Shown: one piece after another, positions 1 to 64,000 of the stretch | How the letters are laid out: every line of letters begins with the position of its first letter | Position numbering within the stretch: the stretch's first letter is position 1 | Origin: Branchiostoma floridae | Lineage: Eukaryota; Chordata; Leptocardii; Amphioxiformes; Branchiostomatidae | DNA length: 64,000 bases | Direction: 5' to 3' | Assembly: GCF_000003815.2 (NCBI RefSeq) | Contig: NC_049989.1 | Coordinates: 13,936,706 to 14,000,705, forward strand | The notes under the pieces: model-generated | Databases searched by the model: none | What the model was told of the DNA's origin: nothing | What the model saw: only the letters and a program-made list of their open reading frames with translations | Translations under genes and position numbers: made by a program

Positions 1-26
1 TTTTTATGTTCTTTTCTTTTACATAG

Positions 27-128
27 GGAATCTTCATCAAAGATTCCAATACGCTGGCTTTCTACAACATGACTCATGGAGCAACTATCCAACTGGCACT
101 GAAGGAGAGAGGAGGAAGGAAGAAGTAG
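27..128 (+). CDS. SF3A1: SF3A1, last coding exon (splicing factor 3A subunit 1, C-terminus)
   Basis: An acceptor (ACATAG) is followed by 33 codons and a TAG. The peptide runs GIFIKDSNTLAFYN and ends ALKERGGRKK, which I recognise as the extreme C-terminus of SF3A1, the end of its ubiquitin-like domain. The protein is a U2 snRNP (SF3a complex) subunit acting in the nucleus in pre-spliceosome assembly, and this tail contacts RNA in the human protein. The rest of the gene lies left of the window. The gene converges on NTase-TPR gene A, so the two share a 3' intergenic space. A near-identical last exon recurs at 11022-11123; the two differ at eight sites, all synonymous. This copy is probably the functional one, because the other copy has a stop in an upstream exon. 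Confidence 0.9.
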   Translation, partial: GIFIKDSNTLAFYNMTHGATIQLALKERGGRKK

Positions 129-1057
129 AGCAAAAGCAAAACTTCAAAAGACTTGGTGAAAAGGAAAATGTTTAATGTCACAGTCCATACTGGAAATTCA
201 ACTTCAAGTGTATCCTACCCTCTTTGTACAGTGAGGGGTCCATCCAAATGTGTCTTTGATAAGTCTAAGACTGATGGTTGAATACTGCACCTTTTAGGTA
301 ATATTTGCAAGACCTTTTCTCCAATTTCTTGCAAAAGTATTCTACAGGATTTCTATACACCAAGGAGCTTTTACTGATAAAAGCTCCTTGTATACACCAA
401 GCATTTTGTTTCATATCGTAAGCACTCTACCTAACTTGTAAGAAGGTATACTTTTGTTTCTGCAAATGTACTGACAAAAAAAGTGCATTGTAAAATATGG
501 ATGTTTACTTGACTGATACATATAGTACTTAAGATGTTGTTTATTTCTAAGGAAATTGCATATTCAAAGGTTTGGCTATTCATATCTTAAAACGTAATGA
601 GAACCTCATGAGTATGATAGTCACAGTTTTAATCTGCATCCATAATCATTGATTGTGTAAAGAACTAAGTGGAAGGAATAAATGTGTCGACATGTGCTGG
701 TTTTTGAAGTTTGAACACGGCCTTATTACTTCCAATAATAGTTATGAATCTGTGTGAGTGTGTCTGGTATATTACCCGAATATTTCATGGTGTAAATGTT
801 TCTCCCCCTCGATTAACTTAGGCATGAGAAAAGTGTATCCGTGCATGTTTTGTTGCACCCGTAGTTGGTTTATAGGGCATGATCCTTCCCTAAATGTGTA
901 AAAGAATACTGGAGAACTACCAACAACACGTCAACAAAGTAGAGGAAAGTATTTAGCAGGATATAACTCGTTACATTCAGTATATGCTGTCGCTGCTACA
1001 TTTTCATTAGTTATACTTATAGTCTTTTTTTACTCAGCAACATTTTTGGAGGATCTC
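129..1057. other. 3' UTR of SF3A1 and convergent intergenic stretch
   Basis: No coding exon is seen. About 129-390 is almost identical to 11124-11365 behind the second SF3A1 copy, as expected for a duplicated 3' UTR. A plus-strand AATAAA at 677-682 could end SF3A1 transcripts. On the minus strand an AATAAA (TTTATT at 540-545) could serve NTase-TPR gene A, so the two 3' UTRs may overlap. Confidence 0.55.
361..390. repeat. Perfect 13-bp-stem hairpin in the SF3A1 3' UTR
   Basis: CAAGGAGCTTTTA and its reverse complement are separated by a 4-nt loop (CTGA). The paralogous UTR around 11355 lacks it and runs straight from ACACCAAG to GCACTG. The hairpin with an adjoining short direct duplication (TATACACCAAG) is therefore specific to this copy. 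It could be a UTR structural element or a mutational footprint. Confidence 0.7.
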
Positions 1058-4000
1058 TTAGGGATGTGGATGCCTACGGGCTTTCAGAACCATCTGCATA
1101 CTTTGTAATTGTTGCATGTAGTCCATCGCTCTCTTTTCATCACCCATTTCTGTCCATAGTAATCGTAAGTTGTTCAGTGTACCAGCAATGCTAGGGTGTG
1201 CCGTTGTCTCTCCATATATAGCTTTACGCATCGTTAACGACTGTTCAAAGTAACTTCTTGCTTTCTTCAGATCTCCGCATTTAACCCAAGATGTACCAAG
1301 GTTGTTGAGTGACGCAGCAATGTCCGGATGTGCCGTGTTGTCTCCATGGATAGTTTTCATCGTCGTTATTGACTGTTCGTAGTAGCTGATCGCTTTCTTG
1401 TGATCACCAAGTTTACTCCAACAACAACCCAAGTTCTGAAGTAACGCAGCAATGTCAATGTCTGGATGTGCTGTGTTGTCTCCATAGACAATTTTCATCA
1501 TCGTAAGTGCCTGTTCGTAGTAGCTGATTGCTTTCTTATTCTGAACACCAAGTTTATGCCAAGCTGATCCCAGGTTGTTCAACGATGCGGCAGTGTCCGG
1601 ATGTGCCGGGTTGTCTCCATAGATAGTCTTTTCCATCGATAGTGACTGTTCATAGTAGCTGATTGCCTTCTTATGATCACCAAGATTACCCCAAGACACT
1701 CCAAGGTTTCTTAGTGACCTAGCAATGTCCGGATGTGCCGTGTTGTGTCCATAGACAGTCTTTTCCATCGATAGTGCAAGTTCTTTGTAGCTGATTGCTT
1801 TCCTATGATCGCAGAGTTCACCCCAAGACGATCCCAGGTTGTTTAGTGACGCAACAATGTCCGGATGTGCCGTGTTGTCTCCATGGATAGTTTTCATCAT
1901 CGATAGTGACTGTTCACAGTAGCTGATTGCTTTTTTGTGATCCCGGAGTCTACTCCAATATGACCCCAGGTTGTGAAGTGACTTGGCAATATTCAGATGT
2001 GCCGTGTTGTCTCCATGGATAGTTCTCTGCATCGATAGTGACTGTTCTCCGTATTTGATTGCTTTCCTTTGATCGCCTAGTTTATTCCAAGCTGATCCCA
2101 GGTTGGTAAGTAACGCGGCAATTTCCGGATGTGCCGTGTTTTCTCCATAGACAGTTTGCATCATCGCTAGTGACTGCTTGTAGTACATAATTGCTTTCTT
2201 GTGGTCACCGAGTTTACTGCAAGACAATCCAAGGTTGACAAGTGACGAAGCAATTTCAGGATGTACTATGTCGACTCCATAGATAGTTTTCGTCATGGAT
2301 ATTGATTGTTCGTAGTAGGTGATTGCTTTCTTGTCATCACCGAGGTTACCCCAGGAACTTCCGAGGTTGCTCAGTGACTTAGCAATGTCAGGATGTGCCG
2401 TGTTGTTTCCATAGATAGTTTTCTGCATCGTTAGTGACTGTTCGTAATACCTGATTGCTCTCTTTTCATTGCCGAGATTACTCCAAGATATTCCCAGGTT
2501 GCCAAATGACCCGGCAATGTCCGGATGTGCCATGTTGTCTCCATACATAGTCTTCTGCATCGTTAGACCCTGTTCGAAGTACCTGATTGCTGTCTTCTGA
2601 TCGCCGAGTATATGGTAACATATTCCTAGGTTGTCAAGTGACGCAGCAATGTCAGGATGTGCGGTGTTGTCTCCATAGATAGTTTTCGCCATCGTAAGAG
2701 ACTGTTCGTAGCAGCTGATTGCTTTCTTCTGATCACCGAGTTGACTCCAAGATGATCCCAGGTTGTTTAGTGACGCGGCAATGTCCGGATGTGTTGTGTT
2801 GTCTCCATAGATGCTTTTGCGTATACTAAGTGACTCTTCCAAAAGTCTAATTCCTTTGGTAATATTGCCAAAGGAGACCCAGGAGGTTCCCAATATCCTC
2901 AGTATTTCCGAACGTTTGGTGTTATCGCTACCGGCATCTGTTAATGCTGCTTCCAAATGGCGTATAGACTGATCAAGCAGAAACAGGTTTTTTGCTATTC
3001 GACCCCTATATTCATGGGAAGTATCGAGGATTGTCCAATTTGGTTGGAGTTCCAAATTGTTCTCAATCATGTCTACTATACATTTTTTCAAAGGGATCGC
3101 TCTGCAGTAGTATCGAAACAGAACATTTGTGTCTGGAATGTGGAATACCGACCTCAGCGTAGTGTCAGGTACGCTTTGCATCTGTTGCTGAAATTTCATT
3201 TCGACAAGAGGGGACATGTTGTCTCTTTGTCCCCCGTTGGCCAAGTATGTTCTCAACCGGAGCTCTGCCGAGATGCTGGTCAGTACCGTAAGGTGGGTGG
3301 CATTCTCGTCATTGAACGTTTCTGTTTCTGTTAATTCATTTACAACATCCCACGTGCTAGCAAGGCTGATTTGACAGCATAGAGCTAAGACTTCGATGGC
3401 TATGTCTGGAAAACGATAGATGTCTTTTTTGACATCTAACAATTGTCCGGTAGGCTCAAAGGTGGAAAACTGCTCCATGTTGTCCCGCAAGATTAGAGCA
3501 GCAGACAGACGGGATTGCACACGTGAAAGTAGAGCATTTGTTTGGATTTCTTTTAGTTTTCCCATGTACTCGGTCACAAGGGTTCCATTCCCCACTAAGA
3601 AAACCACCCGCCTGAGGATGTCTGACAGGTGGTACCCTTCTGCTAGGGAAACTTCTAAACGCTGAAACTTTGCCATTTCGATAGGGGTTTGGATAAGACT
3701 AACGGGAGGTTTGGTTTTCGTCTGGTCTCTTCCAAATGGTGTCTTACATGCCCAAGGCATGAAGCCGTCAAAGGCAAATCCACGCGGTGTGACAGAGTCA
3801 AAGAACCAGTCTTTCTCTGGGTCCTTGGATTTAAAATCGTTGAGTGACGGGATGGCCATGGCTGGGAGGATGGTCTCTCCGAGGTTGATGACTTTCAGGT
3901 GCAGGTAGTGTGTGAGGTTGATGAAGTAACTCCTTGTGTCGTCATTGTCTTTCCCGTCCTCAATCAGAATGGCGAACTCCAGGTCAGAGTAGGGCGTGAC

Positions 4001-6297
4001 CAGTTCTGTTGCCTGTGAGCCTAATCCGATGAAAGCATACTTACACGGAGGAGGACCGAGTATGGCTATGCATTCGTTAACAAGGTCTTGGATAAAAGTC
4101 CGTCTATCCTGGGCGATGTTCTTGCATAAAACCTTGACTGCTTCAGCTCGCTCAGCCTCGACTGTTATCATGTCTGGGCTATCTTCCTCGTATTGGTACG
4201 GGTTGTGTTGTTGATCAATGGCGTCAATTTGTGACTTAGCGCGCATGCGCATCTCTTGTAGTCGCTTCTGATGACGTCTGGACGAATCAGGGGAGCCTAT
4301 CTTGGTGTCTATATTAGCAGTTTGCTGGAGAAACCATTGCTCTGTGTCTTGAAGCCGTTTTATCAACTCGGCAGTATTTGTGTCCAGTTCAGAGTCTGTT
4401 CTTGCCAATGCTGCGTTATACAATGATGCTGCCTGTGTGAAGTTCCTACCTTCTCTTGTTCTCTTGCCTCGCTGGACGTAGACGTCACCCAGTCTGCACA
4501 GGCATTCGGCCTCTTTACATAGATCGGGTTTGTTACAATCTGTATGTAAATAGAATATCTATTAGTCTATTAAGTGATCAGCCAGACGGTTTTTCAATGA
4601 TTACATATGTATATAAATCAATCCAGTATTAAAACATACTAAGTACGGAAATGTCGAATGTGGAATTTCTTTATTCTTTCAATATTTCTGGTAGCAGTTT
4701 GTAGAGATAGCTTTTGACATGATGAATAAAGGCATCCTAAAATCAAACTGCTTACATAGGAATTGTCTAATTTTGAAAACCATTACGTTTTCATTGACAT
4801 AATCAAATGAGATAAAACGATGTACCGTGAATCAGTCTCAGAGCGGACGCAAAGTCCTGTTCCGCCACGTCAAGCTTCCCATCAGCCAGTGCGCGGTCCC
4901 CTGTAGTCAGGTGCTCCTCGTAGGACCTAAAGTGAGGGTGTTACAGGTCTATATAACACCATTTGGCCATGGGTTATACCACAGTACTGCGTCATGGATA
5001 CTATTGATACATAACAATACACTTCAAGGGTCATCTTAATCACAATCAAAGTACAACGGTGGTTATCCAGGCCAAAGTCAATTGAATTGTATTCATGTTA
5101 AAAAGAGGAAAGTTTAGGAAATTGAAATTTGGAATATATCATGGAAATAAAAATGAGAATCTAACAAAGAAATCGGTGTCTTACGATGGAACTATACTAT
5201 GACCGTAGAAATAGCAAATTATGCCAACATTTATTTGTCTTCAAGTATTGTAATGGTCAGTCAAGAAATTTTGCATCTATTTCTTTGTGTCTAGCAGCCA
5301 TGTTGACCCACCACCGTCTCTCAGTAATAGGGCAATTACCACTCATGTGCTTACCTACTAGTAGACTGTTGACTGTTTGTGTCACCGATGACACCCGTGT
5401 CGGGTGACGTCATTGGAAATTCCCGTTGCACGTGACCCAGTTGCTGTGCTCTGTGTTTTTGATTCTTCAATAGTAACATACAGAAGGACAAAATCAGTTA
5501 TCTTAGCGTCAAAATTTGTCTTTGACAGTAAATAACAATCGACAAAAAAGGACGGGCTGCCTTAACCTTTCCGATCTTCTTCGTTTCTTGTCTGATTCTT
5601 GCCGTGCAAATAAGCGGCTGTGAACTTGACACCCATCCCCATACATTAAGCCCTTTCACACAGTGTGTTTATATTAGCTACGGTGTTTACTGTAAGCATC
5701 AAAACACAACAAAGGAAAACGTACCTCCTGAATTCTGATTCTTGCCGTGTACTTTAAGCGATGAATTAGTGCCACTTTGCCTTGAAACTCCTCACACCGT
5801 GCCAGTGCAGTGTTGTACAGAGCAGTGGCCTTGGTCAAATTTGTGCTGTCTTTAGTTCTTCTTCCTCTTTTCAGGTACACGTCGCCGAGACTCTTCAAAG
5901 CTTCCATCTCTAACATAGTGTCACCGTTTATGATACCATCTGCCACTAATTTGGTATATTCAATCAGTAACAAAGTCTCCTTGTTTCCAACAACAGTCAA
6001 CTTGCGTTCCAGGTGCAGTAACTTCTCTGCTATGGCGAGCGAAGACAGTTTCTTATCGTCAGTAAGGGGTTCGTAACTACTTTGAGCTGTTGATCGCTTC
6101 CCTAACCTTAATTTCTCTGCATAGTGGTAACGATATACAAGACTTTCTCCCACTTCTGCGTCCTCGCACCGTATCAGTGCGGTCCTATACAGCATCATGG
6201 CTCTGTCAAACTTCTCTGGGTTCTTGTCGAGTCTTCCCTTTTCCAAGTTCACGTCTCCCAAGCTTTTGAGCACCTCCACTTCCACACACCTGTCCAT
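1058..6297 (-). CDS. NTase-TPR gene A: GlnD/DUF294-like nucleotidyltransferase with C-terminal TPR array
   Basis: I assemble five minus-strand exons: 6297-5725, 5617-5567, 5443-5355, 4926-4826 and 4539-1058. Every border has AG/GT and the phases (0, 0, 2, 1) close, giving 1432 codons including TGA. The N-terminal part carries three related helical modules (LGDV[NY]..G plus ALYxTAL/ALYNAAL). The third exon can also start internally at ATG 5413. The main exon holds a nucleotidyltransferase-type motif at plus 3968-4027: GLGS, then TPYSDLEF, with G-S and D-x-E acids roughly at residues 443-459, followed by LHLKVINLGETILPAM. This resembles the GlnD N-terminal/DUF294 family. Its substrate is unknown and catalysis is inferred. 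Residues from about 880 to the end form 14 repeats of 44 residues (HPDIAASLNNLG...KKAISYYEQSL...IYGDNTA), similar to kinesin-light-chain/nephrocystin-3 TPRs. No signal peptide or membrane segment is seen, so the product is probably cytosolic. The reading frame upstream of M6297 is broken by a 17-bp insertion. Confidence 0.78.
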
Positions 6298-6419
6298 GTT
6301 CGCCCATGTTTGTCCATGTCCATGGCGTCCAACAGGGCACAGAGGTACTCTGTCTCCGTACTCACCAGTCCTAGTCCCTTACTCTTGGCGTCCACAAGTT
6401 TTTTGCAGATTTGCAACAT
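6298..6419 (-). pseudogene. Frame-shifted original N-terminus of NTase-TPR gene A
   Basis: From ATG 6419 the minus strand reads MLQICKKL...GLVSTETEYLCALLDAM, matching gene B (MLRVCEKL...GLVSTETDYLRALLDAM at 18181). At about 6303-6320 gene A has 17 extra bases made of ATGGACA-like units, which throw the frame into a short ORF ending about 6249. Translation may instead begin at ATG 6297 (MDRCVEVE), losing roughly 40 residues. Confidence 0.7.
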
Positions 6420-6828
6420 TTTTTTCACTGGAAAAAATACAAAAACGACGAAGGCCTCAGACATTAAGATCAAACAGTAGACGGAACTCGACACTTACAC
6501 AGTGCAGACAAGCCACAGATCGCTGCCAAGTAACGGCGTACGCACCCATTCTGTCGTGGCCGGGGGTAGTGCACGGCAAAACAATAAAAGGGTTTCGAGT
6601 GTCCAGGTTCGAATTCACGTTGTTCACGGTCTGCTGCTAAAGTACACTAAATAACAATGCAGACTTACGAAATCAGAAATACGTTCTTTCAAGTAGTTTG
6701 TTTGGCGTGAAATTGATGAAAGATGGTTCCGCGTTAAAAGTGACGAACTGTTTTGCCTTTTGACCTTTCCATGTTTCACGGTGCCGAGTTTACCAAGGTC
6801 ACTCAGTTGCAGCTACATAAATTGTGGG

Positions 6829-7356
6829 CAAATAGTGTCTTTTTACCTTCCCATCATGCAATGCGTGCATATCATTAATATCACTAGCCAAGGAATTGTG
6901 CCATGTAATATCATTGTGCCCAAACTTCACCAAACAGCAGTGTTTTTCTGAAAATACTATTGATTGATGATATTATGCTACTTGTGCATCAGAAAAACAC
7001 AAATGCACCAAAAAGCACCCATGGGAAAGTAAATAAAATGATATTTGTCATCAATTANNNNNNNNNNNNNNNNNNNNNNNNNNNNNNNNNNNNNNNNNNN
7101 NNNNNNNNNNNNNNNNNNNNNNNNNNNNNNNNNNNNNNNNNNNNNNNNNNNNNNNNNGCTTTTCCATGGGTGCTTTTGGTGCATTGTGTTTTGTGAAGCA
7201 CAAGTAGCATAATATCATCAATCAATAGTATTTTCAGAAAAACACTGCTGTTTGGTGAAGTTTGGGCACAATGATATTACATGGCACAATTCCCTGGCTA
7301 GTGATATTAATGATATGCACGCATTGCATGATGGGAAGGTAAAAAGACACCACTTG
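6829..7356. mobile_element. Foldback/MULE-like non-autonomous element with long inverted repeats
   Basis: Two arms of nearly 200 bp (6829-7038 and 7158-7356) are inverted copies; tips are CAAATAGTGTCTTTTTACC and, reversed, CAAGTGGTGTCTTTTTACC. AATTGTGGG lies directly outside both ends (6820-6828 and 7357-7365), a likely 9-bp target duplication. Long terminal inverted repeats plus a 9-bp duplication suggest a Mutator-like family; that class call is an inference. The central loop coincides with the assembly gap. Confidence 0.75.
7058..7157. other. Assembly gap (100 N)
   Basis: Exactly 100 Ns, the conventional unknown-size gap. It falls in the loop of the inverted-repeat element, where assemblers commonly fail. 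Confidence 0.99.
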
Positions 7357-7365
7357 AATTGTGGG

Positions 7366-7983
7366 TAATATTTCAAAGATGAAGGTCCGGTAAAATGTTC
7401 TAGTCTTGCCCATTGTCTCGATTTACATAACAATATCCGAGCCTGTTTTCTTGTTCATGTCTCAATCTCGGGTGACTTCAAGGCCTGTGACAATTTTCGT
7501 CAAACATGAATTTCGAACCACGTTTATAAGACTTATTGATGTTGAACGTTAAAGATACTGATCTAGTGTTTATGAAATATCGACATAACCAGATGCGGTT
7601 AACAAAAGGGACCCAAGCCAAAGCCGCATATGGTACCGTCCGAACAAGCCTTCGGACCCCCCGGTGTGGAGTGGCGGGGAAACGGTATTGCTTTCATTTT
7701 CCTTCCTGGAGCTCAAATTTTTTTGTTTTATTTACAGGCTTCTTGATGGGCCTTTATTCTGTTTTATTTCTTTGGTATTGTATTCATCGGAGTAAGTTAG
7801 GAAAACACTTGGAAATATTGAAATAGTTGATCTTTGTTCCTTGTGTTGTGACAGAGGGGACAGAGACGTTTGGAAAGAGAGAGTGGACCTGGTCCGGGCA
7901 AGTAGCCCGCGACGATGATAATGATGATGATGTTGTGACAATGTTGTGGCAGAAAGCAGATTTTCTGCATTGTAATATAATTA
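7366..7983. other. Gene-free spacer
   Basis: I see no exon here. It contains a palindrome-like GTCCGAACAAGCCTTCGGAC at 7650-7669 and a short GAT microsatellite around 7912-7933. Confidence 0.5.
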
Positions 7984-9323
7984 AGGGTTAATGACCCGCC
8001 CCGAGGTGTATATGGTGTCAAAACGCCTGGTCCTTTGCTATAACCACCGAATAAAACCACCGAGTGAGCGAAGCGAACGAGGTGGTTTTATGAGACGTGA
8101 ACTGAGACGGTGACGTGAACTTGGAAAAGGGAAGACTCGACAAGAGCCCAGTGAAGTTTGACAGAGCCATGGCGCTGTACAGGACCGCACTGCTCAGGTG
8201 TAAAGACGCAGATGTAGGAGGAACTCTTGTACATCGTTACCGCTATGCAAAAAAGTTAAGGTTAGGAAAGCGATCAACCGCTTATGGTGGTTATAAGCCC
8301 CTTACTGATGAGAAGAAAATGTATTTGTTCGCCAAAGTATCAGAGAAGTTCCTACAACTGGACCCAAGATCGAAACGTTCTAGGCTCATTGAATATACCA
8401 AGTTAGTAATAGAAGGAATCGAAAACGGTGACACTATATTAGAGACGGAAGCGATCAAGAGTCTTGCCGACGTGTACTTGAAAAGAGGAAAAGACACTAA
8501 AGACACAACATGTTTGACCAAAGCCACTGCTCTGTACAACACGGCACTGGCACGGTGTGAAGAGTTTCAAGGCAAAGTGGCACTCATTCACCGCTTAAAG
8601 TACACGGCAAGAATCAGAGAAAGTACCAGAATTCAGAAGGTGCGTTTTTCTTTTGTTGTGTGTTTGAGGCTAACAGTAAACACAGTAGCTATAGCTAATG
8701 TAAACACACTGCGAAAGGGCTTGTATGGGGACGGGTGTCAAGTTCTTCACAGCAGCTTATTCACATGGCAAAAATCAAACAAGAAATGAAGACGATTGGA
8801 AAGGTTAAGGAAGCCCGTACTTTTTTGTTATGTTGCTTACTGTCACTGAGAACAGCTTTTGACGCTAAGATAACCAATATTGTCCTTTTGTATGTTGCTA
8901 TTGAAGAATCAAAAGCACAGAGACAGAGCGCAACAAAGGGGTCACGTGCAACGGGATCCGAACTTTCCAATGACGTCACCCGACAATGATGCCATATTAG
9001 GTGACACAAAGAGTCAACAATCTACTAGTAGGTAAGCACATGAGTGGTAATTGCCCTATTACTAAGAGACGGTGGTGGGTCAACATGGCTGCTAGACACA
9101 AAGAAATAGATGCAAAATTTCTTGACTGACCATTACAATACTTAAATGAAGACAAATAAATGTTGGCATAATTTGCTATTTCCACTGTCATAGTATAGTT
9201 CCATCGTAAGACACCGATTTCTTTGTTAGATTCTCATTTTCATTTCCATGATATATTCCAAATTTCAATCAACCAGGCGTTATGACACCATATATACCGA
9301 GGAACAGGCGGGTCATTAACCCT
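7984..9323. mobile_element. TIR element carrying a captured NTase-TPR gene fragment (Pack-type)
   Basis: The left terminus begins AGGGTTAATGACCCGCC and continues for about 50 bp to ACGCCTGGT. The right terminus (9272-9323) is its reverse complement with a few changes. ATTA flanks both ends (7980-7983 and 9324-9327), a likely 4-bp target duplication. Between the termini, from about 8109 to 9271, lies a colinear copy of NTase-TPR exons and introns, in plus orientation. A palindromic segment (CCACCGAGTGAGCG ... CGAACGAGGTGG) sits just inside the left end. No transposase is visible, so mobility would be in trans. Confidence 0.75.
8109..9271 (+). pseudogene. Captured 5' fragment of an NTase-TPR gene (copy C)
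   Basis: The plus strand from about 8109 reads GDVNLEKGRLDKSP and continues through the second LGDVY-like module (LADVYLKRG) to TARIR. The first exon ends at an AAG|GTGCG donor near 8639. A second 51-nt exon (QLIHMAKIKQ...) ends at GGAAAG|GTTAAGG near 8804. The ATG-ACG-TCA-CCC exon follows (ATG on the plus strand near 8971) with its AG|GTAAGCAC donor near 9031. The copy stops inside the next intron, at the point matching about 5118 of gene A, so the nucleotidyltransferase and TPR parts are absent. Exons and introns are both present, so this is a DNA-level copy and not a retrocopy. The 5' end is truncated. Confidence 0.8.
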
Positions 9324-10225
9324 ATTATCATATAGCCTACCCACACTGACCCATTTAAGAGTAGAATAGAGTAGAGTTTCCGGTTGAGTAGGAGCGACAA
9401 ATTCCTTTATAAAACATACATCTTTTATTCAGTACATAAATTTGAACAGTGAATTTGAACAACATAAAACTTGTACGTGAAATGTATTTCTGTTCCAAGG
9501 CTTGAAATAAGAACAAAGTCGATTCATATGTCACAAACTGTTGCACGCTCCGTATTTCTCCACTCGCCCATTCTCCAGTTTGTCGTTCGTTCGTATCAGG
9601 CGCTACATCTCTGCCGGCTTTCCTGAGGCATTCCGGGATCCCTGTGCTTCACAGCTCTTGAGAATCTCGTTCACTACGAACTCAGACACGTCTTCTCCGA
9701 AGAAAGGTAGCATTTTGGTCCTCCAGCGCCATGACCGCTACTCAATGGCGGACCGTGGTGTTATTGTCGTCTGAACTTGAATGGGCGGGGGTGCAAATAA
9801 TTCTATTTTCCATTTGTAGTTTAAATTGGACATGACTTGAAATAGATTTTATTGTCTTAAATATTATAGGTAATTCAATGTTGTTTTAAGACAGCAAATG
9901 TTTTCTTTGAACAAAGAAACTCGCACTACCGATGTTAATAGAGGGAGCCATCCCCCCTGCCATGCCTGTACTTATTCCCTTATCTTGGCAGATGGACGAT
10001 TCCTGGATATCTCATTCTGATTGGCCAGCGTCCTGTTTGTCTGTCCTTCTGATTGGTTTAAACTTTCAAAAGTCATTAATGCACACGTGCAATAATCAAA
10101 AATTTAATGCACGGCTGTTACGGCGTCATAACCAGCATGAAATGGGGCCTTCTGATTGGCCCACGTCCCCTGGCTATATGATAATTGATTTTCATTACTG
10201 AAAGAAAGAGAGAAACAAGGGTTCG
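9324..10225. other. Spacer between the element and the SF3A1 relic
   Basis: No gene is assigned. On the minus strand, 9600-9707 is open in one frame (MLPFFGEDVSEFVV...GKPAEM then TAG). It could be a small exon, but I do not recognise it and an upstream stop lies close. 'CTGATTGG' occurs three times between 10018 and 10160 in AT-rich DNA. Confidence 0.4.
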
Positions 10226-11123
10226 GGCACGTTCAAGGTCATTGTGCCCAAGATGGACGACAAGAGCGAGTGGAACCTGAATGGATAAACTCTGACCTTC
10301 ACCCTGACTGTTACAGACGCTGTGTGTTTACTTCTTAGAAAGTTGGAAAGGTGAAAGATTCAACAAACCTCATCTGGTTTATTTTCTTCTGTAATGAATT
10401 TGGAAAGGCGCGGAAGATTCGACAAACCTTTTCTGACAGTTTTCCTTTTATGATATAGCGTTATTACTGTGTGTAAATAAGTAGTAGTTGCAGCTGATGC
10501 GATGACATAACCTCTCCCCTGTCACACATGTACACTGTATTTGGACAAATGAAAATATTTACAATGACAAACTTAAACTATCATTTTATTTCCCTCAGGT
10601 CGACGTCTGTTGTCAAGGTATTATCACGAGGCCATGGCAATGTCTGCTGGGAAACAGGCTGCAGCATGAAGTGGGACTTCCTCTCTTCCTAACTTCATTT
10701 CTACGGATTTGTACAATGCAAGGTGACCACTTCAAGGCAATGAACTAAGCTGATGGATGGTGAAAATTATTTTCCTAGGAGACAGACTTGTGAAAATGTG
10801 CAACACATGTATGTTTTTAATCAGCCACAGAAGTAGTAGCTCAAAGTTCAAAAGCAAAACCAATGATATAAATGACACAAAACTACCAACCTAAACAAAG
10901 GACTGACATTTTACACAACCCTCACATTTGCTTTCCTTACTTTTAACGTTAACTTAGAAGAAATGGAAAGTGATGACAACCATTCATTCGTTGATGTGTT
11001 TATGTTCTTAATTTAACATAGGGTATCTTTATCAAGGACTCCAATACACTGGCTTTCTATAACATGACCCACGGAGCAACTATCCAACTGGCACTGAAGG
11101 AGAGAGGAGGAAGGAAGAAGTAG
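10226..11123 (+). pseudogene. Decayed second copy of the SF3A1 3' exons
   Basis: Three SF3A1 exons are recognisable. About 10226-10324 encodes GTFKVIVPKMDDKSEWNLNG, then TAA at 10286-10288 where the human protein has Gln, then TLTFTL. About 10599-10670 retains HEAMAMSAGKQ but is frame-disturbed and ends in an early stop. 11022-11123 is an intact last exon (GIFIKDSNTLAF... to TAG). The stop and frame loss indicate a pseudogene made when the SF3A1/NTase-TPR pair was duplicated. The last exon differs from 27-128 only by eight synonymous changes, all in its first half. Confidence 0.8.
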
Positions 11124-11490
11124 AACAAAAGCAAAACTTCAAAAGACTTGGTGAAAAGGAAAATGTTTAATGTCACAGTCCATACTGGAAATTCAACTTC
11201 AAGTATATCCTACCTTCTTTGTACAGTGAGGGGTCCATCCAAATGTGTCTTTGATAAGTCCAAGACTGATGGTTGAATACTGCACCTTATAAGTGATATT
11301 TGCAAGACCTTTTCTTCAATTTCTTGCAAAAGTATTCTACAGGATTTCTATACACCAAGCACTGTTACTTGTAGTAAATCGCTCTTTTACATCACTAACT
11401 TTTGTCCAAACTAATTACAGATTGCAAAATGCTTGATGTCCCGAGAAAGCACAGATGTGTCTCTCAATAATTATATAGTTCTTACCAACG
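11124..11490. other. Duplicated SF3A1 3' UTR and end of gene B
   Basis: It is nearly identical to 129-390 apart from scattered substitutions and lacks the 13-bp hairpin. No other exon is seen. Confidence 0.6.
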
Positions 11491-13930
11491 TTAATGACTT
11501 TTTAAAGTAATTCCTTGCTTTTCTGAGATTTCCGAGTATAAACCAATGTTGTTTAGTGACACAGCAATGTCAGCATGTGCCGTGTTGGCTCCATAGATAG
11601 ATTTCCTCATCACCAGTGACTGTTCAAAGTAGCTGATTGCTTCCTTCCAATCGCCGAGTTGATTCAAATATAATCCCAGGTTGTGAAGTGACTTGACAAT
11701 GTCCGGATGTGCCTTGTTGTCTCCATAAATAGTTTTTGTCATCGTTAGTGACAGTTTGAAGTAGCTGATTGCTATCTTCTATTATGAATCGCCGAGTTGA
11801 TTAAAACATAATCCCAGGCTGTGAAGTGACTTGACAATGTCAGGATGTGCCGTGTTTCCATAAATGATTTTTCTCATCGCTAGTGACTGTTCGAAATAGC
11901 TGATTGCTTTCTTCTGACCGCCGAGTTGATGCAAACATAATCCGAGGTTGTGAAGTGACCCAGCAATAGCCGGATGTGCCGTGTTGTCTCCATAGATAAT
12001 TTTCGCCATCGTTAGTGACTGTTCGAAGTAGCTGATTGCTTTCTTGTGGTCACCGAGTTTACTCCAAGACAAGCCAAGTTTGTTTAGTGACTCACCAATG
12101 TCAGGATGTGCCGTGTTGTCTCCATAAATAATTTTCGCCATCGATAGTGACTGTTCGAAGTAGCTGATTGCTTTCTTGTGGTCACCGAGTTTACTCCAAG
12201 ACAATCCAGGGCTGTTTAGTGACTCAGCAATGTCAGCATGTGCCGTGTTGTCTCCATAAATAATTTTTGTCATCGCTAGTGACTGTTCGAAGTAGTTGAT
12301 TGCTTTCTTCCGATCGCCGAGTTGATTCAAACATAATCCCAGGTTGTGAAGCGACTCAGCAATGTGCAGATGTGCCGAGTTGTCTCCATAGATAATTTTC
12401 GCCATCGTTAGTGACTGTTCGAAGTAGCTGATTGCTTTCTTGTGGTCACCGAGTTTACCCCAAGACAATCCAAGGTTGTGAAGTGACTCAGCAATGTCAG
12501 CATGTGCCGTGTTGTCTCCATAAATAATTTTTCTCATCGCTAGTGATCATGACTGTTCGAAGTAGTTGATTGCTTTCTTCTGATCGCCGAGTTTACTCCA
12601 AGTCAATCCAAGGTTCTTTAGTGATGCAGCAATGTCAGGATGTGCCGTGTTGTCTCCATAGATAATTTTCGCCATCGTTAGTGACTGTTCGAAGTAGCTG
12701 ATTGCTTTCTTGTGGTCACTGAGTTTACCCCAAGACAATCCAAGGTTGTTTAGTGACTCAGCAATGTCAGCATGTGCCGTGTTGTCTCCATAAATAATTT
12801 TTCTCATCGTTAGTGACTGTTCGAAGTAGTTGATTGCTTTCTTCTGATCGCCGAGTTTACTCCAAGTCAATCCAAGGTTGTTTAGTGATGCAGTAATGTC
12901 AGGATGTGCCGTGTTGTCTCCATAGATGGTTTTCATCATCGTTAATGCCTGTTTGTAGTGGCTGATTGCTTTCCTCTGATCGCCAAGTTCACTCCAAGAC
13001 AATCCAAGGTTGTTTAGAGATACAGCAATGTCCGGATGTGCCGCGTTGTTTCTATCGGTAGTTTTCCACATCGTTAGAGACTGTTCGAAGTGGCCAATTG
13101 CCTTCTTGTGATCGCCAAGTTCACTCCAAGCTGATCCCAGTTTGCAAAGTGACGCAGCAATGTCCGGATATCGATGTGCCGTGGTGTTCCCATGGATAGT
13201 TTTCAACATCGATACCAAATTTTCTAAGTAGTCGACTGCTTTCTTCTTTTCACCAAGTTGCCCCCATTCTAATCCCAGTTTGTAAAGTGACCAAGCAATG
13301 TCTGGATGTGCCTTGTTTTGTCCATAGATTGTTCTCTCCATCGATAGTGACTGTTCATAGTACCTGATTGCTTTCTTGTGATTGCCGAGTTTACTCCAAG
13401 ACGATCCCAACTTGTCAAGTGACGAGGCCATGTCTGGATGCGCCGTGTTGTCTCCATGGATAGTTTTATTCATCGTTAATGACTGTTCGTAGTAGTTGAT
13501 CGCTTTCGTGTGATCGTCACGTCTACCCCATGATAACCCCAGACAGTAGAGTGACCGGGCAATGCCCGGATGTGCTATATTGTCTCCATAGACGGTTTTC
13601 CTCATCGTTAGTGCCTGGTCGTGGTACCTAATTGCTTTCTCGTGATCGTTAAGTTCACTCCAAGCTAATCCTATGTTATAGAGTGACATGGCGATGTCTG
13701 AATGTGCGGTATTGTCTCCATAGATTGTTGTTTGAATCGTTAATGACTTTTCGTAGTAACTGATTGCTTTTTTTGTGATCACCGAGTTTACTCCAAGATG
13801 AGCCAAGATTGTTAAATAATCCGGCAATGTGTAGATGTTGGGTGTTGTCTGCATAAATCGTTTCCATCATTTTCATTGCCTCTTCATAGAAGCTTATTGC
13901 TTTCTTGTCATTTCCGAGTTCACTCCAAGA
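11491..13930 (-). pseudogene. Decayed 3' TPR array of NTase-TPR gene B
   Basis: About 18 further 132-bp TPR units continue the array of gene B after its first stop. The frame is broken by one extra A in a seven-A run (near 13772), a 6-bp insertion with TGA (near 12547), a 6-bp-longer segment with TAA TAG (near 11782), and a final one-base shift near 11515. Units alternate in pairs (ADIAESL...SWGKL with PDIAASL...TWSKL), a higher-order period of about 264 bp. One unit lacks a codon (IIYGNTAHPD). The lesions fall at scattered points, consistent with relaxed constraint after the first stop. Confidence 0.75.
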
Positions 13931-16900
13931 TTATCCCAAGCTCTGTAATGACCCGGCAATGACCGGATGTGCCGCGTGATCTCCATAGATGGTTTTCATC
14001 ATCTTCAGTGCCTGTTCCTGGTAGCTGATTGCTTTCTGTTGATCTCCAAGTACCATCCAATATGATCCCATATTGGTTAATGAAGTGGCTATGTCCAGAT
14101 GTGCTGTGTTGTCACCATAGAGAGTTTTCATCATTGTTAGTGCCTGTTCCTTGTAACTGATTGCTTTCTGTTGATCACCAAGTTCCATAAAGGAAGCACC
14201 CATACTGCTTAATGAAACGGCAATGGCTGGATGTGCCGTGTTGTCTCCATACATACTTTTAGTCATCGTTAATGCTTGTTCAAAGTAGCTGATTGCCTTC
14301 TCATGATCACCGAGTTCGCCCCAAGCTGATCCCAGGTTCTGAAGTAATTTAGCATCGTTTGTATGCGCCGTGTTTTTTCCACAGATAGTTTTTCTCATCG
14401 TTAGTGACTGTTCAAAGTAGCTGATTGCTTTTTCCTGATTGCCTAATCTACTATAACACAATCCCAAGTTGCTAAGTGAACCGGCAATGATCTGGTGTGC
14501 TGCACTGTCTCCAAAGAATCGTTTGCGCAAGGTTAGGGACTCTTCAAAACGACTAAGGGCTTTTGTAATATTGCCATCAAAGACAAAAAGATTTCCCAAT
14601 TCTTCAAGTATATCCGAGCGTTCAAGTACGTCCCTTTCTGTATCGTTTATTGCTGCTTCGAAATATTCTTTGGCTCTTCCTGAAAGGTACATGTTTCTAG
14701 CAATCTGACCCCTGCATTTGTTGGAGGCATCAAAGATGGTCATTTCTATTGCCCTTTTAGGTTGCAACCCCAACCTGTTATTTACTATGTCTAGTATATA
14801 CTTCTTCAAAGGAATAGCCCTGCAGTGGTATCGAAAAAGGACTTCGGTGTTTGGAATGTGGAATACTGCCATCAGCGTATGTTGAGATAACTGATGCGTT
14901 TGGGGACACATTTGCACAAGAGGGGACATACTGTCTTTTTGTCCGCCGTTGGCCAAATATGTTCTCAACCGAATCTCAGCAGAGATACTTGTCAGTACCG
15001 TGAGGTGGGTTGCATTCTCTTCGTGGACCTTTTTCGTTTCCTTAAGTTCAACTATCACATCCCATGCGCTAGCAAGGTTAATCTGATAACACAGAGATAG
15101 TAGCTCTAAGGCTACGTCTGGAAAACGATAGATGTCGTTCTTGACATTTATCAATTGCCCAGTAGGCTCGCGGGAGAAAAACTGCCCCCTGTTATCCAAC
15201 AGTAAGACTAGCATAGCAGATTGACAGGATTGGATGGGCGAAAGTAGGTCATCCGTCATGATTTCACTTAGTTTTCTCATATACTCGTCTGTCAGACTTT
15301 CTTCCCCAGTTAGGAAAGTACACCGCCTGAGGATGTCGGACAGGTGGTACCCTTCTGCTAGGGTAACCTCTAGCCGCTGAAACTTTGCCATTTCGGCAGG
15401 GGTTTGAATTAGGCTAACGGGAAGCTTGGTCTTCGTCTGGTCTCTTCCAAATGGAGTCTTACTGGCCCAAGGCATGAAGCCGTCGAAGGCAAAGCCACGA
15501 GGTGTGGCAGAGTCGAAGAACCAGGCTTTCCCCGGGTCGTCGGATTGAAAATCGTTGAGTGACGGGATGGCCATGGCTGGGAGGATGGTCTCTCCCAGGT
15601 TGATGACTTTCAGGTGTAAGAAGTGTGTAAGGTTGAGGAAGTACCGCCTTGTGTCGTCATTGTCTTTCCCTTCCTCAATCAGAATGGCGAACTCCAGGTC
15701 AGAGTAGGGTGTGACCAGTTCTGTTGCCTGTGAGCCTAATCCGATGAAAGCGTACTTACATGGAGGGGGGCCGAGTGTGGCTATGCATTCGTTAACAAGG
15801 TCATGGATAAAATACTGTCTATCCTTGGCGATGTTCTTGAATAATGCCTTGACTGCTTCAGCTCGCTCAGCCTCGACTGTTATCATGACCGGATCATCCT
15901 CGTCGTATTGGTACGGATTGTGTTGCTGATCAATGGCGTCAAGTTGTGACTTAGCGCGCGTGCGCATCTCTTTAAGGCGCTTCTGGTGACGTTTGTACGA
16001 ATCAGGGGAGCCCATGTTGGTGTCTACATTGGCAGTGTACTGGAGAAACCATTTCTCTGTGTCTTGAAGCCGTTTTATCAACTCGACATTAGATTTGTCC
16101 AGCCCTGTTCTGACCAATGCTGCGTTATACAAGGATGCTGCTTGTGTGAATTTTCTACCTTCTCTTGTTATCTTGCCTCGCCGAGCGTAAACGTCACCCA
16201 GTCTGCACAGGCATTGGGCCTCCTTACACCGATTGGGTTGTTTAGGATCTATGTGCACATAGAACACGTGTTACATCGTTAAGAGTTTAGTCAGAAGGTT
16301 TTTCAATGATTACATATGCATATAAATCAACCCAGTATACTAAGTACGGAAATGTCGAATGTGGATTTTCTTCTTTCAATATTTCTGGTAGCAATTAGTC
16401 TGGTAGAGATAGCTTTTGGTGAATAATGGCATCTAAAATCAAAATGGTTAAATAGAAATTGTCTAATTTTGAAAACAATTACTTTTTGATTGACAGAATC
16501 AAACGATGTACCGTGAATCAGTCTCAGAGCAGACGCAAAGTTCTGTTCCGCCACGTCAAGCTTCCCATCAGCCAGTGCTTGGTCCCCTATTGCCAGGTGA
16601 TCTTCGTAAGACCTGTAGGTGTGAGGGTATTAGGAACCTTTTATGTCTCCCAGTTTACGTCATTGAACGTAAAATATACGTTAGATATCTTAAGCTTCAT
16701 ACAATTCCGTCAGTGGTGGTTTGTTGGCTAAGTTATCGTAGTTGAACTTACAATTATATATAACTATTAGTAAGTAATCACACTACAAAGCATTGTAATG
16801 AAATTCTACGATGACCTACGGATTATTGAATCATCTTATCATTCATCTGTTCTATAAGCGTTTCAACGCTCCGTCCGTTAACCCAAAACTACACGCCATA

Positions 16901-18181
16901 AACAAATGGACATATATTCTTGTCAGCCATTCAGATTACGTTGACCCTTGTTAGCGCTATCGACAAAGCAAACATCACCACCATTATATTGTGCTTACCT
17001 AGCTACAGACTGTTGACTCTTTGAGGCACCAATGGCAACAGTGTTGGGTGACGTCATTGGGAAGTCCCGTGAAACGTGCCCCTGTTGTTGTCGTGCTCTG
17101 TGCTTTGAACACTATAATAGTAACGATCAGGAGGATTGAGTAATTTAGAATCTATCCTTATTAGAAAGCCATATGACAAGAAACTAACAGTTTCCTATAA
17201 CATGTGCTACGTCAAACAAAATTTTGTGTATCTTAGTGTGGTTAATTGGAATCATAAAAACAGTAAAATGCTACAGTGAAGCATATAACAATTTTGTCTG
17301 AAGCCTAGTCACATTAAAAGATGGAATCACATCCGAGAGATGTCACTTTGTTCTTTACATAATTCTTATTCTAGTATTACCCAAATGTTACACAATCAAG
17401 TAAATGTTATTTCCTAGAGCAACTGAGTCCCCAGCATTTACATATCTGTTTTCATATCATAGAAATGATCACTATTTACCTGATTTTTTACCGTTTTCGT
17501 TCCTTGCCTGATTCTTGCCGTGTACTTTAAGCGGTGAATGAGTGCCACTTTGCCTTGAAACTCCTCACATCGTGACAGTGCAGTGTTGTACAGAGCAGTG
17601 GCCATGGTCAGATTTGTTGTGTCTTTAGTTTCTGTACCTCTTTTCAGATACACGTCACCCAGACTCTTGATCGCTTCCGTCTCCAATATATTGTCATCGT
17701 TTACGATCCCTTCTATCACTAACTTGGTACACTCAATCAATAAATACTTCTCGTTGCCACCAACAGTCAATTTTCGGTCAAGGTGTTGGAACTTTTCGGC
17801 TACTTTGGCAACTGAAGACAGTTTCTTGTCGACAGTAAGGGGTTCATAACTACTCGAAGCAGTTGATCGCTTCCCTAACCTTAATTTCTCTGCATAATGG
17901 TAACGATATTCAAGACTATCATCCACATCTGCGTCTTTACTTCGGAGCAGTGCTGTCCTGTACAACACCATGGCCTTGTCGAACTTCTCCGGGATTTTGT
18001 TAAGTCTCCCCTTTTCTACATTCACGTCACCCAGAGTTTTGAGCACCTCCACTTCCACCGACCTGTCCATGTTCGCCATGGCGTCCAGCAGGGCACGGAG
18101 GTAGTCTGTCTCCGTACTCACCAGTCCCTGTCTCGTACTCTTGGCGTCCACTGCGCGAAGTTTCTCACAGACTCGCAACAT
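13931..18181 (-). CDS. NTase-TPR gene B, truncated by an internal stop
   Basis: There are four minus-strand exons: 18181-17480, 17081-16999, 16612-16512 and 16248-13931. Phases close to 1068 codons including TAA. The start is MLRVCEKLRAV at 18181. The protein has three N-terminal LGDV modules and a nucleotidyltransferase motif near plus 15668-15727 (GLGSQATE...YSDLEFAIL with D-x-E), then five TPR units. A TAA then replaces an expected TCA codon (LG-stop-SWSEL), so the product is about 1067 residues and lacks most of the array. Unlike gene A, exon 1 runs uninterrupted through TARIRQGTK, with no 51-nt exon. It may be a functional shortened paralogue or an early pseudogene. Confidence 0.7.
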
Positions 18182-19559
18182 GTTGGGTACTGAATGGTTT
18201 TACAGTTAAGATTTTAAATATCTCAGAGTGTGATTAAAGTAGAGTGGCACTACAGACGGCACCGATCTATGTTGGAGTAGCAAGCAACATGGCGGACAAC
18301 TTGCTGCGTAGCAAGCTGGAACAGCACACTTGAGACTTTGACCCCTTGTCACCAGGTTTATTTGCTCTTCCAGTACACACGTGGCCGATGAGCAGGTAAA
18401 GCGTAAGAAAACATTTTGCTCCGAAAACCAACAAACAGTTAGGATCTGATAAGTTCTGCCTGGTAATTCAGCATGACTGAACAAACCTTATCTGGGTGTA
18501 TAATTTATAGACCTCGTTCTAATCCCCCAATGCCCTAGCTTCCTTCCTCTTTGGGCACTTCAAACAACGCAATACATTAACCATGATCTACCCGATACCT
18601 TTGACGACTTTTTAAATTTTCGCTTGCAGTTTCACAACCAGCAAACACGCCAAAGCACAAAATTATACACTAAGCTTCATTGATTACATTAACATTACAT
18701 CCCACGTACTTACTTGTGTCAGAGGGGGAGTTACTCTTGGAGTGAGTCCACCCCATTTTGCCATGTTTGAGAACTGTTGGTGTTAGTTTTGGTGGTAGCA
18801 AGGCCATCTTTTGTCCTCCATGAGTAAGTCCGTTTTCAGACCATTGGACTTACTGTGGGTGAAAAGAGGACTACGTCGTATGGTCCATAGTAAGTCGTTT
18901 ATAAGCCCTACCTAAAAGAGATCCGAGCCAAAAAATAAACGGCTGCATGGACGCGTGTTTTTAGCGGTGAGAAATTTCCTTTTAGCCAGCGGAACTGATC
19001 TCAAAAGTTGGTGAAAGCTCGTTTGTAACTGAGGAAATTAGCAGGTAAAGTTTTGCAGCCGCGTGCTAAGTCGGAGGTACACAGTCCAGGGTTCTGAGTG
19101 GTGCGGTTGTACACTCGCAGCGAAAAAGTGCCTTTTGTGGGGATTGACTAATCGTAGTTTGTAGTATAGTTGACGTTGAAATTTTTTTCCCACGATATAG
19201 GGTAAATGTGCTCGACATAGAATGAAAAATCTGCTTACATTTCACGTAGCTTCATTATGAACTCGCCAATTTAAAGCAAGAATTATAACAGAAGTCTATG
19301 GGAAGAAGAAACTCATCAATGAGACCTTAACGACATGGTGATAAATGGGCGTTTATTTATTTGTCTGGCTGTACTATCATCCAAGGTTACCCAACTACTA
19401 GTGAGTATTGGCTATTTTTAAGGGCTAACCTGGGCAGAGAAATACAATGTTATTACATAGAGCAATAGCTTATTGCTAACACGCTGGGTAAGTTATGATA
19501 CAACAAAGTTCACACAGTTCATGTACATACTATATTAACTAGTGACATGGTAAATACTG
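18182..19559. other. 5' flank of gene B and gene-free spacer
   Basis: A CATTCAG acceptor-like site lies just 5' of the gene B start (minus strand near 18195), so a 5' UTR exon could lie in this stretch. I see no other exon and no clear promoter element. Confidence 0.4.
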
Positions 19560-19738
19560 ACACCGTTGGTGTTATACAGAGAACGGGTCCCCAAAGGAGG
19601 TCCGTGCTTTGGTTCTGAATGAATACAGAGAAGCTGCATTACGTGTGTCAGGTGGAAGAGAATTCCACAGTCGGATGGCTCTGTGGACGAATGCTTTTTG
19701 AGTTACAACACTTGGTGGGGGGGGGGGGGGGTACATTG

Positions 19739-19910
19739 TCATTGACGTAGGGTTTGGTTATCCCAACTTCCCCACATTGTAGTAGTAGGCATCCTTCCAT
19801 CTTTGCAGATGATGGTAGCGCTCTGTATCAGGTCAGGGTGGTTGACAGCGTCTACTGTGGCTCTGTAGGCCGATCCTGGCATGGCAGTCACGGCCACAGT
19901 TTGGACATTG
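19739..19910 (-). mobile_element. 3' tail relic of a LINE (zinc-finger C-terminus)
   Basis: The minus strand encodes CPNCGRDCHARIGLQSHSRR, a CCHH-type tail like that ending the LINE at 53.3 kb (CEQCGRPCRSRIGLLSH). It is followed by a stop and a 3' tail (CATCATCTGCAAAGATGGAAG). Everything upstream is lost. A run of 13 G at 19718-19730 and another repeat-like segment (about 19575-19700) adjoin it. Confidence 0.65.
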
Positions 19911-20531
19911 ACATTGACAAACGAACAAAAAGCCATTTTCTCTTGAAATCGCAGAACCCACAAATTTTGGAAAAAGTGGGGCTTTTCGTCTCCCTCTGCT
20001 TCCAAAAAAGAAGTCAAAACCAACCTGTTTAGAAATAGCCAACACTAGTATTAGAGTAGAGTATTGTTCATAACTTTCTATTGTTACTTGACTGTATATC
20101 TACAAGTTAAACGCTTGTTACTATGACTTAGACGCTTGTTACAAAATCTACTCATACAGTCTAAACGTCTTGGTATAGCGTTAATATATCTTTCATATTT
20201 CATATTATGCCCACTATTATAAGAAACCTGTACAGTCGATACTAAAGGCCGCTACAATATATACACGTAGATATTACTCTCATTACTTGACATTGTATAG
20301 TCTCATCGTGCCAGACAACACCTGCAGTATTGTTAACGTCAGATCTGCCACAAGCGAAGGTCGGCATTACGCGTGCGAAAGCTTGCTACGTCATAACAAC
20401 GCTCGACCTTGATCTCTATCTACCAGACTTTATATTTAGAATGGTTGATAAAATGACCTCAGCCTACTACATCATTCTTGGAGATCGCATGATTTCTAAA
20501 ATAACATGGCATCATTTGACCGATGACAACG

Positions 20532-20671
20532 TCATTTTCTAGGTAATTCAAAAGCCTGATAGTAGCTTCGCATCACATTCTCTGCGACTTGTCTCTCTTT
20601 CATGGCCCGTGTAAGAAGGTCCAGTCGAGTCAAACGATCATTCAATCTCTCCGATGCCAGCATGTCATCCT
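20532..20671 (-). CDS. Polycystin-1-like: terminal exon, C-terminal coiled coil
   Basis: The acceptor TTTACAG is followed by DDMLASERLNDRLTRLDLLT and continues to AFELPRK and TGA (20532-20534). Heptad-like leucines (ERLNDRLTRLDLL) predict a coiled coil, the place where PKD1 and PKD2 tails associate. Confidence 0.75.
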
Positions 20672-23600
20672 CTGTAAACCATCATCATCGCGTCAGGGGG
20701 AGACAAATAAACATCACAAGTAGGAATTATACATGGTGACGACGACTTTATCTGCATCCAAATATGAATTTTATGAGCTAATATGGACACACTAGGATGA
20801 GCGCCTTAACCACCTTGGTGTTATCACAGTTTATTGCAATCCCTGCCCTAAGGTTGATTGCCAGTAACAATAAAAAGCCAAACAGAAAATCAACAACATT
20901 ATAACATTTCAATACTCTAGTCTAAATGCTGACTACTACTTCTGCGTGGAGGCTTGACTTACCCTGACTTGCAGTGTTAGCCAGACCAAGGAAGTTGGCA
21001 AGCCTCCTCCACAACTCCTGCAGAATCTCCCTATGTTCCTGAGGCGGCGTGAACCCTCTCATGACCACAAGTGCATCATTGATGATGGCCACCAGGATGT
21101 TGATGATGATGATGAAGACGATGCACAGATAGGCGTACAGGAACAAGGGCCCAATGATTCTACTGGTGCTTAGTCCTTTCTCAAATTGAAATTCCCCAGT
21201 GAACAGAGGAAGAGACTCTTTCCTGAGGTGACAATCGTGGAGTATTCCTGTAAAAGGTATTTCACTCATCAAGAGTCTTGCGACTGCTCTTCCTTCCCTC
21301 CATGATCAGACTAATGGTTGACTTACTTTGTGTCTTTTGACATCGACACTCTTTTATCTTTGTGCTTTATGCACTATCTTATTTATTTGCTTTGTCTGCC
21401 TAATAAATACAATACAGGGGAAATGATATATATTAGTAAGTTACCGGGCACGCAGTACTGTCCTAATTTTGGTCCTAACGTTAGAACGTTAAAGGATGTA
21501 GACATATGCCAAGTGTCACTGATGATAAAAATACCGTTCCCAAGAAAACGGGAACAAAAAACGGTAATAACCTGTCCACACCTGTATTTTCAGTCCGAAC
21601 ACCAAGTGTCCCAGCTGCACGAATGACATAAACAGGAAGGTGAAGTAGACGGCAAAGCCCGCGACCTCTGGTAACATGCGCCGTAATGACGTCATCAAGA
21701 CGGACATGAGCGGGTTGAAGCGAAGGAGGCGAAGAAACTTTAAGATGTTGATGAAGGCGACGGTGGCCACTGTCCAAACAAACGCCTGGTTCCAGAAGGA
21801 AGCAATATCGAAGCTGATGTACTTCGACTCTATAAGAAAGGGAGTAAGAAAAGATTAGAATTGCATCATGAAATGTACAATATATAATCAACTTTTTAAA
21901 AGTTGAACATAGTCTTCTCTACACAGCCACTGTCTAAACAAACACCTGGTTCCAGAAGGAAGCAAGGTCGGAGCTGATGAACTTCGACGACTCTAAAGAA
22001 AGGGGGCAAGAAAAGGTAATTGCATCATGAAATAATTTAATCAACGTTATTGAAAGCTGAACATCGTCAGTGAACAGACGTTTCAACCGGACGTCGTCTT
22101 CATCGGCGCATAATGAACAGTTTTTATCGGTGCTGAGTTTGTGTAAATTTGTCATTAGAGATGGGTTGTGAACAAAAGAATACTAATTTCAATTATTTTG
22201 CCAACTATTTACGAGGGCTTCTTAAAGCTGTCTCATGTCATATATTTTGATGTCCAATGTCATATGATTCGTCACTAAAGCAAATTAAATGTACAAACTA
22301 AAAGTTATTACCATGATGATGAAGCAGTAGCTTGTTGAGGGTACGCCTTGATGTAATGTAGTCTACAGCAAACACGGCAAAAGCGATGAAAGAAACCAGG
22401 ATGTTGACAATCTCGAGAAAGTTCCACGGTTGTTGGTAGTACCTTTTCCCTTGTTCCTTCATCATTTTTGCTTCTCTGTACAGCGTGTACAGGAAACACG
22501 CCACGTAAAGGATGTGCAGAACCAGGATTATATACCCTGCTGGGCCCACGAACCGATGTAAGCGGTAGGTCCGGATAGAACGGGACGGCACCGCCCCTCC
22601 CATGTTGAGGAACTCCACCGTGTACGACATCGTGCTGAAGAAGTTGATGTTGGCGTTATAAACCGTGAACTCCACGACGACAGCGCGTGTATAGCGGTCA
22701 ATCCAGTCGGCTTCCTTCAGGTCAGCGATGACACCGAGGGCAGCATCTTTGTTTCTGCCTACTCCGGCAACATAACCTCCCGAGCCGTACGTGGCAATGT
22801 CTGCCATCACGGGCAGCTCGCCACCAGAGTCGGGGATCTGGTAGGTCCAGGGGGATTGCTCATGGAAATCTTCGGACGAATTGGAGGAGGAGAGGAGTCT
22901 CCATCCGGGTAAAAAGTCTCGCGTTTCCCCGTCTGAGAAGGAGTTACCGCTGTTGCATTCCTGGTTCAAGAACAGGCTGGTGTAGCGCTGGTGAAAGCCA
23001 CAGGATCCTTGAAGTGGGCGGAAGAAGATAGCAATTTTTATATTCATGTATTAATATACGTTCTATGCAAAAAAAATATGGTTTCAGAAAAAAAAATCAA
23101 TGAAAAAAGATAAAAGGGCTTTGTACCTATTCAGCGTAATCATTTCTTTTTCAATATTTAACGTTGGTTTCTGAAATATCACTTTACAGAGCAGTCATCA
23201 GACCACGCTGACGTGATGAATGTACCTTTACACCGACAGAACGGAACACTAATGCATCCAGCATACCGCAATTGATTTAATCACGTTCTGCTAAAGATGA
23301 ATGCTTACTGGATTTAACTCGTATCTGCTTGAAGCGTGCAGCTCCGATCCTGTAAGAAGCGGCGTCACTGATGAAACGCTTCCGTCTCCAACCGACTTTA
23401 TCACCGTTGTAATGTTGTTCCTGGAAAAGACCCGGAACAAGGACATCGCGCGCCCACGACCAATAGTCATCCGTCGTTTGGATCTGTGAACAAATAGCTA
23501 TTGTAAGAGTTTTATCTTCGAAAAAGTATCCACGCAGACACATAGTAGAATTATGTGTGTGTGTGCATGTGTGTTCTGACCTATGCAAGCTTAAGTGGGT

Positions 23601-26600
23601 ATTACATATATATATATATATATATATATGCGCCTTATGATAGAAATAAGGGAATCATAGAATCTGACCTGAACAAAGTCCGTTTGGAAGATGCCACCTA
23701 AAGTGGTGTAGGCGTGGTGAGAGTAGACGTTTGTACCGCCATTAGCCACCACGAGCAGAATCATCACGATCACGAAGAAGCCGACAACCTCTTGTATCAC
23801 ATTGTCTGTTTGTCTTCTTGTCTCTTCCTTCTTCTTTCGCTCTATCTGTGATTCTGCATCCGACTTGTGATGCTTCGAGAGAGCCATATGTAGCTGCTGT
23901 TTAGCCACTAGTACAAATGAAAGATGTACACAGATTTTAGCCAAAGTCATCCCCATATTCACTTCAGTGTTGATATTGAATAACTCGACACAGATATGAA
24001 CAAAACAAAATTGCAGGTAGTTCTGATGCCATGCTTTTAGCATCTATCTCATTGTTAGATTAAAACAAATGCCAGAACACAAATCGATGATGGCCGAAGT
24101 ACCTTTTAAGTGCACATACTTCCATGGCGTTTACACAACGTTGACAGGTCTACAAGTACATTGACAGACTAATCGGGTAAAAACATGAGTCTAATAGAGT
24201 AAAAAGTGATTCTACTAGATTCTGTTTTGAACATAATGATATTCAACGTCAATTAACAGCCTCTGAGCTGGCAGGACTTGGCACCCACGGATTCTGATAC
24301 TACAAAGTGCTACAAACCTCTCATGGTGGCACGGTGAGATATCCAGGCAAACAGGCCGCCTTCTGACGGACTGGAATCCTCCACGTCAACGTGTTGTCTG
24401 ACGTAGTCGTCCCGCGTCGATACCACCGCGGCTTTCTTACAGATTAAGGACACCAGGGCAGAGACAGCCAGTATCTGCGGGAGGAGCAAAGACAATGGTG
24501 GCGTAAATGTGGTGAAGCCTGCCGTGAACACAGTTCACTGACTAAATAGTAACAAATGAAGTGTGTGGTGCCAAAAGAATGTTCTAGACAGTTGGACAGA
24601 TAAAATTGCATGACTTCCTCCTCTTATATGTAGTTTCGTTCCTTTGGGATCCCCCTCAAAATCCCATTACAAAAGTTTCTTCTAGGGCACCACATTTACG
24701 ATGACACATGATCAGGCAGCTCTTACCTTGACTGGCTCAATTACAAAGACATCTTGCACGAAGGACATCAAGAATGTCTTCAGCCATGCGTTTGCCTTCT
24801 CAGGTCCCCACTCCATGCTGTAGAGAATGGTGAAGAATGCCGATACGCAGCAGACAAGGACCAGGACTGACCAGGCCACGTACACAAACCCATGGGGAAG
24901 AAATTGGGAAGATGACCGTGTTTTCAAATTCAAAGATTTTGCGTCTCCTTTCTCTGCAACATACACTGAATTCTTGCCTGTTTGTTTCTTTTCTTTGCAC
25001 CGATTGAAGAGCTGGATGAGGAGCACGTTTACTGGGAGGACACACAGTGACGTAATCGTGCTGACGTATAACTCATGAAGGGTAAAGGAAACTATCCCAA
25101 GATTCACCACTGTCGTCTGCTCCACATTGTCTTCCGTTTTGTACCACATGGCGTTGGCAATCATGGTGGTGTAAATGATACACAGTCCACATGAGAGACG
25201 TTGGACCTTACTGAAATGGCTTCCACTGGGGCAGAATAAGGTGGAGAGCCAGATGTGCTCATTTCTAAAATCGCGGGCTGCCTTTGTAGTGAAAAGATGG
25301 AAGGACGACAGATCGTGCTCTGTTGAAGCAGGAAGAATCCGGTTGATTCTACCGTCCCCGCGGTCCAGTGACAGCCAATGGTTACAGAGAAAGCTGTTTC
25401 TGTATATTAAAAACAAAACAAAAAGCTTTGAATTCAATGTACGTCAAGGTTGTTGTAAACGACCACCCAGGGACCGACAAAATCTGGTCCATATGGACAG
25501 GTGATCACCTAGGGTGGGATTCTTGATAATGCTTGTGTCAATGGGAAATATGAACTAAGGGACCACCAAACATGATCACATTGAGTGTTGAGCTGATCAC
25601 TTGTACAGGTTTGACCTGTACTTGAACTTTACATGGACTGAACAGGTAAACGTGTTATTTTCATTATTTCTAATTTGTACGTGCAAATAATGCATTCCGT
25701 AAACGTTATTGAAAACTGCTCTCGAAAACATAAATCATATCTCAATTGTACTCACGTGTCTCCTGACTGCAGATCCCGCACAATGACTTTATCTAGCTTC
25801 CAGGCCCTGTCATCGCCGCCCTGGTTGTCGTGCCAGATCTGAAGTCGATGAAGATCACCCAGACTTTCTTCTACAGCCATCAAGAAGATATCCACGCCAC
25901 CAGCCTGGAAGGTCTAAGGTAGATAATGGTAAACGCTTAAGGGTGTAAATGGTTGATTTCAAACAAGCTTGTGGACTTTGGACAATACCTGATGGCCTTG
26001 AATTTACTGTAATATAATTCAAGGCCAGCTTAAATATGCTCAACTATCGAAATAAACACATCATGTCAGGGTACACACAAAGCTTAGAGATGTCGTCACT
26101 ACTGTGTAATTCTTCCACATATTTCTTTGTCATCTTTATATATTGTGACCTTAGTACCTCATTCGCTGTGAGGTCGATAAAAAGGAAAAAACTGACCATT
26201 CCATGTGATGTCAATCAGGAAAAAAGTCTTAGCAACTATATACGTCTAGCAAACAATATAATCATACAACAAACAACATAGCAATGTACATCGTTATGTT
26301 GAATCCTTACCTCCGGGCCTTGCTTGAACACCCTGACTCCAGTACTCCCTTTGTCTCCAAATAATGAGAACGCCACGTTAGACTTAGTTCCAGACCCTCT
26401 ACTGTAACTGGTGTAAACCGTTATCTTGTAATAGTATGTGTCCGTGGAGCGGTTGTCCGGTAGACTATGGACAATCAACTGCCAAAGAAAAGGTAACTAT
26501 TTAGCACGATAAAGCCCTTCGTTAACACACGTCTATTGGTGCAATTGATTACACCAGACTAATTACATCAATATCCGATCATGCCACTTCGATGATTGGC

Positions 26601-29600
26601 TAATATTTCAAATTGTGTATTACATTCTGTTTCGTTTTGTCTCAGATGGTTACGAAAGATCTGTTGATCTGTTGGATGAAATTAGAATACTAGTGTCTCA
26701 TTCTCTTCTCATTAAGAGGAGAGTTAACAATGCATTTCTTTATACTCCTACCTTCTTCATCCCCGCTTCGTCCACTTTCCTTAAAACCATGGCCCCGACA
26801 ATGTACAGAGCTAATGTCGTCAGCACGGTAGCGAGGACCCCTGCGTTGTTCCCTATGTCCGCGAACTTGTCAAACACGGTGGTCAGGTCAATCGTGTTTG
26901 GCGCGGTGACAAAGCCAGCCCCGAATGCTGTCATGTGATTACAGGCGCAGACAGTCTCGGTTATAGTGGAGGAAGGATGTACCTGGTGAGACGACATAGA
27001 TGTTAATGAAAAGTTTGACTTCTCGATTTTTGACCCCGGGGGGCGAGATCACTAGCGTTTTCGCCCCCCTTTAGCGTTTTCGCCCCCCCCCCCCTAGAGC
27101 AGCTGGCTACTACATATTACAGGTGCGCTACCTGGTACTATACTGCACCTGGGGAGTAACGTATATGGTGTGTTACCTGGTACCTATATGGCACCTTATT
27201 ACCGTACCGTAAGATGTAATACCTCGAAAGTCGATACTATATTGTTCGGTGCAAACATGACATTGAAATGAAAAAGACAATTTTTGCAGCTGATGTGGCA
27301 TAAAAACAGTGCTACTGCGAACGTATAAATCAACACCGTCTATGGTACGGAATACGTCAGCTATATGTTTTCAATTTGTTACATTGTTTTATTTCTTGTG
27401 CTGGAAACATTTCCAAAGCACTAACAAAAACACACGTGAATAATAGTTTCTCATTATAAACACTATCTACGCGCAAGTTGATCTAGCTGTTGCTAAATGC
27501 TACACAAACACTGGTAAAGTACCAGTCTTAAGAAACACGGGTAAATGCATCAGTTCCTAAAAACTAAAAAAAACAGTCCTGTTGGAGGTGAAGATATCCC
27601 TTGGCCAGGTGCATATACCAAAATGTGCGTTATTCTAATTAATACCTAATATTTGCATAATTAATAAAGACATTACATAGTTCTTTTGTGGTCACTTCAT
27701 GGTAGAGACTTCATATTGGAGATATGTAGGTTGCTTGAGGACAGGTAAATACAATGAAATACATCTTATGTCAAGACTCAGGTATATGCAATAATAGGAA
27801 TACAAGGGACCAAACCCTCCTTGTCTGAAACAAGTTCAACTATCTTATTACCATGTAATTACGTTAATATTGATACTATGAATGGAGTTATGTATCAAAC
27901 TCGTGTACTTATATCATTCTGAAACTACATTTTGTGATTTATACCAATCAACTTCTATAATGTCATGTAAACCCGTTTTTTTATGGGGGGGGGGGCGAAA
28001 TCGCTAAAGGGGGGCGAGGTAGGGGGGCGAGATCACTAGCCGGGGAGGGCGAGATCGCTAGTGATTTCGCCCCGGGGGGGCGAGATCACGGGGGGGGGGG
28101 CGAGATCGCTGTCACACCCGGTTCTCTGGTTCTCTTCGGACGTTTTATGTAGTATCCGCTACATTTCGTCAGTGACACTGAAAAGATCTGGTAGAAACAG
28201 CTTTTATCCTTACTATGAATTGATATGCAAATGAGCTTAAGGCAGTTGTTTGGGTTGAGCGCTAATGCCTAGGTTACACATAGCCGACTTTGGCTCCCGA
28301 ACACTAGCCGACTCTTAGCCGACCCAAGTCGGCAGTAGTTCGGGAGTAGTCTGACCAGTTTAGGCCACGCCTATTTTTTAGCGCTGAACATGTCCCGAAC
28401 ACCTCCCGACCGGTAAATGACTTACTCCCGACTGTGTCCCAAATGCTAACTAACCTATCACCAACCAGCCCGACCTCTAGCCACAGACTGCCTAATCACT
28501 CCCGACTGATCCCCAACCGATTGCCGACCCTTTTTCGACTTGAAATAGACATAATCAGCGATTTTCAAAAGAGTGCCCATTTTCGTTTTTAATCAAGAAT
28601 GTCCTTTGTTCTATTTGTAAACATCACTAAGAGATCAAATTTAGATCACATATAGCTCCAGTGCGGCATTTATGAGTCTTTTTGTTTTTAGCTGGATGTC
28701 TGTCGTGTGAAGTTCGGGAGTGATTCGTCTACGTTCTGGCAATAGTCTTTTTGCTTGGGAATGAGTTAGCAGAGATTTGTCTAAGGTCTTGGGGTAAATC
28801 ATTGGTATGTTGGAAACAAGCTGGGAGTAAATCAGCAATGTTTATGGCGTGGTTAAGATTTAATTTGACTGCTGACTTACTCCCGAACACCAACCGAACA
28901 CTAGCCGACCGTGCCGAACACCAGCCGACCACCAACCGACCCATTCCAGAGTTGCCGTTCAGAGCCGAATGTTTTGAACATTTCAAAACATTCGGATGGA
29001 GCAGCCGAACGCCAGCCGACTCAGCCGAATGCCAGCCGAACGCCAGCCGACTCAGCCGAACGCCAGCCGACTACAGCCGACTAGCTCCCGAATCACTCCT
29101 AAACCATAGTCGGGAGAGAGTCGGGAGCCAAATTCGGCTATGTGTAACATAGGCATAAATCACAAGTACCAGAGAGTTCCATGCGTAGGCCTTTTTTCCT
29201 GATGAGGATGGGATTGTACATTCTATCATATATATTATTTTGGGTATAAAGCCTGTTTCTACAAAATCTCTTTAGTGTCACTGACGAAAGATAGTGGATG
29301 CTATCTGAAACGTCTGACAGTTTGGCTACTAGGTTGTGAAAGCATTAGGACCGATGAGTGTGTGAGTAACGACAACATTGACACAAATGACCATGCCCAA
29401 AAGATCTTACTCTACATCAAATCTTACTCTACATCCGTTGGGAAGCCAGCTCTCTGTGTCCTCCGCCCAATAACGACAGCTCAGACGCAGCACCTTCAGG
29501 CTGTAGAACTGGGTCCCATTCAGGCTTAAACCGGACTGATCAGCTGGGTCCACAAGAAGCACGCCGTCATCGACTGCATCTTGGTAGACATCGTCCACAC

Positions 29601-32600
29601 CTAGGTAGACGTTGGAATTTGAATGTCATGAGGCCTAATTATGTATACAGTGAAACCTGTACAAGTACCTCTACATAAGGACCACCTGGCCAATGTAACC
29701 ACTTTGTGGTGATCCCTTAGAGAATTGTTTTCATTGGCATAAGTATAAAGAATCCTGTCAAAGTAACCAATTGTCCACATAGACCAGGTTGTTTCAGTCC
29801 TCTGAGTGTTCGTCGTGGGCACTCTTTACATGTTGAAGTCTCCTCTTCCTATTGTTACTCTGCATACAATAAAGCAATACCAATTCTACGATACACAGGT
29901 CATGTAACTGCCACCGTTACCACTATTTATAGATGAATGTGTTTCACACGCCGACCTATTCCTACTAGCTCTGTCACCCTATTGATCACTCTAATTTGTT
30001 CAGCTGATCTTACTACAACAGCCGATCTACCAGCTCAGCTTATTTTGATTAATGTTGTACCAAATATGAGTTATTCTTACCAGCAACCTCTACTCCGACA
30101 GAATACTTTCCGGTATGATTCTTTCCCGACACGAAAAACATGACAGACCGAGACTCAGGAGCGCCATGATGGGAGGCAGTCGGTTTCCAGTCCTGCCAGG
30201 TCAAACATACTTCACAGTTTTTACTATGGGCCAAGCCACCTCCTCTCCCGAACACGGATATTCTGGAACTCCTGTTCAGCGCAGTGACTTGGACGACGAC
30301 AGCATCATCTACGTCTGAGATGTTGAATACATGGTGCAACACGCTCCCATTGTCGGTGGAATCTACTTCATGAACCAGTCCGCTGGAAGAGTAGTCTTCA
30401 TTGGTGGCGATGGTGATCAGGATATCCTCTTCTGTGTCTCTTATTTCCCCGGGGGACATGGTCGATGGTACCAGAGAGATGTCGTAGACACCAGAGTTGA
30501 TGATGTTTGAGTTGTTTCCCCACGTGAAAGGGTTGACATGGTAACAGATGACCTGGAGACAAAGAATTAGACGGATGAGAACATATCAGGAAACCGTTTA
30601 CTTAGTGTCAACGATGTAAATGATATAGCAGCAATTTTGACAAACATTATACTATTTGTTACATGTCGTATCGTCTATTTGGACGAAATACGACAGGCGA
30701 GGAATGTGCTCAATGTCAGAAGACGGTTCAGGGAATCCATATTGATATAGATATTTTGAAACACATGATGATAAGACTTGTTACCTATTTGTCAACACAC
30801 GACAGTCGTCAAGTGTTGAATATGCTGAGTGTTGTAAGAGGGTGTAAGACGAACGTGTCACGTACCTTAATGTCAATATACCTTGGCTCAAAGCCTTTGA
30901 ACAGTTTTTCAGCAGAGGGAAAGGCAATGTTCACGCCTGTGTCGTTTAATCGATCATCTGCCAGATTCTTTCCATGGATTCTCTGTACTTGCAAACAGAG
31001 GCTGTCGGAGTCGATGCGTATTGCTGGGCCACCTGGCGTCAACTCTCTTCTCAGACGGTCCGCCATATCGTTTAGTATCTTCCTTCCGCGTGCGACAACG
31101 GCTCGTTTCTGCCAATTATAATCAGCATTTTGGCATAGACATACATGATGTAGATCATAATAAATAGCAATTTGATCGTTTTGACAGTTCAGTTTCACAT
31201 TTATTTAAATGCATAAAAGAGGAATCCACTGGGAACGAAAACGATATGATTGAAGGTAAGACCTCACAGAAAACAAATAGGAAATCGTACCATTTGGTCA
31301 CGCTCTTCCTTCATTTGTCGCTCCCGATCTTCTCTCTCTTCAGGTGACAAAACGTCATCATTCGTGGTGGGATCGTCCTCTGCCTGGCCTCTGCTCTGTG
31401 CTTCATAGAAGAGGTGCCCAGCCGAGCGTACCATGTCTGAATCACAACCAAGCATTGTTAGGGTCGTGAGTACAAGACCGGGTACAGGGGTGGCGAAAGT
31501 GGAAAGAGTGACGTATTGGAAGAACTGTGTAAGTTCGTTAACTCATGTTTTAAGAGGAGGGGCGAAGCTTGTAGAAAATGATTATAATTAGGATATATCA
31601 TTAACTTTATATCAAACTTAATGCATTTAGCCCCATTGGGGCATGAACATGCAATAAACATCATTATCATTGTCAAAACATCATTATCATTGTCAAAATG
31701 GACTTGCCATATCTCTGCCATTGAAACAATGACGTACATCCAACACTACAGGGCCGGGTAATCTTATAGATAATAACCTTATAATTTTGTAAGGTTAGAT
31801 TTATATTTACAAAAGAAGAAAGACGAGCTTTCTGCCCTTTTTAAAATACATCCATTTTTTTCAAGAAGCAGTATTTCTTATTGCTACAAGGAGGGGGATC
31901 AGAGGAAAGTTGATGTACACGTCATGGATGATTTTTGTTTAATTGTTTCACGCGTCATTTATGTTTCAAGTTATGCTTTGTGTTGACACATTCGTTACTA
32001 CCACTAGTTAGTTTCCTTTTGTTTTTATTGAACCTTCGGTGTTAGGTTGGTTCAAAATAAAAATAAATAAAATAAAATAAAAACTGCTACAATCTTGGAC
32101 TTGGATGTCGTCTTACCTGTACTGATGCGCCACACGTCTTCCGTCGTCAGTACTTTTCTCGCAAGGTCATAGTTCAGGTTGTCCAGAACGGTGACGTAGG
32201 AAAGCTATAGATACAAACAGCAGCGTTGAGGAAAACAATATTCATATATAACGCCCGGAGAAGAAAGTGCTGTGTCTTACATATACATCAGCTAGACATA
32301 CTTTTCCCGGATGTATTGAAATAGTTCTGGAACTTCGTCGCCTTGCGTAATGTGACGAACTTAAAAGCCAACGCTACGGACTTGTATGATTCTAGATCTT
32401 AATGAAGTCAAAGTTATTGATTGAACGACAAAAACGGACCTGTTCTTCCAATGTCTTGTAGTTACACGCTTTGATGACAGCTTCACATAACTGGGCAAGG
32501 ACGCCGGTAGCATTTGTGGTCCTCAAACGCTCTGATGCAGATTTCAGTGTATCCAAGGCTAAATTGCAGGTCTGATCCATATAAGCATAGTCATGAAGGA

Positions 32601-35600
32601 TGTAGAAAGATAGGAGTAATTTATCAGACGGATATGTGAATAAACAAAGAACATGTACAAAGGCAATCAAAACTCATTCAGTGACCAGCTTGAATTCATT
32701 TTTACTCATTTATTTATTCACATATATTTTGAGAGTATGAGGCAGAAAGCACAAATTGCTTATATTAAGCCTACTACCCAAGAAACATACGCATAAAACA
32801 AGAATAGTAAACCACATACATAAGTACAAAATGGATAACAGAAAAGTAAATTTAGACAAGTTGGTGCTGAATCAATTAGAAGAACCTGTCTGTGCAATGG
32901 ATTTAGGTATTGACAAGATAAAAAATGTTACAGTTCTGTACAGTAAAGAACATAAAGTAGTGTCGTTGAGGTGCTTTAGGTCTACTATAATATTGGAGAC
33001 AGCCGATAACAAAGAACTTCTTTGGCTGGTATAGAGTGTGCAGCATAGGAGATAATGCTTGAATTACACTTGGAAAGTAAAATTACTATTACATGCTTTT
33101 GTGTAATTCCATAGAACTGTGCAAGCTACCCAAAGTCGATAAAATACAATGTTAACCGAAGATCACCAAAAGTAACACAGATCAGAAAACAACCTGGCTA
33201 TTCACTCACGTTGTCGGTCAGCGTTCTCGCGTTATTGGTCAATGTTCTGTCAGCAGTCCCAGGAGTAACAGGGTGGTCATCCAAGTCCTATTGCGGAAAA
33301 CGTACATATTACTCGTGGATCAACATGATTTGTGCCATGGTTGCTTTTTGTTAGTATTAAAGGCATATTGGAGCGTTAAAATTGGAAATATTCTGGATAA
33401 AATGTGCACTATATTAGCACATTTAAACCATCTTTTTATACTTTGAGCCGTTAAAAACGGCACAGAAATAGCCGCACGACGATTCCTGATCACAGCCTAC
33501 GTTTGTAGCTTCCAATATTTCGTGGAATTCTCGTGCGGCTTGTTTCTGTGCCATTTTTATCCGCTCAAAGTATGCAATAATGATATAAATGCGGGAATAT
33601 GGTGAGATAGATGTCAATATTATACAGACTGCCTTCTCCAGAACACTTCCACATTCAATGCTCTAATATTGCTTAGGTTGCCTCTAAAACAGACGCTTTT
33701 AGTGAAGACACATTCTTCGTATTCACATAGTAACTACAACAATAATGTAACAACCATTTGTAGCAAACTTGATGCTTACCGGCTGCATTGCCCTGGCTAG
33801 TGCTTGTACAAGTGCCGCTGGATCCGATGCCGCGATGTTATTGACATCCACGACATCAATGGCGGGGATGGCGAGACCTTCGACCATCAACGGTGGGAAA
33901 GTCTGGAAACCGCAGAACATGAAAACTCCTTCAATGTGTATGTGTCACTGTTACGTGCTGCGCCACATTGGGCTGTCCATAAGCAACCAAAACACGAGGC
34001 TGTCCCTGCACGTATACGTAGAACTGGTAAATGATGATGATGATGATTGGTTTATTGAAAATGAAGATATCTGGCAGCCCAATGGCTGAATTATGTATCA
34101 TCTTACAGAAATCACAATCTCAATCATTGAATTAAAATTACTGAGTAACATTCGGCTGAAGCAAGTACAAATATATATCTCTTTGCTGTTACCTGGTAAT
34201 CAAACAAGGTATTTGAAGGCGACACAATCACGAATAACGCAAGGTAGAAAGAATGTATGAATACATTGTTTCCTGGTAATTGAAAGCGTCGTATTGCAGC
34301 ACAAAATAAGAGGATTACATTACTCTAAAACATCGCAGTAATTACTTTACATCGTCGTTGAGTAATCGCACAAAGTAGGGTATAGAGGAGTCCCAGTATC
34401 TGCTTGTTCTACATTTAACCAGTCTGAGTTTGTCAGAGTTTCTGGTGTTTCGTCCATGGAGCTGACCTGTCTTCTGTGGGAGCATGTCTGGGCCCAGTTT
34501 CATTGCGAATTTTCTGCACAAGTCCTCACGCCTGTGTAGCAGCGTTTGGAGGCCGGTGCGCACCAGTGCAGCTTCATAGGTCGTGTACTGTCCGCCTAAC
34601 ACGGTACGGAGTGCTCTCTTCTGGATTCTTTCTAACCGGACAGTATGCTCCGTATATAAATACATGTACAGTCATGTTTATACTTTATAGATCATATACA
34701 TATATATATAAAACTAAAGTGAGTCGTTCGACCGTCGTTCTTTGGACTTATCAATTCTAGAGGAGTAGGACTGGTTAATGCCACTTTTACTCGGGAATAT
34801 TCTTACGTTGGTACAGAGAAAGATCAAAGTTGATTTCTGTTAGTATTTCGGTATGGCGGCATTGAAAAGGTGCCTTCTAACAAGAAACACCTGTTCCGCC
34901 ATAGCTTAAACTGTGTTGGAGAACCTTAATAAATAAAAAGAATTAATAAAAAAAATTAAGTGTGTCAACACCAAGCAATTCCGACCATCCGGTCCATTCG
35001 ACAGTTTAGAGCATGATAACAATATTACCTCACTCGTGTCCACGTCGTCGGCAACGAACGCGTCGGAAAGACTCGGGTCTGACAGACCTGAAAAAGATAC
35101 GTCTCGATGAACTTCATTACAGCCTTATTTAGGTGTGCTAATGTTTCTTTGTAACTTTCTTGTATTTGGAAAGTAGTGAACGGATATGATTTCCACTGGC
35201 GTTACAGTTTGCTCCGCGGCATGCTGACCTTATTTGGACAACAACCAATAAACCTGTCAACCAACCTTTAATTTCGTCACTCAAACTGCTACTGACTTCA
35301 GATTCTTGGTTGGGGTTTTCGGATTCCAAATATTCATAACTCGATGGTGGTTCAAAGTCTCCAAACCCATCGTCGCTTAGCACATCCGATTCGGTACTTT
35401 CTTGAATTGCCTCTTGACCTAGGTAGGAATGAAAGTCAGTGCATTCATCATTTTGGAGGTTAATGAAACGATAGGTTAGTGAAACGATATTACAACCCTA
35501 TATTGTCTTGTATTGATATTGAATCAACTATACCTTATAGCGATAGTAAAGTATATGTACCAAAAAAGTCGATCTTACCTTCCGTTGTATCTGGCACGAA

Positions 35601-38600
35601 GTTCTCTGTCGTAGATCGTGCTTGTTTTGAAAACGGCGTAGTAACTAGAAAAACATTTTTCAAATTGTCAGTTTTCACATATTGACGCAGATGAACTCAC
35701 GATTACTATATCTTACACTGCAAGAGCTGTAGAATGTAACTTATATGGAGGTTAACTCTATCACACAGAAATAATGCAAGTTGGGGTATATTTGCCGTAG
35801 TTATTGTGAAAATTATGGTTGGCGAAGGTATATGAGTCTGGGTACTTCCTTGAGTTTGCAACATTTTGCCTTTATAAAGGAACATTTATAAAACAACATG
35901 CGAAATGACTGCCTATTAAAACGACGACTTAACAGAAAAAATGCTCTCAAAGATTGTTGTAAGAGGGCAGGAAGATAAACCATTGGACACACTTACTAGT
36001 AGATTCTGTAGATGAAACGCCCGTAGACATTGATGTTTGCTGCACGGTAGCCGTTTCTGGGGCAGATGAAAAATAGATTGTCGCGCTGTACATTGACATC
36101 TGTGTTGATGTCTCTTGAGCTATAATGTCATTGTTTGAGATTACACAGTCGGACTTTACTTCAGAAACGGATGCACTGTGTGGTGAGTTACTAAACAATC
36201 CGATGCAGGAAGACTTATATCTACGCTACTCTATTAACCTCACAATGTTGTGGCACATAGAGCAGCGTGTCAGATTGGTAGCGTGGTAGATTATTTTAAC
36301 GACATTTTTTCTATCACAAAATAATGTAAGCCGATCTTGAGTTTGGCGATGTTAGCGACCAAAGATTTGTTTTAAAACGGCGATGGTCATTATGGTTCAT
36401 GGTGGCTAGTGCATACTGGAAAATCATGAAGGAGGCAATTTTCTCAAGTTATGTTTCAAACACATTTCCAAACAGGGGCCCGGTCGGGCAGCTTTCGGGT
36501 ACGAAAAGTACAAAAACATTAGTCAAATTTAATTAGTCATGACTCATGAGCATGATTTGCATGTTAGACACTCGTTTCCGCAAACATCCCGGCCGGGCCC
36601 CCGTCTCTCTCTGTCAGGGCCTCCTGTTCTGAAACTGTTTTCAAATTCAAGAGATGGTAAGCCGGTACGGGGCGGTACTGACTTGGGGTTGGAGAACAGC
36701 TTATTCTTATCATTAGGGTTCTAACCTGTTATCCACGGAACAGACACACCACCGCTAACGCCCGCATGACCGACGGCGTAGAGCCTGGCGACGTAAGGCT
36801 GAAGCGGGGCTAGCCCTGTTAGATCCGCTGTTGTTAGGCTGTTGCTCAGGGAAATGTTTGCTGCCTCTGATGGAGAAAGGACCGGGATAAGCTCCAGCAG
36901 GTACGCCACAGCCTCGCCTTCAGGCGCCGCCCAAACCAGAGTAGCGGATCGGTCCGTCACGGCCACGGTACGGAAATCACGAGGGGAGTCCACGACTGTG
37001 ATGAGAATTTGAAATACTTAGAGATTACACTTAAACGGTTCGCGATCGCATTATTCCTTAAAAAAAAGCATTACGAAAACACGACTGAAGCATAGCGTTG
37101 ATTCATTCGTTGACTTGTGTCTGAGCCTGAAACGTCCTAGCAAAAACAACGTCGCCCTTGAACGGTTTCTTCAACCTGTCATTCAGTTGGTAAGAAGTCA
37201 TATCACAATTATACATGTTATGTACCACAGAGAACACCACTCCACCTGGTTTGAGTAACAGTAATAAGTATTTGGCAATTCCGTGCCCGAGGGCTGAATG
37301 AAAACAGCACATTAAAATTGTATGAGGAGGTAGAAAAATGAGATTTATCAATAAGTCAACATATAGAAAAAAAGTATTCAAAATGTTAGACAGATGACAG
37401 TTGCCCAAGCACCTTGACAGATTTTGGAATCGGTCAGACGTTTCAGGAAGAATCCACTACCCACCGTCTATGAAATGTATCTTGTGTATCTTTTACCTGG
37501 ATTCTGATAACCTTCATCAACGTGTTCAAACCCTATTTCTACTACGTCTTCTAAAGCGCTTGACCCACGTTTTCTTTACTTACCAGTGTATTGTTTGAGA
37601 CTACTGACGCCACCCTGAAATGCTGTAGTGATGGCTCTTACGGACACGTTGTATTGAACTCCTGACAGAAGCCCTCTCAAATGCACTTTTTGATAATGCA
37701 CGTACAGCTCGTCAATGTTCTCGCTGCCCATCAGATGGTATGTAACCCGATACCCGATGACTAGAGAAGAAGTGACGTTCCAGGTGACGTAAAAGCCTTC
37801 ATCTGTCACCAGGGAGACCGTCAGGTTGAGAATCTCGTAGTTTCCTGGAATGTTCAAATATCATTACCATTTACAGCAAAAATATCCAGAAACAAAAACA
37901 GACAAACACACCGAGAATGATTATGCCTCCTTTTTTGTAACTGTCCTTGTCTGTCAGCCACAGGCTAGTTGGGCAACCCTAGCTGTGCATGCTGAACAAC
38001 CAGACCAGTAAATAAGTGAATAAAATAACTGTTACATGATCGCACTGGAAAAAGGGTCGTACCTCGCAGCATGATCCTTCTCGAGTAAGACAGGTAGATG
38101 TGGCTTCTTGGTGTCATGAGGTATACCTCCAACAGGTACGGGATTTCCAGCTCAAGATTGGTAAAGTTGAAGAAATCCGTGTCCCAAGAAACATTCCAGC
38201 TCGTCGTCAAACTGGTCCTAAGGTTTGTCTGCGCAACTAGCACAGTACTGCAGATAACACAGGAAAGAGTTGTCAATTGATGTGTTTTGTCATGAGCCCC
38301 TTCTCGTTCAGTCGTTTTGAACACATCCACACAATTCGGACATAGTGTTCCTAAGGTACTCTATCTATGGTTGAGATGAGTTAACTGGTAGGTTTCAAGA
38401 CGGTCAACTTTGATACATGTACATGAATGGGGTAACAAGTCGATATGGCAGCAGTGGCGCCCATAAATCAAGAGTAAACATATTTTGTTGGCAACATGGA
38501 TGACTGTGACATCTATACGACGTGTAGTGAGGTATATAGAACATACCTTGATTTACAGGCGTACTCTGATACGTCCCAATGTACCAACACAGCGCCAGGC

Positions 38601-41600
38601 CCAACTTCATCTATCAAGATCACCTCTGTTGTCGGGTCTATCAATCAATTAATCAACCATGAATGAATCAACCAGTCTTTCAGTCAATGAATCACTGAAT
38701 CAATCAATAAACTAAAAAGGTCAACATTTGCTTGAAAGCAAAAACAGCATATATCAGCCATCTCCCTTCCCATGCAACAATAGACTGTTCGAAAATCACC
38801 CATGTGCGAAATTGGAACACTTCTGCTAATCACACTAAAGCCCAAAAATGAATCTTAACAAATCACTCCGTGCAAGAATGGACTCTTCCAGTGCACCTCA
38901 TGTAAAAGGTAAAATAGACCAGTCCAAACACATTTCCGCTAAAAATGTAATTTTGGATCATCACCCATCAAAAACTGAATTTGGAAAAAATCACCCTCCA
39001 TGTAAGAATGGACTCTTCCAGCACACCCAATGTATAATTGCAAAATAGGCCAGTCCAAAAATACTCCCACTAAAAGACTTTGATGTCGTCACCAAAGTCG
39101 ATAAATGGATTTAAGATAAATGCTCTCTTCCGTGGAAGAATGGACTCTTCCAGCACACCCTATTTAAAATTGAAAAACAGAACAGTCCAGAAATACTCCC
39201 TGTGAAAATTTGGCCTTATAAGGCATAGGAGCCAAAGGTAAAAATTTTTAGTCTAAAAAGTCTAGTCAAAAAAATTCACAAATTCAACAATTTCAAAGTA
39301 ATGTGGCCAGAAAAATGGAGCACTGTCAGCATATACTCTGCACACCTTTATACCAATTTTCAGGTCATTTTTATTGAATAAAAGGGCATAGGAGCCAAAA
39401 ATATACTTTTGAAGTGATGGATGCAAAAAGGATTCATGGGGTCCCGGGGGCATATGTTGAATGCACCTCTGTACCAAATTTCAGGTCATTATGTTGTCAT
39501 ACCAGGGGACTGGGGCCAAAAATATATATTAAAAATGACCCCCCAAAAAACTAAATATGATAACTTCTAAGGCCTCTATAAAAAAAAGTGAAGAAAGAAA
39601 AAACGTCTGAGGGTATTTGTGATCTCTACCTTCCTGTCAGATTTCAGCTCAATTGGCCCAAAAATGACAATGTTGGATCCATTTGAAGATTTGGCAGGAG
39701 AAGAAGAAACATGACAAAAGACAATATATTACAATCAATACTATGTTTGGATTGAAATATGATAAAACTCAATATGTTAGGCTTTGTCAATGTAACAACT
39801 CTAAGATTTTCAATAGAAACTTACTGTGAATGCCACAGCCTAAAATATCCACTCTCATACTCATCCAGTTGTGCCAGGACTGTGGCAGAAAACGCACATA
39901 ACGAGCATTAGCGGGATTATCCAGTAAGTTTGTTACGGTGGTGCTCCTGTCATTGTTGCCTGGAAACACCTAGACGGTAAAAGGATAATTAACATGAGTT
40001 ATTTTTCTTTTACACAATGGATTCAGCTCTTTTTTGTTAATTGGCCTGCCTCATAAGCCCCGCCCCTCCCCGGGGGTTCCAGGCTGGACAGCACATGTTC
40101 ACCAGGCCTGCGCCTCCCACGTTCATTCCCGCTCAAAGCACGGTCGGGCGGCATTCTTCGCTAGTCCGCTTTGCCGTTTTCTCAACCCAACACCACCCTC
40201 CTCACCACCAATTTCAATACATGTAGTTAGATTTGTAGGATAGCTTATAGATTTAGCCACAGTTTGTATGTTTTCTTTCATAGATGTAGCGTAATTTCAA
40301 ATTGAGTGATGTAATCAGAGTCATCATCTGGCCGTACTTTGTTAAGCCTCTGTCTGGATCTTGTTTATAGTTATATCTACTCCTATGTTGACATCAAGTG
40401 AGTGAAATAATTAGTCAGAATCAGAATGTCTGCCTGTGATTTCGCAACAGAGGCAACCAGTATCAATGGCAAGTTCAGCATGATTCCTAACAGATAACTG
40501 TTCTGTCTCGTAACGTTTGTATGAAATGTTCATTTGTTGGTTGACTTAGAAGTGAAAAGTAATGAGAAAACATCTTTGTAAGTTAAGTATGATACCTTTT
40601 CGGGACCATCGTTGCCTGCATATGTCGTCCAACTAATGCCATCTAAACTGTACTGTAATTTGTAGGAGGTCACCCACTGGTTGTCACCATGGTGGCGACC
40701 CTGAATGATGGTGCCTGTGACGCGATATATTTCTCCTAAATCCACCTGTCAGCGAGTGCATACATGTTTATCGTTAAAGAATACAATGTGAAATGGAATA
40801 AAGGCAGACCTAAATAAACCTTGATGACGTATACTGTTTGCTGAAACCCCATTGTGCAGAGTAAAGTATTCTCAGTGAAGCAAATATATTGAAGTCCGTA
40901 CCAAACGCACCCCAGTGGTCATCAGCATAGGATAAAGGAAAGATTACCTTCCAGCAACATGGACGACATCGCCACCGATGACAGAAAATAGCTATATTAC
41001 GGAGTGGCAGAACCTTGATTGTTTAATGTACCAAAATGTATGCCTACCTGCAACCATTCGCCGATAGTGTTAGTTAGAACTGACCAAGCGCCTACACCAT
41101 CGACTCCGTTTAGTCGTCCGCGGTAGGGCGCATGATCAGTGCCCCAGTACGAAGATGCCGTGATGCTGTCATCAGGTATGGCACCAGATTCCATTCCAAG
41201 TGAAGCAGTGCAATCTGGAAGGGCGAAAACTTGAAATTAGGTAATAACCAATGGTCAACAATTAAGGGAAAATGACGACAACTTGGGCGCCAATATGACG
41301 TCAGAATATGACGTCATATGTCCGCCATACTGGATTGGCAATATTAAATTTATTACAATACGTTTTTTTCTGCATAGAACCCCGAAAATCAATTAAAGTA
41401 GGCTAAAACGTTCATATGAATGTGTTTGGCAAACAAAAATAAGATATTAACGAAATTTCAGTAAAAATACCCTGATTTACCGTCGCTAAAGACATTGGCT
41501 GCGATCTTTGATTTTGACTAATGATGCCATCAAATTAGCATGAATTATGATTATTGAATCAGTAATTTAACATTAGATTATTTAGGATGTTTATTATGTA

Positions 41601-44600
41601 GGAAAACAAGTGTGATCTGGCAATAGAACATTGAAACCTCATTATTTGAACAGAAATTAGTAATTTTTTTAAAAATATGCCCAAAAACCCGTTGCCATGG
41701 CAACACGAATAATTGCAAATTCATAGCTTTATCGTTGATTTTTTGCCAACAATACTTCAGAAAAAGTCAATAAGTTTCATAGTCCTAGTACATGTCGTTC
41801 GACAGTTACACGACGTCGAAGTTGGGGCGGGCATTTTGCCCCCCCCCCCCCCCCCCGTCTAGATAGGGTTAATGTATGACCAGCAACGAATCTACCAATG
41901 ACTGGAAAAGTCAGTCAACCTCAACTACATAACTGCTAGCTTCTAGATGACCTGATTAAGGCATAGTACTGAAACTGTCACATATGGATTTATATTTATT
42001 AACCATCTCTGGTGTCACATGGAGTAGAAATCGTCACCAACTCAGTTGTCTCGAGTAACGGTAGTTTCCTCAAAACGTTTCGTCCATCAGAACAGTTCAC
42101 CATCTCTACCACACCATCTCTGTTATCGAAGCAAACCTTTCTCCCCAACACCCTCCAGCTCAGGGCGTCATTAATGACGTCAAACAACATAGATTCTCTG
42201 ATCGGTGAGCAGGCTGTCGCGACAACTGCGTTGTTGGGAAGAAGTTCGAGACACTGCGAAGTTTCTCCGTTTCTTATAGTTCCCTCTGCAGTGTGCAGCC
42301 AGTGGTGTCGAGGATTCTGCGCTAAACACGGGCCTATCTGGGGTACACGTGAGGCGCTGTTCGCATACATACACGAGCAGGTCACACGTGGAGTCCATTC
42401 GAAGAGGAAATAAGCTGGAAATAAGAACAAAGATTTGCAATAAGAAGAATGGACATTTTAAAAGTTGCATTGCTTCCAGTACATTCGTACAGGGGCTGAA
42501 AGAGAATTTATGAAAAAAAGGTTATTTTCTTCATTTAGTAAGGAGAAGGTGTGATGGATCATTATACGAGCGAGTTAAGAAAGAAATGTTGTCAATATGA
42601 TGAGAAATGTAACAGTTTTCTATATACTAACTTTCAAAATGCCTCTCAAAATACGAGACGCTTGAATCCACCACCAGTCGTTCCAGTCCATCCTTAGGAG
42701 CCACCCATTCAAACATCTCGCAGTGCCTTATACCAGCCTCGTACTGAAACGACTGGCAGAAAAATGTTTGTTTTTCCAAACACCTGATGGCGCAGTCGGC
42801 AAGAGACAAATTAGACGCTTCTGTGAGTACCGGCATGCTTGACCTCCTGTCGTAGTGTTGTCGGAATCTGGCGAGTGCTGGTATCAATTCAAAGTCTGAA
42901 ACGTAAATGTCTGTAAGTACAGAGGACATTTTGCTCCAATACATAACATGTTCTTTCTTATAATCAAGCTCTTATTTCTGTATCTACACTAGCAACAAGT
43001 AAACAACCAATTGACTCTTTGACTCCACTGTAGATGCCATAGAACAACTAAGTACATCGTGGCACGACCGCGTCTTAATTGAAAAACATATCGACAAAGA
43101 CCCCAAAACCTACAAGTGAACTGGTTTACTAAAAGAACATTATAATTTATCTGTCACGTATGGATGATGGACAGCCGCAAAGCAACAAGAATCTCTGTGA
43201 ACTGGAAGCGAAAAGGGCCACGACCTTTTGGAAATTAAAGACTATGTGTAAAAGCTCAGTGCTAAAGAAACCAGGGTTTAGGTACCAGGTCTTAAAATGT
43301 AATGGGTGTGCAAACAAATACTAATTAGGGATATGGGTTCAATCTCTTATCCACGTTTTTGTTCCAAAGAAACGCCCTAACCTTCAGGATAAGCTGTAAT
43401 GAACTGAGCCTCAATGAAGCCGCTAGTAGAGGCTGTATACGTGGTGAGGACAGTCATCTTCACAGAGTCTGTTTTGCTCGTGTCGAACAGAAACTCGTCG
43501 TAGTAAACTTGGGACACGTCGTACAGGTCGCTTCCTTCACGCTGACTGAGTTCAACCTGTGTTTCGTACATCCAGAGAGTGTCAGCAACATGTGAAATCG
43601 TTTCAACTGTCAATGCCATATGATCAACAAATTCCTCTCAAAGATACAGATAAAAAAAGTAGCGCACAACATTCATCATCACTTTTAGCTATTAGTTAAG
43701 AACCAACGTTATCCGTAATCATCCCGCATACTGGACAGCATTATGTCAAATGAGTTAGGCGTAGGACGAAAACCCGCACAAATATCCCAGCGTTAAAGCA
43801 CACGAAAGCTATGAATGAAGTCTGTAGGCTGGGGAACTGATAGGGGGGGTGTACTATTGGAGACGAGAATCGTACTAGACAAGCGGCCAGGCGTGTCACG
43901 AAATGAGGCAAGGGAGAAACTCTAATTTATATTTTTAAAGGGTCTAAGGTAAGATTAAGAACTCACGTCTTCATAGGACCCATCATCAAACGTCAGCCTG
44001 ATTGTCCTGATTTGACCTGTGACCCATGTAGACTGTGCGATCTTAGCCCGGTTGATGAAGTAGTACCCATCAAACTTCAGCTGAACCCACGAGCCAACGC
44101 CCTGCGAACTCAGCCAGCCGAGCTGCCCTGGTCTCGGCGTCAGCTGACCGTCGATGATGCCGCCACAGGTAGCGACGCTTTCTGATGCGTCCACGCACTG
44201 GCCACCGCTGGACAGGGCAGCAACGTTTATTCCCCCAATATTGGCTGTAGAAGAAAGGTAATTTGGAGGTCAAGTTGATAAATAATGATTTTTCCAATAA
44301 CTTAACATATGTATACTAAGCTACCCATAGTTTCTTTCAGACATCGACCATATTTAGATGCAAATCGCGTAAATTAGAAAATAACTGCATGATTTTTACT
44401 ATTCCAGTGTTTGTTACAATAAAAAAAATGGCTTATGCAACATAGAGATACTATCAGATACCAATTATGAAAACAAGGGGTTGATTTGCATCACACATTA
44501 GTAAGTAGTTTCAAAATGTGGCAGTTTGAAATCACCGTCTTGCGATTTGATATCCCTAAACACCCCGTTTTCACAAACAACGGATAAAGGTTATCCCGAG

Positions 44601-47600
44601 AATAAAGGTAAAAACTTGCGTTACCTTCGTCTGAGACGGGATAAACCTCGAGTTCGCTGAACTCCAGCCGCCGCAGCTCTCCCAGCCGGGTCAGACGGAT
44701 GCCCACATACCGACCCCGCATGCCTCCGCACGACATGGTCACCTTCGACTGGTTGGCGGCGATGCTGTGGTCCTGCCCGCATTGGGGGTTGGCTGACACG
44801 TTCTGCCCGTTATCGCCGATGTGAATGAAGAAGGGGTTGAGGTCGACGGAGACTGGTTTGACAACAGTCACCCTGTCGATGGCCCACTGTCTGTCTAAGT
44901 CCACATACCACCAATGGTCCTCTGAAGGGAAATGTGCGACATTGGATAAGTGCACACTTGGATAAGTGCAAACTTACACGGGGCTCCAACACATATCAGA
45001 ACACATGAGCATGTTGTGAACACTACAAATACCGCTTTTAATGTTATATAGCTTTACATCACCGTAGACGTTACTACATTTATTCAACCTGCATATTTAA
45101 CACGTAATTCTGAAACGGAACTAACACAATCGACTGAAAGCTTTCGGTTGGCGGGCCAGCACTGTATTCAACGAAAGAGGCTCCACCTATACGTGCGCAC
45201 TTTGTAACACGTGACGTGAATTAAACACGGTGACGTACACCGATGCGTGACGTATTTTTGTAGGTTGGTCGTGACGTGTGGCATCTATTGATTTAAAAAC
45301 ACTTCACGTACTTTGTGTCACATATGATATGAATTAAAAGTTGGACGGGAGGAACCCATACAAAGTCCGCTAGGTGTCGCTCGTTCATGGCCAAGACAAG
45401 TGAAATCCTACTAAATTTGCAGTCACTCTTCTTCTTCGTGTCATCACTAATCTTGTAGTCACTAATCATTTACTTAGTTATCGATAGAAGGAAGTTACAC
45501 ATACTTAGGAAATAGTCACATACATAGTCGAACTAAAGTGTGACGTGTTCGCAGTAGGTCGGACGTCACACATTTTGCCTCCCATGTGACGTGAATTTTC
45601 CAAACACCTCATGTAAACAGCACCCTTATTTTTGACACAAATTTATTGCCATACTAGGTTATTGATAGAAGGACGTCACTCTTACTTAGGAAGTGACGTG
45701 TTCGTAATAAATCGGACGTCACGTCGATGTCGAAACAAGGCAGTCGTGATACACTTAAGTTTGTCATGTGTGTTGACTTTATGTCACACATGACGTGAGT
45801 TAAGCAAAAAAAGGCACATGTTGACTCCGTACTTTTGTCGTGACTTAATAAGCAAAAAAAAACGTGTTTTGTCTCCGTACGTTTTCAAAACTTGGCGTGA
45901 GTTAAGCAAAAAAGGATTTTGCCTCCGTACACACCTGGGCTAATCACCCATTCTTCGTAAACGTGTACAATTGATGTCGCACAAGAATATTAGCGTAGCA
46001 AATTATTAAACCATGCTTTAACGTTGACTTTGGTGGTTTAATGTCACCAGCAGATGCTGGATTTATTGCCAAAATTTACTTACGTTACCGCTTGACTTAC
46101 GTTACCACTACCCTATGCGATATCTAACATGCAGCATTTGATAGGGTAATGAGGTAGGATTGAAAGTCAGAGAGCATACCAAAAATAAAGGTCAGGTAAC
46201 ATCTCTGAGGTCCAGTTTGACATGATAGCCATAGTTCTAGTACCGTGCTCACCTTGTTATGGGCGTTAACAGGCAAAATGTTTTTCCACAGATAGACATC
46301 TGCTATTTAGGAATTGCGTAATAATTTCCTTGCAAGGATCAATCATAAAGCTTGTTAAGTGTCATTGAACCATGATCAAACTCACAAGGGCAAAAATTCA
46401 GTCAAATCTCACTTCTTTCCTCGAAGAATCTGACATTTAGCATTGGTAACGTAAGTAACCATCGGCGTGAGATGAGCTATATTTATGAAAACCTAGCAAT
46501 ATTTGTGACTCCGAAATGTGTTTTCCAACGGATAACATGATGATATAGTCAACACAATAGGTTTTATGTCGATTTTTGCACAGTTTCTTTGTCAAGTCTT
46601 CATCACACGGTAACGTAAGTAAACGTCAAGGTTATGGAGTTATCAAACTTCAAAGATGTCATGGTACATTGAGCCCACTACCTAAGACTATATTTCCATA
46701 ACTGCTGTACACATTTTAGTGGAAATGCACCTTGAATTTTATCCTCTATGTAGACCAAGGTGGAGATACAGAGGACATGTAGGGAAAATAGGAAGGTGGA
46801 TGGCGATGGGTATATGAATCAAGAAGTCGCTCGCGTTATAGAATACTATACACCGGTGGGTTCAGGGAGTAAGAGAGCTTTAAAGACGATAAGGCCAGAG
46901 GAGGAGAAGGGAAACGGGGGGGGGATAGAAAGCCAAACGTTACGGTTAAAGGTTTAGTTCAAATTAGGCTTTAAGAACAAAGGCGGACACTGCAATAAAA
47001 TAAAGCGGATGCAATGTGAGTTAGAATAGAGACAAATAAAAACTATGTATTAGCTTACGTGGTACAATAAAGACATAGACAGTCTGCCCAGCACCTCTCA
47101 CACACATGAATTTATTTGTGCAGTGGTTATATCTTTAATGTTAGAGATGTTTGACTTACGTTACCAAGGCATTGACTTACGTTACCATACTTCACTGGCG
47201 TCTGTAGGCAAAGTGCATACAGTTTCATGCCGACTGCCCTCAATGTTGTATTCTACAGTTCTTTGTCCTTCCTCCGGGGAAGTGTGAAGTGAATGCTGCC
47301 AGTTTTGTGTTTTCACCAGAAAGTGCGCTGATGTGTGCTTAATTTTTTCCAAATTAATCCAACTCATTAGGAACAAATGTTGCTAATTTTTGTCAAAAAG
47401 TAAACAGAAAGATGAAATGTTACCCATTTCAGACACTGCTTGGATACAAATCAGAAAAAAAACGTTTGTATCCCTATGTTCTTCATGTAGTAAACGTCTT
47501 CTTTGTGTAAACGTCCTTTTTTTATATCACTGAAATAAAACTGAAACATCCACATATAAAAGCCAATATCTCAAAATGGGAACGTTCAAGAACATTCTAA

Positions 47601-49102
47601 AACTTGTCAATGAAACTTAACAGCTATGGGAACAAGTTAAGACTGTTAAGTAATCTTCATGAACAACTTTCATTTTTTACCATTTCTAACCCCCAATTGC
47701 ACACGTTTACGAAGAATGGGTGTAATACCGTTGGCTGTTCTGACGCAGGTCACGTGCCTCATGTAGCATACTGACCTCTGACCTCCACAACATCTCTTGG
47801 CTTTCTTGGTTTTGACTTTTGAACGTTTTGGGACTTGAATGATGGGCATTGATTTTGTTTTGACTCTTTGGTTTTCATGTGATCTACTTTATGTTGTCCA
47901 CTGGTGTTTTTACTGAACATGTTCTGTAATGCTTACATGTATGGTGGGCCCATTAGAAATTCACGCAGCATGTGATATATAACGTTACGTGAAACCGACC
48001 CGCTACAAACACGTCAGTTTCACATATGTCACAGACAATGAACTCACCTTTTTTACATGCATCCCGCACCGCCGCAACCTGTTCTTTAGTCATGGCAAAG
48101 TCGTACAGCTGCAGACAGGCGACACGACCCGCGAAGTACCGAGGGTCTCCGTCTCTCACCCCCACCCGGACAGCGTACTGACTTGCGAGTTCGGCAACCG
48201 GAATGTTTGTTTCACGGACCAGCTCGCCGTTGCTCCAGAGGGCTGCCATCCCCGTGGCACTGTCGTAGGTTGCACCCACATAGTTCCAGGCGTTCTGCTG
48301 CAGCGCGTCCGCAATGATGTAAGGTGAAGAATGATATCTGCCTACCAGCCTACAGTAGACATGGATTAGATCATTCACTTCAAAAGAAATCGACCTAAAT
48401 ATAAAAAAAGTAGAAGAAAGGCAGTAAAAGAGGCAGCAAGGGTAAGTATGTTAATGAACATGATTATAAACATGAATGGATTCTTAAGGATCTCACCGCA
48501 TGAAAAGCAGTCGTGAAGACAACAGCCAAAAGTGTAATGCCCAGTTGTTGTTCCCCACGTAGTCGAAGATTGGTCCCTCCACTCCGGTAGGATAGATGTG
48601 CAACAGTATGGTGAAGGAGTAGCGCACATCCAACCTGCCATTGTTGGGAATCTCGATGTAGGAATTACGAGTTCCAGAAAACAGGAAAGCTCCTTCATCG
48701 TCTCCGTACGGACCTGGGACTAGCTGAGTTCCTGTGGCGGTCCCGTCATTTCCGTTTCCGGTGATGTCTGATGTTCCGTGCCGTGCGTTCAGAGGCCACA
48801 AACCAACTGCTGCAGCTGCAGAAAACAACATGGAAATTAAACCAACGATAAAACTACAAGCGACGCACTTCTGAGGCCCACGTACATTACATCATGTCTA
48901 TAAGGCGCCTGTGTAAATGCATGTGCAACCATAGAGGACTCAGTTGCCATTTTCAAAATAAGTAATCGGACACAAAAATGGGCAGTGTCAATGCTCGTTT
49001 AAGCCAGTTAGTTGAGTCGGCGACGCAATTTTCCGTCTCATTTTTTTATAGCATGACAAGCGCCCTTTTTTTACACCTTTATAATTTCCGTGTCAAAATA
49101 AC

Positions 49103-49161
<59 letters not shown>

Positions 49162-49162
49162 T

Positions 49163-49217
<55 letters not shown>

Positions 49218-52200
49218 TAGACAGACAGACAGAGACAGAGAGACAGAGGGAGAGCTCACAGAAGAAACAAGAGCAAACAGCTATGGGGCATACACACTGC
49301 ACGATAAACATGTAAACTTAATGTAGTAAAAAGAAACCTACCAGCGGCAGTGAATACTTGGACTTCGCACATGGCGAGTATTCGGACGGACCCAGGAGCA
49401 TGGACGCCCACATAGCGCCCCCGCATCCCCTGACACGGGACGGAAATGGACGGCTGGTTGAGGGCGATCTGATGATCACCTCCACACCTAGGGTTCGTGC
49501 TGACCTGGTCGGAATCCCCGATGTGGATGTTAAAGGGGTTGAGTCGTTCAGCGCAACAGTCCTGACGGTTAAAGATGACCACCCTGTAGATATTGAAGAC
49601 AAAGCATGCGTTTACTGTTAAATGTAGTTTCAGGGAATTTCAATGTTGATGTCATTGGTGTCTTTTATCCTTTAATTTTTTCATATTTAACTCTTATATT
49701 GCTAACGATAATACTTTGTGTTATGTAAAGCCCCAAAGCGCGTACGATTTCTTGCGATGAAGTATTCCGCATATCGTACGATGAGCGCAGTAAATCGCAG
49801 CAAAATCGTAAGCAAAATAAGCCATTGCAACGCATCGGATGATGTTCAAAATTTTTCCAGCGTCGTACGATTTTTCACTTGTGTCTCTTCTGAATAGCCG
49901 CATGACCGCTTTTGTGCTTCTTTATCCAACCAAATGTGGACGTAGCTGTTGAATACCTTTCTATAATATCTTTAACTGTAAAAAAAGACCATGAAAACAT
50001 ATATTTCCGACTCATAGAGCCTGCCTTTCTGTTCGAGTTGTCCCCATGGTTATTACAATTATGGTAAACTGACCCGAGGCCGACGAGAGCTGAGATTTGA
50101 TCTAATTATGAACTCACGTGCATGTAGCGATCAAACACTTGTCTGCATCACCTGTGCGTGATACTAAATCTTGCTCGTGTAAAACATTGCCTTGAAGGCA
50201 GGCTCCTCTACGGGCGCGCTGTTCTCTGGTTGCTACTGTGGCAGTTGCGACTGATGTAGTTTCCCTTTTCGTCAACATCGACAATATCATGGAAAACTAA
50301 AACCATCACGACATGCCAAAAGTTTATCATTCTTTAACGTCATTATGAGAAAAAATGACCGCAATAAAGTCTGCTATGGAGGCAATAAAATTGTACGACG
50401 ATGGATAAACTTTGAACATGTTCAAAATCCATTTCAGGTCTATTTTTCGTCATACGGTACTCCCCGATTCACTATGATTAACTGCGATTGACACAGGCAC
50501 GCTCTTATGACCTCATCGTACGATGCACTACGCGCTTTGTGACCACAGCTTTATAAATTTAAACTATTGCTTCCGATTCTCCCCCGACTTACGACGCACT
50601 GCGCTCATACTGCGCATCGCAAGGAATCGTACGCGCTTTGTGAGCGGGGCATAACCTCGTACATGGAGTTGGGAAGATGAATGCCAATGGTCAGTTACTC
50701 TTGACCCTGTGTGCCGAAAACAACCTAACTATTACGAACACTTTGTACAGACAAGCAGACAAGTATAAAACCACCTGGATGCACCCCAGATCAAAGCAGT
50801 GGCATATGCTGGACTATGTCATATGCCGCAGGCGTGACATCACTCAGTGACTTTAAAACCACTCGTGCCATGAGAGGAGCCGAGTGTTGGACAGATCACC
50901 GCTTGGTTAGATCGATGCTTAAAATACACATTGCCCCAACACATCTTAAAAAGTCTGCGCCCACCAGATCATTCTACAATGTGGAGCAGCTAAAATGCCA
51001 TACGCGAGAAATTCGCACATAGCCTCGATACAAAGCTGCATTCCCATGGACCACTTTCTGGAAGCACCACACAACAGTGGGACCAGTTTAAAAAAAGTGG
51101 TGAAGGAGACAGCTCAGTGTACACTTGGTCCTAAGAGGCGGCCTCACCAGGATTGGTTCGATGACAACGACGAAGCCATCTTACAACTGCTGGATGAAAA
51201 TCGGAAGGCTTTTATAGCATGGCAAAACGACTTGTCCTCTCCCTCCAAAAGGCACCGCTTCAAGGAGCTCCAAAGACAAGCCCGAGCTACACTCCGCCGC
51301 ATTCAGGACGAGTGGTGGGTGTCGAAGGCTGCAGATATCCAACACTACTCCGACACCAGGAACAGCAAGAAGTTCTTCGGTTCCATTAAGACAGTGTTTG
51401 GACCACCAAAGCCCAGCACCGCTCCACTTAGGTCAGCTGATGGCACCCTGCTGAAGGAACAAAGTGCTATCAACAAGAGATGGCAGGAACATTTTAGTTC
51501 CTTACTCAACAGACCATCCACAGTGAGTGCGGAAGTTCTGGAAAGAATTCCTCAAAGACCTACCATTAATGCTCTTGACCTCTTCCCCACACTACAGGAG
51601 GTCAACGAGGCTATCAAACAGACAAGTGCTGGTAAGGCTCCCGGAAAGGACAGTATCCCTGCTGAAGTATTCAAAGCTATAGGACCCACAGCCCTTAGTA
51701 GCTTTCACACCCTTCTCATCAACATATGGAAGGAGGAAGACATGCCTCAGGACTTCAGAGATGCAACAATTGTTCCACTTTACAAGAACAAAGGCAGTAA
51801 ATCTGAATGTGGAAACTACCGAGGCATTTCTCTTTTGTCCATTGCTGGAAAACTGCTAGCACGCATCATACTTAACCGGCTGATCTCCACCGTCACAGAG
51901 AATAACCTCCCGGAGGCACAGTGTGGTTTTCGTCCAGGCCGTAGCACAGTGGACATGATATTTGCAGTGCGCCAGGTCCAAGAAAAGTGCAAGGAGCAAA
52001 ACCTGGACCTATATGCAGTTTTCATTGACTTAACGAAAGCTTTCGATACTGTCAGTAGGGAGGCACTCTGGACAATACTTGAAAAGTATGGATGCCCCAA
52101 AAAGTTTGTCAACCTGATTCGCCTATTTCACGACCAGATGACAGGCATGGTGCTGTGTGGGGGAGAATCATCTGAAACATTTGAAATTTCCAATGGTGTC

Positions 52201-55200
52201 AAACAGGGGTGCGTATTAGCACCAATTCTCTTCAACCTGTTCTTCACTTGTGTCCTCGACCAGGCATTGAAGGATGCAAGAGATGGTGTGCACCTGAAGT
52301 ACAGAACAGATGGATCCCTTTTTGACCTGCGCCGACTGAAGGCAAAAACAAAGACAGTGGTGACAACTATCCTAGAGGCCCTCCTTGCTGACGACTGTGC
52401 CCTGATGGCCCACAAGGAGCCAGTTCTCCAGCTGTTCGTCAACAAATTTGCAGAGGCAGCAAACCTCTTTGGTCTCACCGTCAGTCTTGATAAAACAGAA
52501 GTGCTTCTTCAGCCCGCACCACTGTCTGTGGCCCGTTGTCCGTGTATCTCAATTGAGGGTACCAAACTGAAGACCGTGGATGGATTCACTTACCTCGGTA
52601 GTGTTATGTCCAATGACGGCTCCCTTGACAAAGAGATCAACAACAGGATCTGTAAAGCCAGTCAAGCACTCGGCAGACTGAAAACACGAGTGCTTAACGA
52701 GCATAACATAAAGTTATCCACGAAGTTAAAAGTCTACCAAGCAGTTGTCATCCCCAGCCTGCTGTACGGCTGTGACACTTGGACTTTGTACAGGTGACAC
52801 ATCAAGCAGCTAGAGCGCTTTCACATGCGCAGTCTGCGCTCAATCCTTGGTGTTCGCTGGCAGGATAAGGTCTCCAACCTTGAGATCCTAGACAGAGCAA
52901 AGACCACAAGTATAGAAGCAGTAATTCTGAAAGCTCAACTTCGATGGACAGGACATGTCATTCGAATGGATGACTCTAGGATCCCAAAACAGCTCCTCTA
53001 TGGTGAGCTTTGCCAAGGAAAAAGGAAGAGGGGTAGACCGCAAAAGCGCTTTAAGGACAATATAAAAACAAACATTAAGTATGCTGACATAGCCCCGAAC
53101 CAGCTTGAGACACAGGCACAAGACCGTAGTGACTGGCGCTCGCTAACGAAGCTTGCTCAGGAAAACTTCGAAAGGGCCCGCCGAACAAACATTGAAGAGG
53201 CCAGACGCAGACGTAAAGCAGCGGCAGCAGCAGCAATGACCAGGCAGCAGAGCCAGCCCCAGTTCAGCTGTGAGCAATGCGGACGACCCTGCCGGTCCAG
53301 AATCGGACTCCTGAGCCACCTGCGAGTGCACAACAGATGAGAAAATGCACGTAGAAGTCATCATCGACTACGATGGACAACCAAGATAACCTCGTAGCAC
53401 TGTTGCTTAGTTAGTAGTTGTTGCCATACGCCGTATCCTGTAATTGTCCAGAAATTCATTCAGACTAAAATGGTTGGGCCATGTTCTGCGGATGTCGGAT
53501 GACCGTATCCCCAAAGTTGCTCTACATTGGGCCCCTGAGGAGAAGAGAAAACAGTGACGTCCTGAAACTACATGGAGACGCACTGTGGCCAAAGACCTAG
53601 CGGCCATTGGGATCCCCTGGGATGCTGCTCAGCCCCTAGCACAGAACAGACCCCAGTGGAGGAAACTTATCACAGCCTTATGGGGGCACACACCAGTTTA
53701 TTTGGGGTTTCAATTGGAGGCGGCATACCCTAAAGTCTAGCGACCAGCTCTACCAGGGAATTATCCTGAAGCAAAATAACTGTATATCTGGTGAAAGCAT
53801 ATTCCTTTAGCTACAAGTCAAACTAAGTTTCGATCCTTCAACTTCTCTGATTTTAAAAATTAGAGGGAAAAAACATTATTTTCATGTAAAAAATAATGCA
53901 AAAAATCGGGCATTTTGGCATTGAAAGAAAAACATGAAGATGATTTTTCCGGCAAACACGACTGATACTGTCAGAAAGAGGAAAACCTAACGAGTAATCC
54001 AGCTAATTATAAAAAAAATTCTAGTACTACAGTTTTTTTAATCATCCACGGCGCGCGGCATTACAACTAGGCTTAACACAGCGCTTCAGAGGTTAATCTA
54101 GGTCACGAGCCTAATCACATTCAGGCGTAGGAATATCCCGGAAGTAAGACGCGGACCAAAACACAATTTGCACCGAAAACACACCATTTCCTACGCTTTT
54201 CAGCCATGTAACCGTTTAATGTCATTTCGCAGGAAATAATGAGAAATGTCAACTCAAACATGGACCCTCGGAAGCCTTTCGTCACTTTTTTCTCGCGCAC
54301 TAGCTCGGACCCCTGTCGCGGAAGAACTGGTGTGTGCACCGTTAATATATGCAAATTATGATTATTATTGTCCATAACTTTAAAACGTTATACTATATAG
54401 TCATGCCAAGTTTGAGTTGTCTGCGACTTTTCTTTCTCGAGTAACAGGTGGTTGAAAGTTGCGGTGTCGGAAGGCTGATTTTGCGCCTTCAGGCCAGTAT
54501 ACCATTCAATGCGCATAATAGCAATTACGTCACAATGAGCTTGTCCTATGGAAGAGGTTTTAGGCCATTAATACGTGCTAAATGAAGAGGCATGGTCGTG
54601 AAAAGGAAAGGCAAGGGGCCGCTCTTGCGATGGAGCACACTTTCCCTCTATTTCTAACTGGAATGAACAGTAGAAACCACCTAGAACGTAGTTGAGTTCG
54701 TGACGTCACAATGCCGGCCACTAGCCTATGTTTGAAAGTAAGAACGCTGCAGTTTTAAGTTCCGCACTTCAACGAGAAGTGCTTGAAATGTTATTTTTTG
54801 GTCATATCTGGTAGAGGATAGACCTGGCTTTCCCGTCCAAGCGTTTCCGTAGGCCGGGCTTCTTTCATTTCGTAGAAAAATGAAGTCATATGTTGTATCT
54901 TTGGTTAAGATGGAGGCCTATTCTGCATATCCTGCCGGTATGAACTTAAAAACGGGCATCTGCTAAGATAAGGCTTTGCAGTTTGGTGTCGGTCTCGGTG
55001 TAATAAACAAGCCTTGGGATGTATCTTCGGATTGGTGCAACTTACTTGTGTTAATGTCGAGAACTAGCGCCACGCCGAACTTAACATTTGATTTGCCAGG
55101 AAAGTGCAAAAAATCGGGCATTTTGGCATTGAAAGAAAAACATGAAGATGATTTTTCCGGCAAACACGACTGATACTGTCAGAAAGAGGAAAACCTAACG

Positions 55201-58200
55201 AGTAATCCAGCTAATTATAAAAAAAATTCTAGTACTACAGTTTTTTTAATCATCCACGGCGCGCGGCATTACAACTAGGCTTAACACAGCGCTTCAGAGG
55301 TTAATCTAGGTCACGAGCCTAATCACATTCAGGCGTAGGAATATCCCGGAAGTAAGACGCGGACCAAAACACAATTTGCACCGAAAACACACCATTTCCT
55401 ACGCTTTTCAGCCATGTAACCGTTTAATGTCATTTCGCAGGAAATAATGAGAAATGTCAACTCAAACATGGACCCTCGGAAGCCTTTCGTCACTTTTTTC
55501 TCGCGCACTAGCTCGGACCCCTGTCGCGGAAGAACTGGTGTGTGCACCGTTATGTCCCACATGGGATGGAGAAGGTAAGCAAGTTAGCATTCATTCATTA
55601 CCTATACATGTCTATATACGTACCTATCCACCACGTACGATCGACCGAGATCGACCCACCAGGTTGGGTTAGCCTCTCCCGGGTTAACTCTAGTAGCTGT
55701 ACAGGAACCAGCGTAGTGGTTGGTGTCGGTGTTCCCGTCAACGGCCTTTCCGGGAGGCTGAGCGGTGCTTGTTTGGAACGCTGGCTTCCCCAGGGCGACA
55801 TTGACACCTACCACAGGCGAGAGGACTGTCATCATTTTTACATCAATGCACCGTTGAAGTAATCTCCAAGCAGATCCTACGGCGCCATAAGATACATGTA
55901 GTACCAAAGCTGACCAAGAGGTATAGCCAGCCAAGGGAGTCAGACGAGGTCGCATACACACTCCTATGCCGGCTTCACTCCTCTGTCAGCTTTTGATACT
56001 ATCTATAAATGCTACCGTAGGATCTGCTTGGAGATTACGTTGAAGTTTTGTATCTGCATTCAAATAGTCGGTATAATCACCCTTCGGCGTAACACACTGG
56101 CTTAAGTTGAAGAAGCTCTGCGACAATGAATTTACTAAAACGTGAAGATTCAATACGTAAATTGTAAGTAGTCAAAAAGACTGGACAAATGACTAAACAC
56201 AAAAAGTGAGGTATACCAAAAACTACATTTTCATTTTTGTTCTTTCAAATCGCCTTTAACGTTGGAATTTACTTTCAAATTGGAATTCTATGACATTAGT
56301 ATCCATTTCGGCAATTTAAATTTACGGCATATAAATGCCCATTTTACAGCCAATTTGTACCATTTACAAGGTGGTTATTAAAAACTTTTCTTCTTTTATT
56401 TCTGTAAACGGACGAAAAAATTGATACGCGCGAGGATGTAATCCATATTATCAAATCAACATGGCCTAGGTATATGCGATCCCGTGATCGGGAAAAGTCG
56501 GACAGTCACGTGTAGGTCAGTTGCGACTTCAGAAAGATTTGTCCTGTCAAAGTTGTCCTTTTTTAACAGGTTTTCTGTGTTTTACAGTTAGTTAACAGAT
56601 TTAATCTCCTCCAGAGCAGAACTTGTGTGCAGTTTTTGGGTCCAAACGTTGTTTTGTACACACCTGGACTAATAACGTCAGCTGTTCTGACGCAAGTGCC
56701 GTTGCCCTCGTCGCAACCCTCCGTTGTTCTGACGCCGTCGTTGCCGTGCCAGGAGTGACTGTTCGCGTCCAGTGTTGTCGACTGACGTGTCCTCTTCCCG
56801 AGGGCGATGTTTGTGCCAGCTGAGGCGGAACAAAAAGGAACTGTGAATGCACCATGCTAGGGGGCACTCAATAATCTTAAGTAACGGCCCTGGCGTACCG
56901 ACCTGAGGTGCATTCTTCTCGCTACGTTAGGCCGGGTTCACACGTGCGTATATATTCTAGTCCGTATGAGGTCCGTATGGAATGCTTAGCCTCTACCAGG
57001 CTCAACAAGTTCCAGGAAAAATGATAGAAATTGGACAAATGTAGCCAGAGGACATGCCAGAGGAGTTAGCATACTGCTCGGATAGCTAACGTTAACTCGT
57101 CTGGCGTAGTATATGTCGATATTTGTCCAATATCTACTATTTTTCTAGTGACCTGTGCACACTTCCATTGTGTGATACGGACCCTCGTACAGACTTGAAA
57201 ACCGGCCAGCCATAAGCTTATCATATACCCCCTTCTGTTGTTTGAAATAAATCATACTCCTCTGTCAGTTAACTTGTTTGGCAAGTTTCTATCTATATTT
57301 GTCCAATTTCTACCTACTATTTTTACAACCACTGGTAGGAACTAAGACTTCCATACGGATCACTAACGGACAAAAATATATACACAACTGTAAACCCACC
57401 TAAAGTGATCTTGAGACAGTATCCAAACTAAACAGTGTCCAACCGCCACCGGGGGCTTAGTTTAGGCACAGTTTAGACCTTGGATACTGCCATTGCCCCC
57501 AATAGATCTGCTTGGGTATTACACAAACGGTCTGCCTGGCATGAGAGGGTAAAGATATACTAGATTTTAAATCTTCAAATTGGCACTAGCTTTTAAAGCT
57601 TCAAATCAAAGGTAAAATCTCCTGACCTGTTTTACGGAAGCAAGCCGGATACCCGGGGTACGGATCCCAGCAGCACCCGTGGAGCTCGCATTCGTGAGGT
57701 GTGACGTCATCCCAGGCACACGGCTGTCTGGAGGCCAGGGGGGTGGAGCAGCCCAGTCCTTCAATGAAAAATAGAAAAAATCATGACGACCCAGCAACAA
57801 CGATGGAGTTATTCTAGTACGACGTTTGAAACAATATCAGCCCTTGCATTTTAAAAAACACCAGGGACCTAAACTTACAGCTCTTACTCTCTGCTGCAAC
57901 TTAAAGGTATCGGGGACTCACAAATCACGTCCTAAGTACTTTAAGCTCCCCTTCGACAAATTTCACACAAATGCTGACATATAGAGAAATGTTTCAGACT
58001 GTCTGAGTGATTATAGAAATGTATTAGAAGCTGCATGGGGCTTAGGTCCTAATTGGAAAAACGGGCCCGGCCGGGGAGTTCACGTTGACGTTTTTTTTTT
58101 TTTGTTTTTTTTTTTCATTTTCGGACGTGATCTCTACGTGGTTCCGTAGGACACCTTACGGCTCCAGGGGTATTTTTGTGCCCGGCCGGGCCCCGGGTTG

Positions 58201-61200
58201 AATCTAAGTCGTACTTGAAATGAACCTGGGACTCGGTAACAAATAGACGCAGTGACCTTCCAATGGAGAACACTTAGGGGCACCCCGTCCCCAAACTTTG
58301 CCTAAGTCAAATGAATGTCAATATCAATACTAAACTCGTACGGACTTTTATATATGCACACGCGTGACCACTCACTTACACTTACGCTTACACTTACACT
58401 TACACTTACACTGAAAATTAAACTTATACTTATACTTACACTTATACTTATACTTATTTTTATACTTATGATTACACTTACACTTACACTTATACTTATA
58501 CTTACACTTACACTTACTTACACTGAAAAGTACACCTACACTGAAAGTTACACTTACACTTACACTTACACTTACACTTACATTTACACTTACACTTACA
58601 CTTACACTTACACTTACACTTACACTTAAACTTAAATTCAAACTTACTTTCTGACATAGGTTGCATGCACCACACGTTATTCAGACTTGAACGCGACATA
58701 ACCCCCAAGCTTATGATGCCGGTATAGCGATAAGCTGAATGAGCCCCAAGGCGCTCGAGAATGTATCTGCCAGTCTGGTCAGTCAGCCACGCAATCCCAG
58801 AGCCGGTCAGTCCTGCCTGGAACGCAGCCTGGAGCTCGCTAGGGGACGCCATTCTGCTGTGGAACTTGGTGCAGTGATGGTGGGCAGGGATAAAAGCCAA
58901 CTCAGGTCCCATGTTGAACACTCCCAAAACATTACCAGGGTCTGTAAATAAATGAATATATAAATGAATAAATGAATAAATGAATGAATGAATGAATGAA
59001 TGAATAAATGGATGAATGAATGAAAACACGAAGGATGTGTTCAAAACGATATACTGGTAGATCCGTGGGTGGGTGGGTGTGTCATCGTGTTTATGTGGTG
59101 TGTTTGTATGCGCATACGTGTGTGCGTTTGTGTGTGTGTATGCGTGCATGCGTTTGTGTGTGTGTGAACTTGTTTGTGTGTGTGTGAACTTGTAAGCGAG
59201 AAACATTCTGTAATTGTAGGGACTACCCTTTTCATAGTTATCTAACTTAACGTATTTAGTCCATATTGGACATGAAGTTGTAATGAAATTCGTGTCATTG
59301 TCATTTAACTACCTTCAGACGAGAGTACAGCAAGGTTTATACTCACGCCTGGCGGCGATAAGTGCGTTCTCACACTCCAGGACCCCCACAGTCAGTGCCG
59401 GGCGGCCGAACCAGGCCAAAGGGAAGAGTCGCAGGGACACCGCCCAAAGGCGAGGCTGTATGAAGGTCCGGACAACTGTTCCCGGGTCAGAGTTTGCCTG
59501 GTAGACCTGTATGTTTCAGGGAACAGTAAGAAGTAGTATGTAATCAACAGGGTGGCATCTTTTATTCAGGTGGCCTGCAAATAATCTCCAAGCAGATTCT
59601 TCCGGTGGCATAAAACAGTAACATCCATTGGCATAATACCGGTCGGTTTACTGCAATTTCTCAAGCAATGCTAATTTGGCAAATGATCAACGCATCATTT
59701 TCTCCAGTTACATGTTGCTGTTACAGCTTACCTTTGCCACTTCTTCTGTGTAAATTATTTTGTCTCTCTGGTCCTGCTTAAAACATAATATCGTAATTGG
59801 AACACACCGCGGAATTGCACGGAGAACGGGCGCGTGGTTGGAAGGGGGTGCACTATACCGGCCGAACGAAACACGGCACAATTAACTGCCGCTATGTACC
59901 TTTATACATCCTCTGTTGTTCCTTTCTTTCCTGTTAGTAGTTGCACAAAACAAAAATCTGCATGAGCATACAAAAAGTCATGAGAAAATGGGCGTATACT
60001 GACAAGAATTTTCATTTAATTTTGGTCCGTCACAACCGCTATGACGTAAAACTTTACTGCTGGCCGTAGCATTAAAAATGGCGGGAAAATGGCGGCGTAC
60101 GTTCAATTTGACCCATTCAGCCGTAGATCCGGGCGATAATGCAACGGTTCCTCACACTTTTACACGAGTTGTAGGTCACCAAAAGTAATTCAAGATTGCT
60201 GTTGAATCATGCTCGTCTTGTGCCGTGAGCACATGTGATTATTGTCTACAAATCTGGCGATGAACGTGACAGTGTGTTTGTCCCACGACGAGCTCGCCTG
60301 CCCCGAAAATGACCTGAAAACTTTTGGCCTTGTTGTCTTCGAATGCATTGTTATCGATGCTTTGTAAATTATGTATTGGACACCTAGATGTCTGAAGTGT
60401 ACATACCTCAGAAATAACTATTGTTGCATGTGTAGATCTCTTTAAGTTCCACTATTTTTAATCGACCGGTATAAGGCTTATGACCGGTATTATGCCAATG
60501 CATGTTAACATAAGCTGGGGAAGGACTTCAGCCGGCAGAGGGGTAAAATTGGCCACCGCGGCAATACTCCTTGGCCAGCTTTGATACTACTAAGTATGTC
60601 TAAGGCACCTAAGGGCATGCAAGTATGCTTCACAATACATTAAGAAGAACGGAAAACCGAGGAGGGTGGAGAAAGATGGTTGCCAGATCTTCTGCGATGC
60701 ATCAACGGTCAAAGAATTAGGCTGAGGATATATGTGGGATGAGATACAAGTATTCTATTGACATGCTGATGACAATAGTATGCTAAATGTGTTCTAATAG
60801 TACGGGGATAATATACAAGTATGCTAATAACAAACACACAATATACAAATGACATCTCATGTATAAGATAATGGCATGCAGTGTGTATACAAACGTATTC
60901 ATATACCTAAAGTTATTCAAAAGAAGTTTGCATGACGTTTGTAATTTGTAATGTATATCCATTTATATAATCTACATAAGTCATGATCAAAGTAACCTTA
61001 GCACGTGCACATGGCTCAGAGCTGCTTCCATGATCATTGTAGACCACCCCGTCACCACTGAACTGTAGACTGTACGCTTTGGTGTAGCAGTTCGTGGTCA
61101 TATCGCCAGAGGTCTCTATTGCAGCCACGTAGAGCCCCCGACCGAAATCCAGCTCCACCCAGGGACGGGCGTCGGCGTAAACCGCGTGGATGATGCTGGA

Positions 61201-62194
61201 AAACGTCCCACAGACTCGTCCTGTTGTGAAATGAAAAAAAACGCCCTGATTGCTCCGTTTAGAGCTTTATGTTTGAAAATCATTGGATAACTGACGTTTT
61301 GGTATCCGTCTGACACCTTCTTCAGGGCAGTACTGACCGGTTCTACTTTGCACTGTAGCTAGGTGTCGCTGCTACACTGTTTATAGTGCGGGACCAAACG
61401 TGCTTCAGACGCAGACGGCTACCATGATGTTGGCAGGTGATGTTGGTTGTATGGGATGTACTTTCTAAATTGTTGAATTGCCGTCATCCTTCTGACGCCT
61501 TATCGACCATACTTTCTAAATTGTTATTCTGTGATTTTTGTCAACATGATGAGCATAGGCCATTGTTCTAAAACGGAGTAATTGGTGAATCACTGATAAC
61601 GAAGCTCCCAACGCATAGCCAGTACACTCACGACCTGCTGAAGATGGTCACCGTCTGTAACCTGCTTTAATGCAATACTGACTAGTTCTGCTAGTTTACT
61701 TCGCATTGCAGCTTGGCGTCGCTGCTACACTGTGAAGATTGCGATCCCTGAAGGTGGTATCTCCCTGCACTTTGGGGCACCGGTGCGTCACTGCGGGGTT
61801 CGTTCACTGCAGCACGGTTGTGTTATTCTTACGGATTTTTTTTTTATAATTTAGATATTGCGCAATACGTAATAGTATGACGTAGAATACAAAAAAAACG
61901 TAAGAAAATTCGTTCTTCATCTCTCAGACTCGTCCAGGCATGGATAGCTCGAAGACAATGTCTAAGATGCATCCAGGTTTGGAATAAAGAAAATTTCAAC
62001 AACAAACCATCGGTTTCACAAACGACCCTGGCCCCGAGACCACAGTGCTGAGTTGTCCATTGGAACCCTGCAGTTCTTCCCATGATCACACAGGTGTCGC
62101 TGCCGAACGCGGCCGTTCTATTGGTGCCGGCAGACCACCAGGACGACTGCGCGGCCAGCGGAACTTGGTGCCACCAGTTGTACCAGGAGTTAGA
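20532..62194 (-). CDS. Polycystin-1-like receptor-channel with multi-lectin ectodomain (5' end outside window)
   Basis: About 40 minus-strand exons in one orientation describe a single PKD1-family gene. From N- to C-terminus visible here: C-type-lectin-like, F5/8C, Link-like, trefoil, fucolectin N-half, full fucolectin, LamG, fucolectin C-half, galactose-binding-like, PAN, ricin-like, F5/8C, FN3 domains, acidic/Ser-Thr linker, GAIN/REJ-like region, GPS, TM1, PLAT, ten more membrane segments with the polycystin TOP and channel domains, and a terminal coiled coil. PKD1-family proteins are self-cleaved, membrane-bound and often ciliary, acting with PKD2-type subunits; whether this one does is inferred. 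Of human relatives, the PKD1L2 group (lectin, GPS, PLAT, channel) seems closest. The ectodomain here is far richer. Exons upstream of 62194 are expected beyond the gap. Confidence 0.8.
20963..21247 (-). CDS. Polycystin-1-like: pore-loop and last membrane segment
   Basis: The exon is bounded by TTTTACAG and G|GTAAGT. It encodes LRKESLPLFTGEFQFEKG, matching the pore-helix region of the PKD channel family, then a hydrophobic segment (FLYAYLCIVFIIIINILVAI) matching the S6 helix with the family's N-x-x-x-AIIND ending. The remainder is cytosolic and basic/polar. Confidence 0.8.
21582..21829 (-). CDS. Polycystin-1-like: channel S3-S5 exon
   Basis: It encodes SFDIASFWNQAFVWTVATVA, then KFLRLLRFNPLMSVL, then FAVYFTFLFMSFVQLGHLVF. 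The LRLLRF-NP motif is the S4-like/S4-S5 signature of PKD channels. Borders are CTTATAG and CAG|GTGTGG. A degenerate tandem copy of its 5' end lies at 21926-22062. Confidence 0.8.
21926..22062 (-). repeat. Tandem duplicate of a channel exon start, with stop
   Basis: Minus strand reads SSKFISSDLASFWNQVFV then TAG then TVA, beside the true ESKYISFDIASFWNQAFVWTVA. The duplicated stretch also includes the acceptor and about 60 bp of upstream intron (AATTGCATCATGAAAT). Trp has become a stop and one codon (TCG) is extra. It is a decayed or poison-exon-like copy. Confidence 0.75.
22312..23007 (-). CDS. Polycystin-1-like: TOP domain and next two membrane segments
   Basis: A 696-bp exon. It encodes the extracellular polycystin (TOP) domain, including SCGFHQRYTSLFLNQECNSG, ADWIDRYTRAVVVEFTVYNA and INFFSTMSYTVEFLNMGG. 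Two hydrophobic segments follow (PAGYIILVLHILYVACFLYT and FLEIVNILVSFIAFAVFAVD). The paired cysteines in the first stretch match the family's disulphide. The donor is CATG|GTAATA. Confidence 0.8.
23309..23896 (-). CDS. Polycystin-1-like: TM6 region and TOP-domain start (two exons)
   Basis: Exon 23896-23669 encodes a basic cytosolic stretch (SDAESQIERKKKEETRRQT), a membrane segment (VVGFFVIVMILLVVANGG) and a short loop. Exon 23483-23309 encodes DDYWSWARDVLVPGLF and RIGAARFKQIRVKS, matching the PKD1-family W.W....L and hG..R.+Q.R motifs. Its split codon (A|GA) joins the 22312-23007 exon in phase. A TA microsatellite (23607-23630) lies in the intron between them. Confidence 0.75.
24318..25399 (-). 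CDS. Polycystin-1-like: TM2-TM5 region (two exons)
   Basis: Exon 25399-24727 begins with the post-PLAT motif CNHWLSLDRGDGRI. It then has hydrophobic segments (LSCGLCIIYTTMIANAMWY; LHELYVSTITSLCVLPVNVL; HGFVYVAWSVLVLVCCVSAF; TFLMSFVQDVFVIEPVK) separated by a Lys-rich cytosolic loop. Exon 24474-24318 has ILAVSALVSLICKK and a polar tail. Both have consensus borders (TATACAG, AAG|GTAAGA; CCGCAG, GAG|GTTTGT). Confidence 0.75.
25756..26478 (-). CDS. Polycystin-1-like: PLAT domain (two exons)
   Basis: Exon 26478-26311 encodes YYYKITVYTSYSRGSGTKSN, VAFSLFGDKGSTGVRVF. Exon 25913-25756 encodes QAGGVDIFLMAVEESLGDLH, RLQIWHDNQGGDDRAWKLDK and VIVRDL. This is the PLAT/LH2 pattern found after TM1 in every PKD1-type protein, where it binds lipid and partner proteins on the cytosolic side. 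Confidence 0.85.
26752..29600 (-). CDS. Polycystin-1-like: GPS autoproteolysis motif and TM1 (two exons)
   Basis: Exon 29600-29428 ends with CRYWAEDTESWLPNGCR, the first half of a GPS motif (C..W....W...GC). Exon 26982-26752 starts with VHPSST and continues CACNHMTAFGAGF, the second half with the H-x-T cleavage triad, then TM1 (VLATVLTTLALYIVGAMVL). The joint is phase 0 (AGA|GTA). All four GPS cysteines and both tryptophans are present, so self-cleavage is plausible. The 2.4-kb intron between these exons holds two transposons. Confidence 0.85.
27031..28118. mobile_element. Non-autonomous element with C/G-run ends, copy 1
   Basis: About 1.09 kb with AT-rich core and ends built of repeated GGGGCGARATC..TAGCGA..TCGCCCC palindromes and G or C runs up to 12. 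An inverted copy occupies 63011-64000 and beyond. The right end reads GCTGTCACACC in both. It sits in the intron between the two GPS exons. No coding capacity is seen. Confidence 0.7.
28266..29155. mobile_element. 890-bp MITE with TAA target duplication
   Basis: The ends are inverted copies (left TGCCTAGGTTACACATAGCC; right, reversed, TGCCTATGTTACACATAGCC) and TAA lies outside both. A TAA duplication suggests PIF/Harbinger. The interior is rich in TCGG/CCGA motifs. It includes imperfect tandem AGCCGAACGCC-AGCCGACTC units (about 28996-29080) and a perfect hairpin (CCGAATGTTTTGA...TCAAAACATTCGG, 28969-28999). Confidence 0.75.
29651..29790. repeat. Possible short dispersed element
   Basis: CAGTGAAACCTGTACAAG...GACCACCTGGCCAATG resembles the ends of widespread short mariner-type repeats. 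A related segment (GACCACCCAGGGACCG, DNA near 25460-25640) lies in the next PLAT/TM intron. Termini are unclear. Confidence 0.35.
30081..33902 (-). CDS. Polycystin-1-like: REJ/GAIN-like region (seven exons)
   Basis: Exons 33902-33780, 33287-33210, 32571-32440, 32204-32117, 31436-31291, 31108-30866 and 30552-30081 all have AG/GT borders. They encode a juxtamembrane region lying just before the GPS, for example IPAIDVVDVNNIAASDPAAL, VTVLDNLNYDLARKVLTTED, KILNDMADRLRRELTPGGPA and CYHVNPFTWGNNSNIINSGV. Repeated L.....L helices upstream and a beta-rich, N-glycosylatable stretch next to the GPS fit the GAIN fold, though sequence identity is weak. One exon is very acidic (PEEREDRERQMKEERD). Confidence 0.65.
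33437..33574. repeat. Short foldback element
   Basis: TACTTTGAGC...ACGGCACAGAAA-AGCCGCACGA on the left is mirrored by TCGTGCGGCTTGTTTCTGTGCC...GCTCAAAGTA on the right, forming an imperfect hairpin of about 136 bp within an intron. A TA target is possible. Confidence 0.65.
34342..34665 (-). mobile_element. 3' tail of a CR1/jockey-like reverse-transcriptase ORF
   Basis: Open for about 100 codons: RLERIQKRALRTVLGGQYTT, YEAALVRTGLQTLLHRREDL, RNTRNSDKLRLVKCRT, YFVRLLNDD then stop. This is the conserved C-terminal tail of non-LTR elements of the CR1/jockey type. The polymerase core is absent (5' truncation). It lies in a polycystin intron, same strand as the host gene. Confidence 0.75.
35029..36175 (-). 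CDS. Polycystin-1-like: acidic and Ser/Thr-rich linker (four exons)
   Basis: Exons about 36175-35997 (TSTQMSMYSATIYFSS, TGVSSTES), 35644-35579 (VTTPFSKQARSTTENFVPD), 35418-35266 (DVLSDDGFGDFEPPSSYEYL, NQESEVSSSLSDE) and 35087-35029 (LSDPSLSDAFVADDVDTSE). The composition suggests an O-glycosylated, extended stalk between FN3 domains and the GAIN region. The start of the first exon is uncertain (36175 or 36190). Confidence 0.55.
36475..36603. repeat. Short element with GGGCCCGGCCGGG-like ends, copy 1
   Basis: GGGGCCCGGTCGGG at the left is inverted as CCCGGCCGGGCCCC at the right. A second element with the same kind of ends lies at 58062-58197. Both lie in polycystin introns. Confidence 0.55.
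36726..38637 (-). CDS. Polycystin-1-like: FN3-type domains (four exons)
   Basis: Exon 36995-36726 is a clear FN3 domain: SPRDFRTVAVTDRSATLVWA, then YLLELIPV, LTGLAPLQPYVARLYAV. Exon 37844-37584 is another: VTDEGFYVTWNVTSSLVIGY, RVTYHLMG, LRGLLSGVQYNVSVRAITT. Exons 38637-38547 and 38247-38063 together form a third, more divergent one (VILIDEVGPGAVLVHWDVSE; EIPYLLEVYLMTPR). These are extracellular stalk domains. All borders are consensus. Confidence 0.75.
38860..39210. repeat. Minisatellite-like direct repeat, three units of about 127-131 bp
   Basis: AAGAATGGACTCTTCCAG recurs near 38874, 39005 and 39132, each followed by GCAC-C..TGTAAAA and ...CAGTCCAAA. It lies in the intron between FN3 and F5/8C exons. 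Related AT-rich sequence extends to about 39700 without a gene. Confidence 0.65.
39825..41214 (-). CDS. Polycystin-1-like: F5/8 type C (discoidin) domain (three exons)
   Basis: Exons 41214-41048, 40745-40596 and 39969-39825 encode in order CTASLGMESGAIPDDSITAS, GRLNGVDGVGAWS, WLQVDLGEIYRVTGTIIQGR, KLQYSLDGISWTTYAG, and ARYVRFLPQSWHNWMSMRVD-ILGC. This is a complete discoidin fold with terminal cysteines, expected to bind carbohydrate or lipid outside the cell. Confidence 0.9.
41691..41704. promoter_or_regulatory. Perfect X-box palindrome (RFX-type)
   Basis: GTTGCCATGGCAAC fits the RFX consensus GTNRCC-N(0-3)-RGYAAC as a perfect 14-bp palindrome. RFX factors control ciliary genes in animals, and polycystins are commonly ciliary. 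It lies in an intron, between the ricin-like and F5/8C exons, so enhancer use is only a suggestion. Confidence 0.55.
42004..42414 (-). CDS. Polycystin-1-like: ricin-B-like domain (tentative)
   Basis: One exon encodes about 137 residues with a lectin-like pattern: HHWLHTAEGTIRNGETSQCL, SWRVLGRKVCFDNRDGVVEM, VNCSDGRNVL. The C-h...C pairs and repeated -W-h- blocks resemble a ricin-type beta-trefoil, but the QxW motifs are not clear. Borders are TTTCCAG and GATG|GTTAAT. Confidence 0.5.
42632..42895 (-). CDS. Polycystin-1-like: PAN/apple domain
   Basis: DFELIPALARFRQHYDRR, then NLSLADCAIRCLEKQTFFCQ, SFQYEAGIRHCEMF and DSSVSYFERHFE. The spacing C..RCL......C.SF.Y.....C and the terminal Y-F-E-R match PAN/apple domains, which bind protein or carbohydrate. 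Confidence 0.8.
43383..44244 (-). CDS. Polycystin-1-like: galactose-binding-like domain (two exons)
   Basis: Exon 44244-43967 encodes ANIGGINVAALSSGGQCVDA, GIIDGQLTPRPGQLGWLSS, WVQLKFDGYYFINRAKIAQS, TIRLTFDDGSYED. Exon about 43634-43383 encodes WMYETQVELS, EFLFDTSKTDSVKMTVLTTY, FIEAQFITAYPE. The order (G..G....DG, W+QL.F, h....h.D.S) is that of a discoidin-like beta-sandwich. The upstream splice joins the fucolectin C-half exon in phase 1. The start of the second exon is less sure. Confidence 0.6.
44625..44921 (-). CDS. Polycystin-1-like: C-terminal half of a fucolectin domain
   Basis: EDHWWYVDLDRQWAIDRVTV, LNPFFIHIGDNGQ, NPQCGQDHSI, SCGGMRGRYVGIRLTRLGEL, EFSELEVYPV: the second half of a fucolectin/tachylectin-4 domain, including the NP-C-G..H metal/sugar-site region. 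The matching N-terminal half exon is absent upstream except for a relic broken by a transposon (45928-47760). Splicing from the LamG exon remains in phase (G|AG), so the half-domain can still be included. Confidence 0.8.
45140..45927. other. Intron with degenerate GTGACGTG-rich repeats
   Basis: Motifs such as GTGACGTGAATT, TCGGACGTCAC and GTTAAGCAAAAAA recur several times without a clean period, suggesting an old dispersed or tandem repeat. No exon is recognised. Confidence 0.4.
45928..47760 (-). pseudogene. Relic fucolectin N-half exon split by a transposon
   Basis: Removing the element at 45945-47722 and one TAAT joins TACACACCTGGGCTAAT to ACCGTTGGCTGTTCTGACGC. This aligns over about 50 bp, same length, with the 3' end and donor of the intact N-half exon at 56655-56700 (TACACACCTGGACTAAT + AACGTCAGCTGTTCTGACGC). 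In translation it retains TCVRTANGI and SPG with the G|GTGTGTAC donor. Sequence beyond 47760 no longer matches, so the exon's 5' part is gone or too diverged. Confidence 0.75.
45945..47722. mobile_element. 1.78-kb TIR element inserted in the relic exon
   Basis: Perfect 22-bp inverted termini: CACCCATTCTTCGTAAACGT-GT at 45945-45966 and its complement at 47701-47722. TAAT on both sides is a likely 4-bp target duplication. Inside, TTACGTTACC (or its complement) occurs six times: two near each end region (46080-46110 and 47156-47190) and two inverted in the middle (46446, 46611). No long ORF, so non-autonomous. Superfamily not assigned. Confidence 0.8.
48048..48815 (-). CDS. Polycystin-1-like: LamG/concanavalin-like domain (two exons)
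   Basis: Exon 48815-48497 encodes AVGLWPLNARHGTSDITGNG, GAFLFSGTRNSYIEIPNNGR, YSFTILLHIYPTGVEGPIFD. Exon 48349-48048 encodes NAWNYVGATYDSATGMAALW, SNGELVRE, GRVACLQLYDFAMTKEQVAA. The order matches the LamG-like jelly roll (h.F.G....I.I, F......P........G......W..V....D). Expected to bind glycans or matrix. Confidence 0.85.
49103..49240. repeat. Compound microsatellite (TA)n-(GA)n-(GACA)n
   Basis: About 27 TA units (to 49156) are followed by GA units and then GACA units (49187-49240). Open frames through it are low-complexity artefacts. Confidence 0.95.
49342..55807 (-). CDS. Polycystin-1-like: complete fucolectin domain (two exons, 5.8-kb intron)
   Basis: Exon 55807-55624 encodes VNVALGKPAFQTSTAQPPGK, AVDGNTDTNHYAGSC, NPTWWVDLGRSYVVDR. 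Exon 49583-49342 encodes VVIFNRQDC, LNPFNIHIGDSDQ, NPRCGGDHQIALNQ, CQGMRGRYVGVH, LAMCEVQVF. The phase-2 splice (AG|G) restores VVDR-VVIFNR, giving a complete F-type-lectin-like fold. The intron contains a MITE, a LINE, a second LINE tail and the 448-bp direct repeat. Confidence 0.88.
49724..50651. mobile_element. MITE with AAAGCGCGTACGATT termini
   Basis: The left end has GCCCCAAAGCGCGTACGATT-TCTTGCGATG; the right end is its inverted counterpart (CATCGCAAGGAATCGTACGC-GCTTTG...GGGGC). TA flanks both sides. About 928 bp, no coding capacity. The right end abuts the 5' truncation of the LINE. Confidence 0.65.
50652..53340 (+). mobile_element. 5'-truncated non-LTR retrotransposon (LINE), inactivated
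   Basis: Starts inside the endonuclease (NANGQLLLTLC, WMHPRSKQWHMLDYVI, CWTDHRLVRSML) with a stop and a frame change. It continues in a long open stretch (50995-52794) with reverse-transcriptase motifs: GKAPGKDSIPAEVFK, NYRGISLLS, PEAQCGFRPGRSTVDMIFAV, VFIDLTKAFDTV, GVKQGCVLAPILFNLFF, LADDCAL. TGA at 52795-52797 interrupts YR-HIKQLERFHMRSLRSILG. The tail has RWTGHVIRMDDSRIPKQLLY and a zinc finger CEQCGRPCRSRIGLLSH with the true end at 53338-53340. It sits antisense in a polycystin intron. The clade (RTE/CR1-like) is not firmly assignable. Confidence 0.9.
53450..53690 (+). mobile_element. Tail fragment of a second, different LINE
   Basis: RLKWLGHVLRMSDDRIPKVA, LHWAPEEKRKQ-stop-RP, TTWRRTVAKDLAAIG, PQWRKLITALW. 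This is the conserved RT C-terminal tail of another LINE family, directly downstream of the first LINE, with an internal stop. Confidence 0.75.
53897..54344. repeat. 448-bp direct repeat, unit 1
   Basis: Identical by eye to 55105-55552 (constant offset 1208). Starts TGCAAAAAATCGGGC, ends GTGTGCACCGTTA. Unit-flanking sequences differ. Not clearly LTRs: no matching target duplication. The 760-bp spacer (54345-55104) has no recognised gene. Confidence 0.85.
55105..55552. repeat. 448-bp direct repeat, unit 2
   Basis: Second, apparently exact copy of 53897-54344, ending about 70 bp from the fucolectin exon at 55624. The identity implies a very recent duplication or a misassembled allele. Confidence 0.85.
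55860..56037. mobile_element. 178-bp hAT-like MITE
   Basis: Inverted ends TAATCTCCAAGCAGATCCTA and complement; CGTTGAAG lies outside both (55852-55859 and 56038-56045), an exact 8-bp target duplication typical of hAT elements. The same terminus recurs at 59582. Confidence 0.85.
56664..56819 (-). CDS. Polycystin-1-like: fucolectin N-terminal half exon
   Basis: GTNIALGKRTRQSTTLDANS, HSWHGNDGVRTTEGCDEGNG, TCVRTADVISPG, with CTCAG acceptor and CCAG|GTGTGT donor in phase 1. It is the N-terminal half of a fucolectin domain with no C-half of its own nearby. The next exon (55807) starts a complete domain and joins in phase (G|GT). It could be an exon repeat skipped in some transcripts. Confidence 0.7.
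56927..57404. mobile_element. Inverted-repeat element of about 480 bp
   Basis: TTAGG.CGGGTTCACA...GTATATATT...TCCGTATGGAA at the left is mirrored at the right (TTCCATACGGATC...AATATATACACA..TGTAAACCCACCTAA). Two internal segments (TTGTCCAATxTCTAC) are also repeated. No coding capacity. Confidence 0.6.
57627..57758 (-). CDS. Polycystin-1-like: trefoil (P-type) domain
   Basis: GCSTPLASRQPCAWDDVTPH, ECELHGCCWDPYPGYPACFR. The six cysteines, the CELHGCCWD core and the terminal P-x-CF match P-type trefoil domains, which bind mucin glycans. Borders are TTGAAG and ACAG|GTCAGG. Confidence 0.88.
58062..58197. repeat. Short element with GGGCCCGGCCGGG-like ends, copy 2
   Basis: ACGGGCCCGGCCGGGG at the left is inverted as CCCGGCCGGGCCCCGG at the right; a T-run lies inside. 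Same terminal type as 36475-36603. Confidence 0.55.
58372..58640. repeat. Hexamer satellite (TTACAC/TTATAC)n
   Basis: About 45 near-perfect ACTTAC-type hexamers on the plus strand, ending 8 bp from the donor of the Link-like exon (58648). Open frames on both strands are repeat artefacts. Confidence 0.95.
58648..58941 (-). CDS. Polycystin-1-like: Link-like domain
   Basis: GVFNMGPELAFIPAHHHC, RMASPSELQAAFQAGLTGSG, IAWLTDQTGRYILERLG, NNVWCMQP. The ARLAS..EL.AA...GL....WL.D...RY pattern and spaced cysteines fit a Link (hyaluronan-binding) module. Acceptor TTTACAG; donor GAAA|GTAAGT. Confidence 0.7.
58950..59190. repeat. Microsatellites (AATG)n and (TG)n
   Basis: GAATGAAT units at 58950-59030 and TGTG/GCGTG units at 59076-59190, in an intron. 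Confidence 0.9.
59347..61220 (-). CDS. Polycystin-1-like: F5/8 type C domain (two exons)
   Basis: Exon 61220-60997 encodes CGTFSSIIHAVYADARPWVE, LDFGRGLYVAAIETSGDMTT, YSLQFSGDGVVYNDHG. Exon 59506-59347 encodes VYQANSDPGTVVRTFIQPRL, WAVSLRLFPLAW, LTVGVLECE. Together they give the discoidin pattern (W+EhDFG, h.L..S.DG..h, h.AR.+R..P, h..GhhEC), with the start of the domain in an earlier exon or diverged. Confidence 0.75.
59582..60530. mobile_element. Possible larger relative of the hAT-like MITE
   Basis: The left end (TAATCTCCAAGCAGATTCTT) matches the 55860 element. An inner segment (ATTGGCATAATACCGGTCGG, 59631-59650) is inverted near 60475-60510. A clean right terminus is not found, so the limits are uncertain. 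Confidence 0.45.
61325..61740. repeat. Pair of about 65-bp direct repeats
   Basis: GCARTACTGAC..GTTCT...CATTGCAGCT-GG-GTCGCTGCTACACTGT occurs at 61325-61380 and again at 61670-61732, with related flanks, in an intron. Confidence 0.55.
62008..62194 (-). CDS. Polycystin-1-like: C-terminal part of a C-type-lectin-like domain
   Basis: SNSWYNWWHQVPLAAQSSWW, FGSDTCVIMGRTAGFQWTTQ, HCGLGARVVCETDG. The CVIM....G.QW....C.....VCE ending is that of C-type lectin-like domains. Its N-terminal part should lie further upstream. A calcium-binding WND motif is not evident. Confidence 0.7.
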
Positions 62195-63010
62195 CTGGAT
62201 GGAGAAACGTCAACAAAAGAATCAAATTACACATCAATCAAGGACAGAATAAGTCCTAGCCAACGACATGGTCTCAGCTTCATTGACAGAATTCACATTG
62301 TCGATTGAATACTTGCATGCAGGTAGGTAGCATTCATCTGAGTCAATGGAAAGGTGTTTTATCTTTTCTTCCCGAAGGGTGAAGTAGAAGTAGTGTGGGC
62401 GCCATGGATATAGAGTGAAGATGTAGTCAATTGTTTCCGACAGCTTCGGGAATTCGGATAATATAGTTCATGCAGCTGTTGTTNNNNNNNNNNNNNNNNN
62501 NNNNNNNNNNNNNNNNNNNNNNNNNNNNNNNNNNNNNNNNNNNNNNNNNNNNNNNNNNNNNNNNNNNNNNNNNNNNNNNNNNNNNNNNNNNNNNNNNNNN
62601 NNNNNNNNNNNNNNNNNNNNNNNNNNNNNNNNNNNNNNNNNNNNNNNNNNNNNNNNNNNNNNNNNNNNNNNNNNNNNNNNNNNNNNNNNNNNNNNNNNNN
62701 NNNNNNNNNNNNNNNNNNNNNNNNNNNNNNNNNNNNNNNNNNNNNNNNNNNNNNNNNNNNNNNNNNNNNNNNNNNNNNNNNNNNNNNNNNNNNNNNNNNN
62801 NNNNNNNNNNCACCGACCTCTGTTTCTTCTTTCTCGTTGCGTAATCGGATACTCCGTCTGTTGTGGGAGGAACGTTGCCAGCCAATCACATCGCCGCGTA
62901 CGTTTAAGAGGCAACGTGATTGGCTGGTGACTTCCTCTCCAACTACAGGAGGGGACTACTGATTGAGCTGACTGATTGGCTGACGCAGACAAAATGACGA
63001 AATGCAAACA
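62195..63010. other. Upstream intron with assembly gap (62484-62810)
   Basis: 327 Ns. No exon is recognised on either side. An inverted repeat (CCAGCCAATCACATC ... GTGATTGGCTGG, 62878-62929) lies to the right. Confidence 0.8.
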
Positions 63011-64000
63011 GGTGTGACAGCGATTTCGCCCCCCCGTGATCTCGCCCGCCCCGGGGGCGAAATCACTAGCGATCTCGCCCCCCCGGGGCGAAATCACTAG
63101 CGATCTCGCCCTCGGGGGGTAGGGGATCCGGCGGGGGAGATCTCGCTGCTTTAGCGGTTTCGCCCCCCCCCCCAAAAAAAAACGGGTTAACATGACATTT
63201 TAAAAGTTGATTGGTATAAATCTCAAAATGTAGTTTCAGAATGATATAAGTACACGAGTTTGACACATAACTCCATTCATGGTATCAATATTAACGTAAT
63301 TACATGGTAATAAGACAGTTAAACTTGTTTCAGACAAGGAGGGTTTGGTCCCTTGAATTCCCATTATTGCATATACCTGAGTCTTGACATAAGATGTATT
63401 TCATTGTATTCACCTGTCCTCAAGCAACCTATATATCTCCAATATGAAGTCTCTACCATGAAGTGACCACAAAAGAACTATGTAATGTCTTTATTAATTA
63501 TGCAAATATTAGGTATTAATTAGAATAACGCACATTTTGGTATATGCACCTGGCCAAGGGATATCTTCACCTCCAACATGACTGTTTTTTCTAGTATTTA
63601 GGAACTGATGCATTTACCCGTGTTTCTTAAGACAGGTACTTTACCAGTGTTTGTGTAGCATTTAGCAACAGCTATATCAACTTGCGTGTAGATAGTGTTT
63701 ATAATGAGAAACTATCATTCACGTGTGTTTTTCTTAGTGCTTTGGAAATGTTTCCAGCACAAGAAAGAAAACACTGTGACAAATTGAAAACATATAGCTG
63801 ACGTATATCGTACCATAGACGGTGTTGATTTATACGTTCGCAGTAGCACTGTTTTTTATGCCACCTCAGCTGCAAAAATTGTCTTTTTCATTTCAATGTC
63901 ATGTTTGCACTGAACAATATAGTATCGACTTTCGAGGTGTGACATCTTACGGCACGATAATAAGGTGCCATATAGGTACCAGGTAACACACCATATACGT
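63011..64000. mobile_element. Non-autonomous element with C/G-run ends, copy 2 (cut by window end)
   Basis: Inverted relative to 27031-28118 and alignable through the whole AT-rich core, with scattered substitutions and small indels. Starts GGTGTGACAGCGATTTCGCC; repeated ATCACTAGCGATCTCGCCC palindromes follow. Continues beyond the window. Confidence 0.8.

What the first reader, a model, noticed from the sequence alone, without database searches (positions are those of the whole stretch)
45928..47760. Transposon insertion split a lectin exon and left a half fucolectin domain in the gene
Precise removal of the 1778-bp element and one TAAT rebuilds, base for base in length, the donor end of a fucolectin N-half exon homologous to the intact one at 56664. 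The partner C-half exon (44625-44921) is still open and can be spliced in phase to the LamG exon. The domain loss and the probable exon-skipping rescue can thus be read directly from the DNA.
Basis: partly seen in the sequence, partly recalled or inferred. Interest (0 to 1): 0.75.

Follow-up and report, generated by a model that had tools for sequence, protein, structure and literature searches.

The report
Lectin exon scrap hit by transposon
A mobile DNA element really did land in a piece of lectin exon, but the piece was only a short leftover, and the matching lectin half is still present further up the same gene, in a family whose members carry different whole domains inserted in the middle of that one lectin domain.

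Summary
The observation largely holds; the story built on it mostly does not. A 1778-bp DNA transposon (45945-47722, TIRs 28/29, TSD TAAT) sits in sequence homologous to the donor end of the fucolectin N-half exon at 56664 (42 bp, no gaps, 37 identical, E 1.8e-9). But only 34 of the exon's 156 bases are there: at 47750/47751 the homology stops at a dispersed, LINE-like repeat, and no acceptor or 5' part of the exon follows. Leaving out the element does not give back an exon. Nor is the C-half exon an orphan: the genome holds 7 close C-halves and 7 N-halves, six of each in one cluster on contig C2 and one of each here. One paralog has N directly before C; in the other five, and here, other domains lie between them (FTP, C-type lectin, a second F5/8, or LamG). 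So the likely partner of 44625-44921 is the intact exon at 56664-56819, and the separation does not need the transposon. The fragment is best read as a scar where a LamG segment was joined in, hit by the element before or after. No RNA data were available.

The parts
45945..47722 (.). Non-autonomous DNA transposon, 1778 bp, 29-bp TIRs (28/29)
   Evidence: other copies carry about 600 bp more after base 117; no coding similarity looked for inside the window copy beyond the frames
45941..45944 (.). TAAT, left target duplication
47723..47726 (.). TAAT, right target duplication
45927..45944 (-). N-exon remnant, 3' piece: 10 exonic bases, GT donor and first intron bases
47727..47750 (-). N-exon remnant, 5' piece: 24 exonic bases
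47751..47963 (+). Dispersed repeat (LINE-like 3' tail by my reading), truncated at 47751
   Evidence: Pfam gave nothing for 2 of 2 fragments tried
48048..48349 (-). LamG exon 2 (phase-1 donor); ends read by eye
48497..48809 (-). LamG exon 1 (phase-1 acceptor); ends read by eye, inner end approximate
48916..48923 (.). Junction where homology to paralog g3 stops and homology to the C19/C9 LamG genes starts
49346..49589 (-). FTP cargo domain, second exon (B); ends approximate
55615..55808 (-). FTP cargo domain, first exon (Np); ends approximate
56664..56819 (-). Intact fucolectin N-half exon (phase 1-1), likely partner of the C-half
44625..44921 (-). Fucolectin C-half exon A (phase 1-1)
57624..57764 (-). 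Trefoil exon upstream of N
43955..44258 (-). DUF7402-like exon downstream of A; ends approximate
45203..45724 (.). Dispersed CGTGACGTG-rich repeat in the intron before A

Best explanation
This is a host lectin gene on the minus strand with the layout trefoil - N-half - FTP domain - LamG - C-half - DUF7402. The fucolectin domain is encoded in two phase-1 exons (N 56664-56819, A 44625-44921), and whole domains have been added in the intron between them. The LamG segment (about 48923 to 47751, with the repeat in its intron) matches LamG genes on C19 and C9 and was joined in place of what is a C-type lectin module in paralog g3. At its 3' edge a 42-base copy of the N-exon donor end remains: a scar (duplicated target, filler, or the stump of a second N exon). 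The transposon inserted into that scrap, before or after the joining. It now lies in an intron and need not change the protein. Shown: element, TSD, 42-bp homology, repeat junction, paralog layouts, reading phases. Inferred: splicing, that N and A fold together across the cargo, and the order of events.
For: 7 N and 7 A exons genome-wide, one pair per gene, six in one C2 cluster. g2 has N and A 313 bp apart with nothing between; joined they match FBP32 (3cqo) as one domain, residues 2-146, E 4.8e-16, and score 39-40 bits against PF22633 where A alone scores 33.6. g3 was read in full: trefoil, N, FTP, C-type lectin, A, DUF, same order as here. Switch from g3-like to C19/C9-like sequence at 48916-48923. 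Exon homology stops at the repeat edge. Both N and A look constrained: mean dN 0.048 and dS 0.144 over 15 pairs for N, 0.050 and 0.166 over 10 pairs for A (means taken by hand; pairs are not independent).
Against: No transcript shows that N and A lie in one mRNA here; they are 12 kb apart with a reverse-transcriptase frame between. Discontinuous folding is untested.
Confidence: 0.75

Rival explanations
1. One reading: a complete N exon next to A was split by the transposon, A was left as a half domain, and skipping rescued the gene; the 5' part was lost later.
For: Clean TSD inside exon-like sequence and no gap in the alignment. The fragment keeps an open frame of 11 residues and a GT donor. 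Its downstream intron starts with a unit also found before A in g1.
Against: An intact N-half is in the same gene and N and A are 7 to 7. g1, g3, g4, g5 and g6 show no second N-half in the stretches read before A. The exon's other edge is a repeat junction that the element does not explain.
Confidence: 0.12
2. The 42-base fragment is junction filler: a short copy of the N donor end made when the LamG segment was joined by end repair with small homologies.
For: Both edges show short shared words (GGCAC/GGCACG with the repeat, GTAC with the intron unit). Five paralogs lack it in the stretches read.
Against: The g2 look-alike (E 0.13) and the 15-base match of the fragment's intron with the g2 N intron (21 of 2000 shuffles as good; 6 other introns 340 or more of 2000) hint at a native N-A junction instead.
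Confidence: 0.35
3. The fragment match is chance or a general repeat.
For: The genome is full of F5/8 domains.
Against: E 1.8e-9 and 3.6e-10; among loci compared it matches only the N exons of this family.
Confidence: 0.02

Closest known systems
Phase 1-1 exon shuffling in lancelets (PMC4284660, passages seen)
   Same: Symmetrical phase-1 domain exons in lectin-type genes exchanged between paralogs, with transposable elements at the junctions.
   Different: Here the accepting intron lies inside a domain, between its N and C halves, and carries different cargo in different paralogs.
Fucolectin / F5/8 type C domain (FBP32, 3cqo; PF22633)
   Same: N plus A match one whole domain.
   Different: In six of seven genes the two halves are separated by other domains.
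Lancelet APEC proteins with a fucolectin and two C-type lectin domains (PMC12373286, passages seen)
   Same: Same kinds of carbohydrate-binding domains combined in one lancelet protein.
   Different: Those passages describe a complete fucolectin followed by C-type lectins; no APEC domain was sought or found here.
TIR DNA transposons with 4-bp target duplications (Sola, Chapaev)
   Same: Terminal inverted repeats and 4-bp duplications.
   Different: The 579-aa frame of the 7.7-kb relative has no Pfam match at E 1 and no convincing NCBIfam match; superfamily unassigned.

Membership tests
TIR DNA transposon | Terminal inverted repeats flanked by a fixed-length target duplication | tested here: met
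   28/29 TIR; 4-bp flanks agree in the window copy and in 7 of 7 others with both ends read
TIR DNA transposon | A relative coding for a transposase | tested here: inconclusive
   C8 relative has a 579-aa frame; D/D/E-like motifs are my reading only; Pfam 0 families, NCBIfam one weak unrelated match, E 0.6
Chapaev | Transposase of the DUF1280 kind (PF06918, per PMC3985635 passage) | tested here: not met
   no Pfam match at E 1 for the C8 frame
Sola | 4-bp target duplication; AT-rich AWWT in the Sola2 examples of PMC3627910 (passages) | tested here: inconclusive
   length fits; words such as ACCT and TTCA do not fit AWWT; transposase not compared
Fucolectin / F5/8 type C | One continuous domain match | tested here: met
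   g2 N+A joined: 3cqo 4.8e-16 over residues 2-146; the typed joint carried one residue (G) that the g2 splice would not give
Gene disruption by a transposon | An otherwise complete exon interrupted only by the element | tested here: not met
   34 of 156 exonic bases, other edge is a repeat
Phase 1-1 shuffled module | Cargo exons bounded by phase-1 introns | tested here: met
   read by eye for the window FTP and LamG modules and the g3 C-type lectin exon; not checked in every paralog
Functional split domain | N and A in one transcript and one fold | not testable with these tools
   no RNA data; a joined product could not be folded here

The most novel reading that the evidence does not exclude
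The phase-1 intron inside the fucolectin domain is a re-used docking site: in a young lectin family of one lancelet-like genome, FTP, C-type lectin, F5/8 and LamG modules have been exchanged there, giving nested (discontinuous) lectin domains, or isoforms that skip the cargo and rejoin N to A.
Probability: 0.35. Interest if true: 0.65.

Novelty: new variant of a known kind. Interest (0 to 1): 0.42.

Why it matters
Whether transposable elements drive the reported fast domain shuffling of lancelets is disputed: PMC4284660 (passages) proposes it, and PMC4967905 (abstract, outline and one section seen) blames gene-prediction errors. Here module exchange can be read in DNA without any gene model: seven paralogs share the same two half-domain exons with different cargo between them, and one cargo junction is placed within 8 bases. 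It also warns that a clean transposon insertion in exon-like sequence need not mean a gene was damaged by it.

Tried and rejected
Rejected: that the element alone broke the exon (other edge is a repeat); that A is orphaned (intact N upstream, 7 to 7); that the fragment is chance. Considered and left open: native second N exon versus filler; date of the element. The window copy lies K2P 0.091 from the majority of six other copies, which themselves lie 0.054-0.070 from it, so it is not very recent, but this does not order it against the repeat junction. Trying to name the transposon superfamily led nowhere. The joined-flank search found only the two halves themselves, and was too insensitive to show the 88% N exon. 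A paper search on nested domain insertion and one on amphioxus fucolectin listed nothing that, by title and opening of abstract, describes this layout; I did not read those papers beyond the ones named.

Full report
Setting. The window is G000:C11:13936706-14000705 of a 513-Mb genome in 431 contigs. That it is an amphioxus, probably Branchiostoma floridae, is my inference from size, chromosome-like contigs and gene content; no call names it.

The element. Between two TAAT words lie 1778 bp whose ends are inverted repeats, 28 of 29. A genome search gave 42 matching places from 30 scored candidates, a lower bound. Six relatives with both ends read, and a 7.7-kb relative on C8, have agreeing 4-bp flanks, all different words. 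The others carry about 600 bp more after base 117, so the window copy is shortened inside. The C8 relative holds a 579-aa frame without a Pfam match and with only a weak, unrelated NCBIfam match (E 0.6). The superfamily is unassigned. The window copy is K2P 0.121-0.143 from each of six others and 0.091 from their majority.

The exon-like flanks. Leaving out the element and one TAAT, 42 bases match the donor end of the exon at 56664 without gaps, 37 identical. Against seven N exons of the family the best matches are the window exon and g3 (88%), then g6 86% over 36 bases, g4 83%, g1 and g2 81% (g5's own donor end is displaced). So the homology is real. But it covers 34 exonic bases of 156. On the far side, from 47751, the sequence belongs to a dispersed repeat: the 338 bases up to the LamG donor gave 40 scored matches; six dispersed copies match down to 47749-47751, and several of them (L012, L014, L016), and the C19 copy, continue beyond it where the window does not. 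By my reading it is the 3' tail of a LINE (reverse-transcriptase-like words in L013 and L016), but Pfam found nothing for the 2 fragments tried. On the near side, beyond 45927, lies a unit also present before A in g1 (53 bp, 91%) and then a dispersed repeat (82 matching places).

The partner. The C-half exon A has six relatives at 87-93% identity, the next best at 52%. The intact N exon has six relatives at 88-92% and nothing else at E 1. All twelve lie on C2 between 31.66 and 32.22 Mb, and they pair off as six genes. Between N and A: g2 nothing, 313 bp; g1 an FTP domain (Np and B; 2.5 kb between N and A not read); g3 FTP and C-type lectin, read in full; g5 a C-type lectin, read in full; g4 a B-like exon and the end of an F5/8 domain (rest not read); g6 Np, two B-like exons and an F5/8 domain (rest not read). 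The window gene has FTP and LamG. N and A of g2 joined match FBP32 over their whole length (E 4.8e-16), so they are the two halves of one domain.

The LamG segment. From 47756 to 48923 the window matches a gene on C19 (89.7% over 660 bp, then 79.7% over 558 bp) and from 47794 to 48915 a gene on C9 (81%). Upstream of 48916 it matches g3 instead. In C19 the next exon after LamG is an F5/8 domain, not a fucolectin half. So in the window gene a C19-like LamG segment stands where g3 has a C-type lectin. The 42-base fragment lies at the other end of that segment.

Reading. The simplest account is that modules are exchanged in the intron between N and A, and that the fragment is a trace of the joining at the 3' edge of the LamG segment. 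Against filler and for an old second N exon: the 15-base likeness between the fragment's intron and the g2 N intron (21 of 2000 shuffles as good; the other six introns tested 340 to 1756 of 2000), and a weak second donor-like stretch in the g2 intron (profile E 0.13). I leave this open. Either way the fragment had no acceptor in its present setting, and the element within it need not affect the protein.

Constraint. Over 10 pairs of five A exons mean dN is 0.050 and mean dS 0.166; over 15 pairs of six N exons 0.048 and 0.144 (numbers, means by hand; g4 and g6 A exons and the g5 N exon were left out). The window A against the four others has dN/dS 0.31-0.53, among the higher values but below 1. 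So both halves look kept, weakly.

Literature. PMC4284660 (passages) reports very frequent phase 1-1 exon shuffling in lancelets and suggests transposable elements take part. PMC4967905 (abstract, outline, section 12) ascribes much of the apparent novelty to gene-prediction errors. PMC12373286 (passages) describes lancelet proteins combining a fucolectin with C-type lectins. Two searches aimed at this layout listed no paper that by title and opening lines describes it; the library lacks most subscription papers.

Noticed in passing
L071 from about 1638 (paralog g5): The donor end of the g5 N exon is displaced by roughly 215 bp of inserted sequence, and a GT at the edge (AACAG|GTAACA) could act as an in-phase donor: a parallel case at the same exon end.
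   Followed up: partly
G000:C9:1586638-1607394 (L034, L033): A copy of the element keeps agreeing AGTA flanks although about 18.4 kb lies between its two parts.
   Followed up: no
window 50950-52794 (+): 615-aa open frame with a reverse transcriptase domain (RVT_1, 5.6e-35) inside the intron of the FTP cargo domain.
   Followed up: partly
window 54121-54387 and 55329-55583 (-): Two frames share a stretch of about 70 identical residues: a direct duplication in the same intron.
   Followed up: no
L067, N-A intron of g2: A weak second N-donor-like stretch (17 of 20 bases; profile E 0.13; 1 of 500 shuffles as good).
   Followed up: partly
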